Origin: Coprobacillaceae bacterium UN01-12pH3A
GTDB taxonomy: Bacteria; Bacillota_I; Bacilli_A; Erysipelotrichales; Coprobacillaceae
Length of the DNA: 64,000 bases
Direction: 5' to 3'
Assembly: GCA_027676805.1 (NCBI GenBank)
Contig: JAQENU010000001.1
Coordinates: 310,001 to 374,000 of the forward strand
The position numbers and the translations under genes were made by a program. How positions within the stretch are numbered: the stretch's first letter is position 1; each line of letters opens with the position of its first letter. Below the pieces are notes generated by a model, which had not been told where the DNA came from, searched no databases, and saw only the letters and a list, made by a program, of their open reading frames with translations. This document shows positions 1-64,000 of this stretch, piece by piece.

Positions 1-157
1 GATTGCAATCGGGGGCATCAGCTATAGCATCGGCGCTATTATTTACATTATTAAAAAGCCAAACTTTACAGAACGTTTTGGATTTCATGAATTATTTCAT
101 ATTTTCATAATGATTGGTACTTTCTTTCATTTCATTGCCATCGCATTATACATTTAA
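1..157 (+). CDS. Hemolysin III family membrane protein (C-terminal end, partial)
   Basis: Reading from base 2, the first 51 codons are open and end at TAA 155-157; the gene begins outside the window. The peptide contains GGISYSIGAIIYIIKKPNF followed by FGFHELFHIFIMIGTFFHF. This matches the C-terminal membrane segments of the HlyIII/PAQR-like family, with its conserved FGxHExFH histidines. Family members are seven-TM proteins of poorly defined function that may act as metal-dependent hydrolases; haemolysis is not generally established. A terminator hairpin overlaps the stop codon, so this is the last gene of its transcript. Confidence 0.8.
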   Translation, partial: IAIGGISYSIGAIIYIIKKPNFTERFGFHELFHIFIMIGTFFHFIAIALYI

Positions 158-180
158 ACACCTGCGGGTGTTTTTATTTT
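156..180 (+). terminator. Intrinsic terminator after the HlyIII-family gene
   Basis: AAACACC (156-162) pairs with GGTGTTT (167-173) around the tetraloop TGCG and runs into a T-rich tract (171-180). Confidence 0.8.
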
Positions 181-240
181 AAGCAATCTACACATTAGGA
201 CAATAAAAAAGACAAGTCTTTAGCTTGTCATCCCCTTACT

Positions 241-870
241 CTATTCTTTTACAAGACCTCTTTTTAGTCCTTGATCCCGGTAGGTCGTATCGTTTAATGC
301 TTTCAAATGATATCTGCCATCATATTCAATAACAGTTACCGAACAATTATCAATCCCACGATCCAATAAATCAATATTAAAATCCTGCGGCACCATTTCC
401 TTTAAAATTGCCATAATAGTTAGACCATGTGTCGTAATTAAAATATTACCATTTTCATGATGCGGTGTGATTTCATCAAAGAAAGAACGGACTCTTTCAC
501 GCACCATTGTTTCATTTTCACCACCGTCTTTTACCCAGCCTATTTTAATCGCTGCTTCAAAATCGCCGTTAAAAGGCTTCATCAGCACTTCGTTTTTTTC
601 TCCCTCTAACATACCAAAGTTAAATTCCTTTAGGCGTTTATCAATCGTTAAAGGAATTTTCCGGTTTTGAATAATAGCATTAGCTGTATCATATGCACGT
701 TCACTGATAGAGGTATACGCATGACTAAACGAAACATCATTCAATCCAATCCCTGCCCCGATCGCCTGATTGATTCCGGTCTGAGTTAAAGGCGAATCAC
801 ACCATCCCTGCACCATATCTTTTTGATTAAAAATAGTTTGTCCATGACGAACAATATAAAAGCTTATCAT
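241..870 (-). CDS. Histidine phosphatase family protein (phosphoglycerate-mutase-like)
   Basis: This 209-residue cytosolic protein opens with FYIVRHGQT, the RHG phosphohistidine signature of the histidine phosphatase superfamily. A second conserved His lies in ITTHGLT near residue 150, and a DSPLTQTG segment is typical of the fold. Such proteins remove phosphate from small metabolites or proteins; the substrate cannot be told from sequence. A strong AGGAGG sits just upstream of the ATG (876-882 on the plus strand). A terminator separates it from the upstream thiN-region genes, so it is probably its own transcript or reads through weakly from them. Confidence 0.85.
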   Translation of the reverse strand: MISFYIVRHGQTIFNQKDMVQGWCDSPLTQTGINQAIGAGIGLNDVSFSHAYTSISERAYDTANAIIQNRKIPLTIDKRLKEFNFGMLEGEKNEVLMKPFNGDFEAAIKIGWVKDGGENETMVRERVRSFFDEITPHHENGNILITTHGLTIMAILKEMVPQDFNIDLLDRGIDNCSVTVIEYDGRYHLKALNDTTYRDQGLKRGLVKE

Positions 871-882
871 ATCTTTCCTCCT

Positions 883-909
883 AAAAAAGAGAACTCATCG
901 TTCTCTTTT
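883..909 (-). terminator. Intrinsic terminator of the priA-thiN gene run
   Basis: AAAAGAGAAC (885-894) and GTTCTCTTTT (900-909) form a perfect 10-bp stem with a 5-nt loop. Read on the minus strand it ends in a U tract (from the A run 883-888). It lies between the small membrane-protein gene and the histidine phosphatase gene. Confidence 0.85.
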
Positions 910-913
910 GTGT

Positions 914-1081
914 TTATGCTGAAAATTTAGTTAGAATCCATAAACAAATTAAAACGACACCAAACAACGCCCATTTGATTCTGTCACTTTTGCTCATCAA
1001 TTCTTTCTTTTTCGTTTTTTCTTCAAATTCTTCATGATTCTGCTTACGTATTTCATTACGCTTTTCTCTTTTTGTTGCCAA
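914..1081 (-). CDS. Small single-TM basic protein downstream of thiN
   Basis: A 55-residue protein is predicted from a TTG start (1081-1079) that has GGGGGA about seven bases upstream; a longer in-frame ATG at 1117 lacks a ribosome site and lies inside thiN. The N-terminal half is highly charged (KREKRNEIRKQNHEEFEEKTKKK); the C-terminal ~20 residues (IKWALFGVVLICLWILTKF) form one membrane helix. The start sits one base past the thiN stop, indicating coupled translation. In B. subtilis the small gene after thiN is spoVM, but this protein is not SpoVM-like. I do not recognise its function. Confidence 0.6.
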   Translation of the reverse strand: MATKREKRNEIRKQNHEEFEEKTKKKELMSKSDRIKWALFGVVLICLWILTKFSA

Positions 1082-1082
1082 A

Positions 1083-1688
1083 CTATATTCCCCCTTTATT
1101 ATTCGATTGTACAACAATCACATCATTTGTTATTTCTATTTCACAAGTTTCGTTACATATCTCATTGGAAACACATAACGGATCATTGTTTTTCAATAAA
1201 TACCGGTCTAATGGATAGACGCATCCTTTAATGGTAATATAAGTATCCTGATCTGTAAAAAAAGACAGATAGCGATATTCCAGTTTATGTATACAGTGTT
1301 TGCCTGCTTTTAATAAATAGATCTTGTTTTGTTCATCCAAGACGGTTAAAGAATGATCCCGATATTTTTTAAGCATGCACAGCACCGCTAGGAAGTGATC
1401 CAGTCTTCCCCCTGTCACTCCATACAATACGATATCATTATACCCGTTTGATAATAAATATTCAATCGCTATTGCTGTATCTGTCTCATCTTTTTGCTGA
1501 GGCAATTGGATATTCTTGATCTTCTTTAAACAGTTTTTATCTTTTAATGAATCATAATCACCCACCACAACCATCGGCATGATTCCTTGTGACAACAATG
1601 TTTCTACACCGCCATCCACCCCAATATAAGGCAAATTGGGATTTAATGTCATCTGGGTAGGTGCCGCTCCGACTAATCCTGCTTTCAT
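1083..1688 (-). CDS. thiN: Thiamine diphosphokinase
   Basis: This 201-residue cytosolic enzyme transfers pyrophosphate from ATP to thiamine, giving thiamine diphosphate. Family marks are IGVDGGVETLL near the N-terminus, VVGDYDSLKD near residue 45, QKDETDTAIA near residue 65 and TGGRLDHFLA near residue 95, the usual substrate-binding motifs of TPK catalytic domains. The C-terminal part is the beta-rich thiamine-binding domain. The ATG overlaps the rpe stop codon (ATGA), so translation is coupled. The rsgA-rpe-thiN order is the standard Firmicutes arrangement, supporting the call. Confidence 0.92.
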   Translation of the reverse strand: MKAGLVGAAPTQMTLNPNLPYIGVDGGVETLLSQGIMPMVVVGDYDSLKDKNCLKKIKNIQLPQQKDETDTAIAIEYLLSNGYNDIVLYGVTGGRLDHFLAVLCMLKKYRDHSLTVLDEQNKIYLLKAGKHCIHKLEYRYLSFFTDQDTYITIKGCVYPLDRYLLKNNDPLCVSNEICNETCEIEITNDVIVVQSNNKGGI

Positions 1689-2332
1689 TTTAATGACTCG
1701 ATTGCTTTTTGTGTATTCTCATGTTTAAAGATATAGCTTCCTGCTACTAATACATCAGCTCCGGCAGCTTTGCATTGACTTCCGGTTGCTTCATTGATTC
1801 CGCCATCCACTTCAATCAGGCATTGAATTTTTTCCTGATCAATCCAGTTACGGAGTGTTTTTATTTTGTCTATGGCTCCTAACATAAAGGATTGTCCGCC
1901 AAATCCCGGTTCTACGCTCATCACCAAGACTAAATCTAAATCAGATAATAATGGTCGAATCGCTTCCACACTGGTATTAGGTTTGATGCTGAGTCCGGCT
2001 TTAATTCCCTGATCCTTTATTTTAGCGATCACCGTTTTGATTTGATCAAGATTATCATAAGCTTCATAGTGAAACGTAATCAGATCGGCTCCCGCTTTGA
2101 TGAAATCAGTCAAATATTTGTTTGGATCACTGATCATCAAATGAACATCTAAAAATAAATCCGTGACTTTTCTAACATCACTTAAAATACTATAGCCAAA
2201 TGAAATATTAGGCACGAAATGCCCGTCCATTACATCATAATGAAGCCAGCCTGCACCGCCGTCTTCTATCTTTTTAATATCTGTCTTTAAATCAGCAAAA
2301 TTGGCTGATAAAACTGATGGTGAAATAATCAT
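1685..2332 (-). CDS. rpe: Ribulose-phosphate 3-epimerase
   Basis: This 215-residue TIM-barrel enzyme interconverts ribulose 5-phosphate and xylulose 5-phosphate in the pentose phosphate pathway. It starts with SPSVLSANFADL, has the metal-site segment LHYDVMDGHFVPN near residue 32, LDVHLMI near residue 64, VEPGFGGQSF near residue 140 and VDGGIN near residue 175, all diagnostic. Length is normal for the family. Its ATG overlaps the rsgA stop by one base (TAATG) and its own stop overlaps the thiN start, so the three genes are tightly coupled. Confidence 0.95.
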   Translation of the reverse strand: MIISPSVLSANFADLKTDIKKIEDGGAGWLHYDVMDGHFVPNISFGYSILSDVRKVTDLFLDVHLMISDPNKYLTDFIKAGADLITFHYEAYDNLDQIKTVIAKIKDQGIKAGLSIKPNTSVEAIRPLLSDLDLVLVMSVEPGFGGQSFMLGAIDKIKTLRNWIDQEKIQCLIEVDGGINEATGSQCKAAGADVLVAGSYIFKHENTQKAIESLK

Positions 2333-3204
2333 TAGTATTTTTCCTTTCTATTTTTGATTTCATTTAAAAACTGTAAGTAATGCTGGTAACGTGTTTGAGC
2401 AATTTCTCCTGCTTCAACGGCTTCTTTGACCCTGCAGTGAGGTTCTGAATCATGCAGGCAGCCCCTAAATTTACACTGTGCTGACAATTCGGCAAAATCA
2501 TGGTAGGCGGTAGCTGCTTCTTCTTTGCTCATCTCTAATTCAAGTGAAGAAAAGCCAGGTGTATCGGCTACCAGTCCGCCAAGGATTTTCACTAATTCCA
2601 CATGACGGGTCGTATGTCGCCCACGTCCTAAGGCTTTAGAAATTTCACTGGTTTCTAAATTTAAATGGATATTCAAGGCATTCAGTAGCGTTGATTTCCC
2701 TACTCCGCTTTGTCCGGTAATCACACTTTCTTTCCCTTTGAATACTTCCTGAATCGTTTCCAAGCCGGTCTCATCTTTTGCACTCAGCAAATGAATCTCA
2801 TAGCCGCTCTTACGATAGTTTTCAATATCTTTTAATAAAGGATCATCAGAATCGATCAAATCCGCTTTAGTAATACATATCACCGGTTTAATTTTTGAAG
2901 CTTCAATCAGTAAGAGGAATTTATCCAGCAGCAATGTTGAAAAGTCCGGCTCTTTCGCTGACACGACAATGATTGCCTGATCGATATTGCTGATTGGCGG
3001 TCGTACCAAAAAATTGCGTCGTTCTTTGACTTCCATGATATAACCGGCAGTTTTGTTTTCTATTTGAAAGACCACTTCATCTCCCACTAATGGTTTAAAA
3101 TCAATATTTCTAAATTTTCCTCGTGCACGGCATTCATAAATCATCTCATCGCTTTGCACATAGTAAAATCCGGATAAAGCTTTTATAATCTTTCCTTCTG
3201 GCAT
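2332..3204 (-). CDS. rsgA: Ribosome small-subunit-dependent GTPase A
   Basis: This 290-residue circularly permuted GTPase acts late in 30S subunit maturation. An N-terminal OB-fold (residues ~1-70) is followed by G motifs in permuted order: TKAD (G4) near 118, GQSGVGKSTLLN (G1) near 165 and DTPGFSS (G3) near 215. The C-terminal zinc site is visible as CKFRGCLHDSEPHCRV near residue 245. AAAGGAGAAAACT precedes the ATG. It follows prkC by 11 bases, the same neighbour order as cpgA in B. subtilis, whose product is a known PrkC substrate. Confidence 0.95.
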   Translation of the reverse strand: MPEGKIIKALSGFYYVQSDEMIYECRARGKFRNIDFKPLVGDEVVFQIENKTAGYIMEVKERRNFLVRPPISNIDQAIIVVSAKEPDFSTLLLDKFLLLIEASKIKPVICITKADLIDSDDPLLKDIENYRKSGYEIHLLSAKDETGLETIQEVFKGKESVITGQSGVGKSTLLNALNIHLNLETSEISKALGRGRHTTRHVELVKILGGLVADTPGFSSLELEMSKEEAATAYHDFAELSAQCKFRGCLHDSEPHCRVKEAVEAGEIAQTRYQHYLQFLNEIKNRKEKY

Positions 3205-3215
3205 AGTTTTCTCCT

Positions 3216-5096
3216 TTATTGACCAGTCGTCGGTGTATCGGTATTCGGTTTATCACTTGGGTTCTCCGTCTGCCCATTTCCCGGCGTAGTTGTATTTCCA
3301 TTATTATTTTGTCCATTATTGCTGCTTCCGCCGCTATTGGTCCCATTGCTTGTGCCATTATTATCGTCATCATCGGGATCTTCGGTCGGAAGATCAGGCT
3401 TTTTATCATAATAATCGAGCGTAATAGCTTCACCTTTTTTATGAACCACTGTTCCGGCGCTTAATGACTGTCCCTCTACGACATTAATCTTCATGTTTTG
3501 AATCTGATAGATCGCTGTAGGAGCCGGCAAAACATTTAATGTCACAACAAATCCCTGACTTTCTAAGTTCGCTTTAGCACTAAAGACATCCATTCCTAAA
3601 TAGTTCTCTACTTTGATCGATAATCCGCTTGAAACTTTCAGCGTGATAATTTTATTAGGCGCATCCGGTACAATCTTTTGTCCTTCATCAATCGATTGTG
3701 AAATAACAGTTCCTTCAGCTTCCTCACTCTCCTGTTCGATGACATTGACCACCATGCCCATATCATCTAATTCTTTTTTGGCGGTATCAATGTTTTTACC
3801 TAAATAATTGCCAATTAAAATATATTTTCCTTTTGAGACCGTTAATCGCACTTCTGATTTTTCCTTGACCTCTTTACCTGATGACGGATTAACTGCAACA
3901 ACATGATTTTCTTCATATTCATCAGAAACAGTATAGCTGATCAAATCGGAAACAACTAAATTATTTTTTTCCAACTCTGCTTTTGCTTCTTCTAATGTTT
4001 TTCCAACGACATTGGGAATTTCTACCAGCTTTTCTTTTTTCGCAAAAGGATTTGCCATCACAATATAAAGTCCGACAACAAAAAGAATCACTGCGACCAT
4101 TCCCGCATAAGCTGCCAGCTTCATTTGCTTTTTCTTTTTAGCTTTCTTATCTTCTTCACTGACGACCGGTTCTGCTGCCGGGATTTCCGGCTGGCTGTAA
4201 AATTCATCGTTCCCAACGACAATCGTTGTATCCTCATCTTCCTGAGCGACAAAGGTTATTTTTTCATCATTCGGATGATCTAAAGCCTGTTTTAAATCCT
4301 CCAGCATCTGATTCGCATTCTGATAGCGATTCTCTACATTTTTAGCGGTTGCCTTGATAATGATGTTTTCCACAGACTGATAAATGGTCGGGTTGATCTC
4401 ACGTACTGACGGTAATTCTTCCCGCATATGTTTTAACGCTATATTGACTGGTGATTCACCATTAAAAGGGACTTGCCCGACTAACAATTCATAAAACATG
4501 ATTCCTAATGAATAAATATCGCTTTGAATCGTTGCTTTTTCCCCGCGGGCAATTTCCGGAGCTAAGTAATGCAAAGATCCCATAATCGTATCGGCTTTCG
4601 TCACATTCGTTACGGTTTGAACCGAAGCAATCCCAAAGTCAGCGATTTTGGCGATGCCGCCATTGGTCACTAAAATGTTCTGCGGTTTTAAATCACGATG
4701 GATAATGCCGCATTTATGAGCAGCTGCTACTCCGTTTGCTACTTGTTTCATCACATCGATTGCTTCTGCCATATGCAGGGCTCCACGCTTAAAAATAAGT
4801 TCCTTTAACGTCTGACCGGAAACATATTCCATGACAATGTAATATTTGCCGTTTTCTTCTCCCACATCATATATTTCAACAATATTCTTATTGCTTAATG
4901 TTGCCGCAGCGCTGGCTTCACGCTTAAAACGCTGAACATATATTGGATCTTCGGCTAATACCTCACGCAATATTTTAACCGCAACTTCGCGTTTTAAAAT
5001 CAGGTCTTCTGCCAGATAGACATCTGCCATTCCCCCTTGACCGATGATCGCTTTAATTTCATAACGATCATCTATAATTCTATTTTGATTCGGCAT
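3216..5096 (-). CDS. prkC: PASTA-domain serine/threonine protein kinase
   Basis: A membrane Hanks-type kinase that senses peptidoglycan or muropeptides. The kinase domain (residues ~10-270) shows GQGGMADVYLA, the ATP lysine in REVAVKIL, HRDLKPQN and DFGIA. One TM helix lies near residues 330-350, followed by three extracellular PASTA repeats and an Asn/Gly/Ser/Thr-rich, probably disordered tail. The start is set at the ATG of MPNQNRI because AGGAGG lies eight bases upstream (5103-5108 region); an ORF to 5120 has no ribosome site. It overlaps the end of the cognate phosphatase gene by 17 bases, indicating coupled expression. Confidence 0.93.
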   Translation of the reverse strand: MPNQNRIIDDRYEIKAIIGQGGMADVYLAEDLILKREVAVKILREVLAEDPIYVQRFKREASAAATLSNKNIVEIYDVGEENGKYYIVMEYVSGQTLKELIFKRGALHMAEAIDVMKQVANGVAAAHKCGIIHRDLKPQNILVTNGGIAKIADFGIASVQTVTNVTKADTIMGSLHYLAPEIARGEKATIQSDIYSLGIMFYELLVGQVPFNGESPVNIALKHMREELPSVREINPTIYQSVENIIIKATAKNVENRYQNANQMLEDLKQALDHPNDEKITFVAQEDEDTTIVVGNDEFYSQPEIPAAEPVVSEEDKKAKKKKQMKLAAYAGMVAVILFVVGLYIVMANPFAKKEKLVEIPNVVGKTLEEAKAELEKNNLVVSDLISYTVSDEYEENHVVAVNPSSGKEVKEKSEVRLTVSKGKYILIGNYLGKNIDTAKKELDDMGMVVNVIEQESEEAEGTVISQSIDEGQKIVPDAPNKIITLKVSSGLSIKVENYLGMDVFSAKANLESQGFVVTLNVLPAPTAIYQIQNMKINVVEGQSLSAGTVVHKKGEAITLDYYDKKPDLPTEDPDDDDNNGTSNGTNSGGSSNNGQNNNGNTTTPGNGQTENPSDKPNTDTPTTGQ

Positions 5097-5829
5097 TAAG
5101 GTCGCCTCCTTCCACTTCAATTAATGCAACACTGATATTGTCACTTCCGTTTTGCTTCAATGCCAGCTGGATTAAACAATGACATTTATTTGCCACTGTT
5201 CCCTTGCTCATGACAATCTCTCTGATTTGTTCATCACTCACTGCATTATATAAGCCATCACTGCATAGAAGTAAATAACCCGGCTTTAAGCTGTATTCTT
5301 GAATAAATACTTCAATTTCTTCATTGATTCCGACCGCTTTCATCAAAACATTGCGTTTTGGATGAAATTTGGCTTCTTCTTTAGAGATTACCCCCGATTT
5401 AATCAGTTCATTCACAAACGTATCATCATCTGTCAGCTGAGTAATTTCATGATGAATATGATAACAGCGGCTATCTCCGATATTGCCGACGTATACTTTA
5501 TCCTGATAAATCAGCGCTACGACAATCGTCGTTCCCATTCCGGCATGCAAAGGGGAGGTTTGAGCTTGTCTTTTGGTGACCTGATTTGCTTCTTTAATCG
5601 CATCTTTCAGCCATGACTTGGCTTCTTCACTTGAAATAAAGCCCGGCATCATTTTAAAACAATCCACGAGATATTCACAGACGATCTTGGAAGCAAGTTC
5701 ACCCGAATTGTGACCGCCCATGCCGTCGCAGACTAAAGCCAGCAATTGTCCGCCGCGCGTGTTGACAATCGCCACTTTATCCTGATTGGATGTACGTCTT
5801 CCTATATTTGTCTCATCAAATACTTTCAT
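5080..5829 (-). CDS. prpC: PP2C-family protein phosphatase (partner of PrkC)
   Basis: This 249-residue Mn-dependent PP2C phosphatase is expected to dephosphorylate PrkC and its targets. Motifs include RTSNQDKVAI near residue 13, VCDGMGGHNSGE near residue 36, GTTIVVALI near 105, NIGDSRCY near 118 and GSDNISVALIEV near 228, whose aspartates form the metal centre. It lacks TM segments, so it is cytosolic. It lies four bases after rlmN and overlaps prkC by 17 bases; kinase-phosphatase pairs in this order are standard in Firmicutes. Confidence 0.93.
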   Translation of the reverse strand: MKVFDETNIGRRTSNQDKVAIVNTRGGQLLALVCDGMGGHNSGELASKIVCEYLVDCFKMMPGFISSEEAKSWLKDAIKEANQVTKRQAQTSPLHAGMGTTIVVALIYQDKVYVGNIGDSRCYHIHHEITQLTDDDTFVNELIKSGVISKEEAKFHPKRNVLMKAVGINEEIEVFIQEYSLKPGYLLLCSDGLYNAVSDEQIREIVMSKGTVANKCHCLIQLALKQNGSDNISVALIEVEGGDLNAESK

Positions 5830-5833
5830 GTTC

Positions 5834-6865
5834 TCACCTCTGGAATTTTGCTCTTAACTGACCACAGGCACCATCAATATCTGCCCCATGCTCACGGCGA
5901 ATCGTCGCTCTTACCTTTAATCTGGCTAATTCGTTATAGAATGCCTCAATCGTTTCTTTGCTTGCTGATTGATAGCCATGCTCATCCACACTGTTATAAG
6001 GGATGAGATTGACATAAGCATTTAACCCTTTTACATAATGCGCCAGCTGTCTGGCACAAACCAAACTGTCATTAACATCTTTTAATAAGATATATTCAAA
6101 TGTGATGCGGCGGTTTGTTTTCTCACTGTATCTTTTGATCGATTGTCTCAATGTATCCATCGGATATTTTTTATTGATGGGCATTAGCTGATTACGAATT
6201 TCATCATTAGGCGCATGCAATGAAATCGCTAAATTAGCCTGTAAGCCTAAATCTCCGTAAGCTTCTATCTTATCACATAACCCGCATGTCGATACTGTGA
6301 TATGGCGTGCTCCGATCGCTAAGCCTTTTGGTTCATTGATCGTTTGAATAAATTTGGTCACTTCTTCGTAATTATCAAAAGGTTCTCCGGTTCCCATCAC
6401 CACAACATGGCTTACACGTTCACGCTCTTTTAGCAAATCAAATTGAACATGCATGATTTGGGCAACCATTTCCCCCGAAGTAAGGTTACGCTGTTTTTTC
6501 AACAGTCCGCTTGCACAAAAAGAGCACCCCATATTACATCCTACCTGGCTTGTGACACAGACTGAATTCCCATATTCCATACGCATCAGCACCGTTTCAA
6601 TCAGATGCCCATCCATCAATTCAAATAAATATTTCGTTGTTCCATCTTTTGACACTTGTTTTTTCTTAACCTTTAAGAAATCAATCACAAAGCTTTCCTG
6701 CAGCTTAGCCTGCAAATCCTTATTTAAGTTTGTCATTTCTTTAAAATCTTTCGCAAACTTGACATACAGCCAGTCAAAAACCTGCATCGCTCTGAATTTC
6801 TTTTCATTTAAAGATAAAAAGGCTTCTGTTAGTTCTGTTAAATTATAATCATAAATTGCTTTCAT
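5834..6865 (-). CDS. rlmN: Dual-specificity 23S rRNA A2503 / tRNA A37 C2-methyltransferase
   Basis: This 343-residue radical-SAM enzyme methylates C2 of A2503 in 23S rRNA and A37 in some tRNAs. The cluster-binding motif CNMGCSFC lies near residue 110 in QVGCNMGCSFCAS. GTGEPFDNYEEV near 155 is the SAM-binding GGE-type motif, and the resolving cysteine is in IRREHGADIDGACGQL at the C-terminus. AAAGGAG precedes the ATG, which overlaps the end of rsmB by 17 bases. Confidence 0.95.
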   Translation of the reverse strand: MKAIYDYNLTELTEAFLSLNEKKFRAMQVFDWLYVKFAKDFKEMTNLNKDLQAKLQESFVIDFLKVKKKQVSKDGTTKYLFELMDGHLIETVLMRMEYGNSVCVTSQVGCNMGCSFCASGLLKKQRNLTSGEMVAQIMHVQFDLLKERERVSHVVVMGTGEPFDNYEEVTKFIQTINEPKGLAIGARHITVSTCGLCDKIEAYGDLGLQANLAISLHAPNDEIRNQLMPINKKYPMDTLRQSIKRYSEKTNRRITFEYILLKDVNDSLVCARQLAHYVKGLNAYVNLIPYNSVDEHGYQSASKETIEAFYNELARLKVRATIRREHGADIDGACGQLRAKFQR

Positions 6866-8120
6866 TATCTGCTCCTTTAGTTAGTTTACACATATAAAAT
6901 CCATCACTGTGATATTCATACGGTAAAATCAGTTTTTCTTCTACACATTGCATGGCTGGATACTGTTTCATAAAGTTTTCCATCTGCATTTGATTTTCTT
7001 TTTTGTTGATAGTACACGTACTGTATACCATCGTTCCCCCGGGTTTTAATAAATAATAGGCAACCTCCAGTAATTGCCTTTGCAGCGTGATGATTCCATC
7101 CATAGAATCAGGCGCCTGATATTTGATTTCCGGTTTACGCGCGATGACGCCCAGTCCGGAACAAGGAGCATCCAATAAAAGATAATCAAAGGTTTCATCC
7201 GGATATACCTCTCTTAACTGGGTAGAATCCATCGCATGTGCAGTGATGTTTACCGCTCCCAAACGTTCAGCATTCATTTCAATCAGCTGAATTTTATGCT
7301 CATGAATATCATAGGCTTCAATCTTGCCGGTATTGTTCATCAGTGCGCTTAGATGCGTCGTCTTGGATCCCGGAGCACTGCACATATCAAGAACATAACT
7401 GTTTTCTTTCGGGTTCAGGAAACGTGCCACTAATTGACTGGATTCATCTTGGATCGTTACTTTTCCTGATTTAAAAAGTTCATGATGAGCAATGTTGCCT
7501 TTTTCAAAAAGGATAGCGTCTTCACTCAGCTCTCCGGCTTTAAAAGCAGGAAATTTCGCCAATATCTCCTCACGACTTGCTTTTAATGTATTAACACGTC
7601 CCGCTAAAGACGGCTTTTCTAAATAGCTGTGACAGATCTGAATTGCTTTTTCTTTTCCTAGCTGTTTATTTAGCAGCTTTACCAACCATAAAGGCGTTGA
7701 TGTTTCGATGCTTAAATAATCTAACTCATCTTTCGCTTCAATTGGACGTACACCTTGACGTATGAAATTTCTTAAAATGGCATTCATCAGCTTTGAACGC
7801 TGCATACCGTATTTCTTTTTTATCATATCCACTGCTTCATTACATACAGCATAGGTGGGAATCTTCGTTAAAAAGATCAGCTGATAAAAAGAGATCAGCA
7901 AAACTGCCCGCTCATAAGCTTTAATTTTACCATGAACAAACGGCTCTAATTGATACATCAGATAAATTTCATTTTGCACCGTTCCATAAACGATACGGGT
8001 AATCAAATCTTTATCTTCACGTGATAAAGGTGTTTTTTCCAAAGCCGCATTGAGTTCTATATTTAAATAGCTTTGTTTAGTCTGATAATGATATATGATA
8101 TCTGCTGCTATTTTTCTCAT
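6849..8120 (-). CDS. rsmB: 16S rRNA (cytosine-967 C5)-methyltransferase
   Basis: This 423-residue protein has an N-terminal NusB-like RNA-binding domain (residues ~1-135) and a C-terminal SAM methyltransferase domain. Visible motifs are VLDMCSAPGSKTTHL (SAM binding, near 243), LLLDAPCSGLGV with the PC catalytic motif (near 315) and MVYSTCTINKKEN with the second cysteine (TC, near 365). It modifies C967 of 16S rRNA in the cytosol. ATGA overlap with the upstream Sel1 gene shows coupled translation. Confidence 0.94.
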   Translation of the reverse strand: MRKIAADIIYHYQTKQSYLNIELNAALEKTPLSREDKDLITRIVYGTVQNEIYLMYQLEPFVHGKIKAYERAVLLISFYQLIFLTKIPTYAVCNEAVDMIKKKYGMQRSKLMNAILRNFIRQGVRPIEAKDELDYLSIETSTPLWLVKLLNKQLGKEKAIQICHSYLEKPSLAGRVNTLKASREEILAKFPAFKAGELSEDAILFEKGNIAHHELFKSGKVTIQDESSQLVARFLNPKENSYVLDMCSAPGSKTTHLSALMNNTGKIEAYDIHEHKIQLIEMNAERLGAVNITAHAMDSTQLREVYPDETFDYLLLDAPCSGLGVIARKPEIKYQAPDSMDGIITLQRQLLEVAYYLLKPGGTMVYSTCTINKKENQMQMENFMKQYPAMQCVEEKLILPYEYHSDGFYMCKLTKGADNESNL

Positions 8121-8557
8121 TGGGTCCCCCTAAAACGGCTGAAAAAACTTTTTTTATATACTTTTCGAATAAAACGCTTGGCATCCACATCCGTTTTTGC
8201 CGCTTCTTCCATCAGTGCTTTTCCGATTTCTTCGTCCTGTGTCACCCCTTCACCTCTGTAATAGCAAAGGGCTAAATTATATTTGGACTGATCATATCCT
8301 AAATCTGAGCCTTTCTGATACCAAAAGACTGCTTTTTCTAAATCCTTGGTCACACCATCACCATTGGCATAACAGACACCTAATGCCTGAATGCTTTGCA
8401 CATGTCCGCTGCCGGCTGCTTTTTTAAAACATTCAATCGCTTTATTCATGTCCGGTTCAATAGACTTTCCGGTATAATAAGCAAATCCCAGCTGATAGAT
8501 CGCATCAAGATTTCCTTTTGCTGCTTCCTGTTTTATCTTTTCTATTTTATTACTCAT
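8117..8557 (-). CDS. Sel1-repeat (TPR-like) protein
   Basis: This 146-residue soluble protein consists of about three Sel1-like repeats: GNLDAIYQLGFAYYTGKSIE, GHVQSIQALGVCYANGDGVT and LGYDQSKYNLALCYYRGEGVT, each with the A..LG..Y..G.GV pattern, plus a basic C-terminal tail (RKVYKKSFFSRFRG). Such repeats mediate protein-protein contacts; the partner is unknown. It sits between priA and rsmB, where many Firmicutes carry def and fmt; neither is seen here. Its stop overlaps the rsmB start. Confidence 0.8.
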   Translation of the reverse strand: MSNKIEKIKQEAAKGNLDAIYQLGFAYYTGKSIEPDMNKAIECFKKAAGSGHVQSIQALGVCYANGDGVTKDLEKAVFWYQKGSDLGYDQSKYNLALCYYRGEGVTQDEEIGKALMEEAAKTDVDAKRFIRKVYKKSFFSRFRGTQ

Positions 8558-8566
8558 GCTTTTCTC

Positions 8567-10765
8567 CTAAATTTGTGTATATGGATTAAAATCGATCATG
8601 ACCGATACTTTTTCTTTTCTTTCCCTATTATAGTGCTGATGAATCGTATTTAAAGCATCCATCAGTCCTTCACCGTTTTTATATTTGATTAAAATACGAT
8701 AACGATAATAATCATTCATGCGGTAGATCAGCGATGGTGCCGGTCCTAAAACGGTGGCATGGGTGGCATTATTTTTTAGATACACCGCAATCTGCTGTGC
8801 CCGATCCGTTACAATATTTTCGTCTTTTCCGCGAATTTCTAAAGACACCATACGACAATAAGGCGGATAATTTCCATAATAGCGATACTGAATCTCTTTT
8901 TGGTAAAAGGCCAGATAGTTGTGCTGACTTGCCGATTGTATCGCATAATGATCCGGATTATAGGTCTGAATCACGACACTGCCGGTTTCCTCTCCACGTC
9001 CGCTTCTGCCCGATACCTGACAAAGCAATTGAAAGGTACGTTCATTAGCTCGAAAGTCCGGCAGATTTAAAGTCTGATCGGCATTCAGAACGCCAACAAA
9101 AGTGACATTGGCAAAATCCAATCCTTTCGCAATCATCTGAGTTCCCAGCAAAATGTTAGCTTCCTGTTTTTCAAAAGCTTTCAAAAGCTGCTCGTGTGCG
9201 CCTTTTTTCCGTGTTGTATCGACGTCCATGCGAATGACCTTGGCATTCGTAAACTCTTTTTGAATCATTTCTTCTACTTTTTGTGTCCCATAGCCAACCG
9301 GATACATTGCTCGGCCCTGACAATTAGGACAGGTCGAAACCGGAGCCGCAGTATAGTCACAGTAATGACATTTCATCACATGCTCATCTTTATGATAAGT
9401 TAAAGTGACATCACAGTGCGGGCATTTGACTACATAACCACAACCTTTGCATTGCAGGTAATTAGAATAGCCGCGCCGATTCAGCAATAAGATAGCCTGA
9501 TGATTTTGGTCAATACAGTCCTGCAAACGCTGGCGCATTGTTCGCGAAAACAAAGAATAGTTTTTTGCCGAGACCTCTTTTGCCATATCGACAATCGTTA
9601 CATTCGGCATCGGCTGATTATTAATTCTTTTTTTCAGCTCAAACAGCGCATACGTTCCTTTTTTGGCACGAGCATACGTTTCAATCGAAGGCGTCGCACT
9701 CGCCAAAACCAATGGACAACGATGATACTCTGCACGAAAGCGGGCAATATCCCGAGTATGATAGCGTGGTGCTGAATCTTGTTTATAAGACTGATCGTGC
9801 TCCTCATCCATGATGATTAATCCGATATTTTCCAAAGGCGCAAAAATAGCACTTCTCGCTCCTACCACAATCTTAACATCATGTTTGAGAATACGACGAT
9901 ATTCATCATACTTTTCACCTTGAGACAAGCGTGAATGCAATACTGCCACCGCCGGACCAAAACGTTCTTTAAAACGTGTCACCATCATCGGCGTCAATGC
10001 AATTTCCGGCACCAGCATCATGACTGTTTTCTGCTGTGACAGTACTTTTTTGGCAGCCTGCAGATACACCTCTGTCTTTCCTGATCCGGTTACCCCATAT
10101 AATAAACATACTTTATGTTTCAATTCATTTGTAATGCCCTCGACCGCCTTTTGCTGCGGCGAAGTGAGCTGCGGCCATACTTCTTTTGTCTTTATATCCA
10201 AATAATGATTGCGATACACCTCAACATCTAAAATATCGATCGCTTTGATTTCCGCCAGTTTTTTTAGGATTGCGGCTGAATAAGGCACTTCTTTTAAACG
10301 CATGGGTCTTCGCAGTTCTTTAAGATAATCATGGCACGCCTTTTGCTTGGGGGTCATTTTAAGATCATCCCGATCTACCGCTTGAACATAACGTTCATAT
10401 TTTTTCCCAACCCCGTTCTTGCTGCTTGGCTTAAATTGAATGGGCAGCATTACCGACAGACAGCTGATTTTAGGAGAAAGCGTGATCTTAGACAAATAAT
10501 CCGCCACCTGCATCAATTCACTATTCAACAATGGCTTTTCATCAATGATCTCACTAATCCATTTTAACGGATACCCATTTTCTTCTTCCAATTCTTTTTC
10601 ACTCAATGTGGTTTCCAAAACGCTTTCCACATACCCTACCAAACTTTGAGCTGCAAACGGAACTTTCACTCGTATTCCTTTTGAGATCGGTAATTCACAT
10701 AAATAAGAAAAAGGTCGATCTAACGGATTGACTGGATGTTCAATTAAGACATCTGCTATATACAT
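8567..10765 (-). CDS. priA: Primosomal protein N' (replication restart helicase PriA)
   Basis: This ~732-residue superfamily 2 helicase reloads the replisome at stalled forks. The N-terminal 3'-end-binding domain (residues ~1-100) is followed by the ATPase with GVTGSGKTEVYL (Walker A, near 222) and IIMDEEHD (near 315). The zinc-binding insertion carries CKGCGYVVKCPHC and CHYCDY...CPNC (residues ~440-485). The ATG at 10765 is preferred because GGGAGG lies eight bases upstream; the ATG six bases earlier is too close to it. It heads the minus-strand run toward rsmB, rlmN and prkC. Confidence 0.95.
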   Translation of the reverse strand: MYIADVLIEHPVNPLDRPFSYLCELPISKGIRVKVPFAAQSLVGYVESVLETTLSEKELEEENGYPLKWISEIIDEKPLLNSELMQVADYLSKITLSPKISCLSVMLPIQFKPSSKNGVGKKYERYVQAVDRDDLKMTPKQKACHDYLKELRRPMRLKEVPYSAAILKKLAEIKAIDILDVEVYRNHYLDIKTKEVWPQLTSPQQKAVEGITNELKHKVCLLYGVTGSGKTEVYLQAAKKVLSQQKTVMMLVPEIALTPMMVTRFKERFGPAVAVLHSRLSQGEKYDEYRRILKHDVKIVVGARSAIFAPLENIGLIIMDEEHDQSYKQDSAPRYHTRDIARFRAEYHRCPLVLASATPSIETYARAKKGTYALFELKKRINNQPMPNVTIVDMAKEVSAKNYSLFSRTMRQRLQDCIDQNHQAILLLNRRGYSNYLQCKGCGYVVKCPHCDVTLTYHKDEHVMKCHYCDYTAAPVSTCPNCQGRAMYPVGYGTQKVEEMIQKEFTNAKVIRMDVDTTRKKGAHEQLLKAFEKQEANILLGTQMIAKGLDFANVTFVGVLNADQTLNLPDFRANERTFQLLCQVSGRSGRGEETGSVVIQTYNPDHYAIQSASQHNYLAFYQKEIQYRYYGNYPPYCRMVSLEIRGKDENIVTDRAQQIAVYLKNNATHATVLGPAPSLIYRMNDYYRYRILIKYKNGEGLMDALNTIHQHYNRERKEKVSVMIDFNPYTQI

Positions 10766-10863
10766 GTGCATTACCTCCCTATCTTAGTTATTGTATCAAA
10801 AAATGCGCTGAAATTCCACTATTACCTATTATGCCGCAAAGATATTTAATCTTTTTTAAAATT

Positions 10864-10893
10864 ATAAAAAAACAGGCAGTTTTCAGCCCATTT
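10864..10893 (-). terminator. Weak terminator candidate after the Y-family polymerase gene
   Basis: On the minus strand GGGC and GCCT flank an eight-base loop and run into seven or more U residues (A run 10866-10872). The stem is short and partly overlaps the dinB stop region, so this is only suggestive. Confidence 0.35.
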
Positions 10894-12175
10894 TATGTGA
10901 AGAATCCGAATACCCAAAGAATCCAACAGGATGGATGATATGATCATTTTTAGGATCAAAACCAGTCAGTTTTTCATCTTTCATCATGATGCAGCGTTTA
11001 ATTTTATCAGAACCGTATTTTTCTCTGATCTTTTCAATTGTTTCTTCTAAATCACGATTATGTATCGTTCTGTTTTCATTTTCAAAAAGACTCAATTGAA
11101 TTTTATGTTCATCTTTTTGCAGTTTTGATACTGCCACACCAATACTGCGATAAGCCGTCTCGAAAGTGCCATCGCTTTTTAACGAAAGATGCGTGCGCAG
11201 CAGACGATCCACACATTCCATGATCGCATCGCTGGTATCTATCAGATAGTCTGATTTTATCTGCCGGCTGCAGCGATCAAACTCATTCGTTCTTAAATAA
11301 ATGCTGACAACACTGCCTTTTTTATCCAACTGCCGCAATCGAGCGGCTACCGATTCCGATAACACCCGAAATACCATTTTTAATTCTTCCAACGTTTCCA
11401 GATCATGAATCGCCGTGATGCTGTTTCCTACCGACTTGATCATCGGCAGCTGTTGAGATTTTGCCACTTCGCTGTCATCAAAGCCATTCGCAAACTCCCA
11501 GATCCATTCCCCCGGCTTACCTAAAAAAGATTTTAAATAAAGCTTAGGTGTATTAGCCAACTGTCGAATTGTGCCAATTCCTCTTGCCCGCAGCTTGACG
11601 GCTGTTGCCCTGCCGACATAAAACATCGCTTCAATCGGCAATCCCCATAAGCGTTCCCGATAATTCTCTGATGTAATGACAGCGACTCCATGATGTTTAT
11701 CCATATCTGAAGCAATTTTCGCAAACACTTTGTTGAAGCTGATTCCCATTGAAATCGTCAGTCCCAGTTCTCGATACACTTCCATTCGAATCTTTCGAGC
11801 AATCTTAATTGGATCCCCGAATAAAGTCTGTGAATGTGTCACATCGATCCATGCTTCATCTAAACCAAAGGCTTCTACCTTGTCACTGTAACGACGATAG
11901 ATGTCTTTTACCTGCTCACTGATCGATAAATAAAGCTCGTAATCCGGATGAATAATCGTTAAATGCGGACATTTTTTATACGCCTCTCGCAAAGATTCTC
12001 CGGTTTTAATCCGGTATTTTTTAGCGAGATCATTTTTTGCCAGAATGATGCCATGGCGAGCTTCCTCATGACCGCCAACAGCCATCGGTACTTTAGCAAG
12101 CTTTGGATTTCGTACTTCCTCAATCTGAGCATAGCAATGATTAATATCTGCATGGAGAATTGCCCTATTCCACAT
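10883..12175 (-). CDS. dinB: DNA polymerase IV (Y-family, DinB-type)
   Basis: A translesion polymerase of about 430 residues. The N-terminal HADINHCYAQIEE carries the first catalytic aspartate, and VEAFGLDEAWIDVT near residue 110 holds the DE pair of the palm. SMGISFNKVFAKIASDMDK is the conserved loop, followed by the thumb helix-hairpin-helix region (VGRATAVKLRARGIGTIRQLA) and a C-terminal little-finger domain. GAGGTGATC lies about four to seven bases before the ATG at 12175, which makes it preferable to the upstream ATG at 12223. It stands between priA and gmk as an apparent lineage-specific insertion into the conserved cluster. Confidence 0.9.
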   Translation of the reverse strand: MWNRAILHADINHCYAQIEEVRNPKLAKVPMAVGGHEEARHGIILAKNDLAKKYRIKTGESLREAYKKCPHLTIIHPDYELYLSISEQVKDIYRRYSDKVEAFGLDEAWIDVTHSQTLFGDPIKIARKIRMEVYRELGLTISMGISFNKVFAKIASDMDKHHGVAVITSENYRERLWGLPIEAMFYVGRATAVKLRARGIGTIRQLANTPKLYLKSFLGKPGEWIWEFANGFDDSEVAKSQQLPMIKSVGNSITAIHDLETLEELKMVFRVLSESVAARLRQLDKKGSVVSIYLRTNEFDRCSRQIKSDYLIDTSDAIMECVDRLLRTHLSLKSDGTFETAYRSIGVAVSKLQKDEHKIQLSLFENENRTIHNRDLEETIEKIREKYGSDKIKRCIMMKDEKLTGFDPKNDHIIHPVGFFGYSDSSHKMG

Positions 12176-12237
12176 TTTGATCACCTCGTCATTACCATAC
12201 CCTAAATTTCTTTCCTCATTCAACTCTCAGGCATCCA

Positions 12238-12262
12238 CAAAAAAACAGCCTCTCGGCCGTCT
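12238..12262 (-). terminator. Intrinsic terminator of gmk
   Basis: On the minus strand ACGGCC and GGCTGT (one G-U pair) close a GAGA tetraloop, followed by a run of U residues (A run 12239-12245). It directly follows the gmk stop. Confidence 0.75.
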
Positions 12263-12270
12263 ATGTATCT

Positions 12271-12846
12271 TTATTTAGTTAACACGTTTGCGTTCATTTT
12301 AATGATTTCGGCAATCTTATTTTTTGCTTCTTCAACATCATCATTGCACACGACATATTTATATTCGTTTTGTGTCGCAATTTCTCTTTTGGCTTTATCT
12401 AAGCGCTGTCTCACGATGTCCTCTTCTTCCGTTCTTCTTCCGCGAATGCGTTTCTCCAGCTCATCCATTGAAGGCGGTACTAAGAAGATCGTTAAAGCTT
12501 CCGGACATTTTTTCATGACCTGCAAAGCCCCCTGCACTTCTATTTCCAGCACAACATTTTTTCCATCATTCAGCAATTGATCGACATAATCCTTAGGCGT
12601 TCCATAACAATTCCCTACAAACTGTGCATACTCTAAAAATCCATCTTCATCGATCTTTCTTTGAAATTCTTCCTGACTCACAAAAAAGTAATCGATCCCA
12701 TCACGTTCCCCCACTCTTGGAAGACGTGTTGTCATTGAAATCGAATAGGCCAAATTCAAAGATTCATCTTCAAATAAAGATGCTCTGACGGTCCCTTTTC
12801 CGACTCCGCTTGGCCCACTTAAAATGATTAATTTCCCCTTGGCCAC
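12271..12846 (-). CDS. gmk: Guanylate kinase
   Basis: This ~191-residue enzyme phosphorylates GMP and dGMP to the diphosphates. The P-loop GPSGVGKGT, the GMP-binding stretch SISMTTRLPRVGERDGIDYFFV and the lid RRTEEEDIVRQRL are all present. The open frame extends to GTG 12858, but the GTG at 12846 has AGGTGG eight bases upstream and gives the usual N-terminus (AKGKLIILSGPSG). A consensus promoter precedes it, divergent from rqcH. Confidence 0.93.
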   Translation of the reverse strand: MAKGKLIILSGPSGVGKGTVRASLFEDESLNLAYSISMTTRLPRVGERDGIDYFFVSQEEFQRKIDEDGFLEYAQFVGNCYGTPKDYVDQLLNDGKNVVLEIEVQGALQVMKKCPEALTIFLVPPSMDELEKRIRGRRTEEEDIVRQRLDKAKREIATQNEYKYVVCNDDVEEAKNKIAEIIKMNANVLTK

Positions 12847-12868
12847 AAGTAACACCACCTTTTATTAA

Positions 12869-12897
12869 AGGATACAAAAAACACTCCTTGTTGTCAA
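12869..12897 (-). promoter_or_regulatory. Sigma-A-type promoter of gmk
   Basis: On the minus strand: -35 TTGACA (12897-12892), 17-base spacer, -10 TATCCT (12874-12869), then the gmk ribosome site. Confidence 0.7.
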
Positions 12898-12934
12898 ATG
12901 TTTTTGCTATTAAAGTAGAAACAAAGAGAATTTA

Positions 12935-12943
12935 TGCTATAAT
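12935..12943 (+). promoter_or_regulatory. Extended -10 promoter of rqcH
   Basis: TGCTATAAT (12935-12943) is an extended -10 element seventeen bases before the rqcH ATG. No good -35 is visible, which is common for TGn promoters. The transcript leader would be very short, carrying the GGAAGGTGAT ribosome site. Confidence 0.5.
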
Positions 12944-12959
12944 GGGGAAGGTGATAAAA

Positions 12960-14606
12960 ATGGCTTATGATGGAATCATGATGCATGCCGTAACTAAAAG
13001 CTTAAAAGAACAGCTGACGGCAGGCAGAATCAATAAAATATATCAGGTATCAAATTATGAACTGCTTTTTAATATACGAGCGAATCAGAAAAATGTAAAA
13101 ATGCTGGTTTCCTGCCACCCGACTTACGCACGCGTGGCTTTGACCAATGAAAGTTATCCGACACCGGCAATCCCGCAGCAGCTCGTTATGCTTTTAAGAA
13201 AGCACTTAGAAGGCAGTCATATTAAAGAAATCGAACAGATCGGTTTAGACCGAATTATGAAATTTACTTTTTTAACGCGCAACGAACTCGGTGATTTAGT
13301 AACACTCTATGCCTTTATCGAAATCATGGGCAAGCATTCTAATTTTGTTTTGTGCGATGCTTCTTTAAAGATTATCGATTGTCTAAAAAGAATCAGCCCC
13401 AGCATGAATACCGTACGTTTTTTGCAGCCGGGTGCGCTTTATGAACTGCCGCCGATGCAAAAAGGAAAGCTTAATCCTTTTGAACAAACTCAAATTATCA
13501 GTGATAACTTGAATAAAACCTGTTTAGGTGTTTCTCCGATCTTATCAAGAGAACTATTATTTAGGATGGAACAGGGGGAATCTTTTTCTGATTTAATGCA
13601 GCAGGTAGACCAAAGCCGTTCACTTTATATAACGGCTACTTCTAAAAAAGAATATTTCCACCTGCTTCCGCTCACTCATTTACAAGGAGAAACAAAGGAA
13701 TATTCTTTATTTGAGGGCTTGGATCTTTATTTTAAAGATGCCGATGTAAAGGAAAGAATTAAACAGCAGACCTCTGATCTGGAACGCTATCTTCTAAGCG
13801 AATTAAATAAAAATAAAAACAAGCTTTATAAATTAGAGCAGACACTGTTTGATTCGCAAAACAGTGATGATTATCGTATCAAGGGAGACCTGCTGTTTGC
13901 ATCCCTGCATCTATTAAAAAAAGGAATGCGTTCGATCGATGTAGAAAATTATTATGATAATACGATGATGACTATTGAATTAGATGAGCGTTTAGACGGT
14001 AAAGCAAACGCTAAAAAATATTATAACCGTTATCAAAAAGCAAAAAACTCGATCGCAGTATTAAATGAGCAGATTGCTTTAACGCAGACAGAGATCGATT
14101 ACTTTGATTCTTTGATTTGTTTAATGGAAAACGCTAATTATAACGATGCTTTGGAAATTAAAGAAGAGCTTGAAAACCTAGGCTATCTTAAAAGAAAAAA
14201 GACAAGTGGAAAAATAAAGAAGAAAAAGCCGCAGTTTGAAACCTATCAGACGAAGGATCAGGTAACCATTTATATTGGAAAAAACAATATGCAAAACGAC
14301 TATCTGACATTCCATTTCGCTAACAAGAATCATCTTTGGTTTCACGCTAAAGACATGCCTGGCAGTCATGTGGTGGTTGCTTCAGACAGCCCAGATGAAT
14401 ATACAATGCGTTTAGCGGCGAAATTGGCAGCTTATTATTCAAAAGGCAAAAACAGCAGCAGCGTTCCTGTCAATTACGCTCCTGTCAGATCCTTAAAACG
14501 CCCCGGCGGAGGTAAACCCGGGCAGGTCATTTTAAGTAAATACAAAACAATTTATATTGATCCTGACAGTGATCGTTTAACGGAAATCAAAAAAACAGAT
14601 GCCTGA
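12960..14606 (+). CDS. rqcH: RqcH (NFACT-family ribosome rescue factor, YloA)
   Basis: This 548-residue protein is the bacterial Rqc2/NEMF homologue that binds obstructed 50S subunits and adds C-terminal alanine tails to stalled chains. NFACT-N covers residues ~1-250, a coiled-coil middle follows (DLERYLLSELNKNKNKLYKL), and the C-terminal NFACT-R domain shows HLWFHAKDMPGSHVVV and KRPGGGKPGQVILSKYKTIYI. It was formerly annotated as fibronectin-binding protein. The start MAYDGIMMH is chosen for its ribosome site and family N-terminus. The rqcH/gmk neighbourhood is as in B. subtilis (yloA region). Confidence 0.93.
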   Translation: MAYDGIMMHAVTKSLKEQLTAGRINKIYQVSNYELLFNIRANQKNVKMLVSCHPTYARVALTNESYPTPAIPQQLVMLLRKHLEGSHIKEIEQIGLDRIMKFTFLTRNELGDLVTLYAFIEIMGKHSNFVLCDASLKIIDCLKRISPSMNTVRFLQPGALYELPPMQKGKLNPFEQTQIISDNLNKTCLGVSPILSRELLFRMEQGESFSDLMQQVDQSRSLYITATSKKEYFHLLPLTHLQGETKEYSLFEGLDLYFKDADVKERIKQQTSDLERYLLSELNKNKNKLYKLEQTLFDSQNSDDYRIKGDLLFASLHLLKKGMRSIDVENYYDNTMMTIELDERLDGKANAKKYYNRYQKAKNSIAVLNEQIALTQTEIDYFDSLICLMENANYNDALEIKEELENLGYLKRKKTSGKIKKKKPQFETYQTKDQVTIYIGKNNMQNDYLTFHFANKNHLWFHAKDMPGSHVVVASDSPDEYTMRLAAKLAAYYSKGKNSSSVPVNYAPVRSLKRPGGGKPGQVILSKYKTIYIDPDSDRLTEIKKTDA

Positions 14607-14618
14607 GGCACCTGTTTT
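14592..14618 (+). terminator. Bidirectional terminator between rqcH and the CotD-like gene
   Basis: AAAACAGATGCC (14592-14603) pairs with GGCACCTGTTTT (14607-14618) with one A-C mismatch. The three-base loop is the rqcH TGA stop codon itself. A and T runs on both sides allow use by both convergent genes. Confidence 0.8.
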
Positions 14619-14619
14619 A

Positions 14620-14943
14620 TTAAAATTGTGTATAATAAGAATTTTGATATACTGGATAGTATCTAGGATAATAGCAGCATTGATTAATAGTACGTCTTTC
14701 AATAGGAACAATAACAGGTTGTTCTTGAGGAGTCACTCTTCTTTGTACGCAAACTTGTGTTGGCATTACAACTGGTTGTGGTCTTGGGCATCCACCTGTT
14801 CCACATCCGCATCCACATCCTCCGGCGTTATAAGCTGCTGCACTTCCTCCCATACCACATGAGCATCCAGTACTACGGCATCCGCAAGTGGGTTGGATAC
14901 ATCCACCTTGCTGACATTGACATGCTTGATTATAGCAATTCAT
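14620..14943 (-). CDS. Cys/Gly-rich CotD-like spore coat protein candidate
   Basis: This ~107-residue protein has a Cys/Gly-rich N-terminal half (QPTCGCRSTGCSCGMGG, GGCGCGCGTGGCP) and a C-terminal half with PVVMPTQVCVQRRVTPQEQ followed by a Tyr-rich tail (CCYYPRYYPVYQNSYYTQF). Cys-rich composition, the P-x-V-x-VP pattern and Tyr-rich end resemble CotD-type spore coat proteins; homology is not certain. AGGAGG lies nine bases before the ATG at 14943. The upstream CATATATTA element fits the mother-cell sigma-K/E -10 consensus CATANNNTA, which supports a coat role. Confidence 0.5.
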   Translation of the reverse strand: MNCYNQACQCQQGGCIQPTCGCRSTGCSCGMGGSAAAYNAGGCGCGCGTGGCPRPQPVVMPTQVCVQRRVTPQEQPVIVPIERRTINQCCYYPRYYPVYQNSYYTQF

Positions 14944-14962
14944 TTTCACTCACCTCCTAATG

Positions 14963-14988
14963 TAATATATGTTTCTTTACAAAAAGGT
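14963..14988 (-). promoter_or_regulatory. Sigma-K/sigma-E-like sporulation promoter candidate
   Basis: On the minus strand CATATATTA (14971-14963) matches CATANNNTA, with an AC dinucleotide (14988-14987) fifteen bases upstream as expected for a sigma-K -35. It precedes the Cys-rich coat-like gene. No sigma-A-type -10 box (TATAAT) is visible there. Confidence 0.4.
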
Positions 14989-15021
14989 ACAAGGCGAGTG
15001 TACAGATAAAGGAGAAAAAAT

Positions 15022-15795
15022 ATGAAATTAATATCTTGGTCACCCTTTCCTCAGATTGAAGCTTACAGTGTTACCCGTGAAGGCGGATTTAGTAAAAGCG
15101 ATTGTGAAGGGCTGAATTTAAGCTTTAACGTTGGAGACGATCCGGGGCATGTTAGGAAAAACAGGAAGCTTTTAGCTGATTATCTGCATACGGATCTCAG
15201 CCATATGGTGGCAACACGTCAAACCCACTCTACTCGTTTGCTGAAGGTGGCGAAAGAAAATGGCGGGCGCGGTATGCACTCGATCGAGGACGCATTTTAT
15301 AATTATGATGCAATGTATACACGCGACAAGGATCTTTATTTGCTAAGCTTTCATGCTGATTGTACCCCGGTATTGATTTACGCTAAAGATCAGGAGCTGA
15401 TTGCCTCTATTCATTCGGGATGGAAAGGCAACGTGAATGAGATTACTTTAAAAACAATCACTCATTTAATCGAAAAAGAACATTGTGACCCAAAAGAAAT
15501 ATATGCTTATATTGGTCCAAGTATCGATTATGAGCGCTTTGAAGTAGGTCAGGATGTTATTGAAATGATCGATCAGATGTCCTTTGATGCTCGTGATTAT
15601 TACCAAGCAAAAGAAAATGGCAAATATCTTTTTAATGCGAAAGGTCTTGTAGAAAAACAGCTGTTGCTTAGCGGGGTTTTAAAAGAGCATATTACCATCA
15701 GTGAATACTGTACGATTAAGGATAATGATCTTTTCTTTAGTTATCGTAAAAATAAAAAATGCGGACGTAACGTCAGCATGATAAAGATGAAATAG
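15022..15795 (+). CDS. pgeF: Peptidoglycan editing factor / YlmD-type purine nucleoside phosphorylase
   Basis: This 257-residue protein belongs to the DUF152/multicopper polyphenol oxidase-like family. The zinc-site residues are visible: His in RQTHSTRLL (near 72), Cys in FHADCTPVLI (near 115) and His in SIHSGWKGN (near 132). Members phosphorolyse purine nucleosides in vitro, and the E. coli homologue YfiH corrects misincorporated serine in peptidoglycan precursors. AAGGAG lies about eight bases before the ATG. It is monocistronic, convergent with the HAM1-like gene and sharing its terminator. Confidence 0.88.
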   Translation: MKLISWSPFPQIEAYSVTREGGFSKSDCEGLNLSFNVGDDPGHVRKNRKLLADYLHTDLSHMVATRQTHSTRLLKVAKENGGRGMHSIEDAFYNYDAMYTRDKDLYLLSFHADCTPVLIYAKDQELIASIHSGWKGNVNEITLKTITHLIEKEHCDPKEIYAYIGPSIDYERFEVGQDVIEMIDQMSFDARDYYQAKENGKYLFNAKGLVEKQLLLSGVLKEHITISEYCTIKDNDLFFSYRKNKKCGRNVSMIKMK

Positions 15796-15818
15796 TTTGA
15801 CAAAACGTCAAACTATTT
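15790..15818 (+). terminator. Perfect bidirectional terminator containing both stop codons
   Basis: AAATAGTTTGAC (15790-15801) and GTCAAACTATTT (15807-15818) form a perfect 12-bp stem around a five-base loop. The TAG stop of pgeF (15793-15795) and the TAG stop of the opposing gene (15815-15813) lie symmetrically in the two arms. Confidence 0.9.
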
Positions 15819-16418
15819 TAATTTCAAGCTTGCAACAAGGAATTGATGAAAACGATTATCATATTCCTGTTTTTTTAATCGTGTCTCTTCTTCACTAAAA
15901 AAATCAGCGGAACTATATAATGAATCTAACGGCCATCCCGGCGTATACGTATCAACGATATGATCATTTAGATAAAACGCATAATAGCGATTGAATTCAT
16001 CATACTCCATGAAAGACGAAATTACTCCCTGCTCATAAACAGCGACACCCTGAACATAGCTGGCTAGAATTTTTCCACCATGCTGACAAGCGAGCTGACT
16101 GTAATAGTCAATCATTTCTTCATCACTTAATTCTTTGCCATGAACACGACGAATATACAATCCCGGCTGTACAGGGTCATCCAAAGGGAAATCAAGAAAA
16201 TACAACCCTGAATCATTGCAGATAACACTGTCAAAGAATTGTCCGTAATAACGTGCTTTGATCTCTGCATTCTCTTTTGGAGTCTGTCCTGTTTCCTCAG
16301 GAGTGGTTTCAATTTTCAAATCTTTTAATGTATACCATTCAATATCAAAATCAGAGAGATAATCTTGGTATTTTTTTATTTTAGAGGGATTAGTTGTCCC
16401 GATCAGTATCTTTTTCAT
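15813..16418 (-). CDS. RdgB/HAM1-like non-canonical purine NTP pyrophosphatase
   Basis: This 201-residue protein begins MKKILIGTTNPSKIKKYQDYL, the nucleotide-binding N-terminus of the HAM1 family (usually T-x-N-x-x-K). It retains ENAEIKARYYG and CNDSGLYF, corresponding to the catalytic E-N-x-x-x-K and D-S-G-L motifs. The middle and C-terminus diverge from canonical RdgB, lacking the usual SHR loop, so it may be a paralogue with another substrate. Its start overlaps the end of nnr by 29 bases, so both are probably on one transcript ending at the shared perfect terminator. Confidence 0.7.
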   Translation of the reverse strand: MKKILIGTTNPSKIKKYQDYLSDFDIEWYTLKDLKIETTPEETGQTPKENAEIKARYYGQFFDSVICNDSGLYFLDFPLDDPVQPGLYIRRVHGKELSDEEMIDYYSQLACQHGGKILASYVQGVAVYEQGVISSFMEYDEFNRYYAFYLNDHIVDTYTPGWPLDSLYSSADFFSEEETRLKKQEYDNRFHQFLVASLKLK

Positions 16419-17841
16419 TATTTAACCTCTTCATCATTTCCGGTATTTTTTCTATCAATCGATGCGGCAGCACGGTATAGTGATCTAAATAAAGCTGATC
16501 GCCACATAATCCATGAAGATACACTCCCAGCTGTGCAGCTTGCAGCGGTTCGTATCCCTGACCGCAAAAACTGCTGATCATTCCGGCTAAAACATCTCCC
16601 ATTCCCGCAGTTGCCATACCTGGATTTCCTGTTGTGTTTCGATAAAAGCGATGTTCTCCATAAACGATAGTATTCGGACCTTTAACAACCATGATGACAT
16701 CATAACGCTCCGCAAACGTTTGTATCGCTGTCTCTAAATCATCCATTTCAGGACAAAGACGCGCAAATTCACCTAAATGCGGCGTCAGGATAATCGGACA
16801 TTGCTTTTCTAGCAGCCATTCCGGATGCTCGCTGACCACATTAATCCCGTCTGCATCAATCACTAAAGGCACCTTGCTTTCTTGAATCAGACAGCGTATC
16901 ATCTGTCGAGTGGAATCCGTCCAGCCGTAGCCACAGCCACATAACAGGGCTTGCTGTCCCTCTAACACCTCAGCAGAAAATAAACTTTTGTCCAATGTGA
17001 TTGCTTCCAAATTATGTAGCTTTACCTGCTGCAATACATAGTCATCACTGCATACTCTTACGATCCCGCTGCCTGAATAGACACTAGCTAATGAAGCCAG
17101 ACAAGCAGCCCCGGTATATTCACGACTGCCAGTAAAATGGGTGATTTTACCATTTATGCCTTTATGGTCTTGATTCTTTCGCCTTCTAAAAAATGAAGAA
17201 ATAACACTCTGATCAATCGTATCGGCAATCAATGAATGTTCCAACACTTCCTGTTCAATTCCAAACGGTTTGACTGTAATCGTGCCAAACCATTTTCTTA
17301 AATCCTGATTCATCATAGCCAGCTTATAGCACATAAATGTCACTGTTTTCTCTGCCTGAAAGCACACCGGCTGCATCGCTCCGGTGGTCGCATTTATTCC
17401 CGTCGGGCTATCAATAGCGATATGAATTCCATCCAGCTGATTGATCTGTTGCAAATAGTTTTGAAGGTCTTTGTCGAGCGCTCTTGACAACCCATTACCG
17501 AAAATACCGTCGACCACTACCTCCGTATCCACCCATTTTTCAACAAACATCACCTGATCTTTAATCTGTTCATAAAAATGTTGAACCGTAGAATTTGCAT
17601 GCTCAAAATAAAAAAGCTGAACATAAACATCCTTTTCTTCTTCTATCAAGCGTTTTGCCAAAGAAAGCGCATCAGCCCCATTATTGCCGGGACCTACCAG
17701 TAAAAGATAGCTTTGTCTTTTTGGCATTTCTTCTAATAAATGCTGACTTGCCATTTCTACTAATTCATAGATGGAATAGCCATATTGATGGATCAAAGCA
17801 TCATCCACTGCATTCATCTGTAATGCTGTCGCTATTTTCAT
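16390..17841 (-). CDS. nnr: Bifunctional NAD(P)H-hydrate repair enzyme
   Basis: A ~483-residue fusion. The N-terminal YjeF_N domain (residues ~1-210) epimerises NAD(P)HX and shows VGPGNNGADALSLAKRL and the VDGIFGNGLSR loop. The C-terminal ribokinase-like domain dehydrates S-NAD(P)HX using ADP or ATP and shows PLVIDADGINV and TTGNPGMATAGMGDVLAGMI. Together they repair damaged nicotinamide cofactors in the cytosol. The ATG at 17841 follows an AGGTGAT site; the GTG nine bases upstream is part of that site. Confidence 0.92.
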   Translation of the reverse strand: MKIATALQMNAVDDALIHQYGYSIYELVEMASQHLLEEMPKRQSYLLLVGPGNNGADALSLAKRLIEEEKDVYVQLFYFEHANSTVQHFYEQIKDQVMFVEKWVDTEVVVDGIFGNGLSRALDKDLQNYLQQINQLDGIHIAIDSPTGINATTGAMQPVCFQAEKTVTFMCYKLAMMNQDLRKWFGTITVKPFGIEQEVLEHSLIADTIDQSVISSFFRRRKNQDHKGINGKITHFTGSREYTGAACLASLASVYSGSGIVRVCSDDYVLQQVKLHNLEAITLDKSLFSAEVLEGQQALLCGCGYGWTDSTRQMIRCLIQESKVPLVIDADGINVVSEHPEWLLEKQCPIILTPHLGEFARLCPEMDDLETAIQTFAERYDVIMVVKGPNTIVYGEHRFYRNTTGNPGMATAGMGDVLAGMISSFCGQGYEPLQAAQLGVYLHGLCGDQLYLDHYTVLPHRLIEKIPEMMKRLNNEKDTDRDN

Positions 17842-17876
17842 GAATATCACCTCATAATATTACTTTACCATAAATA

Positions 17877-17912
17877 AAAAAGAGTAACAAAACAATGTTA
17901 CTCTTTTTTTCT
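17877..17912 (-). terminator. Intrinsic terminator of the NlpC/P60 gene
   Basis: AAAAAGAGTAAC (17877-17888) and GTTACTCTTTTT (17897-17908) form a perfect 12-bp stem with an eight-base loop and A/T runs on both sides. Confidence 0.85.
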
Positions 17913-19398
17913 AGTATCTTACTGCTCCTGCATATGTAGATTGCCAATAAGATCCATAGATGCTTGTTACTTCTACTCCTGTCTCTTCACTTCCACAGTG
18001 AACCATTTGACCGTCACCTAAATAAATACCAACATGTCCAAGAGATCCTACTGTATTAAAGAACAGTAAATCACCTGGCTGGATATCATTTACCTGACTT
18101 CCCCCAGCATATTGTGCATAGGTTGTACGTCCGATAGAAACTCCTGCTTGTGAGAAAACATAGCTTGTAAATCCTGAACAGTCAAATGCAGTTGGACCTG
18201 ATGATCCATATACATAAGGACTGCCTACTTTACCAACTCCGATAGAAGTCACTGATCCGTTTCCACCGCCTGAGGCAGAGAAGGTTGGTGCAGTGTAAGG
18301 TTCATTTACAGTGACTGAAACTGAACGGCTTGCTTCGTTTCCAGCTTCATCTTTTACAGTCATAATTAAAGTATAGTTACCCGGTGTGTTTACATCGATA
18401 TATCCATCAATTGCAACATTTTCTGTCACATCACCGTCTTTATTGTCGACAGCAGCGATATAAGGACGCACATCAAAATTTTCTCCTGTTTCAATTTCAA
18501 AAGAATCTTGACTTACCATAATCACTGGTGCACTCAAATCTTTTACTTCTACTTTAATACTGTCTTCTGTTTTGTTTCCAGAAGGATCGGTTACTGTAAA
18601 TTTAGTTTCATAAGTTCCGATTTGCTGTGTATCAATTGCTGATTCAAACTCAATCGTTAACGCATCAAAATCTGCCGCATTATCGACAATTTCTGCATAA
18701 TCTCTTAAATCAAAGTGCTGACCAAAATCGGTCTCTACTTCGTTTCCAGAAGTCCAATTAACTTTCGGTGCTTCAACATCTGTAATAACAAATTGGTAAC
18801 TTGCTTCATTGTAATTTCCTGAAGAGTCGCTTACACTTACCAAAACATCTTGTGGTCCTACTTTTGAAGTGTCCAATGGACTGAGTATGTTCATGAACAT
18901 TGTAATATCTCCATCCGCATTATCTTTAGCTAAGATGTAATGAGATAATTCGCTTGGTGCATTGACATTAATTTTTAAAGTACCATTATCATTAATTAAA
19001 TCCTTATTCGCGGTATTCAAAGTGAATTCTGGTTTTTCTTCATCAACGACATGTACCAAAACATCTTTAATTGCCTCATTTTTACAACGATCACTTACGG
19101 TTACACTCACATAATAATCACCTACACGATGATTATCTAAACGAGAGGTATCCATTTCTACGACTAAATCTGCCACTTCGTCATGATTATCACTAATCAG
19201 TAAACGACTGGCATCCAGTTCTTGACCATAAGCAAGTTTAATTTCATCAGTTGCAATGATTGGTGCCTCCTTATCTAAAGCGGTATACCCTACAATTAAA
19301 AAGGAAAATACACTAATCATTGGAATAAACATTGCTTTGCGCCCATCGACATGCTTCTTGACGGTAGCCAATAAACGTTTCAACGACTGAACGTTCAT
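17911..19398 (-). CDS. Secreted NlpC/P60 peptidoglycan hydrolase with Ig-like repeats
   Basis: This 495-residue protein has an N-terminal membrane anchor or uncleaved signal (AMFIPMISVFSFLIVGYTAL, residues ~23-43). About four tandem Ig-like modules follow, each opening with a D-x-x-A/K-P-x-I/F-x-x pattern (DKEAPII, DEEKPEF, DVEAPKV, DLSAPVI) and carrying a V-SD-x-N motif. The C-terminal NlpC/P60 domain shows TAFDCSGFTSYVF (catalytic Cys, near 405), GSLGHVGIYLGDG (catalytic His) and MVHCGS. It probably cleaves stem peptides at the surface. The ATG at 19398 follows GGGGG by six bases. It is monocistronic with its own promoter and terminator. Confidence 0.9.
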   Translation of the reverse strand: MNVQSLKRLLATVKKHVDGRKAMFIPMISVFSFLIVGYTALDKEAPIIATDEIKLAYGQELDASRLLISDNHDEVADLVVEMDTSRLDNHRVGDYYVSVTVSDRCKNEAIKDVLVHVVDEEKPEFTLNTANKDLINDNGTLKINVNAPSELSHYILAKDNADGDITMFMNILSPLDTSKVGPQDVLVSVSDSSGNYNEASYQFVITDVEAPKVNWTSGNEVETDFGQHFDLRDYAEIVDNAADFDALTIEFESAIDTQQIGTYETKFTVTDPSGNKTEDSIKVEVKDLSAPVIMVSQDSFEIETGENFDVRPYIAAVDNKDGDVTENVAIDGYIDVNTPGNYTLIMTVKDEAGNEASRSVSVTVNEPYTAPTFSASGGGNGSVTSIGVGKVGSPYVYGSSGPTAFDCSGFTSYVFSQAGVSIGRTTYAQYAGGSQVNDIQPGDLLFFNTVGSLGHVGIYLGDGQMVHCGSEETGVEVTSIYGSYWQSTYAGAVRY

Positions 19399-19430
19399 CA
19401 AACGCCCCCTTTCACCTTATTGATATCTTC

Positions 19431-19460
19431 ATTATACAAGACTCAATTAAGAAAATCCAA
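19431..19460 (-). promoter_or_regulatory. Sigma-A-type promoter of the NlpC/P60 gene
   Basis: On the minus strand -35 TTGGAT (19460-19455), 18-base spacer and -10 TATAAT (19436-19431), just upstream of the GGGGG ribosome site. The rest of 19461-19661 is AT-rich with no gene visible. Confidence 0.65.
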
Positions 19461-19661
19461 TGATTTTAAAGATTTAACAAATTTTATTTAAATTTTTATC
19501 GACTATTTAGTAAATATATAAATAATATTTTACATAATTCTACATTATTATTTTATTTATATAATTATTTGCATAATTTTAATCTTGTCCAATTACCCCC
19601 AAAAATAAAACTCCTCTTTTTTATAAAAAATATTTACGATATTAATTCAAAATAGACATAG

Positions 19662-20060
19662 CTATTTAAAAAGATATTCAACATCTATGATTCTTCCATT
19701 AAATAAAGCTGAGTAATTAAAGTCTCCCATCAATATGGCTTTGTCATAAGCACTCTGTGCTTTATTTATATCAATGACTAACTCTATCATACTGCCATCT
19801 ATAAATTGACTGCATCCATTGATTGTATGTTCATCTGCTTTTGATTCAATCTTTATAACTCTGATTTGTCGATAATCATCAAAGGTTAGAATAAACCTAT
19901 CTCCGATTTCACCGTAATAGCTCCCCAATGCGACACCTATAAACCCATCTTGTGAATACAAAAGTCCATCAGCTCCAATCCCCATATTCGATTGAATAAA
20001 CTGGTATTGTTTTGAAGTGAAATCAGTAATCATTCGATAATCCATAAATGTTTTCTTCAT
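19662..20060 (-). CDS. C-terminal domain of a split membrane-anchored protein (downstream of an in-frame TGA)
   Basis: The 132 residues include FMDYRMITDFTSKQYQF and ADGLLYSQDGFIGVALGSYYGEIGDRF, and end in a beta-rich stretch. I recall this pattern from gut Firmicutes proteins with an N-terminal TM helix and coiled coil followed by such a domain; the function is unknown to me. The frame is open upstream to 20105 and continuous with the gene ending at 20106, separated only by one TGA codon (20108-20106). No ribosome site precedes the ATG at 20060. It is therefore either the distal part of a nonsense-mutated gene or is made by readthrough. Confidence 0.5.
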   Translation of the reverse strand: MKKTFMDYRMITDFTSKQYQFIQSNMGIGADGLLYSQDGFIGVALGSYYGEIGDRFILTFDDYRQIRVIKIESKADEHTINGCSQFIDGSMIELVIDINKAQSAYDKAILMGDFNYSALFNGRIIDVEYLFK

Positions 20061-20105
20061 CGTGTTCGAAGCACAAACTCCAAGACTGCTCCGATTAACT
20101 TCACT

Positions 20106-20351
20106 TCATTGTAAAGAAGAAGCATTTTTTAATAGTATTTCAGCTTCTTCTACCCTCTTATTTAAATCTTCTATCCGATCATATAATTGATCCGTATTTA
20201 TTTTTAACAGCTGTATTTCATTGTCTTTCTTAATTAATTCTGTTCGTATGTTCTGAAAATATAAAGTTGTATATAAAAAACTAATGACGATTATTATACA
20301 TAATGCAAGTCTAATACAGAATACTGCCTTTTTCATGCGTTTCCCTTTCAT
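20106..20351 (-). CDS. N-terminal TM + coiled-coil part of the split protein
   Basis: These 81 residues comprise one TM helix (residues ~8-30, CIRLALCIIIVISFLYTTLYF) and a heptad-like coiled coil (IRTELIKKDNEIQLLKINTD onward). A start at 20336 (MKKAVF) has GAAAGGG six bases upstream and is about as likely as 20351. The frame ends at a single TGA, then continues open in the same frame for 15 codons into the next annotated ORF. Upstream is a consensus promoter whose start region carries the same motif as the polymerase operon, which ties this gene to the element's regulation. Confidence 0.6.
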   Translation of the reverse strand: MKGKRMKKAVFCIRLALCIIIVISFLYTTLYFQNIRTELIKKDNEIQLLKINTDQLYDRIEDLNKRVEEAEILLKNASSLQ

Positions 20352-20423
20352 TTAATGAATATTCTCCATTCATATATTTTTATTAATTTCAGGACTTTCA
20401 CATAAAAATAATTGTTCGTTTCT

Positions 20424-20472
20424 TTAACTTTAGGATTAACCTATATTATATACATATTTAACTTTCTGTCAA
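20424..20472 (-). promoter_or_regulatory. Consensus promoter with MrpR-type operator candidate
   Basis: On the minus strand: -35 TTGACA (20472-20467), 16-base spacer, -10 TATAAT (20450-20445), then TAATCCTAAAGTTAA (20438-20424) over the predicted start site. This motif matches the direct repeats upstream of the cysteine desulfurase gene (TCCCAAAGTTAATAA) at nearly the same distance from the -10. Confidence 0.65.
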
Positions 20473-20503
20473 TATAATAAAGGTGAAATACATTATCTCA
20501 CCT

Positions 20504-21421
20504 TTACACAATTCTTTTAAACAAAGCTTTAAAATTATAATAATTGATATCTCTGCCAAAATTATTTAATATTTCTTCATATACCCGAGTTCTTTCTCCG
20601 CTGCTTTCTTCTGCATAGTAGTCACTATAAAAATCAAGATCTCTTTTTATTGCCTCATTAATAACATAATTGAGCATCCCACTTCTCATATAAGTTTTAG
20701 CATTCACCTTATTATTGAGAGTCGCTGAGATTCTTTTTCTAATCGCATCATTAAGATATACTTCATTTTCCGGAGCAGAGCTTAAAATCACGGTTGGCTT
20801 AAAAATTCTATCATGACTGGAATTTAATTGATATTCTTTCTCACCAGACCGTAATGTCTTTAACAAATTTATTTTTTTTAATCGCTCATAAAGGTCATCG
20901 GGAATCAGATCATTATTGCGAATTTTATTATAAACATAATATTTACCATTTTCCTTAGTGATGTCACTCATTTTCAAATGCGCCAATTCCTTCGTTGAAA
21001 AAACAATGCCATAATATAAGCATTCGATTAATGCAGCATCGTATTCTCCGGTTTGTGATTTTTTTATGACCTCAATATCTCTTAGAAACTGATCATGACT
21101 CATGTAATTAATAATTTTTTTATTATAATGTTCATCTAAAAATCTTGTGATAATCAGGTTTTCTAAAGGATTTTCTTTAATGGCATTCATTTGTACACAA
21201 TAATTAAAGAATTCTCTAAGGAGTGCTAACATTTTAGAACATGTTGTCTCTGCCTTTATTTTTACTGCTTCCTCTAAAATTTGACTTTTTGAAAATTCAC
21301 TCAAATCTTTGCCATATTGCAATTCTTTTTCTTTATACAGATCAAATATTTTATCGGCTATTTTCTTTTTAGTGTCAGGTAACAGTTCATAAAAACTATC
21401 TTTTAATACATTACTATACAT
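20504..21421 (-). CDS. MrpR/YopR-like phage repressor (tyrosine-recombinase fold, no catalytic residues)
   Basis: This 305-residue protein has the layout of a tyrosine recombinase: an N-terminal SAM-like core-binding domain (residues ~1-100) and a C-terminal catalytic-like fold. The diagnostic arginine region reads YYGIVFSTKELAHLKMSDI without the catalytic Arg. The HxxR box is replaced by TYMRSGMLNYVI and no nucleophilic Tyr is placed convincingly. SPbeta MrpR (YopR) is such a dead recombinase that holds lysogeny as a DNA-binding repressor; the N-terminus (MYSNVLKDSF...) also resembles that family. It has its own promoter, and I infer it controls the shared operator motif. Confidence 0.65.
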   Translation of the reverse strand: MYSNVLKDSFYELLPDTKKKIADKIFDLYKEKELQYGKDLSEFSKSQILEEAVKIKAETTCSKMLALLREFFNYCVQMNAIKENPLENLIITRFLDEHYNKKIINYMSHDQFLRDIEVIKKSQTGEYDAALIECLYYGIVFSTKELAHLKMSDITKENGKYYVYNKIRNNDLIPDDLYERLKKINLLKTLRSGEKEYQLNSSHDRIFKPTVILSSAPENEVYLNDAIRKRISATLNNKVNAKTYMRSGMLNYVINEAIKRDLDFYSDYYAEESSGERTRVYEEILNNFGRDINYYNFKALFKRIV

Positions 21422-21440
21422 TATGACACCCCCTTTCTTT

Positions 21441-21469
21441 ATTATATCCTAAGAAATTATCTACGACAA
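21441..21469 (-). promoter_or_regulatory. Promoter of the MrpR-like gene
   Basis: On the minus strand -35 TTGTCG (21469-21464), 17-base spacer, -10 TATAAT (21446-21441), then AAAGGGGGTGTCAT before the ATG. CTTAGGAT overlaps the -10 and weakly resembles the shared operator, which could allow autoregulation. Confidence 0.6.
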
Positions 21470-21573
21470 CATTTTCCATAGTATGATCCTTTGTTTCCAT
21501 TTATTTATTGCGACTTAGCCTGCTTATTTGAATAAAAAAACTTGTCCGCTATTATAAAACTGTTATTTGTTAT

Positions 21574-21927
21574 TCATGTCTCCGTCTTAAGGCTTCTTAT
21601 TCCGTTATCTATAAAATATTTCACAAGAATACCAAGTATAATGTTTTTTTCTCTGTTGTCAAAATCATCAATTAAATCAATATACTCTTGCTTGTTTTTT
21701 ATATAATAGAGTTTATAATTAATCTCCTCGTTTTCATAAGTAATTAACAGATATAGAACATCTATCATTTTCCCTATTAAGAGTGCTGCTAAACTTTTAT
21801 CATTAATAGACTGCGTTAATAACTTGTTATTGAATTCTATATAAATATCACCGCTATCCATTAAGAATATGTGATCTGTATTAAAACACAGTTCTGAAAA
21901 TATATTACACATCTTTACACTTCTCAT
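21574..21927 (-). CDS. Hypothetical protein of the accessory element
   Basis: This 117-residue acidic, Ile/Tyr-rich protein has no motif I recognise. It is soluble, with predicted mixed alpha/beta character (IYIEFNNKLLTQSIND, LYLLITYENEEINYKLYYIK). The ATG at 21927 has GGGAGAAGACA upstream and a promoter at 21993-22020. It lies 150 bases upstream of the MrpR-like gene on the same strand, so it may be a small partner in the lysogeny-like control region; that is inference from position only. Confidence 0.6.
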   Translation of the reverse strand: MRSVKMCNIFSELCFNTDHIFLMDSGDIYIEFNNKLLTQSINDKSLAALLIGKMIDVLYLLITYENEEINYKLYYIKNKQEYIDLIDDFDNREKNIILGILVKYFIDNGIRSLKTET

Positions 21928-21992
21928 TGTCTTCTCCCTTTATTGAAAATTTTCTGATTGCGCCTCTCAGATGACTACCCCTTACAAAATAA

Positions 21993-22020
21993 ATCTTAGC
22001 ATGGGAACAGTAAAAGTCAA
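21993..22020 (-). promoter_or_regulatory. Promoter of the 117-residue hypothetical gene
   Basis: On the minus strand -35 TTGACT (22020-22015), 16-base spacer, -10 TAAGAT (21998-21993). Confidence 0.55.
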
Positions 22021-22444
22021 TTCATAATTAGTATTTTTCAATATATAAAGAGATATAATATAGTATTTTCCTAAATAGTTAATTATTAATTATAAACTAA
22101 AAAAGTTACTCCGTTCAACCCGTGTAACCTTCCTTGCAACTAACATCTTAAAAAAGATGAAATGAAACGCTTCTAAATTTTAATTTGTTTCTATAATTAA
22201 TTATTTTTCATATACAATATATAATCAAAAACATTATAACATATATTAGAAATATTTAAATATTTTTTTCTATTTTTATACTATGCCATACTTTATTGAA
22301 TACGTTTATTCGTATAATCTATTATATATCAATTATTTCTCTTAATTAATTCTCGTTACTAAAAAAGAGATAAAATTACTAAACATGAAAGTATAAAGTG
22401 TCGTTAAAATACTACAACGTTAAATAAAAGTTGATAAAACTGTG
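22021..22444. other. AT-rich non-coding stretch between divergent transcripts
   Basis: No credible gene is visible. Small inverted repeats are present: GTTAC/GTAAC at 22105-22128 and CATCTT/AAGATG at 22144-22159. It is flanked by a minus-strand promoter on the left and the cysteine desulfurase promoter on the right, so it behaves as a divergent control region. Confidence 0.5.
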
Positions 22445-22472
22445 TTGACTTTCCTTTTGATCGCGTTATAAT
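22445..22472 (+). promoter_or_regulatory. Promoter of the cysteine desulfurase-RNA polymerase operon
   Basis: -35 TTGACT (22445-22450), 16-base spacer, -10 TATAAT (22467-22472). The predicted start lies near 22479, just before the first TCCCAAAGTTAATAA repeat. Confidence 0.7.
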
Positions 22473-22482
22473 TACCCTGTAG

Positions 22483-22532
22483 TCCCAAAGTTAATAATTT
22501 ATTTTTTCGCTTTATAATCCCAAAGTTAATAA
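22483..22532 (+). repeat. Two direct repeats of a 15-bp operator candidate
   Basis: TCCCAAAGTTAATAA occurs exactly at 22483-22497 and 22518-22532, 35 bp apart (a little over three helical turns), directly downstream of the -10. A near copy in reverse orientation sits at the promoter 20424-20472. Candidate binding sites for the MrpR-like repressor. Confidence 0.65.
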
Positions 22533-22569
22533 CTATTAAGACACTCATTTATAATAAAGGAGAATAATT

Positions 22570-23697
22570 ATGATTTATCTAGATCATGCAGCAACTACCT
22601 CTGTGCATAAACATGTGCAAAATGCCATTTATAAAAGCATGGAGCAGGATTGGCATAATCCCTCAAGCTCTTACCCGAATAGCTTGTTTATCAAGAACAA
22701 GATCAATAAGGTCAGAAAAGATATTGCCGATTACATTCATTGTCTTCCTGAAGAAATTATATTTACATCTTCGGGATCCGAAAGCAATAATTTAGCCATC
22801 AAAGGTTTTTTAAATGCTAATAAAAAATTTATTTTATTGATAGACCCTACCAGCCATTCCTCCATTATGAATATTAAAACAAGGCGTTCTAAACTAGAAG
22901 TCAATAGGAATGGACTTCTGCTGCCCACTTTTTTAATTGATCGGTTAGACAAAACAGATAAGCTTTATCAGTGTGGTGCATTAGTAACGGTCAACGGAGC
23001 AAATAATGAAATCGGTACGCTCCAAGACATAAAAAAAATCAGTACGATTGTTCATGCCTATCAAGGAATCTTACATATTGATGCCGTTCAATTATTTCCC
23101 GCTCAACGTATCGATGTTCAGAAACTGGGGATTGATATGATGAGTGTCAGCGGTCATAAATTTGGTTGTCCTAAAGGAATTGGATTCTTATATAAGCGAA
23201 AAGATCTGCACTTAGAGCCTTTAATCTCCGGTGAACAGGAAAATTCACTAAGAGGCGGCACGGAGAACACAGCTTACATCATCGGCTTAGGTGAAGCTAT
23301 ACAAATTCTAAATCAAACAGATCTCCGCTTAAAAAATACATACATTCGCTTTAAACGCGATTATTTCATTAAAGAATTAGAAGCTTTAGGCAATACCTAT
23401 TTAGTTGGAAGCAAAAGCCATCGGCTCCCAAATCATGTTAATATGTGTTTTATAGGAATAGAAGCTCACTCTCTGCTCTCTTATTTGCAGCTCTATGATA
23501 TAGAGGCTTCCTCAGGATCTGCTTGTAATAGCTTATCACTTTCCCCAAGCCATGTTATCTCTGCCCTATCTTTAGATAAAGCTGATCAGATGTGCTGTAT
23601 TCGTTTCACCCTTGATGAAAATACAACGATAAAAGAAATAGATACTGTAATTAATATTATAAAAAGATTTAAAAACAGCATCAGTAAAGGAGTATAA
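22570..23697 (+). CDS. Cysteine desulfurase (IscS/NifS-type), element-encoded
   Basis: This 375-residue PLP enzyme removes sulfur from cysteine to form an enzyme persulfide. It starts IYLDHAATTSVH, has TSSGSESNNLAIKG near 65, the PLP-binding Lys197 in SGHKFGCPKG, and GGTENTAYIIGLGEA. The catalytic Cys319 sits in SSGSACNS, so it looks active. AAAGGAG precedes the ATG. It heads an operon whose next gene, starting one base after its stop, is the YonO-like RNA polymerase. No scaffold (IscU), Dnd or tRNA thiolation gene is nearby, so its sulfur acceptor is unknown. Possible roles are tRNA or DNA thiolation, or Fe-S supply. Confidence 0.85.
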   Translation: MIYLDHAATTSVHKHVQNAIYKSMEQDWHNPSSSYPNSLFIKNKINKVRKDIADYIHCLPEEIIFTSSGSESNNLAIKGFLNANKKFILLIDPTSHSSIMNIKTRRSKLEVNRNGLLLPTFLIDRLDKTDKLYQCGALVTVNGANNEIGTLQDIKKISTIVHAYQGILHIDAVQLFPAQRIDVQKLGIDMMSVSGHKFGCPKGIGFLYKRKDLHLEPLISGEQENSLRGGTENTAYIIGLGEAIQILNQTDLRLKNTYIRFKRDYFIKELEALGNTYLVGSKSHRLPNHVNMCFIGIEAHSLLSYLQLYDIEASSGSACNSLSLSPSHVISALSLDKADQMCCIRFTLDENTTIKEIDTVINIIKRFKNSISKGV

Positions 23698-23698
23698 T

Positions 23699-25495
23699 TT
23701 GGAAACGATAAAAAAAGGATTAAAGATCTTATCATTAGAAGCTAAAGATATTTATTTATCTAATTTAAATGATCCATTTCATGGTTACGAAATAAAATAC
23801 AAATCAGGAGAAAAAGCAGGACAGTTTTTAGAGAAGAAATTTTGCAATACACTTGATTTCTCATTAGAACTTATTGAATTAAAAAATTTATATCATAAAA
23901 AAATAAGTAAAAAGAATTTTACGGTAGAGGTTAATCAATTTCCGGCTACTTTGCAGGTAATTAATCTCACCTATCATTATGCTTTAAAAGAATTTAATCC
24001 ATTTGGTCAAAACAGGTATGTTAAACTAGGAAGCCACTTAGAAGATTTAGAATTTGAAGATAGCGTATGTATCAAAAATGGTCAGCTCATTGGAATTATT
24101 ATTAATGAAAATGTAAAGCACCCAATCAGTGAAAAGCTATTAGGAAAATGCTTTCAAATAAAGGATGGGAAATATCAAGTTGCTAATATTCCAACAGTAA
24201 TGACAACTGCAATGCTCCGGGAATGGACATATTCTCAAGGATTTGTGGTTAATAAAACTCATTATTGCCGATACAAGCGATCCTCCGGTTCTTCTCGAGT
24301 TGGTAAATGCTTATTCATTAATACTTCTCTTTATCCCCATATACATAAATGGGAACTATGCGGTCTAAAAGTAAATGAGAAGACCAAAGCCGATCTGGCT
24401 GCCTGGGAAGCCTATATCTCACTTCCTCTGTCTTCAATTATTGATACAATCAAAATTGATCTCCATCAGATTTTAGTAATTGATGATTATGAATCTGTTT
24501 TTAAAGAAGAGGTAATTGAGGTCTATGATAAAGAGCAGCATCTAATGGTTAAAGAAAAAACTGCTAAGATAAAGAACAGTATTTGGGATGGTCAAACCCT
24601 ATTAGATCACTCACTTTTTGGTTCCTATTCTCATAAGGGCATGCTTTTACTGAGAAACCGTTTTTTCAAATCTGCCTGTTTTAACACCAATATTCAAAAA
24701 TGGTTTAAAGACCAGCGTATTACTGAAATCTCTCAATTAAATGGATTTACATTGGCGAAAGATATTCAGCAAATAAAAATGATTACTACTCCCAGCAGTA
24801 TTAAATATCTTAAATTCGGAACCTTAAAAAATTGGCTAAAACATGTTGACCCTCTCTTTGGCATTGTGAAATATGATAAGTCAACCCATTATTTTAATGG
24901 TTCTTATGTCCAAACCAATTATCAATTATTAAATACGATTCAACTGACCTATGAAGAAGTATCGCAATTAGTTAAACCCACTTTAGATTATTTGAATCTG
25001 ATTAAGCAGGATGCAAGCATTTTAAGATTTCATATTCATTATAATTTAAAAGCAAAGAAATGGGATACCCCTGCACAGGATAAAAATGAAATCATCTACA
25101 AGCTACTAGGATTAAATCGAAAATTCGAAAAAACTAAATTATATGCCGAATTTAGACAGGATCTTGTTACTTCCTATATTAAAAGTTTAAGAGCGGGACA
25201 CTTTTTAATTAGTGGCACTTATGCCACATTATTAGGCAATCCCATTGAAATGCTTCAAGAAAGTATTGGGCAGTTTAATGGAGTCAGCGTTCTAAAGAAG
25301 CAAAATGTCTGTTCCTACTTCTTTCCAGAAGGAAAACTTTTATGCTGCCGTTCCCCACACATCTGTGCAGGCAATATTTATTTACCTTATAATACACGGC
25401 ATCCCCTAATTGACAAATATATGAATATGACAAAAGAGATTATTGTTTTAAACAGTATAAACGAAAATGTATTACAGCGTCTGAATGGTGCGGAT
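23699..25495 (+). CDS. YonO-like single-chain RNA polymerase, exon 1 (joined to 25841-26818)
   Basis: Exon 1 encodes 599 residues from a TTG start one base after the desulfurase stop. A basic motif YKRSSGSSRVGKCLF (residues ~195-210) resembles the first double-psi-barrel region of two-barrel RNA polymerases. It ends LQRLNGAD, immediately followed by UAA. Across the intron the frame resumes FDSDAILITDN, rebuilding NGADFDSD. This corresponds to the catalytic NADFDGD of RNA polymerase beta-prime and the DxDxD of YonO, with Asp599, Asp601 and Asp603. The spliced protein has 924 residues, close to YonO of SPbeta (about 900). Unspliced RNA would give a polymerase cut off at its first catalytic aspartate. 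Confidence 0.75.
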
Positions 25496-25840
25496 TAACC
25501 ATAATCGGTCCGCCATATATAGTAATATATATGTAAAAAGATTTGTGAACCTAGATATCTAGGGTGTATAACTGACGTTAAGGAATAGTAGGAAATGACT
25601 ATTAGCAGTTATGCTGACAGGGAACGCTTTATTGAGCCAATCCTGTGCCAAGTATAAAAAGCAATTTTTATAAAGGTCAAACGAGCAATGGAAAGATGCC
25701 CTCGCGGTATAGACCATGTATATTCGATGTGAAATTCTTCGTTTAGAAGCGCAAGTCTGCCCTGATTTTAGGGTAAATGATATGCTCTACTCCCTCCGTT
25801 TAACGGAATTCAAAATACTGGGCAACCAGGGGTAAGATGG
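25496..25840 (+). ncRNA. Group I self-splicing intron in the RNA polymerase gene
   Basis: 345 nt, no internal ORF. P1: exon GCGGAU (25490-25495) pairs with GUCCGC (25508-25513), ending in the required U-G wobble at the 5' splice site. P2: CATATATA/TATATATG (25514-25533). P4 elements ACAGGGAAC (25617-25625) and CAATCCTGTGCC (25639-25650) resemble those of the phage T4 td intron. P7: GAGCA (25683-25687) with UGCUC (25783-25787). The 3' end GGGGTAAGATGG closes with the terminal G at 25840. P10: 25843-25847 with 25503-25507. Its features fit subgroup IA. Splicing restores the reading frame exactly. Confidence 0.85.
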
Positions 25841-26818
25841 TTTGATTCAGATGCAATCCTCATAACAGATAACCCAATTCTTTTGAATAAAGCAGAACTT
25901 AATTATGATTTATTTAAAGTCCCTACCTGTAACGTGAAATCAGTTAAGACAAAACGTCAGTTTTCTTTATCACAAAAAACTGTTTTAGATATCAAGACCA
26001 GTGAAAATCAAATTGGCATGCTGGTTAATTTATCTCAGGAATTAAACACTCTGCTTTTTCACAATCTAAATCATCAAGCAAAAGATAAAGATATTAAAAC
26101 AATTTATTTAGATATATGTAAATTAGCGGTTATGTCCGGCTTAGAAATAGACAGCGCAAAAAAAGAGTTTTCAATCAGCAGCAACAATGAATATAAAGAA
26201 TTGAAAAACAAGTGGAAAAGAGAACAAAACGGAAAAGTAATCAAGCCTTATTTTTTCAAAAAAATTGCTCAAATAAAGGGATATGAGCAAGATACAAAAA
26301 AAGAATATGTTTTTCATGATTCAACTATGGACTATCTGCAAAAAATCATTAATATCTACTTAGTACAAAACCGAAAAAAGAAGCAGACAAAAAATGAATA
26401 TCTCCCATTCTATCAAATAATCAATCAAGAGGGATACAATGTTCACCACATCACAAGAGAACAAGTCGCTAAAATACTTCAGTTATTTAAAGATTACTCA
26501 GCGTTTAAAAAAAGATTATTTTCTTTATCCTCTTTAGATGAAAATAAAAATGCTCTTTTGCAAATAGAAAAAGAGAAATTATATCGTACCATAGGGAAAA
26601 CAAAGCTAAGTCGTAATACCATTATCTATCTGCTTAAAACTTTCGACCATGACCAATATAAATCCTTTTACTTGTCCGCTCTCTACATATTATTTGGCTA
26701 TCCCAACAGTTCTTTTTATCAGGTAATCAAAGAATCTCAGGAGAAACTGCCTGTTATAAAAGAGGATCCTTGTGGAAATCTTCAAATATTAAGCAAAAAA
26801 TATAAAAAAATAGAGTAA
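25841..26818 (+). CDS. YonO-like single-chain RNA polymerase, exon 2
   Basis: Exon 2 encodes 325 residues starting FDSDAILITDN, the second half of the catalytic loop. A conventional reading from TTG 25883 would lose the catalytic residues and has no ribosome site. The remainder is helix-rich and basic (KKEFSISSNNEYKELKNKWK, then a C-terminal Lys-rich end), as expected for bridge-helix and trigger-loop-like parts, though I cannot place those by eye. It joins in frame to exon 1, giving residues 600-924. I infer that it transcribes the downstream tail genes by analogy with YonO, which transcribes SPbeta late genes. Confidence 0.7.
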   Translation, partial: FDSDAILITDNPILLNKAELNYDLFKVPTCNVKSVKTKRQFSLSQKTVLDIKTSENQIGMLVNLSQELNTLLFHNLNHQAKDKDIKTIYLDICKLAVMSGLEIDSAKKEFSISSNNEYKELKNKWKREQNGKVIKPYFFKKIAQIKGYEQDTKKEYVFHDSTMDYLQKIINIYLVQNRKKKQTKNEYLPFYQIINQEGYNVHHITREQVAKILQLFKDYSAFKKRLFSLSSLDENKNALLQIEKEKLYRTIGKTKLSRNTIIYLLKTFDHDQYKSFYLSALYILFGYPNSSFYQVIKESQEKLPVIKEDPCGNLQILSKKYKKIE

Positions 26819-27137
26819 AAAAGATACATACAGCTTATTTTTATTGCTTTATTCACTACCCAATATAGGAAGTCCCCTATTTAACGACAGTTCAAAACAG
26901 TGAATACATTCTATCTGGTAAGAAGGAAGAAACTCTGTAGAAAGGGATAATACAAAACAGTAGAAACATAAAAGAATAAACCGATCAATAAAGTTAAACA
27001 CGTTACTTAGATCCATAATAGAGATCAAGATAAAGCAAAATCATCTAACTTTCATTATCGTTTCATCATTATGTGTATACGAACCAACAAATAAGCAAAC
27101 AGAATGTAAAAGGAATACATTAGAAAGGAGATACCTA
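26819..27137 (+). other. Intergenic region with an imperfect direct repeat
   Basis: No gene is visible. CAAAACAGT occurs at 26893-26901 and 26953-26961, exactly 60 bp apart, each followed by a similar A-rich sequence (GAATACATT, AGAAACATA). AGAAAGGAGAT near 27122-27132 is the ribosome site of the HU-like gene. No clear sigma-A promoter is apparent. Confidence 0.4.
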
Positions 27138-27410
27138 GTGACTAAAAAAGAGTTTATAGATGAATATATGGCAATCACAGATTGTTCGCGTACAAAAGCA
27201 AATGAGGCAATCAATACCTTTTTGTATATTATTGAACAGAAACTTGCCTCAAGAGAAAGTATATACTTTCGGAATTTTGGACGCTTCTATTTAAAACCAA
27301 CTCCCAAAAGAATGGGAGTAAATCCAAATACATTAATGCCCATGACAATAAAAGAATCCATTAAAATATGTTTTTCCCCCTCAGATACTCTAAAAGAAAA
27401 ACTAAAGTAA
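27138..27410 (+). CDS. HU/IHF-family DNA-binding protein
   Basis: A 90-residue bacterial histone-like protein with a GTG start and the ribosome site AAAGGAGATACCTA. It matches HU along its length: the N-terminal helices (KKEFIDEYMAITDCSRTKANEAINTFLYIIEQKL), the beta segment IYFRNFGRFYLKPTP and the DNA-clasping arm with MGVNPNT, followed by IKICFSPSDTLKEKL. Canonical HU reads RxGRNPxTG here, so the arm is somewhat diverged. SPbeta also carries an HU gene (yonN) beside yonO, so polymerase and HU adjacency appears conserved. A strong terminator follows. Confidence 0.88.
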   Translation: MTKKEFIDEYMAITDCSRTKANEAINTFLYIIEQKLASRESIYFRNFGRFYLKPTPKRMGVNPNTLMPMTIKESIKICFSPSDTLKEKLK

Positions 27411-27458
27411 TCTCCATTCTGCAATATTCATAAACATTTATTTAAGTATATATTCAAT

Positions 27459-27507
27459 AATAATTTTCCTCACTATCACAATAAAACAAGGAAAATTATT
27501 TTTGTTT
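27459..27507 (+). terminator. Intrinsic terminator after the HU-like gene
   Basis: AATAATTTTCCT (27459-27470) and AGGAAAATTATT (27489-27500) form a perfect 12-bp stem with an 18-base loop, followed by TTTGTTTTG. It separates the early (polymerase/HU) genes from the tail genes. Confidence 0.8.
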
Positions 27508-27888
27508 TGTAAAAGAATATATCTTTTATATTTTCTATATATGCAACTCTGACACCCCTTATTAACTTATATAGAAACAGATGAATAGTTATATTCACTA
27601 CATAAATAGATTTACAATTTGTTTAACTGTATTATCCCCCGCTTACCAAAAAAATGAATAATATAAAAAGTATTCTTATTTTACAAACAGAAAGGTGATG
27701 ATCCACATAAATTCAAATCATTTCTTTATTAAAATTCATCATGAGATCAAAGCATACAGTGACACATGATGAACAATTTTAAAAATCTTATAATAAGATC
27801 TTAATTTTATAGGAAGGACTTTCAAACAAGAATTATGCAGCAAAAATAATTTTTGATTCATAATCTTTAGAACGTTAGGATTAAATTC
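27508..27888 (+). promoter_or_regulatory. Leader/control region of the tail gene run
   Basis: No gene of convincing size is visible. It holds a 9-bp inverted repeat TTCATCATG (27735-27743) / CATGATGAA (27765-27773), with AAAATT and AATTTT extending it, and a palindrome-like TCTTATAATAAGA just after it (27786-27798). The latter contains TATAAT (27789-27794) but no good -35. If a dedicated RNA polymerase drives the tail genes, its promoter should lie here. Confidence 0.4.
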
Positions 27889-28401
27889 ATGGCAAACAGC
27901 AGGATTATAAGTGAATTAAAACAACGGGTGCTGAATGATCTGATTCATGATCATGACTTGATTGCTTTAATCGATTGCTCCGACCAATTAAAACCGAACT
28001 GGAGCCCTATTTATTTATTAAATACACCAGAAACAAAACAAAAGGGATTTACTCCTCACATTTATACAGAGCAGCAAAATCCCAATGTAACAGATCAGCC
28101 AATCACTTTCATAATTGTAGAGATTTCAATTCCAAAAGCAGAAAACATCACATTTACTTGGGTAAAGCCGATTTTAAGCATTACTATTATCTCTCATCGA
28201 GATCATCTATATTTAGAGGATACTTCAGATAACATGATAAATCGTAACGATGCACTTTCTATTTTAATTGATGAAAAATTCAACAGTGATGGAAGCTACA
28301 ATGATCTGCATCTTGTATCCAATGAACCCGCCTTATATGGAACTGACTTTTTAAGCAGAACTTTAAGTTTTGAAGGAATAGATTTAAATAATTCACTTTA
28401 A
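27889..28401 (+). CDS. Tail completion/terminator-like protein (first gene of the tail module)
   Basis: This 170-residue protein is soluble, alpha/beta, with an N-terminal helix (SRIISELKQRVLNDLI) and a central beta region including TFIIVEISIP and ILSITIISHRDHLYL. Its end reads DALSILIDEKFN...FLSRTLSFEGIDLN. This layout resembles phage proteins that sit between head-completion and tube genes and cap the tail; family membership is inference from shape and position. TTAGGATTAA supplies a modest ribosome site (AGGA). It begins a run of same-strand tail genes through the endolysin. Confidence 0.5.
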   Translation: MANSRIISELKQRVLNDLIHDHDLIALIDCSDQLKPNWSPIYLLNTPETKQKGFTPHIYTEQQNPNVTDQPITFIIVEISIPKAENITFTWVKPILSITIISHRDHLYLEDTSDNMINRNDALSILIDEKFNSDGSYNDLHLVSNEPALYGTDFLSRTLSFEGIDLNNSL

Positions 28402-28407
28402 TACTAA

Positions 28408-29181
28408 ATGGATGTATTAAGTTTATATCGTGGGAACAATTATAAGATTAATGATCATTTTTATGTTTACCAGCCTACTTTAGGTGAAATAGAAGAATTT
28501 GGTGAAGAACGTTATTTTTCTGTGGCAAGCAGCATCTGTGCAACACCGACAGATTTAGCGTGGCAATTAGACCAATGCGGAATTGACTTTACGCAAATCA
28601 GTCCTTACATGGTCTTTTTATATTTTATCGCTCCCGTCTTACTTAAAGAAAATACAAAAATCCTTTTTGGAAGCGAGATTGACTTTTCGTGCATGACACT
28701 TTGTGATTCGACCACAACGGGAGATAAAATATTAACCCAGCATATTATTCAAAGTATTGAAACAAAGGGTGAGCTGTCCTCTACAAAGGAGTTTGACTTT
28801 ATATTTGATGAATATAGTTATATCCAGCTTACCCAGTATTTAAGAACTCTACATGGGTTTGAAAAAAATGATCTGAAGCCAGGAAACAATGGTGCAAGAC
28901 TTTATTTAATTGATGAGTCGAAAGAACGATCTGAAAAGCATTTAGATAAAGGATACAAATCACAGCTCCTTAATCTAATATCTGCCATGGTCAATTCAGA
29001 GGGATTTAAGCATGATGAAAAATCAGTTTTTACTATGAAAATCTATCCTTTTATGGATAGCGTCAAAAGAATTCTGAAAATCCACAACGCTAAGCTTCTT
29101 CAGCAAAGTGCATACTCTGGTTTTGGTATAAATTTTAAAGATATTGATAAAAATGATATCAACATATTAAGCGATCTTTGA
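28408..29181 (+). CDS. Phage tail-region protein, Gp15/tail-chaperone-like
   Basis: This 257-residue cytosolic protein has the segment YVYQPTLGEIEEFGEERYFSV followed by helices and acidic patches (DEYSYIQLTQYLRTLHGF). The P-T-L-G-E-I-x-x-x-G-E pattern is typical of phage proteins encoded near the tube gene, often annotated as Gp15-like or tail assembly proteins; the exact role is not established. It starts seven bases after the previous stop without a visible Shine-Dalgarno sequence, suggesting translational coupling. It precedes the tube candidate by 28 bases. Confidence 0.5.
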   Translation: MDVLSLYRGNNYKINDHFYVYQPTLGEIEEFGEERYFSVASSICATPTDLAWQLDQCGIDFTQISPYMVFLYFIAPVLLKENTKILFGSEIDFSCMTLCDSTTTGDKILTQHIIQSIETKGELSSTKEFDFIFDEYSYIQLTQYLRTLHGFEKNDLKPGNNGARLYLIDESKERSEKHLDKGYKSQLLNLISAMVNSEGFKHDEKSVFTMKIYPFMDSVKRILKIHNAKLLQQSAYSGFGINFKDIDKNDINILSDL

Positions 29182-29209
29182 TCGTCTATACATTAGGAGG
29201 AAATAATAA

Positions 29210-29992
29210 ATGGAACAAACATTAGATTTAAATGAATTAGTCGTTAAAAAAATGCGCGAAGTCGTATTATCAGATATTGAAGACGGTTCTGTTGCAGTAA
29301 GAATTACAAGTGTAGAAGATGCTTCTTTAAAAACAGGAGCAGAAGGAACAGAAGTATTAGATAACGATAAAGCCAGCATCATGACATTATACAATGCTGC
29401 CACAGCTTCTTTAAGTGGTTCAAACTCAATCTTCAGTACAGATTTATATGCAGCTCAATTAGGATCACAAAAAGAAGTTGCTACTACTGCCAATAAAATC
29501 AAAGCCTACTCTGCTGACATTAAAACAGCATCAGAAGGAAAACTGGAATTAAATCATGAACCGGCTGCCGGAAGCTTAAAATACGTTTATAAGTTAGTCA
29601 ATAACGGTTTGGCAGAAAAATTAACACTTGCTACCGGCGAAGTCACAGAAGGTCACTTCTCAGTATCCGGTTCAACAGTAACATTACCAGCTGATGCCGA
29701 AGGTACATACTGGGCACAATATGAATATGAAAGTACAAGTGCGAATAAAATCACAAAGAAAACAGCAGTCGATGGTACTCAGTTTAAAATGCACGCTTAT
29801 GCATTATTCTTAGATAAATGTAATAAAAATACTGTTTATACAGGAGTCATTGTTGCTTCAAGAGCAGAATTTGATCCATCAAGCATCGAATTGGCTTTAA
29901 AAGCGGATGGTAAACATCCATTTGAAATTAAGTTTAATAAAGATTACTGCTCAAGCGAAGATACACTTTTCTCAATTATTATCGATAAATAA
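29210..29992 (+). CDS. Major tail tube protein candidate
   Basis: This 260-residue protein has balanced, alanine-rich, highly ordered composition and a strong AGGAGG ribosome site, as expected for an abundant structural protein. After an N-terminal helix (LDLNELVVKKMREVVLSD) it is beta-rich and contains a GxxxTLPADAEGTYWAQYEYES module and VYTGVIVASRAEFD. No sheath gene accompanies it, so the tube would be bare (siphovirus-like). A hairpin with terminator character follows its stop, which would make it the most abundant transcript segment. The assignment rests on position and character rather than a signature motif. Confidence 0.6.
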   Translation: MEQTLDLNELVVKKMREVVLSDIEDGSVAVRITSVEDASLKTGAEGTEVLDNDKASIMTLYNAATASLSGSNSIFSTDLYAAQLGSQKEVATTANKIKAYSADIKTASEGKLELNHEPAAGSLKYVYKLVNNGLAEKLTLATGEVTEGHFSVSGSTVTLPADAEGTYWAQYEYESTSANKITKKTAVDGTQFKMHAYALFLDKCNKNTVYTGVIVASRAEFDPSSIELALKADGKHPFEIKFNKDYCSSEDTLFSIIIDK

Positions 29993-30001
29993 CAGGATAA
30001 A

Positions 30002-30033
30002 AAGGGGTAGTATTTCTACCCCTTATCTTATTT
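30002..30033 (+). terminator. Terminator-like hairpin inside the tail gene run
   Basis: AAGGGGTAG (30002-30010) and CTACCCCTT (30016-30024) form a perfect 9-bp stem with a five-base loop. The following ATCTTATTT is only moderately U-rich. It could be a partial terminator or an RNA 3'-end stabiliser for the tube mRNA. Confidence 0.6.
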
Positions 30034-30297
30034 ATGACAGCTAAAATCAATCATTGGTGTGTTATATGCGGAACTGGTTATCATGGCTGTGATTCATGTG
30101 ATGCAGTTGGAATCCACTCATGGAAAAAACATACAGATACTTTAAATCATTACCAAATCTATTTCATAATCAATGATTATACTTATGGCATTTTAAACAA
30201 AAAACAAGCTAGAGAAAAGCTGTATCACTGTGATCTAACAGGATGGGAACATTTTTTACCCAATGTTCGTGTATTGATAGCTGAAATATTAACTTAA
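30034..30297 (+). CDS. Small zinc-binding phage tail-region protein
   Basis: This 87-residue protein begins with HWCVICGTGYHGCDSC, a CxxC...CxxC metal-binding knuckle, followed by SWKKHTDTLNHYQIYFII, a pattern I know from many Firmicutes prophage tail regions between tube and tape-measure genes. It may assist tail assembly; the function is not established. No Shine-Dalgarno sequence precedes the ATG, and the tube-gene hairpin lies ten bases upstream, so its translation may be low. Confidence 0.6.
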   Translation: MTAKINHWCVICGTGYHGCDSCDAVGIHSWKKHTDTLNHYQIYFIINDYTYGILNKKQAREKLYHCDLTGWEHFLPNVRVLIAEILT

Positions 30298-30338
30298 AAA
30301 CAATATATACCTATTAAGAAGTAGAAAAGGAGAGCATA

Positions 30339-30878
30339 ATGACTACAAAAGATTTAATGCTTAAAAAAACAAGCATGAGTGCATCAGAATACCTTTCACT
30401 GCTCAATGATATAATTAAAAATTGTATCAATGAAACTACCGGAGATATTATCTGGAGTGTTAAAGATATTATTCTGCAAAATACTTTTTTATTATTTTAT
30501 TTTGATGTTGACCCAAATATGGATGCCGACAAAGCCTATGAATTATCGTCCCATGTCTATGCCTGTGCATCTGAATATGGGATCAACTATCTTCAATGGG
30601 ATTCCCTAGTTAAAACAGTCAATAAAGAATTAGATGCCCTAGAAAAGAAAAATTACAATAAAGGGACAGATACTTTATATGCAAATTTAAATGCTGTCTT
30701 CGCAGAATTAAACCGCCTACTAAATGAATTGGACAGTGATACACTATTAATGTCTGTTTCTAAAAGCCTACTTTTAAATGACAATCATCAATTAGTAAAA
30801 ATGATTGATAAAATAAAAGAAAAAGAATCAAAAGAAGATATTTCGGATAAAGAAACTGATCCCCAAACCATGAATTAA
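30339..30878 (+). CDS. Helical tail assembly protein candidate
   Basis: This 179-residue, helix-rich, acidic protein (MTTKDLMLKKTSMSASEYLS at the start; a Lys/Glu/Asp-rich tail at the end) lies directly upstream of the tape-measure gene, where tail assembly chaperones are normally encoded. An AAAGGAG ribosome site precedes the ATG. I see no slippery heptamer or overlapping frame of the classic programmed frameshift type. The chaperone role is inference from position only. Confidence 0.5.
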   Translation: MTTKDLMLKKTSMSASEYLSLLNDIIKNCINETTGDIIWSVKDIILQNTFLLFYFDVDPNMDADKAYELSSHVYACASEYGINYLQWDSLVKTVNKELDALEKKNYNKGTDTLYANLNAVFAELNRLLNELDSDTLLMSVSKSLLLNDNHQLVKMIDKIKEKESKEDISDKETDPQTMN

Positions 30879-30984
30879 CTCATATAAAAATGATTAGGAA
30901 AAAATACATAGTCTTTATTCCTAACTAACCAAAAGAAGATTAAACGTCACTCTACTCTTCTACAGTACAGAAAGGAGGATATGT

Positions 30985-33900
30985 TTGGCAAAGAATAATT
31001 CAATTAATATAATCCCTATTCTTTCATCGAATACCGGGGATTTAATACAAAAACAATTAAATCAGATCAAGGACTTATCTATTTCGATTAATACTATTTC
31101 TTTATCTCCAACCGCTATGCAGGCATTAACTAAGCAGCTTAGTAAAATGATCTTGGACAGCACTCCAAGTAATAGCAATCTTACTTTTTCAAAACACCAG
31201 CCGCAAAATTCAAATCAGAATCCTGCACTTTCATCTGCACTCTATAAGTCTCAAAAAAACAGCAGCAAGGCAACTCAGATAAGTTTTCCAATCAAAGACA
31301 CAACACAAAGAGGGAGTAATGCTACTTCTGAAAATATGTCCAACTCAAAGCCGGCATTAAAGCAAACAGCCGGAGAAGCTAAAAAAGCGTTGACTTTAAT
31401 TGATTCTTTAAAGGAATCTTTTATATCAACTTTTACGGATACGCTTAGTAATATGGTATTTTCTTTAGCAGTCAACGGACTTACTCAGCTAATCAACTCA
31501 TTATATAAAACAAAAGAGGAGCTTTTCAGTATTGCTGAAGAGTCAAAACTACATTATGAAGAAAGCAAATCTCATTTAAATGACCTCAATGCTGAGTTAA
31601 ACACAAATAATGCAGTGATCGCTAGTATTCAAAGTAATGGCATCCTTTCCTATACAGATCAAGCGGAAATCAAAAAGATTCAGGAAGCCAACGATGAGCT
31701 AAAAAAGCAAATTTTCTTAAAAGAAGAGATGCTTAAAAAAGACAGAGAAAAGGCAGCAAAAGATGCTTATAATGCTGCTGTAAAAGGAAATGACTACTTC
31801 TACTCAGAAGACGACAGAGAAAACTTTGCTGGTAAAATAAAATTTGATGGTGCCAATGTTGAAAACGGCGAAATGAACATTGATCAAACATCAAGTGACA
31901 ATGCGGGGCTTTCTAGCTTAATGGCGTCTTATGATGTCCTTCAAACTAAACTGGGAACATTAAAAGAAGGGACAAAGGATTGGCTGGATACCAATAATAA
32001 AATTGATAACATAACACAAATTGTAACAGGCCGACTAGGAAAAATGTCTGATCTCCTTTCTGCTATGAAACCAGAATATGAAAATATTTTAGATAAGCAA
32101 AAGAATCATGAATTCTTATCAAAAGATGATATTAATATTAAAAACAAATATGAAGATTTTCATTCTTCTTACGATGATGTACTTAAAAGTGTGTTTCCGG
32201 AACAATGGAATTCTGCCCAATTTGATAATATTTTCAACAATTCAGAGGTTGAGTTGACTAAAGATCGATTGCTCTCTATGCAAAAGTCAGGAACTTTAGA
32301 TGATCTTGATTTATCTCAATATATCAATTTAGCTGACGCTATTCAAAACGCAAATTTTGCTTTTGGAGAAGGAGAAGACGCAATCGCCTCCTTTAAGCAT
32401 CAACTTGCTTTAATGGCAGATATGGAAACTTACGATCCATATCAATTCGCTAATAAAACGGCAGTGGAAGAAACCATTAGCAGCTATGATAGTTTATCTA
32501 ATACATTAGCTAATTTAGCCGATCTGCAAGAGGCATTAGGCGATAGTTTCACTCTATCTGCTGAGGAAGCACGTCATTTCGCAGATATATTTCCAGAAAT
32601 ATTAAGCATGGGGCAAACCACAGGTGATGGTTTACTGCAATTAAACGAAGATCAAGCCAATGCCTTTATTACCGGAAAACAGGAAATGGCAAATATGGAT
32701 ACCGAGCAGCGCATTTTGGAATTAGAAAACGCTAAGAACACATTGGGTGGACTTAAAATAAAAGCAGAAACAGAGTTAGAAATAGCACAGCAAGTCGCCA
32801 ACGGTGAAATGACCATGGAAGAAGGTGCCGCTTTAGCCGCATCAGAAACAAAAAAAAACCTTACCCAATATCTGATTGATCTTGGAATGGACGAAGCAAC
32901 GGCTCAAAAAGCAGTAGCAGAAGTAAATGCCGGCAACATTTCTGAATTTGGTGAAGTTGTTGCCGGTGTATCTCAGAAAAACAATGAGAATCTCACAAAT
33001 AGTGCGGATTCTTCAGCCACTGGGATAAAAGACAATTCTGAAAATATGGCCGCTAGTTTAGATGGCATAGGTCATACCGCTGCGAATGTTGCCGGACAAA
33101 TCGCTAATCTATCCTCTGGACAAGTCTCTTATACCGGAAAAGCAGCGATTATTGGCGGAGCCGCCGGAACAGGTAAGTTTAAAGCCTCTACTTATCTTGG
33201 GCATTTCAAAGGAATTGAGCCGACTGAGATTACAGCTCAATATAAAAATCCTGAGGATTGGATCTCAAAGCTGGAATTCGATATCTCTAAATATACTTCT
33301 GCCATTTCAAGCATTGATGCCCAAATTAACTTATTAAAATCTGCTAACACAGGAAAACTTTCTAATTTTGGTTCAGGTAAGTATACTCCCTCGAATACTG
33401 GTTCCTCAAATCAAGGAAGTCCATCAAACGGTTATACTGCTCCAAAAGAAGAAAAGCAATACTCAAAAACGTTTGATTGGATTACAAATGCCATTAGTCA
33501 GCTTGAAAATAAAATCAAACAGCTAGGCAATACGGTTTCCAATGTCTATAAAAGCTGGAGTGATCGTAATTCTGCATTAAACAAAGAAATCACCAGTTTA
33601 GTCGATGAACTGCAATTACAGACTGCTGTCTATGGAACCTACATGGATCAAGCAGACTCAATCGGGTTATCCGACTATTATAAAAATCTTGTACAAAATG
33701 GTTCATTATCCATTGAAGATATAAATGATGAATCACTGGCAAAGCAGATTGAAGAATATCAAAAATATTATGACAGCGCTCAGCAAGCATCTGAAAAAAT
33801 ACAAGCCCTAGAAAAAGATTTAAGTAATGCCTTTAGTACAAAGTTTGATCACATAACTAAAGAATATGAGGATCAATTATCTACTATCGAATTTAAAACA

Positions 33901-35877
33901 CTTCAGTTAAATAAGCTCATGGAGATGAGTAAAAATCAAGGATTTACAACTTCAGCAAAATTTTATTCTTACTTAGTTGACCAAACTTTGGAAAACATCA
34001 ACTTTTTAGAAAAAGAAAAAACTTCATTACAAAACGCTGTTAATGAAGCTGTAGAAAATAAAACCATGGAAATTGGTTCCGAAAAATGGTATGAACTCAC
34101 TCAAAAAATCTTAGATGTAGAAACTGCTATTACTGATGCTAATGCTTCACTAATTGATTTTGGAAACAGTATGCGAGATATTGAATGGGATTTATTTGAT
34201 CATCTGCAAGACACTATTTCACAAGTCACAACTGAATCCGACTTTCTGATTGGTCTATTGGAAAATAAACAGCTCGTATCAAACAATGGCGATCTAACCA
34301 ATGAGGGAAACGCAGCACTTGGTCTCCACGGAGTCAACTACAACACTTATATGCAGCAGTCAGATGAATACGCCAAATCAATTAAAGATCTTGACCATCA
34401 ATATCAAAACGATTCCCTAAACAATGATTATTTAAAACGAAGACAGGAATTAGTTGAATTACAGCAAAAATCTATTCAAAATGCTGAAGATGAAAAACAG
34501 GCAATGGTAGACTTAGCTAAACAAGGTTATGAAACGATGATCGATTCTTTAAAAGAATTAATTGATCAACGCAAAGAATGGCTACAAACAGAAAAAGATT
34601 TATATAACTATCAAAAAGAAATTACCCAGCGAACCAATGAAATATCTCAAATTGAAAAACAGTTAGGGGCATATGGCAATGATGACAGTGAAGAATCAAA
34701 GAAAACCGTTCAGGAGCTTAAAGATCAATTGCAGCAGGCTAAAGATAATCTTGAGGATACAGAATATAATCGCTATATTTCTGATCAGGAAGCACTGTTG
34801 GATAAGTTATATGAAGAAGCCGAATTATGGCTAAATGAAAGATTTGACAATATTGATCAGTGGTTTGGTGAATTGATTGATCAAGTAAATGCAAACTCCG
34901 GTCTTATTGGCTCTACTCTGACAGAGACCACCTATAACCTTGGATATACATTAAGTGGTGCCATGCAAACAATTTTCGGTTCAAATACAGATAAAATGAT
35001 CGGCAGCAGCAATGGTATTCAAAATGCAATAGTAAAATACGGAGATCAGTTTGGCAGTCATCTTACAACGCTCCAAACTGCCATCAATAGTATTAAAGCG
35101 AATATTCAAGCAATGGTCGATAAAGCGAACATTGAAGCCGAAAAAGCAAAACAGGAAGCTGAAAAGAAAGCACAAGAAGCAAATCGTCCTAATTCTAATT
35201 CCGGAACAGTTAATAGCGGCGGATCAAATTCAAGTGCAGGTAATTCCGGCTCTAATACAGGCAGTAGCAATACCAATACTCCTTTGAAATCAATCTTTGT
35301 ATCAAAAAAAGATTTCTATCCTAAAAATCAACTCAATCGCTATACATCAATCGTCGATGCATTGAAATACTATGATTTTGACAGTAGCTTTGCTAGATGT
35401 GAAGAATACTATCGAAAGCTTGGCGGAGGGGGAACCTATATTGGCTCTTATGCCCAAAATACTTGGATGCTGAGTAAATTCAGAGGCATTATGGGATACA
35501 GCAAAGGAGGTATTGTTGGCGAATTACAATCTATCGTTAAAGGGAATGGTGATGATATGATAACTATCAACACACTTAAGCGCGGAGAAGGAATCATTCC
35601 ATTAGAACTAATGCCATCTATGCATTCACTGATTAACGGACTGCCGGCTTTAAATCAAGCAATGCAAAAAGTTCAAGGTAATGGCTATAGGTCTTCTGGA
35701 GAACTCAATCATCTATATTTAGACAATTTATCTGTAACACTGCCCAATATTACGAATTATAAAGAATTCAGGAATGCCATGTTGAATGACAGCAATCTAA
35801 TGAATACCATAAAATCTGAAATTGGTTCAGAATTAGGTTTTGGAGCTAAATTAAATAAGAATCGCTATAAGTTTTAG
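30985..35877 (+). CDS. Tail tape measure protein
   Basis: This 1630-residue protein has a TTG start with AAAGGAGGA upstream. It has long coiled-coil stretches (around residues 185-260 and 790-1310), a hydrophobic helix near residues 145-170 (FTDTLSNMVFSLAVNGLTQL), a Gly/Ser/Asn-rich linker near 1400-1430 and a C-terminal domain with KGGIVGELQSIVKGNGDDM, typical of Firmicutes tape-measure proteins. It sets tail length and is ejected at contact. At about 0.15 nm per residue the tail would be near 240 nm. A canonical terminator begins at its stop codon. Confidence 0.88.
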   Translation: MAKNNSINIIPILSSNTGDLIQKQLNQIKDLSISINTISLSPTAMQALTKQLSKMILDSTPSNSNLTFSKHQPQNSNQNPALSSALYKSQKNSSKATQISFPIKDTTQRGSNATSENMSNSKPALKQTAGEAKKALTLIDSLKESFISTFTDTLSNMVFSLAVNGLTQLINSLYKTKEELFSIAEESKLHYEESKSHLNDLNAELNTNNAVIASIQSNGILSYTDQAEIKKIQEANDELKKQIFLKEEMLKKDREKAAKDAYNAAVKGNDYFYSEDDRENFAGKIKFDGANVENGEMNIDQTSSDNAGLSSLMASYDVLQTKLGTLKEGTKDWLDTNNKIDNITQIVTGRLGKMSDLLSAMKPEYENILDKQKNHEFLSKDDINIKNKYEDFHSSYDDVLKSVFPEQWNSAQFDNIFNNSEVELTKDRLLSMQKSGTLDDLDLSQYINLADAIQNANFAFGEGEDAIASFKHQLALMADMETYDPYQFANKTAVEETISSYDSLSNTLANLADLQEALGDSFTLSAEEARHFADIFPEILSMGQTTGDGLLQLNEDQANAFITGKQEMANMDTEQRILELENAKNTLGGLKIKAETELEIAQQVANGEMTMEEGAALAASETKKNLTQYLIDLGMDEATAQKAVAEVNAGNISEFGEVVAGVSQKNNENLTNSADSSATGIKDNSENMAASLDGIGHTAANVAGQIANLSSGQVSYTGKAAIIGGAAGTGKFKASTYLGHFKGIEPTEITAQYKNPEDWISKLEFDISKYTSAISSIDAQINLLKSANTGKLSNFGSGKYTPSNTGSSNQGSPSNGYTAPKEEKQYSKTFDWITNAISQLENKIKQLGNTVSNVYKSWSDRNSALNKEITSLVDELQLQTAVYGTYMDQADSIGLSDYYKNLVQNGSLSIEDINDESLAKQIEEYQKYYDSAQQASEKIQALEKDLSNAFSTKFDHITKEYEDQLSTIEFKTLQLNKLMEMSKNQGFTTSAKFYSYLVDQTLENINFLEKEKTSLQNAVNEAVENKTMEIGSEKWYELTQKILDVETAITDANASLIDFGNSMRDIEWDLFDHLQDTISQVTTESDFLIGLLENKQLVSNNGDLTNEGNAALGLHGVNYNTYMQQSDEYAKSIKDLDHQYQNDSLNNDYLKRRQELVELQQKSIQNAEDEKQAMVDLAKQGYETMIDSLKELIDQRKEWLQTEKDLYNYQKEITQRTNEISQIEKQLGAYGNDDSEESKKTVQELKDQLQQAKDNLEDTEYNRYISDQEALLDKLYEEAELWLNERFDNIDQWFGELIDQVNANSGLIGSTLTETTYNLGYTLSGAMQTIFGSNTDKMIGSSNGIQNAIVKYGDQFGSHLTTLQTAINSIKANIQAMVDKANIEAEKAKQEAEKKAQEANRPNSNSGTVNSGGSNSSAGNSGSNTGSSNTNTPLKSIFVSKKDFYPKNQLNRYTSIVDALKYYDFDSSFARCEEYYRKLGGGGTYIGSYAQNTWMLSKFRGIMGYSKGGIVGELQSIVKGNGDDMITINTLKRGEGIIPLELMPSMHSLINGLPALNQAMQKVQGNGYRSSGELNHLYLDNLSVTLPNITNYKEFRNAMLNDSNLMNTIKSEIGSELGFGAKLNKNRYKF

Positions 35878-35898
35878 AGGGGCTCTTCCCCTCTTTTT
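35876..35898 (+). terminator. Intrinsic terminator at the tape-measure stop codon
   Basis: AGAGGGG (35876-35882) and CCCCTCT (35888-35894) form a 7-bp GC-rich stem with a five-base loop, followed by TTTTT. It overlaps the TAG stop and lies within the tail gene run, so host polymerase should stop here at least partly. Confidence 0.75.
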
Positions 35899-35919
35899 AT
35901 TATGTTAAAGGGGGACTAT

Positions 35920-36243
35920 ATGTTTGATAAAAAAAAGAAAAAAGAAACCGTTCATAATTTAAAAGTAAAAATCAATCAATTAGAAAAAGAAAAGAGTTTA
36001 CTAAATGAGGCATTGCTTGATGAAAAAGCATTTATTGAACAATCTAAGCAAACCTATCAGATGATGTTAATTCAATTGGAAACTGCAATTAACGATGCAA
36101 ATATAGAAAAAAGAAATGCTGAAAATTTTAAAAATGACTATTTACAAATATTAAAGGAAATTAAGAAATTAAAGGAATACTATCAAAATACTTTAGAAAT
36201 GAGTATAAAAGATATTCAAAGGAAATTAGGTGATTATAGATAA
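35920..36243 (+). CDS. Coiled-coil protein between tape measure and Dit
   Basis: A start at 35920 (MFDKKKKKETV) is preferred because AAAGGGGGACTAT lies immediately upstream; the ATG at 35902 precedes that site. The ~107 residues form almost one continuous coiled coil (KVKINQLEKEKSLLNEALL, KRNAENFKNDYLQILKEIKK) with a basic start. It ends with TAATG overlapping the Dit start. I do not recognise a family; a structural or assembly role is inferred from position. Confidence 0.55.
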   Translation: MFDKKKKKETVHNLKVKINQLEKEKSLLNEALLDEKAFIEQSKQTYQMMLIQLETAINDANIEKRNAENFKNDYLQILKEIKKLKEYYQNTLEMSIKDIQRKLGDYR

Positions 36244-37055
36244 TGTTATTTAATGATTTTAATTACAGAGATAAAAATTTATCCGATTATGACTGTATGA
36301 TTTGTAGCTTTGATAAAAGCTCTGGAACTGTAATCTCAATTGGTGCTAACCTTAACTTTACTATGTTCAAGCAGCGTTCTAACAACAAATTTATGATTGC
36401 CAATGCAAATTATAACGAACCGTTATCTGCTACTTTTCAAATATGTAAAAATCCCTGCCTGATATCAGCCGATAAAATATTTACTCTTGATGACGTTAGA
36501 GAAATAACGGATTGGTTGCAAACAGAAAGATATTTTAAATTCCAACCATACAATGAAGAATATGATGATATTATTTATAATGGAACCTTTACCACAATTT
36601 CATTAGTCCAGCATGGAACTAATATTATTGGGTTAGAAGTTACATTTGTAAGTGAAACCCCCTGGGCACATGGGCAATCTAAAACAATTCAATGTAGTCT
36701 CGATAGCCAAAATGAGTATATCTTTTATTTAGATTCAGATAAATACGGTTCTCTCTACCCTGCTTCAATGGAGATAACAGTAAAGGAAGATGGGGATCTA
36801 AATATTTTCAATCGCCTAGAAACAAACCACATCACAAAAATAAAGAACTGTTCAGCTAATGAAGTCATTAACATCGATTTTGATTCATTTACTATCACAT
36901 CTAATCATGCTGATCATGACATAGCGAATGATTTTAATTATATTTATCTACATTTAAACAAAACATATGAATCTGCAAAGAATGTACTCACAGCTAATAT
37001 GCAGTGCTTAGTTAAAATAAAATATTTTCCCATTAGAAAAGTTGGTGTATCTTAA
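36243..37055 (+). CDS. Distal tail protein (Dit), siphovirus type
   Basis: This 270-residue protein has the N-terminal FNDFNYRDKNLSDYDCMICSFD segment and a beta-sandwich with the PLSATFQICKNPC stretch and the TLDDVREITDWLQTERYFKFQP segment, which are typical of Firmicutes Dit proteins. They form the hexameric hub joining tube to Tal and fibres. WAHGQSKTIQCSLDS in the second half is the galectin-like C-terminal domain. Its ATG overlaps the preceding stop and its stop overlaps the Tal ATG (TAATG), giving full coupling. Confidence 0.8.
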   Translation: MLFNDFNYRDKNLSDYDCMICSFDKSSGTVISIGANLNFTMFKQRSNNKFMIANANYNEPLSATFQICKNPCLISADKIFTLDDVREITDWLQTERYFKFQPYNEEYDDIIYNGTFTTISLVQHGTNIIGLEVTFVSETPWAHGQSKTIQCSLDSQNEYIFYLDSDKYGSLYPASMEITVKEDGDLNIFNRLETNHITKIKNCSANEVINIDFDSFTITSNHADHDIANDFNYIYLHLNKTYESAKNVLTANMQCLVKIKYFPIRKVGVS

Positions 37056-40000
37056 TGCTAGATAAATTACCTAAAGATATTCTTGGAAAATATGAAGAAC
37101 TTCGCTTTATATTATCCAACAAAACATTAAATAAACTTTCCATAATTAAAAATTGTTTAAATACCCGCATGGTTGTGAATTTAAATGCTGCTGATGAAGT
37201 ATATGCAGATATATATAAGAATTTAAATGATGAAATCGATGAACAATGGAATGATTTAACCTCTTTAAAAACGATCTATGTTCCTGAACCGGCAGGTTAT
37301 TATGAAGCAAGAATATCAACTGATGAAAATGATTCCACTGTAAAACATATAAATGGCATCAGTTTATGTGAAGCCGAATTATCTCAGATCCTATTGTTTG
37401 ACGTTGAGATAAATACAAAAGCAGATATATTAAGGGAAGATTATACTATCCCTACTACATTCTATAATGAAGAGCATCCGGAAGCTTCTTTATTAAATCG
37501 TTTACTCGAAAAAGCCCCACATTATAATATAGGCTATGTGACACTATCACTCAGAAAGGTTCAAAAGACGTATACCTTTGACAGCATAAGCCTATATGAT
37601 GCTTTAATAGAAATTTCAGATGAAATGAAATGCTTGTTTCAATTTGACAGTATCACACGAACAATCAATGTTTACGATCTTCAATATTACTGTAATCATT
37701 GCGGTCATAGGGAAGACAATATGTCAACATGTCCAAATTGCGGCAGTCATGAAATTATTAAACCTTATGGCAAAGAAACATCTATTTATTTAAGTAAAGA
37801 AAATGTAGCGGAATCATTAACCTTAGAAGATAATAGTGATCAGATGAAGAACTGCTTTAAACTTAAAGCCGGGGATGCCTTAATGACAGCTACGATTAAG
37901 AACTTAAATCCAAACGGAAGTGATTATATCTACTATTTCTCTGAAGAAACAAAAAAGGATATGCCCGCTGATCTTTCTTTAAAATTAACTGAATATGATG
38001 ATTTACATTCTTTTTATATGAATGACTATCACCTCCAATTAAATGAGGAAATTATTGGAACATATAATCATTTAATTAAGAAATACAATGACCATAAATA
38101 CGCCTCTTATAAATATAATGACAATAATGAAAAAGTTTTATCGGATAATAATTTTATAGAAATTGACAATTCAATTAGTGGATTTAATAATATTATCCAG
38201 TTATTTTATAGCAATATAGATTTTAAGTATTATTTGGAATCTAGTTTATTACCCACTATATTGAAAGAAGAACAAACGGCGCAAATTGAATTAGAAAAAG
38301 TTCTTACCAAAGGGATATCTCCAATCGGGTTATCAAAAGTAACATCTTCTACAAGTCAACAAACCGCAGAAAGTGCCATTAGGAATTATATTAATTTCAT
38401 ATTAGATAAAGGATATATTGCCGATATTCAATCTGAATCTTTTGATTTCTTAGGCGAGAATGCTTCCGGAATTGATGAGTGTCGTTGGAGAGGAAAATTT
38501 CATATTTATAAGAATTCAAATAAAGAAGATACTATACTATCAAGCACTTTAACAATTATTATAAACAACGATTACGAGACCTATTTAAAACAAAAGATTG
38601 AGAAGGAATTGTCAGATGATGAAGAATATGGAAGTATTTATGACATAATTAACATTTCCTATTCTGAAACTGATACCGAGTTTAAAAATGCTTTAATTTA
38701 TTATTCAAAAAATAGATTGCAAGCCTTTTTTGATGCTTACGAAGCGGCACTTAATATATTAGCCGATTTAGGTCAAGGTCAATATGGAGCAAGCTTTTAC
38801 GAAAGTTTTTATCTCCCCTACTTCAACCGTAAAAACTCTATTCAATATGAATTAGAACTTAGAACTAGCGAATTAGAAACTATTGATATACTTTCTACTG
38901 ATATTGAAGAAATTAAAAGTACAATATCTAGAAATTTAAACTTGAAAAATTATTTAGGTGAAGAGCTTTGGAAAGTTTTTAATGCTTACAGGCGTGAAGA
39001 CACTTATGAGAATACTCATTATATTTCAACTAATTTAGATAATGCAAAGCTTATTAAACTTGCCAATGAATTCATTGACATTGCAAAAAAGGAGTTAATT
39101 AAATCAGCTACAAGGCAAGTTACTTTAAGTGGAACATTTCAAAACTTCCTAGGTATTGAAGCATTTAAGAATGCAGTTGATCAACTCGAAATGGGTTGTT
39201 GGTTAAGAATTGGAATAGATGATAAGGTTTATAAAGTAAGATTGATCAGCTTTGAAGTCTCTTTAGACGAACAAGATTCACTTTCTCTTACGTTTTCCAA
39301 TGTAATTCATATTCACAATATACTTTCAGATATTCAAAGCATTTTAAATTCTGCTAAAAGCATGTCTGCCAATTACTCTTATGTTACCCATCAAGCAACA
39401 CAAGGGGCAGACGGCAATGCTGTTGTGCAAGATTGGTTAAAAGATGGGTTAGATTTAACAAAATTAAAAATATTTAACGATAAGAATAGAAAAGTAACGA
39501 CTGATAAAAATGGTCTTACTTTGCGAGCCTATGACGATATTACGAATGCGTATGAACCTGAACAAATGAAATTGACGGAAACCTCAATTTTGCTTACTGA
39601 TGATGACTGGAAAACTGTTAAGACAGCCATTGGGAAATACTGGTATATTGATCCAACTACTAATGAACGTAAGGCATCTTATGGGATTAACGCAGAGACT
39701 TTAATAGGAAGATTAATCATTGGTGAATCATTAAAACTATCAAATAAAAACGGAACAATGATATTTGACGAAAATGGATTGACTTTAAATTCACTGAATA
39801 AAAATGGGAAATATCAAAAGGTATTTACTATTCAAAAAGACGGTGTTGATAAACTGTATATTGATGACAATGGAAAATTAAGATTGGTTGATATCGAAGC
39901 ATCTGGAAAAATAGTAAGTTCAGAAATTTATGGCGGAAAAATGATAGGTTCAGAAATAACAAATGGGGTTAATTTCTATGTATCTCCTACAGGAAATTTG

Positions 40001-40780
40001 CAATGCAAAAATGGTAATTTCAGTGGCAATATTAATGCGACTTCCGGAAAAATAACCGGATCAGAAATTTATGGAGGGAAAATAACTGGTGCAAATTTTG
40101 AAGGCGGGAATATAAATGTTTGGTCAAACGTACAGGTGGGAAATGAACTAAGCATCGGTGATCAAGCTATTGGTAACGGTAAAGGAATAAATTTCAGTGG
40201 CGGATGTTCAATATCCACTTATAACAATTGGTTAAATATAGTTGCTAAAGCTAACTCCGCAACAAATTATAGTGGTGTAAATATTATTAAAGAGAATTAT
40301 CCAGGAACATCTGCCGATATGATCTCTGTTGAATTAGGACAAGTATTTATATCTTCAAGTGCAAATGGAAACGTTCATATTGACACAAGTAGTTTTACTT
40401 CAAATAGACAATTGGTTGTAAACTCAGATAAACGATTAAAAAAAGACATTGAAAATATTGACTTATCACCATTATTAGATGATTTCAATTTAAAATCATT
40501 TACGTATAGAGACAATAATTCTTGTGATGTTGGTGTGATCGCACAAGATTACGAGTTGAATCCATTAAGAAAGTTAGTATTAAGTGTTGTTAAAAGGACG
40601 TCAAAAAAGGATAAGAAAGGCAATAGAAAAACTAAAAGATATTATGGATTTAAATATCATACATTGTTTTTGGCAGCGACTCAAGAGGTTTGTAAATTAA
40701 GAGAATTAGTAAACAAAAATAAAGAAAAAATAGCTTATTTAGAAAATGAAATTAAACAAATAAAAGGAAAAGGAGTTTAG
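37055..40780 (+). CDS. Tail-associated tip protein (Tal) with zinc ribbon and S74 chaperone-protease
   Basis: This 1241-residue protein has an N-terminal gp27/Tal-like hub region. It contains a zinc ribbon near residues 210-235 (YCNHCGHRED..CPNCGSHE), a long helical middle and a repetitive beta region with GSEIYGGKITG / GGKMIGSEIT repeats near 950-1010. It ends in an intramolecular chaperone autoprotease domain (peptidase S74) starting at Ser1124 in SDKRLKKDI. In S74 proteins the C-terminal chaperone cleaves itself off after trimeric folding, so the mature tip would end at residue ~1123. It is the probable spike that touches the target cell. Confidence 0.78.
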   Translation: MLDKLPKDILGKYEELRFILSNKTLNKLSIIKNCLNTRMVVNLNAADEVYADIYKNLNDEIDEQWNDLTSLKTIYVPEPAGYYEARISTDENDSTVKHINGISLCEAELSQILLFDVEINTKADILREDYTIPTTFYNEEHPEASLLNRLLEKAPHYNIGYVTLSLRKVQKTYTFDSISLYDALIEISDEMKCLFQFDSITRTINVYDLQYYCNHCGHREDNMSTCPNCGSHEIIKPYGKETSIYLSKENVAESLTLEDNSDQMKNCFKLKAGDALMTATIKNLNPNGSDYIYYFSEETKKDMPADLSLKLTEYDDLHSFYMNDYHLQLNEEIIGTYNHLIKKYNDHKYASYKYNDNNEKVLSDNNFIEIDNSISGFNNIIQLFYSNIDFKYYLESSLLPTILKEEQTAQIELEKVLTKGISPIGLSKVTSSTSQQTAESAIRNYINFILDKGYIADIQSESFDFLGENASGIDECRWRGKFHIYKNSNKEDTILSSTLTIIINNDYETYLKQKIEKELSDDEEYGSIYDIINISYSETDTEFKNALIYYSKNRLQAFFDAYEAALNILADLGQGQYGASFYESFYLPYFNRKNSIQYELELRTSELETIDILSTDIEEIKSTISRNLNLKNYLGEELWKVFNAYRREDTYENTHYISTNLDNAKLIKLANEFIDIAKKELIKSATRQVTLSGTFQNFLGIEAFKNAVDQLEMGCWLRIGIDDKVYKVRLISFEVSLDEQDSLSLTFSNVIHIHNILSDIQSILNSAKSMSANYSYVTHQATQGADGNAVVQDWLKDGLDLTKLKIFNDKNRKVTTDKNGLTLRAYDDITNAYEPEQMKLTETSILLTDDDWKTVKTAIGKYWYIDPTTNERKASYGINAETLIGRLIIGESLKLSNKNGTMIFDENGLTLNSLNKNGKYQKVFTIQKDGVDKLYIDDNGKLRLVDIEASGKIVSSEIYGGKMIGSEITNGVNFYVSPTGNLQCKNGNFSGNINATSGKITGSEIYGGKITGANFEGGNINVWSNVQVGNELSIGDQAIGNGKGINFSGGCSISTYNNWLNIVAKANSATNYSGVNIIKENYPGTSADMISVELGQVFISSSANGNVHIDTSSFTSNRQLVVNSDKRLKKDIENIDLSPLLDDFNLKSFTYRDNNSCDVGVIAQDYELNPLRKLVLSVVKRTSKKDKKGNRKTKRYYGFKYHTLFLAATQEVCKLRELVNKNKEKIAYLENEIKQIKGKGV

Positions 40781-42391
40781 ATGGACTATCAAATAACACA
40801 ACATGGTTTAACATTAGAAAAAAACTTTGAACTCTTCCCTACTCAATTCAGTGAAAATGTCAAAGTGGAATTTATTCGAGATTCTAAATATAACGGACTG
40901 ATAATGATCCCTTTTATTGCTTACGGTAAGGATAAACAGCATATTATTACCCCAAAAATGTTAGAAGATGATTCATTATTATTCCCAAAAGAAGTTTTTG
41001 AAGAAAGTGGAACTATTTCTTTATCATTCTCTATTGCACAAAATACTGAAATAAAAAATACAGATGTTATCAACATAAGAATTAATAGAAGTGCGGGAAA
41101 GAAAAATGTTCTGCCTGCTAACGAAGATACGTGGAAAATGGTTTTGAGTGATTTCTTAATGCAAGAACTGCGTGAGCATATTAATCCTGCTATTGAAACA
41201 ATCTTAATGGATACAAAAAAATTACAAGATGAAGCAAATAACCAGCAATTAAATGCATTAAAACAACAAGAAATTGTATCCGCTTTAATTGAAATAGAAA
41301 AAGAATATCAAAAAGAAGAGATTACCCGCAAAGACGCTGAAAAAATAAGAATAGAAGCAGAAAATCTTCGTATTCTTAATGAAACTACACGAATTGACGC
41401 CGAAAATAAAAGAGAGATTGAAACATCAACAGTTATTGAAGAAGCTTATAATGCAACCATTAATGCAAATAATGCAGCAGAAACAGCACAAAATGCCGTT
41501 CAGAATTTTAGTAATACAAAAATTAAATTTACAGAGGCAAAACAATTAGAAAATATTAATGATGGTGAACAGTTAAATATATTATTTGGAAAATTAAAAA
41601 AATTTTATACAAGCTTAATACCAGTAGGTACTGTGCTCTCTTTTTCAGGAGAGACACCACCGGAAGGATATTTATTATGTCAGGGACAAGCGATCAGCAG
41701 AACCGACTATGCAAATCTGTTTAATATTATTGGCATAAAGTATGGTGCCGGTGACGGAAATACAACCTTCAATCTGCCTGATTTAAGAAGTCGTGTACCA
41801 GTGGGGCTAAATACATCAGATAATGATTTTCAAGCACTTGGAACAACTGGGGGAGTTAAAACAGTTACCCTTACTTCAAATCAACTCCCAGCACATAATC
41901 ATAGTGCTGCTACAACGGTAAATAATGGCGGCGCTCATACACATAGTGGATCAAGTGCAAGCGCAGGTGGTCATACCCATACTGCGACAAGTGGGAGTGC
42001 CGGCGGACACACTCACACGATTAATAATAGTGGAAACTTAAACATTCCAATATATGTAGATGGTAGTGCTACATCACAAAACAGAATAGCATATTATATT
42101 TTAGGACAAGGGTTTTCAAATATACGTAATTATATTACATGGGACGAGGGTAGCCCATCCCACACGATATCTGCCATCGGCGGAAATCACGCACATACTA
42201 TGGCGAGTGCCGGAGCGCATACGCATAGCGTTTCAGTTGCATCCAATGGTTCGCATGCTCACACTATTACTATTGGTAGTGCTGGAACGCATGGACATAC
42301 TGCGGTGACAAGCGTTGACAATACTGGTGGAGGACAAGCACATAACAATATGCAGCCTTATGTTGTTTTAAATTATATTATTAAATATTAA
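40781..42391 (+). CDS. Baseplate/tail fibre protein with phage tail collar domain
   Basis: This 536-residue protein has an N-terminal baseplate-anchoring module (residues ~1-140, FPTQFSENVKV..FIRD, MIPFIAYG), a helical stalk (EEITRKDAEKIRIEAENLRI) and a tail collar domain from ~280. The collar shows PVGTVLSFSGETPPEGYLLCQGQ and FNLPDLRSRVPVG. The C-terminus carries H-x-H repeats (GGAHTHSG, GGHTHTA, AHTHSV, GTHGHT) like the metal-binding knitted needle of T4 gp12-type fibres. The start is one base after the Tal stop. A receptor-binding role is likely. The N-terminal module recurs in the next gene. Confidence 0.75.
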   Translation: MDYQITQHGLTLEKNFELFPTQFSENVKVEFIRDSKYNGLIMIPFIAYGKDKQHIITPKMLEDDSLLFPKEVFEESGTISLSFSIAQNTEIKNTDVINIRINRSAGKKNVLPANEDTWKMVLSDFLMQELREHINPAIETILMDTKKLQDEANNQQLNALKQQEIVSALIEIEKEYQKEEITRKDAEKIRIEAENLRILNETTRIDAENKREIETSTVIEEAYNATINANNAAETAQNAVQNFSNTKIKFTEAKQLENINDGEQLNILFGKLKKFYTSLIPVGTVLSFSGETPPEGYLLCQGQAISRTDYANLFNIIGIKYGAGDGNTTFNLPDLRSRVPVGLNTSDNDFQALGTTGGVKTVTLTSNQLPAHNHSAATTVNNGGAHTHSGSSASAGGHTHTATSGSAGGHTHTINNSGNLNIPIYVDGSATSQNRIAYYILGQGFSNIRNYITWDEGSPSHTISAIGGNHAHTMASAGAHTHSVSVASNGSHAHTITIGSAGTHGHTAVTSVDNTGGGQAHNNMQPYVVLNYIIKY

Positions 42392-42483
42392 TAATTTTAT
42401 ATAGATATATCTTCTATTACAAACTCTTTCACTATATCAATAATGAATATTTATCAACAAAAGAATTATAGAAAGGAGAATAA

Positions 42484-43635
42484 ATGAACTATACAATTAC
42501 ACAAAATGGACTTAATTTAGAAAAAAGCTTTGATTCCTTTCCTACTCAATTCAGTGAAAATGTCAAAGTCTCTTTTATCCGTGATCCTCTATTTACTGGA
42601 CATATTATGATCCCCTTTATTGCTTATGGCAGAAATAAACAATATATCGCTACTCCCAAAATGTTAAATGATGATACTCTTATTTTTCCTAAGGAAGTAT
42701 TTAAAGAAAGTGGCAGAATCGCTCTTTCTTTTTCTATTGCCAATGATAATGAGGTCATCTATACCAATATTACAGATATCCGTATTAATAAAAGCTCCGG
42801 TAAACTGGATATTCTTCCTGATGAAGAATCATGGATAACGGTATTAAGCAACTTCTTAATGCAGGAATTGCGTGATCGCATTAACCCTGCTATTCAAACT
42901 GTTTTAAAGGATACTCAAGATTTACAAGAGGTTGTCCATCAATTAGTTTCAGAAACAAATGATAGACTAGATACTTTATACGATAATACTCAATCAAAAA
43001 CTGACGAACTTATTGAACAGTTGAATCAAAAACTACACAATGGCGATTTTAATGGCTTAACGATATTAAATGGTATTGGGATTCCCTCTCCTACACTAGG
43101 AAGAGATGGAGATACCTATATTAATACAAATGCAGAAGGAGAATATGCTCAATACTTCTTCATTAAAATTGATGGAATCTGGGAACCACAATTCAAAGTG
43201 GCTGGTAAAGATGGGACAGATACACTTCCGGTTGGTGCAGAAGTATTAATTGACTACGACCAGCCTATTCCAGTAGGCTATGAAGAAGTGGAAGAAGTAT
43301 ATGAAGCTACCGAGGTTTATTTAGAGAATGGCAAGACTGTTGAAGAGTCAATCAGTTCGATTGATTTAGATGGTAATGTCCAACCTACTCTATCCATATC
43401 AACAACACGAGATAGTACAAAAGAAAAAGTAAAAGTTCAACTAACAGATAGCAGTGGCAAAGCAATTATGATTGAAACCAGTGCCGATCAAGTTTATGTA
43501 AATGATGATACTAAATTGAGTGATGTATTAAATGGTCAGGCATTTTATATCAAACAAGAAGATGGTTTGCTTTATTTAGGTAACTACACAGAATGGATAG
43601 ATGCTGGTAAACCATCAATGTTACAAGGAGAATAA
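42484..43635 (+). CDS. Second baseplate fibre protein sharing the same N-terminal module
   Basis: This 383-residue protein repeats the N-terminal module of the preceding fibre almost motif by motif (FPTQFSENVKV, MIPFIAYGRNKQY, FPKEVFKESGRIALSFSIA, FLMQELRDRINPAI), but replaces the collar with a different C-terminus. That part has a coiled coil, a GRDGDTYINTNAEGEYAQYFF collagen-end-like carbohydrate module, a TLPVGAEVLIDYDQPIPVGYE segment and a small terminal beta domain. The shared module suggests both attach at the same site. AGAAAGGAG precedes the ATG after a 92-base gap. Confidence 0.7.
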   Translation: MNYTITQNGLNLEKSFDSFPTQFSENVKVSFIRDPLFTGHIMIPFIAYGRNKQYIATPKMLNDDTLIFPKEVFKESGRIALSFSIANDNEVIYTNITDIRINKSSGKLDILPDEESWITVLSNFLMQELRDRINPAIQTVLKDTQDLQEVVHQLVSETNDRLDTLYDNTQSKTDELIEQLNQKLHNGDFNGLTILNGIGIPSPTLGRDGDTYINTNAEGEYAQYFFIKIDGIWEPQFKVAGKDGTDTLPVGAEVLIDYDQPIPVGYEEVEEVYEATEVYLENGKTVEESISSIDLDGNVQPTLSISTTRDSTKEKVKVQLTDSSGKAIMIETSADQVYVNDDTKLSDVLNGQAFYIKQEDGLLYLGNYTEWIDAGKPSMLQGE

Positions 43636-43639
43636 AATT

Positions 43640-43732
43640 ATGAATAATACGAAACAAATATTGCCCACCCCACTTTCAGGATTTAAGAAAAGAGGTGGAT
43701 GCTTACTAACATTTACCCGTGATAAGTTATGA
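43640..43732 (+). CDS. 30-residue ORF at the head of an orphan fibre-tip cassette
   Basis: CAAGGAG precedes an ATG at 43640 encoding 30 residues (starting MNNTKQILPTPLSGF), with its TGA overlapping the next ATG (ATGA). It may be a real small gene translating into the next ORF, or the 5' remnant of a fibre gene broken by a frameshift, since the next frame is -1 relative to it. Confidence 0.4.
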   Translation: MNNTKQILPTPLSGFKKRGGCLLTFTRDKL

Positions 43733-44085
43733 TTAAAATTTTAACAGATGAATTAATTGATGTGATTATTACCCCAAGTACAGGATTTACCATCTTATAC
43801 AATAATAGTGTAAGGGTAGGAAATTTATTGTTTCTTACATTTGGTATCAAGAAAAATAGTGGATATTATATATTTGAAGATGAAGTTTGTGCAACAATTG
43901 AGTCTATAACTCCATTTTCTCAAGTGGTAACCTGTGGACTTGCCTCTAAAGGCGATTGGTCAATTGAAAACATGGGATATTGTTTTACATCAAAAAATAT
44001 AGTCATTTCAGATAGGAATGACTTAAAAAAATATAACCGAGCGCATGTTAATACAATGGTTAAAATAAAAAATCGACTTACATAA
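43729..44085 (+). CDS. Orphan receptor-binding tip domain (no N-terminal anchor)
   Basis: This 118-residue beta-rich protein (ITPSTGFTILYNNSVRVGNLLFLTFGI) resembles the C-terminal head domain of fibre proteins, which often contains a G-F/W-T...R-x-G-N-x-x-x-L pattern. It has no baseplate-binding N-terminus and no ribosome site of its own, relying on ATGA coupling to the 30-residue ORF. It may be a fibre-tip remnant, a swappable cassette or a free accessory. Confidence 0.45.
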   Translation: MIKILTDELIDVIITPSTGFTILYNNSVRVGNLLFLTFGIKKNSGYYIFEDEVCATIESITPFSQVVTCGLASKGDWSIENMGYCFTSKNIVISDRNDLKKYNRAHVNTMVKIKNRLT

Positions 44086-44102
44086 ATGTTTTAAGCTTAT
44101 AA

Positions 44103-44411
44103 ATGTTTAAATTAAAACTACATGAAGATACTGGATGGATAAGTATTGGGAAATATTCAATGTATAGAAAAGTAAACGGTATAGTATATGTTAATTTTCA
44201 AGAAACACCTCCTTCGGTTGGAGACTTTGTTACTATATTTACTATGCCAGCAGGATTTAGACCTAGTAAGAATTTATGTTTTTCTGTTTCAGAGAATAAT
44301 GCTACTCCTCAATTCAGTGCAAATATTATAGCAAAAACTACGGGAGTGATATCTTTGATTACAAGTAAGAACATACAATTTATTGGTTCATTTTCATTCC
44401 CAACAGATTAA
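44103..44411 (+). CDS. Second orphan receptor-binding tip domain
   Basis: These 102 residues begin with FKLKLHEDTGWISIGKYSM and include YRKVNGIVYVNF and TMPAGFRPSKNLCFSVSEN. The R-K-x-x-G-x-V-x-V ... P-x-G-F-R-P pattern is the common C-terminal tip domain of siphovirus fibres. No Shine-Dalgarno sequence precedes the ATG. Together with the ORF upstream it looks like detached tip cassettes rather than independent proteins. Confidence 0.45.
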   Translation: MFKLKLHEDTGWISIGKYSMYRKVNGIVYVNFQETPPSVGDFVTIFTMPAGFRPSKNLCFSVSENNATPQFSANIIAKTTGVISLITSKNIQFIGSFSFPTD

Positions 44412-44427
44412 AAGGAGATGATAAAGA

Positions 44428-45687
44428 TTGTCTACAAAAAAGAAGAAAAGAATCAGAAAAACTTCCCAAATTACAGTTTTAAATGATGGCGTTATAGTTA
44501 ATTCTATGGAATCTAATTCAGCTAAAGATGCTCCAAGTATAAATGCTGTTAATAGAAGTTTCTTAAATAAGAATACAGGTGGAACTATTAGTGGCAATTT
44601 GGTGCTTACAAATAACAAAACAATAAAAGGTAATACACTTGCTGGTAGAAGCCTAACTATTTTGTGCGTATATAGTGATAACAATGTATTGGTAGGATCA
44701 CCTGAATTATCAATGAAAATTAGAAGTGCTACAGTACCTATTTGGGAAAATGGATCAGTAAAAAAGAAACTCCTTGTTGAAGGAGATGCTGCTTTAGGAG
44801 ATACACTGCCTGTAGGCTCAGTTATCTATGTAGATAATGATGATGAATTACCCGCTGGATATGAAAAAATAGATATTATTCCACCAAAACAGCTTCTAAT
44901 CAATAATGATTTTCAATGCAACCAGAGAGGGCAAAGTGAATACATTATCGAAAATAACAAGTCCTCTTACACACTAGATATGTGGAAAGTATATGCCGAA
45001 AGCAATTCAAGTTCTAAATTAACAAAATTAATGAATGGCATTAAGCTAGAGACTGATGGCGGGCAACTGTTCCAAGTATTTAATGATACTTACAAAGTTA
45101 ATACTATTTCAATAAAAATTAATGTACTTCGAGGAAACCTAAGTATGAAAATTTATAATGATAATGATGGATGGCATAATGGAATAGAAAGTTTAAAAGT
45201 TGGTGTTAATAATTTTACCATAAGAGAAGAAACACCATATAAAAGAATTGGTATTTTAGCCAATGGGGAATGCACTGTTGAAATTGAATACATTGATTTA
45301 TTCGAGGGCGACATTGCTTATCCCCATGTTAAAGAAGATTATGCAACAACATTAATGAAGTGTCAGCAATATATTTTTTCATACCCAAAAGACGTTGTTT
45401 TTAATAGCACTTCATTATGCTGGCAGTTAAAACCAAGAGATACCATAATATGTGACTTTCAATTACCGACAACAATGAAAGGTTTGCCAACATTCACGTA
45501 TAGTGCTTTAGGCGTATTATCTAGGAATAATGCTAAACTTTATAATGTCTTTAATATGGTAGTATTTAATTTGCGAAGAAATTCAATTGACATACAGTTG
45601 AGACGTGATGAAGCGTATGATGTAGTTAATGATGAATGGTATTCAGTGATTACTACTAATTTAATAATATCCTGCGAACCACTATAG
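44428..45687 (+). CDS. Receptor-binding/tail fibre protein 1 of a tandem family
   Basis: This 419-residue protein starts at a TTG with AAAGGAGATGAT upstream. Its N-terminus is basic (STKKKKRIRKTS) with a fibre-type SMESNSAKDAPSINAVN segment and a TLPVGSVIYVDNDDELPAGYEKI linker. From residue ~155 comes LLINNDFQCNQRGQSEYI, then YIDLFEGDIAYPHVKEDYATTLMKCQ, a jelly-roll-like domain shared with the next two genes. The C-terminal ~100 residues are unique. It probably binds a cell-surface carbohydrate. Confidence 0.65.
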   Translation: MSTKKKKRIRKTSQITVLNDGVIVNSMESNSAKDAPSINAVNRSFLNKNTGGTISGNLVLTNNKTIKGNTLAGRSLTILCVYSDNNVLVGSPELSMKIRSATVPIWENGSVKKKLLVEGDAALGDTLPVGSVIYVDNDDELPAGYEKIDIIPPKQLLINNDFQCNQRGQSEYIIENNKSSYTLDMWKVYAESNSSSKLTKLMNGIKLETDGGQLFQVFNDTYKVNTISIKINVLRGNLSMKIYNDNDGWHNGIESLKVGVNNFTIREETPYKRIGILANGECTVEIEYIDLFEGDIAYPHVKEDYATTLMKCQQYIFSYPKDVVFNSTSLCWQLKPRDTIICDFQLPTTMKGLPTFTYSALGVLSRNNAKLYNVFNMVVFNLRRNSIDIQLRRDEAYDVVNDEWYSVITTNLIISCEPL

Positions 45688-45834
45688 AAAGGAGGAATAT
45701 TTATGGGGTATTATATAAAGAAAACAGAACAAACAGCACCAGTTCAAGCTGTTACAGAATCGAGTTTAAAAAGTGCCAGTGAAATAAATGTTCCTACTGT
45801 TAAAGCGGTTTTAGATGGATTGCATTATCCTAAC
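45679..45834 (+). repeat. 156-bp exact direct repeat, copy 1
   Basis: Identical to 46618-46773. It covers the end of one fibre gene, the ribosome site and the first ~44 codons of the next. It results from recent tandem duplication and gives a homologous tract for recombination between fibre genes. Confidence 0.9.
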
Positions 45835-46626
45835 CTTTTGATTAATGGTGATTTTCAATGTAATCAGAGAGAACGATCTAGTTATGCAATAAATGGCGCA
45901 TACTCACTAGATATGTGGCTTATTAAGCAAGGATTGAAAGTTGACATAATCTCAAATGGCATTCGAATAACCCAAAGAGATGATGGCGCAATATTCTTGT
46001 TACAACAATTTATTCAAAGCGAAATGTTCAACAATCAAAGTTATACATTGAATATTAAATGTAGTGGAAAAGTAACTTCCGCTACATTTGTATATAATGA
46101 TACAAATTATACAAGTTCATTAGATGCACCATTTATTTTTGAAAATGCAGTTATAGGAATTAAAGTATTCAATCATAATGGAAAAAAAGTTTTTCAAATT
46201 TATTTAAAAGTTAGAACATCAGATATTGAACACATTAATTTATTTAATGGTGACATTGCTTATCCTCATGTAAAAGAAGATTATGCAATAGCGTTAATGA
46301 AATGTCAAAATAAAGTTATTTTTTATGACAATATTTATAGTGATTCTAATATCACTGCCTCTCACAAGGCTAAAAATGACTTGTTGATTTATAATATATG
46401 GCTTCCGTGTGATTTGTCAGGAGCAACAGTGGCTATAGGAGAAGCTGCGGCATATGCTGGAGGAACAACAAATAGCTATACTATAAAACTTTATAGCGCA
46501 GAAGTTCTTAAAAATCGTGTAAGATTGCGATTTAAAAAAACAGATGAAAATTCTTTCCCTATTGAATCAGACACAGAGTATAACATATCAATAAGAAATT
46601 TATTAATAACTAAAGAGCCACTATAG
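45703..46626 (+). CDS. Receptor-binding/tail fibre protein 2 of the tandem family
   Basis: A 307-residue protein with a strong AAAGGAGG ribosome site. Residues 1-60 (MGYYIKKTEQTAPVQAVTES through the LLINGDFQCNQR segment) are almost identical to the following gene. It retains HINLFNGDIAYPHVKEDYAI in the middle of a beta-rich domain and then has a unique C-terminal ~110 residues. It lacks the long N-terminal part of protein 1. The constant-front, variable-back layout suggests alternative specificities. Confidence 0.65.
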   Translation: MGYYIKKTEQTAPVQAVTESSLKSASEINVPTVKAVLDGLHYPNLLINGDFQCNQRERSSYAINGAYSLDMWLIKQGLKVDIISNGIRITQRDDGAIFLLQQFIQSEMFNNQSYTLNIKCSGKVTSATFVYNDTNYTSSLDAPFIFENAVIGIKVFNHNGKKVFQIYLKVRTSDIEHINLFNGDIAYPHVKEDYAIALMKCQNKVIFYDNIYSDSNITASHKAKNDLLIYNIWLPCDLSGATVAIGEAAAYAGGTTNSYTIKLYSAEVLKNRVRLRFKKTDENSFPIESDTEYNISIRNLLITKEPL

Positions 46627-46773
46627 AAAGGAGGAATATTTATGGGGTATTATATAAAGAAAACAGAACAAACAGCACCAGTTCAAGCTGTTACAGAATC
46701 GAGTTTAAAAAGTGCCAGTGAAATAAATGTTCCTACTGTTAAAGCGGTTTTAGATGGATTGCATTATCCTAAC
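46618..46773 (+). repeat. 156-bp exact direct repeat, copy 2
   Basis: Second copy of the repeat at 45679-45834, offset by 939 bp. Similarity continues with few mismatches to about base 46811. Confidence 0.9.
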
Positions 46774-47547
46774 TTATTGATTAATGGTGATTTTCAATGT
46801 AATCAGAGAGGGCAAAGTAAATACATATCAAATCCCATGAAAGCCATTTATACAGTTGATATGTGGAGATTTAGTATGTTAGATAAATTAACATTGACAA
46901 TAAATGAAGAATACATAACCTTTAGTAATTTAAGAGTATCATTAGCTTCTTTTACTCAAACATGCTCAGAATTAGACATGTCAAAGAAATATACATTAGT
47001 AATAAAATTCAGAAATGAAAGTCCTTATTTAATAAAAAAAGAAGCAGGACAAGTTATAAATTATGAGTTTAAGAAAGGTGTTTTTGCAAGAGTTACAGAG
47101 GGTAAACTAGTAGGAATTTCAATTAATGGTGGGATAGAAATTGATATTGAATACATCGACTTATTCGAGGGTGACATTGCTTACCCTCATGCAAAAGAAG
47201 ATTATACGGTAGCTCTAATGAGGTGTCAAAGAAAATTATTAGTCTTTAATAACACACCTGTCGGAATTGGAAATTTTTACAACAATACTGTATACGCAAC
47301 TATTTTTATTCCAACATCACTAGATAACGTTCCTACAATTAGTTTCAATGGCTACAGATTTATAATTGATGGAATGGATGTTGCGAATATAACAAATGTA
47401 GTATTTGGATCTATGTCACAAAATCTTATTTATGTAAAAATAACTCTAGCAAAAAGCTTTAATTCATCTATGAACGGATTGAGCGGAAGAGTAACTGCAC
47501 AAGGAACAGGAAACGAATTTTTGTGTTTTTCATGCGAACCACTATAG
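46642..47547 (+). CDS. Receptor-binding/tail fibre protein 3 of the tandem family
   Basis: This 301-residue protein has the same first ~60 residues and ribosome site as protein 2, the LLINGDFQCNQRGQSKY motif shared with protein 1, and YIDLFEGDIAYPHAKEDYTVALMRCQ. The rest of the domain and the C-terminus differ. It ends FLCFSCEPL, like the ISCEPL and ITKEPL ends of its two paralogues, so even the extreme C-terminus is conserved around variable middles. Confidence 0.65.
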   Translation: MGYYIKKTEQTAPVQAVTESSLKSASEINVPTVKAVLDGLHYPNLLINGDFQCNQRGQSKYISNPMKAIYTVDMWRFSMLDKLTLTINEEYITFSNLRVSLASFTQTCSELDMSKKYTLVIKFRNESPYLIKKEAGQVINYEFKKGVFARVTEGKLVGISINGGIEIDIEYIDLFEGDIAYPHAKEDYTVALMRCQRKLLVFNNTPVGIGNFYNNTVYATIFIPTSLDNVPTISFNGYRFIIDGMDVANITNVVFGSMSQNLIYVKITLAKSFNSSMNGLSGRVTAQGTGNEFLCFSCEPL

Positions 47548-47561
47548 AAAGGAGAATAAAT

Positions 47562-47927
47562 ATGTATAAAGTATATGTAAAAGTAGATGAAAACAATTGT
47601 ATTACCGGGGTAGAATCGACCGCATTTTATACAGAACAAGAATTACTTGATAAAGGCTACGTCCTTATTGACGAAGGAGACAATGGCGATATTTACGGTC
47701 ATGCACAGCCTAACTATTTAACAAGTAAATACGGAAAACCCTGCTATGATGACGGTTTTAAACCCAATTTTAAATGTGTTAGTGGTGAAGTAATTGCGCT
47801 TACTGATGAAGAAAAAGCAGCGTTATTCCCACCCATAAAGCCATTACCGACATCAGATGAAATTCAAAATGAGTTCAACATTGATGTGGACTATCGCTTA
47901 TCATGTTTAGAATTAGGATTAATTTAG
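47562..47927 (+). CDS. Small phage tail protein upstream of XkdX-like gene
   Basis: A start at 47562 (MYKVYVKVDENN) follows AAAGGAGAATAAAT; an upstream open frame to 47523 lies within the previous gene. The 121 residues include a beta N-terminus, YVLIDEGDNGDIYGHAQPNYL and a C-terminal helix with TSDEIQNEFNIDVDYRLSCLE. Proteins of this type often sit between fibre genes and XkdX in Firmicutes prophages. Function unknown. Confidence 0.6.
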   Translation: MYKVYVKVDENNCITGVESTAFYTEQELLDKGYVLIDEGDNGDIYGHAQPNYLTSKYGKPCYDDGFKPNFKCVSGEVIALTDEEKAALFPPIKPLPTSDEIQNEFNIDVDYRLSCLELGLI

Positions 47928-47937
47928 GAGGATAAAA

Positions 47938-48105
47938 ATGAATACATATGAAATGTTAAAGAAGGCAATTACAGCAAAGAAAAATCGAGGAAGTCTAACA
48001 GAAAAATACATCCAAGACACGCAGAGTAAAATGGATGTATTTTTAATGGCAGATCGTATCAGTGAAGAACAGTACGCAGAACTAAATACTATGTTCAACG
48101 CATAA
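47938..48105 (+). CDS. XkdX-like small phage protein
   Basis: A 55-residue ORF starting MNTYEMLKKAITAKKNRGSL with GGAGGATAAAA as ribosome site, ten bases after the previous stop. The C-terminal RISEEQYAELNTMF matches the pattern of XkdX-type proteins (I-T-x-E-Q-Y-x-E-I), small proteins encoded just before holin genes in Bacillus and Clostridium prophages. Function unknown. Confidence 0.6.
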   Translation: MNTYEMLKKAITAKKNRGSLTEKYIQDTQSKMDVFLMADRISEEQYAELNTMFNA

Positions 48106-48112
48106 GTAAGTT

Positions 48113-48146
48113 AAGGATTCGATTCCACATCGGATCCTTTTATTTT
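48113..48146 (+). terminator. Intrinsic terminator between the fibre and lysis genes
   Basis: AAGGATTCGAT (48113-48123) and ATCGGATCCTT (48129-48139) pair with one G-U, loop TCCAC, followed by TTATTTT. It separates the structural genes from the lysis genes. Confidence 0.75.
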
Positions 48147-48169
48147 ACAAAAAGGAATGAGAGAAATGA

Positions 48170-48613
48170 ATGGATAAAATAAAATTATTTATAAGTGCTG
48201 TATGCAGCGCCTTTTTTAGTTTTTTTGGATTACTTGCAATTCCCATCTTATTATTAGTGGGATGCAATATAATTGATTGGACAACCGGATTGATGGCCGC
48301 CTACTGCAGAAATGAAAAGGTAACCAGTAAAAAATCTTTAAGTGGGATCGCTAAAAAAATTGTGATGTATATTTTAGTTTTTGTAGGATTTGTAATTGAT
48401 ATGTTAATTGGATATGTAACACAAAATACCTCCATTGTATTAAATTTGCCTAACATCGTATCTTGTTGTATTTGTGTATGGTTAGTACTAAACGAATTGA
48501 TCAGCATCACTGAAAACTGTGAAGATATTGGTGTAAGCATTCCCTTTTTAAGCCCCATTGTCAAGCTAATCAAGGGAAAAATTGAAGAAACAGTAAGGAT
48601 TGAGGAAAGATAA
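48170..48613 (+). CDS. Phage holin
   Basis: A 147-residue membrane protein with about three to four TM segments (FISAVCSAFFSFFGLLAIPI, VMYILVFVGFVIDMLIGYV, SCCICVWLVLNELISI). The motif LLVGCNIIDWTTGLMAA, a D-x-x-T-G after the second helix, is diagnostic of the toxin-secretion/phage-lysis holin family (Cph1/TcdE type). It would form membrane lesions that release the endolysin and particles. The stop overlaps the frame of the endolysin region, so the lysis pair is translated together. Confidence 0.85.
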   Translation: MDKIKLFISAVCSAFFSFFGLLAIPILLLVGCNIIDWTTGLMAAYCRNEKVTSKKSLSGIAKKIVMYILVFVGFVIDMLIGYVTQNTSIVLNLPNIVSCCICVWLVLNELISITENCEDIGVSIPFLSPIVKLIKGKIEETVRIEER

Positions 48614-48614
48614 G

Positions 48615-49715
48615 ATGAGTTTATATGGAATAGATATTTCGAGTTGGCAAAGTGATCTCGACATAAATCAAATTGCCTGTGATTTTATTATTGTTAAAGC
48701 AACGGAAGGAATTGAGTATGTAAATCCTGCTTTTAATAAACATGCACAACAAACCGTCAATTCTAAAAAGAAACTAGGATTTTACCATTATGCTCAAAAC
48801 AGATTATTTTCTGCTGAGGAAGAAGCCGATTTTTTCCTTAAAACAGCTCAAGAATATTTTTATAAAGGGGTTCCAATTTTGGATTGGGAAGAAAATACTC
48901 AAGATGTTGAATGGGCGTTTATCTGGCTCCAACGTATTGAACAGGCTACCGGAGTTAAGCCAATAATTTATATGTCAGAAAGTGTAGTTAATCAACATGA
49001 CTGGTCAAGCATTGCGAATCATGGATATGGACTATGGGTTGCAAAATATAAAGACTATACACCAAATTTTAATTTTGATACAACCGCTATGAGTAATCCG
49101 CCAGCAGTTATGCATTGGCCTTTTTATGCAATGTGGCAGTTTACTTCTGTTGGACAAATCGATGGGTATCTTGGCAATCTGGATTGCAATATTTTTTATG
49201 GAGATCAAACAGCATGGGATCAGTATACTAAAAAGAAAGAGAACAGTTTTGAAGATATTGCCACGTCAACTAACCCCTCATTTAAGATTGGAGACAAAGT
49301 TAGATTCAGCACTTGTTATCAATCTGCTTATGACAATATCGAAAAACATTTAGACGCTTCTATGATGCTTAAAGATCAAGGTGTTATTACAGCCATCTAT
49401 CCTAATACCAATAATCCATATTTATTAGATGATGGATTATGTTTCGTTAACGATGGCGATATTCGAGAGGTTTTAAACTCAGCCTCCCCATCTAAAGTCA
49501 CATTCCCGCAGTCTGGTGGAACTTGGAATGTTTACCCACTAAATACAGCCCCAGTATATGGAAATCAGATAGGACAAATCAATCCAGGATATTACGGTGA
49601 TTTAACATATACGATCGTAGATCGTCCAATGAATGATGTAGTTACAATTGATACAGAGGCATTCGGTCGAGTAAATGTTTATGCTTCATTCGATGATGGA
49701 GTCCGATTTAATTAA
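48615..49715 (+). CDS. GH25 endolysin (N-acetylmuramidase) with C-terminal wall-binding repeats
   Basis: A start at 48615 (MSLYGIDISSWQ) follows GAGGAAAGATAAG. The 366-residue protein has a GH25 catalytic domain (residues ~1-195) with GIDISSWQ (Asp) and LDWEENTQ (catalytic Asp/Glu), plus ATEG and YMSES motifs. The C-terminus contains an SH3b-like module with KIGDKVRFSTCYQSAYD and NPYLLDDG near residues 220-290. A second wall-binding module with GTWNVYPLNTAPVYG and PGYYGDLTYTIV follows. It cleaves peptidoglycan after holin opening. Confidence 0.9.
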   Translation: MSLYGIDISSWQSDLDINQIACDFIIVKATEGIEYVNPAFNKHAQQTVNSKKKLGFYHYAQNRLFSAEEEADFFLKTAQEYFYKGVPILDWEENTQDVEWAFIWLQRIEQATGVKPIIYMSESVVNQHDWSSIANHGYGLWVAKYKDYTPNFNFDTTAMSNPPAVMHWPFYAMWQFTSVGQIDGYLGNLDCNIFYGDQTAWDQYTKKKENSFEDIATSTNPSFKIGDKVRFSTCYQSAYDNIEKHLDASMMLKDQGVITAIYPNTNNPYLLDDGLCFVNDGDIREVLNSASPSKVTFPQSGGTWNVYPLNTAPVYGNQIGQINPGYYGDLTYTIVDRPMNDVVTIDTEAFGRVNVYASFDDGVRFN

Positions 49716-49722
49716 TTTTAAT

Positions 49723-49758
49723 GGTTAGAAAGATAAATTCTTTCTGACCTATTTTTTT
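49723..49758 (+). terminator. Intrinsic terminator at the end of the tail/lysis genes
   Basis: GGTTAGAAAG (49723-49732) and CTTTCTGACC (49740-49749) pair with one G-U, followed by ATTTTTTTG. Confidence 0.8.
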
Positions 49759-49893
49759 GACATTACATGGCTTTTCTGTTTTTTAAAACATACCTTCATT
49801 TATTTTCTTAATAAACATTTATACAGAGGTGTTGCACAATACTGGTATATTTTTTTGTTAATTGGTATAATAAATACATTAAGGAGGTTAGTT

Positions 49894-50244
49894 ATGATAA
49901 AAATTGAAATCGTTCAAGACTTTATTAATCCTGATGAAGAACTTACAAAAGAAAAATGTGCCATGTATATACGACACATCAACGATACACTAAAGCAGGC
50001 TCGTGCTTCTATTTATGATTTGTTTTTAGGAGGTAAAAGTTTAAAATATGCGATCTATATTCTAGCATTCTCCATGATGCTTTACTTTATTTTTAAGCAG
50101 CCCTTTATTTTATCCTTAACCTTATTTGAGATTATAGGATACCTTCTGCTTTCTGTATCGTTAAGTGAGTATCTGACTAAAAAATTAAAAAGCAGTTTAA
50201 AGATTCAGCGTAAGTATTTTATTGATCAATTTGAAAAATTATAG
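49894..50244 (+). CDS. Two-TM membrane protein at the element's right edge
   Basis: The start at 49894 has AAGGAGG seven bases upstream. The 116-residue protein has an N-terminal soluble region (IEIVQDFINPDEELTKEKCAM), two TM helices (YAIYILAFSMMLYFIF, FILSLTLFEIIGYLLLSVSL) and a basic end. TATAAT at 49866-49871 may be its promoter. It does not resemble a phage protein I know and may be chromosomal or a passenger gene. Function unknown. Confidence 0.6.
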   Translation: MIKIEIVQDFINPDEELTKEKCAMYIRHINDTLKQARASIYDLFLGGKSLKYAIYILAFSMMLYFIFKQPFILSLTLFEIIGYLLLSVSLSEYLTKKLKSSLKIQRKYFIDQFEKL

Positions 50245-50261
50245 TAATCTTTACCAAAGAT

Positions 50262-50298
50262 AAAAGGATGTCCCCTAGAATCAGGAGAACATCCTTTT
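50262..50298 (+). terminator. Bidirectional terminator between convergent genes
   Basis: AAAAGGATGT (50262-50271) and ACATCCTTTT (50289-50298) form a perfect 10-bp stem; the loop contains a partial inner pairing. It serves the small TM gene and the opposing ABC permease gene. Confidence 0.8.
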
Positions 50299-50302
50299 TA
50301 CA

Positions 50303-53300
50303 TTATTCAATACTCTTTAAAGACTCAATCATATCAATTTCATCCAAGCTCTTGCGCATGATGCGGTTGATAATAAACGTAAACAGAACTGTTAAGACTA
50401 AGGCATAGACATAACTCATTAAATCCAAAGAACGATAAAACATCGTTGCATCAATTTCTACAGTACGGATAACGAATTGATGTAGCAGAGTTCCAAACAC
50501 CAATCCTAAAACAGCACCAATGCCCGACAAGAGAATATTTTCTCTAAAGACATAATCATAGACTTCTTTTGGATAAAAACCTAGCACCTTTATTGTAGCA
50601 ATCTCATTCATACGTTCTTGTATGTTGATATTGGTTAAATTATATAAAACAACAAAGGCAAGTATCGCTGCCACCACAATGATGATCACCACAACAATAT
50701 CGATACTTTTAATCATCGTATTAAAGTTTTCACTTGCGGTAGATATGAACTGCACACTCTTGACATGCTCCTGTTCCTTTAAAACAGTGGCAAGCGGATC
50801 TTCCAGCTCAGTATTATTGTCTTTCATCCTGAATAAAATCTGATTGTAGGATAGTGTTTCCTTGGTCAAATCTTCATACATGGTTTTTGACATATATACA
50901 TAATGTCCATAATAGTTTTCACAAATATTAGAAACTGTCACTGAGTATGGCTGATCATGAATAGTCAGCGTAATTTCTTCTCCTGACTTCACTTTCAATA
51001 GTTCAGCAGTTTTCTTACTAAGTATGACCCCATCATCTTCTAAAGGCAATTCATTGAGATCATCATCATAGTAATGCACTAAATCATTATAACGTTCTGA
51101 CAATACCCTAAATGTTCCATTCAACTCTTTCGCGTGTTTCGAAGAGGTAATCGCTGTTGATTTTTCACTGATCGCCATTGCTTCCGCCACATTATATTGA
51201 GCACTGACATTATTCACTACTTCCGTTAAATTATCACTGTCGATTTCATCATCCAGGCTGACACTTCCATCAAAGTTCCATACTTCATTAAATTGTAACG
51301 GGATAATTTGTTTAATAGAATTTTTAATACCAAACCCGGTAACAATCAAAGCACTGCAGCCGGCAATCCCCGCAATAGACATAAAGAAACGTTTTTTATA
51401 GCGGAACATATTTCGGACTGTAACTTTCTGATTAAAGTTTAGACGCTTCCAAATTACATTGATCTTTTCTAAGAAGATACGTTTCCCAAGTTTCGGCGGT
51501 TTAGGACGAAGCAGCACAGCCGGATTGCTGTTTAATTCATCATAGATCACATACGCCGTAACTGCCAATGTAATGATTACCGAAATAAACAATGTTAATG
51601 GAATAATATACGGGGTTAAATGAATATGAATAGCGGCATTCACCTGATAAAGCAGACTTGTATATAAATAATAGATAATATTCGTAAAGAATACTGTACC
51701 AAAAGCAATTCCTAATATACTGGCAAAGAAAGTAGCTAATAATACATATTTAATATATAAAAGCATAACATCTTTCTTTGAATAGCCTAATGCTCTCAGC
51801 GTTCCATTTTGCAGACGCTGCTCCTCCACCATACGTGTCATCGTGGTCAGTGAGACTAAAGCCGCCACTAAAAAGAACATTAATGGGAACACCTTCGATA
51901 AAGCATCCATTGCCTGCGTATCATTTTGATAGCTGACAACCCCGGCATTTTCGTTTTTCGTCAGCGAATAGAGAACACCATCGGGAATATCCTTGATTTT
52001 CTGCTGCGCTTCATCAATCTGTATTTTCGCATCATCTAACTGCGCTTTTGCTTCTTCTAATTGCCGTGTAGTGTCAATTTCTGTATTTTCCAAAGCGGCT
52101 TCTTGCTTCTGCACTTCCAAAGAAGCCTGCTCTAATTCATTATTGGCTTTCGTTAATTCCACATTCGCATTGATCAACTGTTTAATACCATCTAATTTTG
52201 TTTGCAGGTCATCACTCATGACATTCACTTTATCTTTTAATTCTTCCAAGCTTTTATTCGCTTCCTGATTTATTTGATCTAAAGAGCCTTCAATCTGATC
52301 CTGCGGCGGCAAATCCGGAGCAACAGGTTTATCCGGCAAAGTAACGTCTACTTTTGGAATCGCATTGATCTCTTCTTGATATTGTTTGATTTTCTGATTT
52401 AAAGAGTCAATTTCTTCTCCTGCCGTAGCCGTCTGTTCATTCAGCTGATTTTGTGCATCTAATAACTGCTTTTTATTTTCAATGATCGCTATTTTACCTT
52501 CCAGCAATTGAATCTTAGCATTATTGATCGTCTTAGTGAATTCCTCTTTATTGCGATTATATTCCTCTAATCCATCTTCATATTCTTTTAACGGACCACT
52601 CAGCTCCTCTTCATAGCGTCCGACAATTTCTTTTTTTGTCTTTACCAAATCATTTTGCAGCATGTCTGTAATATTCGCTTTAACCGTGCGGGTCACATCG
52701 TCATACTGATCATCGAAATAGCCAATTGTCTGACTTGCTTCATACCCCACCACAATTTCATTATATATATTTTCATGATTGCGCAGATCTCCTAATTCAC
52801 TTGGGATCGCAAGCGTTTTTATGTCATTGTTTCTTGCGATAATAAACCCTTCATTTTCAGCATTCGTATAAGAGTTTGTTCCTCTTTGAATATTTGAAAT
52901 ATAACGGGAGTCATGAATAATACCTACCACTTTCAAATTCAATTCACCAGTATCATTTTGAATGGTGATTGTTTTATCCAATAAATCTAAATCTTCAAGG
53001 CGTGCATCAATGAGACATTCACCATCATTTTCAATGTTGCGTCCCTCGATAATATCAGGCGCATAAAACTTCTGAGTCTGTCCATGAGCAATCACATTTA
53101 CTTCTTTTTTCAAGTCTTCCTGTTTTAATACAACATCTGTGCGATAGGCTCCCTCAATCTTGCTGACTCCTTCGATAGCAGCAATTTTATCGATATCTGT
53201 CTGAGTAAAGCCAAAAGACGAAATAAGATTTAAATCTCCATATTCATGCTGTTTTAAATAAGCATCCATCGATTTTTGCATTGTTATCGGGGTATTTCTT

Positions 53301-53425
53301 AATCCGGCAAAAAAGGCGGCACCTAAAAAAACGATGACAAAGATAGAAAGAAAACGAGATTTTGTTTTTCTAAGACCTCTTCTAAAAACCAGTTGATAAG
53401 CTTTTTTCTTCATCTTACCACTCAA
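50303..53425 (-). CDS. FtsX-like ABC transporter permease with coiled-coil insert
   Basis: This 1040-residue membrane protein starts with a basic region and a TM helix (KKTKSRFLSIFVIVFLGAAFFAGLR). A large extracellular region with a MacB-PCD-like domain follows, with a coiled coil (residues ~280-480) of Asn/Gln/Glu-rich heptads. The first FtsX core lies at ~515-640 (PLMFFLVAALVSLTTMTRMVEEQRLQNGTLRALGY) and a second near 900-1030 (NINIQERMNEIATIKVLGFYPKEV). This architecture belongs to large ABC permeases of Firmicutes linked to peptide export or envelope stress. The ATPase gene overlaps by 11 bases. Confidence 0.88.
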   Translation of the reverse strand: MSGKMKKKAYQLVFRRGLRKTKSRFLSIFVIVFLGAAFFAGLRNTPITMQKSMDAYLKQHEYGDLNLISSFGFTQTDIDKIAAIEGVSKIEGAYRTDVVLKQEDLKKEVNVIAHGQTQKFYAPDIIEGRNIENDGECLIDARLEDLDLLDKTITIQNDTGELNLKVVGIIHDSRYISNIQRGTNSYTNAENEGFIIARNNDIKTLAIPSELGDLRNHENIYNEIVVGYEASQTIGYFDDQYDDVTRTVKANITDMLQNDLVKTKKEIVGRYEEELSGPLKEYEDGLEEYNRNKEEFTKTINNAKIQLLEGKIAIIENKKQLLDAQNQLNEQTATAGEEIDSLNQKIKQYQEEINAIPKVDVTLPDKPVAPDLPPQDQIEGSLDQINQEANKSLEELKDKVNVMSDDLQTKLDGIKQLINANVELTKANNELEQASLEVQKQEAALENTEIDTTRQLEEAKAQLDDAKIQIDEAQQKIKDIPDGVLYSLTKNENAGVVSYQNDTQAMDALSKVFPLMFFLVAALVSLTTMTRMVEEQRLQNGTLRALGYSKKDVMLLYIKYVLLATFFASILGIAFGTVFFTNIIYYLYTSLLYQVNAAIHIHLTPYIIPLTLFISVIITLAVTAYVIYDELNSNPAVLLRPKPPKLGKRIFLEKINVIWKRLNFNQKVTVRNMFRYKKRFFMSIAGIAGCSALIVTGFGIKNSIKQIIPLQFNEVWNFDGSVSLDDEIDSDNLTEVVNNVSAQYNVAEAMAISEKSTAITSSKHAKELNGTFRVLSERYNDLVHYYDDDLNELPLEDDGVILSKKTAELLKVKSGEEITLTIHDQPYSVTVSNICENYYGHYVYMSKTMYEDLTKETLSYNQILFRMKDNNTELEDPLATVLKEQEHVKSVQFISTASENFNTMIKSIDIVVVIIIVVAAILAFVVLYNLTNINIQERMNEIATIKVLGFYPKEVYDYVFRENILLSGIGAVLGLVFGTLLHQFVIRTVEIDATMFYRSLDLMSYVYALVLTVLFTFIINRIMRKSLDEIDMIESLKSIE

Positions 53426-54119
53426 TCAAATCTATCGAAGTAGGTTCCGGATTCAATTCCATATCTTCTACTTTCCCATTTTTCAGATGAATGACACGAT
53501 CTGCCATCGGTGCAATGGCTAAGTTATGTGTGATCACGACAACTGTCATTTTATAGCGATCCGCCATCTCTCTTAATAATTTTAAAATAGTTTTACCGGT
53601 TTTATAGTCTAAAGCGCCTGTTGGTTCGTCACAAAGAAGGAGTTTTGGGTTTTTAGCAATCGCTCTGGCAATCGCTACACGCTGCTGCTCCCCGCCAGAA
53701 AGCTGTGCCGGGAAGTTCGCCTTACGTTCATCCAACCCCACACGATCCATAACCTCGTTGGAATCCAACGGATTTTTACAAATCTGAGAAGCTAATTCTA
53801 CGTTTTCCAAAGCCGTTAAATTTTGGATCAGATTATAAAATTGGAACACAAAGCCAATATCATCACGACGGTATTTAGTCAGCTGCTGCTGATCAAAACC
53901 GGCAATATTCGTATCATCCACATAGATCGTTCCGCTGGTTGGTGAATCCATCCCTCCTAAAAGATTTAGGATCGTTGTTTTCCCTGCTCCGGAAGCTCCT
54001 ACGATCACCACAAACTCTCCTTGATTAATTTCAAAGTTAACGCCATCACTGGCATTAATTGTCACTTCCCCCATGACATAAGACTTTTTAACGTCTTTAA
54101 ATTCAATAAATGAGCGCAT
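53415..54119 (-). CDS. ABC transporter ATP-binding protein (MacB/LolD type)
   Basis: This 234-residue ATPase has Walker [13 protein letters not shown] (near 40), the Q-loop, the [14 protein letters not shown] signature (near 140), Walker [14 protein letters not shown] and the H-loop VVITHN. MacB/LolD-type ATPases partner with FtsX-like permeases. The start at 54119 (MRSFIEF) is preferred since GAGG lies six bases upstream; the ATG two codons earlier abuts the site. It overlaps the permease gene by 11 bases, forming a two-gene operon. Confidence 0.92.
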
Positions 54120-54195
54120 ATTCATCCTCGCTTTCTTTCTTCTATCATGTTAATATAATAGCATAAAACCCAATTAGATTAAAGGAAGGATACCT

Positions 54196-54726
54196 ATGAA
54201 AATAATTATTATGAGTGATTCTCATCTGAAAAATGAAACGGTGATGGCCATTATCGCCCATCATCCGGATGCCGATTATTACATTCACTGTGGTGATGTC
54301 GGAAAGCCGATTGATCAAAAAAGCATTCCTAATTTCTATATTGTCAAAGGAAACAATGACTATAGTGATTTTCCTAAAGAACTGCTGCTGACAATAGATC
54401 ATAAACAGTTTTTTATCACTCATGGCGATGCCTATCAGGTTGATCTTGGCTTAGATGAACTCTGTCGTGCCGCACAAAAAAAGCAGGTGGATTATGTTTT
54501 ATACGGTCATACTCATCATCCCTGTAAGCAAGTGATTGATTCTATTACCTTCATCAATCCCGGCAGTGTAACTTTTCCTCGCGGCGGGCAGATCTTTGTT
54601 CCCAGCTACTGTATTTTAGAAAATAATGAAACTCATTTTTACCATGCCAAAACATTTGAAAGCATCGATCATTTATTTGAGCCTAAAAAAAGAACCTCTT
54701 TATTCAAAAGGCTCTTTGGCAAATAA
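54196..54726 (+). CDS. YfcE/MJ0936-family metallophosphoesterase
   Basis: A 176-residue calcineurin-like phosphoesterase. Metal ligands are visible in MSDSHLKNE, HCGDVGKP, KGNNDY and LYGHTHHPCKQ. The fold is the compact YfcE type that hydrolyses phosphodiesters; the natural substrate is unknown. AAAGGAAGG precedes the ATG. Its C-terminal FLEPKKRTSLFKRLFGK is basic. It ends one base before the opposing KtrA-like gene's stop. Confidence 0.85.
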   Translation: MKIIIMSDSHLKNETVMAIIAHHPDADYYIHCGDVGKPIDQKSIPNFYIVKGNNDYSDFPKELLLTIDHKQFFITHGDAYQVDLGLDELCRAAQKKQVDYVLYGHTHHPCKQVIDSITFINPGSVTFPRGGQIFVPSYCILENNETHFYHAKTFESIDHLFEPKKRTSLFKRLFGK

Positions 54727-55401
54727 TTATTTTTCAATTAAATAGTCATATTTTTCAACTGCTTCGGTTTCTCCCAAGACAAGGAAATGATCCCCGTCTT
54801 CAATCACGTAATTTGGATCTACAGATAATACCAATTTTTCCTGATTCGCATAACGAATCGCAAGAATATTCATTTTATAGGCAGAACGAACATTTAATGT
54901 CTTTAGAGTTTTGCCAATCCAGCTCGCCGGAGCTTTCATTTCAATGATACTGTAATCATTATCGACTTCAATAATATCGATAATGTTTTTTCTTACCAAG
55001 CTTTTTGCGACACGTTCTCCCATTTCTTTTTCAGAACGCACCACACGATCCGCTCCGATCTTCAATAAGATCTGCATGAACTGCTTGTTTTTTGCTTTGG
55101 CTAAAACATAAGGAACGCCAAGCTCTTTCACATTCATTACTGAAAGCATGCTTTCTTCTAAATGATTCCCAATCGCTACAATAACGGTATCGAACTCACC
55201 AATTCCTAAGCTACGCAATTCATTAATATCTGTCGCATCTGCCTGAACCGCTTTTGTGACAGTGTCGGCAATACGTTCCACACAAGTGATATCACGATCG
55301 ACTGCTAATACTTCATACCCCATTTTAGCTAAGCTTGAGGCAATCGTTGAACCAAATACACCTAGACCGATAACTGCAAATTGTTTTCTTTTGTTTGACA
55401 T
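54727..55401 (-). CDS. ktrA: Potassium uptake regulatory subunit (KtrA/TrkA, RCK)
   Basis: This 224-residue protein has an N-terminal Rossmann RCK-N domain with GLGVFGSTIASSLAKMGYEVLAVDRD (near residues 12-37) and a C-terminal RCK-C/TrkA-C domain (VLSVDPNYVIEDGDHFLVLGE). It binds ATP/ADP or c-di-AMP and gates the partner channel from the cytosolic side. It lies 9 bases downstream of the TrkH/KtrB gene, completing a two-gene Ktr system. Confidence 0.9.
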   Translation of the reverse strand: MSNKRKQFAVIGLGVFGSTIASSLAKMGYEVLAVDRDITCVERIADTVTKAVQADATDINELRSLGIGEFDTVIVAIGNHLEESMLSVMNVKELGVPYVLAKAKNKQFMQILLKIGADRVVRSEKEMGERVAKSLVRKNIIDIIEVDNDYSIIEMKAPASWIGKTLKTLNVRSAYKMNILAIRYANQEKLVLSVDPNYVIEDGDHFLVLGETEAVEKYDYLIEK

Positions 55402-55410
55402 AATTCTTCC

Positions 55411-56799
55411 CTACCCTATAATAATTTCACCTTTTGGGAATACCATATTCCCAGTATTTTTTTGTGATTTTCTCATGAATGACAGCATCATGGTAATTGG
55501 TCCAATACGTCCAATATACATTAAAATAATGATGACAATTTTTCCGACATCACTTAATGATGGTGTCAGACCAGCAGTTAACCCCACTGTCGCAAAACCT
55601 GAAAAAGCTTCAAAACATAGATCGATAAAGCTTTGTTCTTCCGTAATCGTTAAACAGAATAACCCGACAACGACTAATGCTAAAGAAAAGATGAAGATAC
55701 ATAAAGAACGCTTTAAGAAGTCAATTTCGATACGTCGTTTAAAGACATTGACATTATCGTCTCCTTTAAACAATGATTTTAAAGTAATCATGATGACTGC
55801 GAATGTGACTGTTTTTACCCCACCGGCTGTTCCGGCAGGTGATCCACCGATAAACATATAAATACACATAATAAATTTAGTAGCGACCGTCAACTGAGCG
55901 CAGTCAATGGTTGCAAATCCAGCGGTTCTCAATGTAGTGGATTGGAAGAAGGCTCCCATCAGCTTATAGCCGCCATCCATACCGCCAATCGTATTTGGAT
56001 TTTTGTATTCTAATAAATAGACAAGAATAGTTCCGCTGATTAATAAAAAGACAGTTGTCGTTAATACCAGTTTAGAATGCAGTTCTAATGATTTAAAGAT
56101 ACGCACTGCCGATTTACGAAATGAATAGCCTTCTTTTATTTTATTGGCAATATCAAACCATACACAGAATCCTAACCCCCCCATAATAATTAAAATACAG
56201 ATCGTAAAATTAATAATAAGATTATTCTGATATGGTACTAAGCTGCTTGCTCCAATAATATCAAATCCGGCATTACAGAATGCAGATATGGAATGAAATA
56301 CTCCCATATAGAGTCCTTTAAACAACCCATAATCCGGAATAAACTGACTGCATAAAAGCAATGCTCCGATTCCTTCAAAAAGGAAAGTGTAAATCACGAT
56401 ATTCCTTAAAAAATGAGACAGGTTGTTTAACGAATTCACATTCAGTGCTTCTTGAACTACTAATTTTGATGTAAACGATAAACGTTTTCTTGCTTTGACA
56501 TAAATCAATGTCATAAACGTCAAAAAGCCTAAACCACCGATCTGAATCAGACATAGAATGACAATTTGTCCGAACAGAGAATACTGATCGACTGTCGGAT
56601 AAGGAACCAGTCCTGTCACACAGGTTGCAGATGTTGCAACAAACAGATGATCCAAATATCTTGCCGGTGTTCCATTGTTGGCAATAGGCAAAGTCAGCAA
56701 AAGTGAACCGATAAAGATCACAGCTAAAAAGCTTAATGCAATTTGGCGCGTAGGCTTAATCATTCTTTTCTTTTTGCCTCGGACGATAACCTCTTTCAT
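55411..56799 (-). CDS. ktrB: TrkH/KtrB-family potassium transporter
   Basis: This ~462-residue membrane protein has about ten hydrophobic segments, including the four pore-helix repeats of the SKT family (for example ATSATCVTGLVPYPTVDQYS, SAFCNAGFDIIG, LRTAGFATIDC and FEAFSGFATVGLTAGLTP). These contain the selectivity glycines. It mediates K+ (Na+) uptake with KtrA. GGGAGG precedes ATG 56799; the longer frame upstream overlaps the next gene without a ribosome site. Length favours KtrB over TrkH proper. Confidence 0.9.
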   Translation of the reverse strand: MKEVIVRGKKKRMIKPTRQIALSFLAVIFIGSLLLTLPIANNGTPARYLDHLFVATSATCVTGLVPYPTVDQYSLFGQIVILCLIQIGGLGFLTFMTLIYVKARKRLSFTSKLVVQEALNVNSLNNLSHFLRNIVIYTFLFEGIGALLLCSQFIPDYGLFKGLYMGVFHSISAFCNAGFDIIGASSLVPYQNNLIINFTICILIIMGGLGFCVWFDIANKIKEGYSFRKSAVRIFKSLELHSKLVLTTTVFLLISGTILVYLLEYKNPNTIGGMDGGYKLMGAFFQSTTLRTAGFATIDCAQLTVATKFIMCIYMFIGGSPAGTAGGVKTVTFAVIMITLKSLFKGDDNVNVFKRRIEIDFLKRSLCIFIFSLALVVVGLFCLTITEEQSFIDLCFEAFSGFATVGLTAGLTPSLSDVGKIVIIILMYIGRIGPITMMLSFMRKSQKNTGNMVFPKGEIIIG

Positions 56800-56809
56800 A
56801 AAAGCCTCC

Positions 56810-58390
56810 CTATAGATTTTTATCTGCGATGATGATCTGGGCACATTTAATGCCGTCGATCGCAGATGTCATAATTCCCCCGGCAGCACCTGCTCCTTCA
56901 CCAATAGGATAGATATTGCCTATGTTGCACTGATAGTTTTCATCACGAACGATTTTAACAGGTGACGAGCTTCGACTCTCCACAGCCGTTAAAATAGCGT
57001 CTTCATTGGAAAACCCTTTAATCTTTTTATCAAAAGCGCGCAGTCCATCGCGCATTGCTTCACATATATAGGTTGGAAATAATTCCCATAGATTAGCAAA
57101 CACAATCCCCGGCTGATAGCTTGGGATCACTTTACCGTAATGATCTGATGTTTTTTTCTCCATAAAATCTTTTACTAACTGAGCTGGGGCATGATAATTT
57201 CCGCCCCCTAGTTCAAACGCTTTTTGCTCTAACTGAATTTGGAAGTTCATTCCCGCAAACACATCTTCACCCTCGAAATCTTCTGGCAAAACAGAAACCA
57301 AAACCGCACTGTTTGCATTGTCACCATCACGAGCAAACTCACTCATCCCGTTTGTCACAACACCGCCTTCTTCAGAACTGCTGGCGACAACATAACCACC
57401 GGGACACATACAGAAAGTGTAAACACCTCTGCCGTTTTTATCATGATAAGCCAGCTTGTAATCCGCAGCTTTTAGCGGCAGATCATCACGCTTATATTGA
57501 TTATGATTGATCAACGCTTGTTTATGCTCTATTCTTGCACCTACTGCAAACGGCTTTCTTCTCATTTTAATCCCGCGTTTATATAATAAACGATAAGTAT
57601 CGCGAGCCGAATGTCCTAATGCCAATACTAAGTGATCACAGTATAGTGTTTGTCGCTGACCGTCTTTTAAAACAGTGATGCTTTTAACTTGTCCGTTTTT
57701 TTCTTCAAAATCGATAAAAGTGGTTTCAAAAAGCACCTGTCCGCCAAGAGAAAGAATGGTTTCCCGCATATTTAATACAACCTGTTCTAAATAATCGGTG
57801 CCAATATGCGCTTTTGCTTCATATAGAATTTCCTTCGGTGCCCCCGCTTTAACAAATTCTTTTAAAATATAATCTTTTCTTTTATCTTTAATATTGGATG
57901 TCAGCTTTCCATCGGAAAAGGTTCCTGCACCACCTTCACCAAACTGTACATTGCTGCTAGGATCTAATTTTCCTGTCTGCCAAAATGTCTGAATGTCCTT
58001 TTTTCTTTTTTCAACGCATTTTCCGCGTTCAATCAAAATCGGCTTCATTCCTGCATAGGCTAAAGACAACGCACAAAACAGCCCTGCCGGACCACTTCCG
58101 ACCACCACCACTTTTTCATCTGATTGAACTTTCGGAATCATGAAGTCATCTTCCTGATACACGCTTAATGCCAGCTTAGAGCTATTTATTAAAGCTTGTT
58201 CATCTCCGCTGTAGCTAAAAGCAAAACTGCAGATATAATGAATATCCCTTCGACGGGCATCAATGGAACGCTTCAATAACATGACATTGCTCACGCACTT
58301 TGTCCTTACATTCAATAATTGTGAAATCAGCTTAGGGTAAGCACTTTCCGGTGTGTTTAATTTTACTTTAACGTTCGCTATTTTCAGCAC
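56810..58390 (-). CDS. FAD-dependent NAD(FAD)-utilising dehydrogenase (COG2509 type)
   Basis: This ~526-residue protein has a short N-terminal ferredoxin-like region and then a Rossmann FAD motif VVVGSGPAGLFCALSLAYAGM (near 105). It also shows GGAGTFSDGKLTS and a C-terminal IYPIGEGAGAAGGIMTSAIDG flavin motif. The family is widespread in anaerobic Firmicutes with an unknown substrate. The GTG start at 58390 is favoured by GGAGGTATAGAC just upstream, and it follows the stop of the HI0933-family gene by two bases. Confidence 0.85.
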   Translation of the reverse strand: MLKIANVKVKLNTPESAYPKLISQLLNVRTKCVSNVMLLKRSIDARRRDIHYICSFAFSYSGDEQALINSSKLALSVYQEDDFMIPKVQSDEKVVVVGSGPAGLFCALSLAYAGMKPILIERGKCVEKRKKDIQTFWQTGKLDPSSNVQFGEGGAGTFSDGKLTSNIKDKRKDYILKEFVKAGAPKEILYEAKAHIGTDYLEQVVLNMRETILSLGGQVLFETTFIDFEEKNGQVKSITVLKDGQRQTLYCDHLVLALGHSARDTYRLLYKRGIKMRRKPFAVGARIEHKQALINHNQYKRDDLPLKAADYKLAYHDKNGRGVYTFCMCPGGYVVASSSEEGGVVTNGMSEFARDGDNANSAVLVSVLPEDFEGEDVFAGMNFQIQLEQKAFELGGGNYHAPAQLVKDFMEKKTSDHYGKVIPSYQPGIVFANLWELFPTYICEAMRDGLRAFDKKIKGFSNEDAILTAVESRSSSPVKIVRDENYQCNIGNIYPIGEGAGAAGGIMTSAIDGIKCAQIIIADKNL

Positions 58391-58392
58391 GT

Positions 58393-59598
58393 CTATACCT
58401 CCATTAATAAGGATTGATAAATTGCTTTTGCGATCGCGTTTCCGCAGGCAAAAGCAAAATGCAGATTGTATCCGCCGCAATCTCCGGCAACATCTAATAT
58501 TTCTCCGCCGGCATAAAGATGCGCAGACAATTTAGATTCAAAAGTCTCAGTATTAAATTCAGATAAATCTGCTCCGCCAATACATACCTGTGCGCTCTCT
58601 TTGCCCTTGGTACCCGTAATTTCAAAGCGATAATCTTTCAAGAATTGTACTATTGTATTTAAGTCTTTATAAGAATACTCTTTTATTCGACCATTTTCAA
58701 GATAATTAGCATATTTTTGATGGATAATGCCATTTAATTGCAATTCCCCATTTTGTTGCAGCTGCCATTTTAATTTTTCTTTTAAAAAAGAGGCTTCATA
58801 TTGATCTGCGGCATCAATCCCAATCTCAATTTTTTGATCAGAATACTGCTGATAATAACGCGAAAGCTGAAGAATGCTGATACCGGATAATCCATAGTCG
58901 GTAAATAAGATTTCCCCTTTTTCTTGATGCACTTCTTTTTGAGAAGCATACAGTTTAAAAGTGCCATGAATACGCACTCCTTTTAAGCGACTATCCATGT
59001 TCCTGCAAACAAGCTGAACTAAGCTGGGAACCGTCGGATAAATATGATGTCCTAATGCTTTCAGCAGTTTAAAACCACTCCCATCACTGCCAAACTGACT
59101 GGCAGCATCTCCGCCCATGCTTAATACGACATAATCACAAACAAATTCTTCTTGATTCGTATAAAGATGATAGGTTTCTTTTTTCTTTTCCATACTTTCA
59201 ACATTACATTCACAGATGATGCGGACATGATACTTTTTTAGTGCTCTTAGTAAACAAACATGTACGCTGACTGCCTGTTCACTTTGAGGATAAAGCAGAT
59301 CCCCTTGATATTTACTCCACAAGCCTAATTCTTCAAAAAAAGTCTGAACATCAAAATCTTGAATCAGTGATTTCAAGGTTGAAAGACCATGTCCTTCATA
59401 ATGCTTCATAGAAAGATCACGGTTCGATAAGTTGCAGCGTCCGTTTCCTGTCGCTAATAATTTTTTTCCTAATTTTTCTTTTTTCTCTAGGATTGTAACC
59501 TGTGCATCTAAGCCGTTTTCAGAGATAAATCTTCCTAAAACAGCACCGCAGACTAAGCCACAGCTGCCACCGCCAATAATCATGATTTGTTTTGTCAT
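58393..59598 (-). CDS. HI0933/BaiN-family flavoprotein
   Basis: A 401-residue FAD protein with IMIIGGGSCGLVCGAVLGRF (FAD motif), KLGKKLLATGNGRCNLSN (a family hallmark), CIGGADLSEFNTETFESKL and LYAGGEILDVAGDCGGYNLHFAFACGNA near the C-terminus. This is the YhiN/BaiN family, annotated as aminoacetone oxidases or putative bile-acid reductases; the true substrate is not settled. It sits immediately upstream of the second flavoprotein gene, and the two are probably co-transcribed. Confidence 0.88.
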   Translation of the reverse strand: MTKQIMIIGGGSCGLVCGAVLGRFISENGLDAQVTILEKKEKLGKKLLATGNGRCNLSNRDLSMKHYEGHGLSTLKSLIQDFDVQTFFEELGLWSKYQGDLLYPQSEQAVSVHVCLLRALKKYHVRIICECNVESMEKKKETYHLYTNQEEFVCDYVVLSMGGDAASQFGSDGSGFKLLKALGHHIYPTVPSLVQLVCRNMDSRLKGVRIHGTFKLYASQKEVHQEKGEILFTDYGLSGISILQLSRYYQQYSDQKIEIGIDAADQYEASFLKEKLKWQLQQNGELQLNGIIHQKYANYLENGRIKEYSYKDLNTIVQFLKDYRFEITGTKGKESAQVCIGGADLSEFNTETFESKLSAHLYAGGEILDVAGDCGGYNLHFAFACGNAIAKAIYQSLLMEV

Positions 59599-59677
59599 AG
59601 CCTCACCTCTTTGATTCTTCTATTATATACTAGATTCAGCAAAAAAAGTAGGTTATAATACGCTAGAGGTGAAAAAC

Positions 59678-60460
59678 ATGTTAAAGAATAATTATCATAC
59701 CCATACATCACGCTGTCACCATGCTGTCGATGAAGATGAAGCCTATGTATTAGAAGCCATTCGTGCCGGTATTGAGACATTGGGTTTTTCTGATCATATT
59801 CCTTTTTTAAACGGACCTGAAAGTCGTATCCGCATGGATATTTCCGAAATGAACGGTTATTTAGAAAGCATTCGCTATTTAAGAGATAAATACGCAGATC
59901 AGATTCGTATTTTAGTTGGTTTTGAAGCAGAATACATCGATGATGAAATTCCTTTCTATCAATCTTTATTAAATGAAAACAAGGTAGATTATTTAATTTT
60001 TGGGAACCATCTTTATGAGGGCTATGAAACATCTTCTCAGCGTATCGAAAATGCCGCTCAGCTTCAGCAGTATGTTGATCGTGCCATTGCCGGAATGAAA
60101 TCCGGTCTGTTTCAATATTTAGCCCATCCGGACCTATTCATGGTAAATATTAAGGATTTTGATGAAAACTGTGTCAAAGCAGCTGAGCAGCTCTGTCAGG
60201 CAGCTTTAGATTTAGATATGCCGATTGAATTTAACTGTGAAGGATTACGCGATCATTTAAATGGTCATATTTTTAAAAACGGTACTACGTTGGCATATCC
60301 GCATCCACAGTTTTGGAAAATAGCGGCGAAAATGAAAAATAAAGTAATCCTTGGTGCCGATGCGCATGCCAGTACGGCTGTGAATGATGAAGCTATTAAA
60401 GAAGCTATCCGTCAAACCAAAGAATTCAATTTAAATATGATCGATCATTTGGAAATCTAA
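59678..60460 (+). CDS. PHP-domain histidinol-phosphatase-like phosphoesterase
   Basis: This 260-residue protein begins MLKNNYHTHTSRCHHAVD, the metal-binding HxH of the PHP fold. It continues with LGFSDHIPF, GFEAEYID, YLAHPDLF and LGADAHAS, the later metal ligands. HisK histidinol-phosphatases have this form, but no his genes are nearby, so another phosphate ester is possible. The ATG at 59678 follows AGGTGAAAAAC; the upstream GTG is part of the ribosome site. It is transcribed divergently from the flavoprotein pair. Confidence 0.82.
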   Translation: MLKNNYHTHTSRCHHAVDEDEAYVLEAIRAGIETLGFSDHIPFLNGPESRIRMDISEMNGYLESIRYLRDKYADQIRILVGFEAEYIDDEIPFYQSLLNENKVDYLIFGNHLYEGYETSSQRIENAAQLQQYVDRAIAGMKSGLFQYLAHPDLFMVNIKDFDENCVKAAEQLCQAALDLDMPIEFNCEGLRDHLNGHIFKNGTTLAYPHPQFWKIAAKMKNKVILGADAHASTAVNDEAIKEAIRQTKEFNLNMIDHLEI

Positions 60461-60526
60461 TTAATGATTGAAAAACAGTACATAATTCGTTATAATAAAA
60501 AAAATGTAGAAACAGAAAGGAAGATA

Positions 60527-61255
60527 ATGATGGGAAGAGCACATGAAGTAAGAAAAGCTGCCATGGAAAAAACAGCTGCTGCAAAAGCTAAGTTGTACTC
60601 TCGTTTTGGTAAAGAAATTTATTTGATTGCTAAACAAGGCGGACCGGATACAGATGCTAACTTGGCTTTAAGACGTATTGTTGACAGAGCTAAAAAGGCA
60701 CAGGTCCCTACTGATGTTATTAAAAGAGCGATCGATAAAGTAAAAAGTGGTGTAACGGAAAATTATGAAACGTTGATATATGAAGGCTATGGTCCAGGAG
60801 GATCAACCATTATCGTGGAATGCTTGACAGATAATGTCAATCGTACATTAAGTCAGGTTCGCCCTGCTTTCACTAAATCAAAGGCTAAATTAGCGGCAAC
60901 CGGTGCAGTAACTTACGCCTATGATACTATTTCACTCCTTGCTTTTAAAGGATTGGATGAAGAACAAACATTAGAAGCATTGATCATGGGTGAAGTGGAT
61001 GCGAAGGATATTGAAACCCAAGAAGACGGTTCAATCATCATTACCGGTGAACCGACTGATCTTTATCAGATCAAAACAGCTATTGAAACAGCTTGTCCAG
61101 ATGCCGATTTTACAGTTGAGGAAATCACACGTGTTCCTCAGGATTATGTGGAATTAGCCGGAGAAGATATGGAATTATTTGAACGTTTATTAAACTTATT
61201 GAATGAATGTGATGATGTAGATACTATTTATCACAATGTTTCGAATATAGGATAA
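60527..61255 (+). CDS. YebC/PmpR-family transcription/translation regulator
   Basis: This ~242-residue three-domain protein starts MMGRAHEVRKAAMEKTAAAK and shows LRRIVDRAKKAQVPTDVIKRAI and YEGYGPGGSTIIVECLTDNVNRT, the YebC hallmark. Members act as DNA-binding regulators or help ribosomes through polyproline stretches; which applies here is unclear. The start at 60527 has AAAGGAAGATA upstream. A terminator follows immediately. Confidence 0.92.
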   Translation: MMGRAHEVRKAAMEKTAAAKAKLYSRFGKEIYLIAKQGGPDTDANLALRRIVDRAKKAQVPTDVIKRAIDKVKSGVTENYETLIYEGYGPGGSTIIVECLTDNVNRTLSQVRPAFTKSKAKLAATGAVTYAYDTISLLAFKGLDEEQTLEALIMGEVDAKDIETQEDGSIIITGEPTDLYQIKTAIETACPDADFTVEEITRVPQDYVELAGEDMELFERLLNLLNECDDVDTIYHNVSNIG

Positions 61256-61282
61256 AGGAAGCAATCACTGCTTCCTTTTTTT
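61254..61282 (+). terminator. Bidirectional terminator after yebC-type gene
   Basis: AAAGGAAGCA (61254-61263) and TGCTTCCTTT (61269-61278) form a perfect stem with loop ATCAC and a T run. Positioned between convergent genes. Confidence 0.85.
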
Positions 61283-62735
61283 ATCTTCTTTTTAAGGCAA
61301 CCGCACTTGGTGCAATCAGATGGTAGCTTCTTTCTACAATCCAGGCATTGATCTGAACAAATGGCGTAAAGCTCAGCATATAAGCATATTGATCCAATAC
61401 CTCTTCTACAGTTGGATTCTCACTAAAATGAATCATGATCTTTTTAGGCGATAAGAGATCCAATTTCAATGTACGTGAATACGGATATTCTAAAAAGACA
61501 AGACGGATCATCAGGGTGTTTGGATCAGGGAACCAGCCGATCGCAGAGACATTGAACTGTTTTTCATAAAGCAGCAGTTTACTGTAGCGATAACGGCCAT
61601 CCAAGCCGATCCGAATAATATTAGTCGTATAATGCTCCTGCCAATGTAAAAGCAGTTGATGGTGATCCATCACCAGTTTAAACTGATCTGCATGCCCTGA
61701 TTGTTTTTCTAAGAAACGAATGGGAATCGGCAGCAAGCTCACGCCGGCTAAGCGCAAAGAGAAATTAGCATCCAAAAATTGTTCGATACGATTGGTTTCT
61801 ATCCCCATTGGTTCGATAGATCCGGGAATCGCCTGATCACTTTTCTCGACTTCCTCTTCCAATACCTTTTTCCATAAATCAAATACAATCGGATAAAGTT
61901 TAGCGGTATTAAGACAGTTAGCCGTAATGACGATAAAGCATTCTTTCTCGATAGAAAATAAGACTAGCTGTCCAAAGATGCCATCAAAACGAGCTCCTGT
62001 ATCTTGGGGATTCATCCAGCATAGATAACCATATCCCTGATCGTAATCGTGAGAACTGTGATGAGCACTGGTTACTTTTTTTGTCGTCATCGCTAAAAGA
62101 TAGTCTAACGGCAAAACCGGATCTTTTTTAATGATCGCTTCGGCAATCCTAGACAGATCACGAGGTGATAAATAAAGTCCCCAGCCGCCAGTGTTATACC
62201 CTAAAGCACAAGTATCCCAATGAGGATGCTCAATTCCTAATGGTTCAAACAATTTTTGATATAGATATTCATTACAGGATATTCCGGTAATCTTTGTCAC
62301 AATGACACTTAGAATATAAATATCCATGTTGTTGTAATGAAAATAATGTCCCGGTTCATGAGTAAACTGCTGTTTAAAATAAGCATCGATCCAATTTGGC
62401 TGAGTAAAAACAGCCTGTTCCTGTGTACTGCCCGATGTCATCGTTAAAAGATGAATCACTTTTAATTCACGCAGCGCATCACTGGCTTTTAAAAAGTATT
62501 CGGGAAAAAATTTTAATACCGCCTCATCTAAACGCAGGCGTTTATCCTCAACTAAATAGCCGATTGCTAAAGAGACAAACGATTTAGAGATGGAAAAAAG
62601 CATCTGCGGCTGTTCAAGCGTATATGGCAAAGCAGTCTGTTGATAGAGATAATCCTCTCCCTTTTTTATAATACAGCTATGCAGTTCTATTTGTTTTTCT
62701 TCAATCTGGGTTAAAAAATCATTTATGACAGACAT
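61281..62735 (-). CDS. Beta-lactamase-fold serine hydrolase
   Basis: A ~484-residue protein of the class C beta-lactamase/penicillin-binding-protein family. The SxxK motif is FSISKSFVS near residue 50 and the YxN motif is HYNNMDIY near 135. The N-terminal ~290 residues form the hydrolase; the C-terminal part is a separate beta-rich region. There is no clear signal peptide, so a cytosolic esterase or peptidase is possible. The ATG at 62735 follows AGGTGATCGCG. Confidence 0.82.
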   Translation of the reverse strand: MSVINDFLTQIEEKQIELHSCIIKKGEDYLYQQTALPYTLEQPQMLFSISKSFVSLAIGYLVEDKRLRLDEAVLKFFPEYFLKASDALRELKVIHLLTMTSGSTQEQAVFTQPNWIDAYFKQQFTHEPGHYFHYNNMDIYILSVIVTKITGISCNEYLYQKLFEPLGIEHPHWDTCALGYNTGGWGLYLSPRDLSRIAEAIIKKDPVLPLDYLLAMTTKKVTSAHHSSHDYDQGYGYLCWMNPQDTGARFDGIFGQLVLFSIEKECFIVITANCLNTAKLYPIVFDLWKKVLEEEVEKSDQAIPGSIEPMGIETNRIEQFLDANFSLRLAGVSLLPIPIRFLEKQSGHADQFKLVMDHHQLLLHWQEHYTTNIIRIGLDGRYRYSKLLLYEKQFNVSAIGWFPDPNTLMIRLVFLEYPYSRTLKLDLLSPKKIMIHFSENPTVEEVLDQYAYMLSFTPFVQINAWIVERSYHLIAPSAVALKRR

Positions 62736-63074
62736 CGCGATCACCTGTAATCTATTTTTAAACAGATTACTTTTCCTTTCATCCTTTTCATTTTAAGAAA
62801 CTATTTTAATCAATAAACTAATAATTCATACCAGTATACTGGGATTTAGCTTTCTTTATCATAGCACATCTTATTTTTAAATTCATTAAAATCTCTACCA
62901 TTATTTTTATACCAAATAATGAATTTATCCAAAAAACCTGATCTGAATAAAAGTTTATTCTTTTTATTTCTAAATTTGCATATGCCTAATCTTCATGAAA
63001 TGGCTGAAATTGGGTAAACTAAATACTACTAATTTATTTAAAGATACGATATAATAAAGAAATGAGGTGATTTC
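62736..63074. other. Intergenic region with promoter for the lipoprotein gene
   Basis: AT-rich, no gene visible. TATAAT at 63050-63055 with AGGTGATTTC before the ATG suggests a promoter for the downstream lipoprotein; its -35 is weak. Short inverted sequences near 62830-62850 (CATACCAGTATACTGGG) are unexplained. Confidence 0.45.
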
Positions 63075-63515
63075 ATGAAAAAGAAAATTTGTTTAATTTT
63101 GTGTGCCTTTTTAGTACTGGTGAGTGTTGGCTGCACCAATAAACAAACCTATCCGCGCTTTACATTGAAACTCTTTTATTATGACAGTTGTTCTCGATGT
63201 ACAGCGTTTAAAAATAGTGCTTTACCTGCAATACGTGAAGCTTTTGACAATAATTTCGATATTGAATACTATAATTTGGATGATGATAGTGACCAAGCTG
63301 TCTATCAGGCGATTGTGGAGCAATTGGTTGATTTTGATCAAAAATACTATGGGGAAACACCTCTGGTTGTCATTGATGAGTCCTTTGCTGTATTGGGATA
63401 TAATGGAAGTAAGGAAGATCAGGAGCTGATCAAAGAAATTAAACGGGCATTAAACAATGAACCATTAGGTAGCTACTATTCAATGGGTCGATATGAATTT
63501 AAAAAAGGGGAATAG
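63075..63515 (+). CDS. Thioredoxin-fold lipoprotein with a CxxC motif
   Basis: This 146-residue protein has a lipoprotein signal peptide ending VSVGC (lipobox), so it is anchored outside the membrane. The mature part has FYYDSCSRCTAF, a CxxC in thioredoxin-like context, and TPLVVIDESFAVLGYNG, resembling the cis-Pro loop of that fold. It may act in extracytoplasmic thiol redox; no partner is obvious. The next gene starts three bases after its stop. Confidence 0.75.
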   Translation: MKKKICLILCAFLVLVSVGCTNKQTYPRFTLKLFYYDSCSRCTAFKNSALPAIREAFDNNFDIEYYNLDDDSDQAVYQAIVEQLVDFDQKYYGETPLVVIDESFAVLGYNGSKEDQELIKEIKRALNNEPLGSYYSMGRYEFKKGE

Positions 63516-63518
63516 AAT

Positions 63519-64000
63519 ATGCTGATCACGGAAAGAAAAATATATATGCTGGCTGCTCGTCCCAGTCATTTAGAAGATGGACTGGAACTTCAAAAGAAAG
63601 AGCATGTGACAAATCTGCATTTTAAAAATAAAGAAAAATCAATTCAGGCGGATGTGGTCGATCATGTTCCCTATCACACCACGATTCGCTTCAATCAGCA
63701 AAATGGCATCGCCTCTTATTCTTGCGAGTGTGAGGAGTCCAAATACTTAAACGGTGCTTGTAAGCACATCATCGCTACTTTAAAGCAGGCACAAGAATTA
63801 ATTGAGGAATCTCGCCGCAGTCAGGTCGAAATGGAGCGGACTTTAAATGAGATTTTGAATTGTTTTGCTGACCCTATTTTAAGTGAAACGATCATTAAAC
63901 AGCCAATTAAAGTAGAAATTCATTTACAACTGAATAAACATGGCGGACATCCGATCGGTTTATTTTCATTAAAGGTCGGCTTAGATAAAATGTACGTGGT
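63519..64000 (+). CDS. SWIM zinc-finger SNF2-family helicase (N-terminal part, truncated by window)
   Basis: An open frame from ATG 63519 (GGGGAATAGAAT upstream) runs to the end of the window, giving 160 residues. It shows YSCECEESKYLNGACKHIIA, a CxC...CxH SWIM zinc finger near residues 67-86, then a helical stretch (LIEESRRSQVEMERTLNEIL). In Firmicutes this layout begins SNF2/RapA-type helicases of ~1000 residues; the ATPase domain would lie beyond the window. Confidence 0.7.
   Translation, partial: MLITERKIYMLAARPSHLEDGLELQKKEHVTNLHFKNKEKSIQADVVDHVPYHTTIRFNQQNGIASYSCECEESKYLNGACKHIIATLKQAQELIEESRRSQVEMERTLNEILNCFADPILSETIIKQPIKVEIHLQLNKHGGHPIGLFSLKVGLDKMYV

What the first reader, a model, noticed from the sequence alone, without database searches (positions are those of the whole stretch)
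25490..25847. Group I intron inserted exactly inside the catalytic Asp triad of an RNA polymerase gene
Exon 1 ends NGAD and the intron begins with the stop codon TAA; exon 2 resumes FDSD, so splicing rebuilds the D-F-D-S-D catalytic loop. P1 (25490-25495 with 25508-25513, closing U-G), P7 (25683-25687 with 25783-25787), P10 (25843-25847 with 25503-25507) and the terminal G 25840 are all visible. Elements near 25617-25650 resemble the T4 td intron as I remember it. With no homing ORF, RNA splicing becomes an absolute switch for making an active polymerase; unspliced mRNA gives a protein ending at the first catalytic Asp.
Basis: partly seen in the sequence, partly recalled or inferred. Interest (0 to 1): 0.95.

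Follow-up and report, generated by a model that had tools for sequence, protein, structure and literature searches.

The report
Intron splitting a phage polymerase's heart
In a prophage-like stretch of a likely gut bacterium, the gene for a predicted phage RNA polymerase is interrupted exactly inside its predicted catalytic motif by a predicted self-splicing RNA intron, so active enzyme would be made only after the intron removes itself; related genes carry inserts at this same motif again and again, so it looks like an insertion hot spot rather than a one-off.

Summary
Confirmed: window 25496-25840 (345 nt) lies exactly between GAT (Asp) and TTT-GAT-TCA-GAT (FDSD) of a polymerase-like gene (599 + 325 codons); the uninterrupted relative P0003 reads straight through. 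It is very likely a group IA intron. Rfam gives only 19.0 bits (cut-off 50), but T4 td also stays below (40.3). The evidence is comparative: 12 distinct inserts at two sites 5 nt apart share one fold with co-varying helices (13 of 19 and 24 of 31 pairs changed on both sides; above every shuffle and slide for covariation). In 8 of 8 inserts at the window's site the exon end pairs with the insert's own guide through a terminal U-G. Five of 12 carry a NUMOD4-HNH homing endonuclease; the window's carries none. Of the 120 listed protein relatives 19 end at this motif, and the trait needs 14 changes on a 121-protein tree. A phage PhiPA3 polymerase-subunit intron is a published precedent. Splicing itself is not shown here.

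The parts
23699..25495 (+). Exon 1 of the predicted phage RNA polymerase gene (599 aa, TTG start, ends NGAD)
   Evidence: phrog_8308 E 2.6e-71
25496..25840 (+). Predicted group IA intron, 345 nt; opens with TAA in frame with exon 1, ends with G
25841..26818 (+). Exon 2, starts FDSD, 325 codons and stop
25490..25495 (+). P1, exon strand GCGGAU; last base U pairs with G
25508..25513 (+). P1, internal guide GUCCGC
25514..25533 (+). P2 hairpin, 7 pairs (25514-25520 with 25527-25533) around the loop AGUAAU
   Evidence: 7 of 7 pairs with a change on both sides
25550..25563 (+). Hairpin called P2.1 here (25550-25555 with 25558-25563)
   Evidence: 4 of 6 pairs with a change on both sides, 100% paired
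25564..25567 (+). P3 5' strand, candidate only (GUGU; partner 25749-25752 GCGC)
   Evidence: strings printed; changes on one side only, not tested for covariation
25617..25646 (+). P4 (25617-25622 with 25641-25646) and P5; same layout as T4 td
25647..25677 (+). P6 (25647-25649 with 25675-25677) and P6a (25653-25660 with 25665-25672)
25683..25687 (+). P7 5' strand GAGCA, expected guanosine-binding helix
25783..25787 (+). P7 3' strand UGCUC
25818..25829 (+). P9-like hairpin CUGG-GCAA-CCAG with a GNRA tetraloop
   Evidence: GNRA loop in 12 of 12 inserts, 4 of 4 pairs with a change on both sides

Best explanation
Window 25496-25840 is a 345-nt insert placed exactly after the codon of the first aspartate of the D-F-D-S-D motif of a predicted YonO-like phage RNA polymerase gene, and it is most likely a group IA self-splicing intron that would be cut out of the message by the intron RNA itself. 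Likely course: a ribosome translates exon 1 and stops at the TAA that opens the intron (stop codon shown; its effect inferred); the exon end GCGGAU pairs with the guide GUCCGC (possible pairing shown); a guanosine bound in P7 attacks after U25495, the freed exon attacks after G25840, and the exons join (inferred from the family). Unspliced message would give a 599-aa protein with one of the three catalytic Asp. The insert most likely descends from a homing intron: relatives at the same site and at one 5 nt upstream carry a NUMOD4-HNH endonuclease in 5 of 12 cases. It likely persists because the target DNA can hardly change and only exact removal leaves a working enzyme.
For: Exact junction against an uninterrupted relative. 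Twelve distinct inserts at two sites 5 nt apart share the fold. Covariation: 13 of 19 pairs of P1, P2, P2.1 (score 0.630; shuffled mean 0.226; best slide 0.211) and 24 of 31 pairs of P6, P6a, P7, the stem after P7, P8 and P9-like (0.536; 0.175; 0.163). P7 as GACUA/UAGUC, GAUCA/UGAUC or, in the window alone, GAGCA/UGCUC. U-G ended P1 with the insert's own guide in 8 of 8 at the window's site, 0 of 5000 shuffles for all eight at once. P4-P5 layout as in T4 td. Stop codon at the junction in 10 of 12. NUMOD4 and HNH_3 domains in 5 of 12. Exon 2 open and conserved.
Against: No splicing data. RF00028 only 19.0 bits; L001 29.8 and L115 25.6; none of the 11 motif inserts scanned reached the cut-off (the two RF00028 hits there lie in second inserts). 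P10 no better than chance. P3 not established. P8 pairs in only 53.3% of cells. Two rows (L035, L073) are one column out of register for P1 in A5. L035's guide pairs better (7) with other genes' exon ends than with its own (5); the other 7 of 8 are not beaten by a foreign exon. At the upstream site P1 has only 4 pairs, which chance gives often (64 of 5000 for all four). The shuffles do not correct for kinship. The minimum-energy fold of the stretch is stable (z -3.09) but cannot show the group I pseudoknot. Polymerase identity is by weak family matches and no structure.
Confidence: 0.9

Rival explanations
1. The intron is kept as a real control device: splicing efficiency, which may follow translation or growth state, sets when active polymerase and hence late transcription appears.
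For: A stop codon sits exactly at the junction; the review PMC3073962 (passages) reports that translation of the upstream exon helps bacterial group I splicing and cites a paper on T4 introns that links it to growth state (that paper is not held). The window's intron has no homing ORF.
Against: 91 of 120 listed relatives have no insert; insert presence changes at least 14 times on the tree; the next nearest relative P0003 lacks it. Nothing in the sequence shows regulation.
Confidence: 0.1
2. A dead gene: the insert no longer splices and the polymerase is a pseudogene.
For: No splicing shown; P10 weak; low Rfam score.
Against: Exon 2 keeps 325 open codons at 67% identity to P0003; P7, P4, P1 and the GNRA hairpin pair fully, with changes matched on both sides; the close relatives P0001 and P0002 (95% and 88%) end at the same residue.
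Confidence: 0.06
3. A split enzyme: two separate polypeptides that assemble without splicing.
For: The gene finder lists two ORFs, 23699-25498 and 25883-26818; jumbo-phage polymerases are split into several chains (PMC7598289, passages).
Against: The second ORF's first start codon lies after FDSD, so the two remaining Asp would be lost; in 10 of 12 interrupted genes no ATG, GTG or TTG lies in frame between the last stop and the motif (exceptions L001 and L117, one GTG each).
Confidence: 0.02
4. An intein, removed from the protein.
For: The window's insert length, 345, is a multiple of three, and inteins also favour conserved sites (PMC2814812, passages).
Against: It opens with TAA; 10 of 12 inserts put a stop at the junction and 8 of 12 lengths are not multiples of three.
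Confidence: 0.005

Closest known systems
Group I intron with HNH endonuclease gp210 in the virion RNA polymerase beta-subunit gene of phage PhiPA3 (PMC11620839, passages)
   Same: Group I intron in a phage polymerase of the two-barrel kind, directly after conserved aspartates; HNH homing enzyme as in 5 of 12 relatives here
   Different: There the beta subunit (fidelity-linked Asp of RpoB) and an intron with its endonuclease; here the catalytic triad and, in the window, no endonuclease. The PhiPA3 sequence was not compared here
T4 td group IA intron
   Same: P4-P5-P4' layout and P7 core (AACGACUA / AUAGUC; td read from NC_000866); also below the Rfam cut-off (40.3 bits)
   Different: Host gene (thymidylate synthase) and endonuclease family (I-TevI, GIY-YIG; annotation); the only longer exact matches to the window intron are 11 and 10 bases
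Staphylococcus phage MarsHill polymerase beta-subunit intron
   Same: An insert with its own ORF in a phage polymerase gene (annotated exon junction), with a similar P2 stretch (E 0.4)
   Different: Sits after HAD in HADSPR, not in the catalytic triad
SPbeta YonO and crAss-like phage RNA polymerases
   Same: Single-chain two-barrel polymerases with an Asp triad (PMC5467207, abstract and passages; PMC7886860, passages); YonO is inactive when the three Asp are changed. The island also has an MrpR_N_CB gene; that MrpR is an SPbeta regulator is recalled
   Different: The SPbeta review passages name introns in bnrdE and bnrdF, none in yonO (PMC8270828). Direct sequence comparison with YonO was not made

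Membership tests
Group I intron | P1: exon end paired with an internal guide, U-G at the splice site | tested here: met
   8 of 8 at this site
Group I intron | P7 helix, covarying | tested here: met
   5 of 5 pairs in 12 of 12; 2 of 5 pairs with a change on both sides
Group I intron | P4 and P6 | tested here: met
   P4 4-6 pairs in 12 of 12; P6 100% paired, 2 of 3 pairs with a change on both sides
Group I intron | P3 pseudoknot strand | tested here: inconclusive
   candidate GUGU/GCGC, changes on one side only
Group I intron | Terminal G | tested here: met
   window G25840; 12 of 12 as drawn
Group I intron | P10 with exon 2 | tested here: inconclusive
   5 pairs, 32.7% of shuffles as long
Group I intron | Rfam RF00028 at gathering score | tested here: not met
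   19.0 bits against 50; T4 td also fails with 40.3, so this cut-off does not define membership
Group I intron | Guanosine-started self-splicing | not testable with these tools
   needs RNA
Subgroup IA | Extra stems between P7 and P3 (P7.1/P7.2; feature recalled) | tested here: inconclusive
   one such stem covaries (7 of 7 pairs, 79.8% paired), but P3 is unproven; td likeness in P4-P5 and P7
Mobile (homing) intron | Own homing endonuclease | tested here: not met
   no ORF over 50 codons opening with M, V or L in the window's insert; present in 5 of 12 relatives
YonO-like two-barrel RNA polymerase | Invariant Asp triad | tested here: met
   D, D, S, D invariant in 45 of 45 full-length relatives; present in the window split over the exons
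YonO-like two-barrel RNA polymerase | PF05183 match or double-psi barrels | tested here: inconclusive
   3 of 5 relatives just above the cut-off, P0003 and P0005 without a match; window exons no Pfam hit; no solved structure found; structure prediction switched off

The most novel reading that the evidence does not exclude
A headless, tailocin-like tail-and-lysis island keeps its own YonO-like polymerase, and a ribozyme seated in that enzyme's catalytic triad gates the whole operon: the particle is made only in cells whose translation state lets the intron splice.
Probability: 0.08. Interest if true: 0.8.

Novelty: new member of a known kind. Interest (0 to 1): 0.5.

Why it matters
It adds the catalytic loop of a phage RNA polymerase family to the places that group I introns colonise, with a clean case of repeated insertion: two sites 5 nt apart, 12 distinct inserts, guide sequences that mostly follow each gene's own exon. 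It also explains why protein databases hold relatives of this polymerase as proteins that stop at NGAD: the second half is cut off at the intron's stop codon. If splicing responds to translation, late transcription of these elements would be tied to the host's state, which could be tested in Thomasclavelia cocleata DSM 1551, whose prophage-like locus (L095) has an intron at the same site.

Tried and rejected
Intein: rejected; a stop codon at the junction in 10 of 12 inserts, 8 of 12 lengths not multiples of three. Group II intron: not among the five relaxed Rfam matches. Same site in MarsHill: rejected. P10: rejected as evidence. Pattern scans of viral contigs gave 55 and 23 stretches; four of the listed contigs, the same four in both scans, were already known to carry the insert; the others were not tested, so no count is taken from them. 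Order-wide genome search: 1 of 315 genomes matched, the T. cocleata one. No shared 12-mer between 19381-22600 and 49501-50400 as an attachment site. The first two T4 stretches fetched did not hold td. Intron against exon DNA identity to L001 (74.5% against 66.8% and 64.6%; shuffled intron 55.6-67.4%) is too slight a difference to argue transfer.

Rows dropped: 6 of 152 sequences lacked a flank; L146 (gap of 1 beside an N) is counted neither as whole nor as interrupted. The 17 interrupted rows hold repeats (L001, L002, L046, L047, L095; L064, L065: same insert length and junction letters; not compared over full length), hence 12 distinct. The 128 uninterrupted rows hold repeats too, so 128 of 146 is no frequency. 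In one search the best 120 of 2538 matches were listed, and only these were counted. One search kept 80 of 178 relatives.

Full report
What was checked. P0003, 926 aa and uninterrupted, aligns to exon 1 (70%, 599 aa, no gap) and to exon 2 (67%, 323 aa) and reads GCDFDSD between them. The letters D-x-D-S-D are invariant in 45 of 45 full-length relatives aligned.

What the gene is. Exon 1 matches phrog_8308 (E 2.6e-71, unknown function), exon 2 none. Of five relatives scanned, three pass PF05183 (RNA-dependent RNA polymerase) narrowly and two do not; neither exon has a Pfam hit. YonO of SPbeta is the characterised enzyme of this type: it transcribes SPbeta late genes and is inactive when its Asp triad is changed (PMC5467207, abstract and passages). 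That the window's protein works likewise is inferred.

What the insert is. Rfam gave nothing at its cut-off and 19.0 bits in a relaxed scan. None of the 11 relatives scanned has a hit at the cut-off in its motif insert; L001 and L115 reach 29.8 and 25.6. As a control, T4 td, a known self-splicing intron, gives 40.3 and also fails. Comparison carries the argument. Of 152 sequences, 146 had both flanks; 128 run through the motif, 17 are interrupted there, one has an assembly N. The 17 make 12 distinct inserts: eight after the first Asp codon (window, L001, L035, L064, L073, L075, L115, L128) and four 5 nt upstream (L054, L070, L105, L117).

Guide pairing. In 8 of 8 at the window's site the exon end pairs with a guide within the insert's first bases, 5 to 8 pairs, with U-G at the splice site: GCGGAU/GUCCGC, GCGAU/GUCGC, GUGAU/GUCAC, GCAGAU/GUCUGC and so on (for L115 the first script ranked another register first). 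No set of shuffles in 5000 matched all eight; the window alone is matched in 1.04%, L075 alone in 14.7%. Seven of eight guides are not beaten by another gene's exon end; L035's is. At the upstream site P1 is 4 pairs and weak by itself (64 of 5000).

Helices. P1, P2 and P2.1 in 8 inserts: 13 of 19 pairs with changes on both sides, score 0.630 against 0.226 shuffled and 0.211 for the best slide. P6, P6a, P7, the stem after P7, P8 and the GNRA hairpin in 12 inserts: 24 of 31, 0.536 against 0.175 and 0.163. P8 fares badly (53.3% of cells paired). P7 comes as GACUA/UAGUC, GAUCA/UGAUC and, only in the window, GAGCA/UGCUC. P3 is only a candidate; P10 is no better than chance.

Origin. Five of the 12 inserts (L064, L073, L128, L070, L117) hold a reading frame, between the two P4 strands or reaching into that space, with NUMOD4 and HNH_3 domains; the window's has none. 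L035 and L070 have a second insert further on that Rfam does recognise (56.6 and 73.7 bits), and their exon 2 frames stop inside it after 110 and 114 codons; the other ten frames run 324 to 353 codons. Of the 120 listed protein relatives, 91 run on well past the motif, 19 end at it, 9 end 107-128 residues after it, and P0006 ends 12 residues after it. On a quick tree of exon 1 from 121 proteins the interrupted state (20 rows) needs 14 changes, 13 forced by well-supported branches, against 18.9 for shuffled labels, so it is patchy, with some clustering. The nearest kin P0001 and P0002 are interrupted, the next, P0003, is not. This is what homing to conserved DNA predicts; a published analysis finds most group I introns and all inteins preferentially in conserved regions (PMC2814812, abstract and passages).

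How it likely works. A stop codon falls at the junction in 10 of 12 (L075 after 2 more codons, L035 after 23). The review PMC3073962 (passages) says most group I introns have such a stop and that translation of the upstream exon helps splicing. So a ribosome would finish at the splice site, the RNA would fold and splice, and later ribosomes would read the joined message. Whether splicing is regulated is untested, and most listed relatives do without an insert.

Setting. The gene lies in a stretch of about 30 kb with lower G+C (0.28-0.36 against 0.35-0.41 outside) between host-like genes that end at 19401 and resume at 50303. Its tail, holin and lysozyme genes are recognisable, but no terminase, portal or capsid match appeared in the scans run (not every ORF was put to both libraries). 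Host: unknown; P0002, 88% identical, is named from a Beduini MAG.

Known or new. A group I intron beside conserved Asp of a phage polymerase is in print for the PhiPA3 beta subunit (PMC11620839, passages). Crass-like phages are rich in introns and inteins; the passages seen name MCP, PolB, primase, ATP_43b and TerL, and a figure legend on the transcription block mentions an intron endonuclease (PMC7886860). My searches for an intron in YonO or in the DxDGD loop listed no paper whose title or abstract describes one; most subscription journals are not held, so this is no proof of absence. I rate it a new member of a known kind at a striking site.

Noticed in passing
window 19662-50244: About 30 kb of phage-like genes (MrpR_N_CB, polymerase, HU, DUF6558 tail, tail fibres, holin, GH25 lysozyme) without a terminase, portal or capsid match in the scans run: a possible headless, tailocin-like island or a decayed prophage.
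   Followed up: partly
window 22570-23697: A cysteine-desulfurase-like gene (Aminotran_5) directly upstream of the polymerase; relatives lie near the polymerase in 23 of 150 loci, repeats included, 50% identical in the T. cocleata group.
   Followed up: partly
L070:4019-4348, L035:6374-6678: A second group I intron in the same polymerase gene, above the Rfam cut-off; 9 of 120 listed proteins end 107-128 residues after the motif, several at VEI-E/D, which fits a second hot spot.
   Followed up: partly
L151:3001-3332, L152:3001-3133: Intron-like sequence similar to the window's insert between genes of other phages: beside EFP01 genes annotated anaerobic ribonucleotide reductase, and in Enterocloster phage CB457P1.
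   Followed up: no
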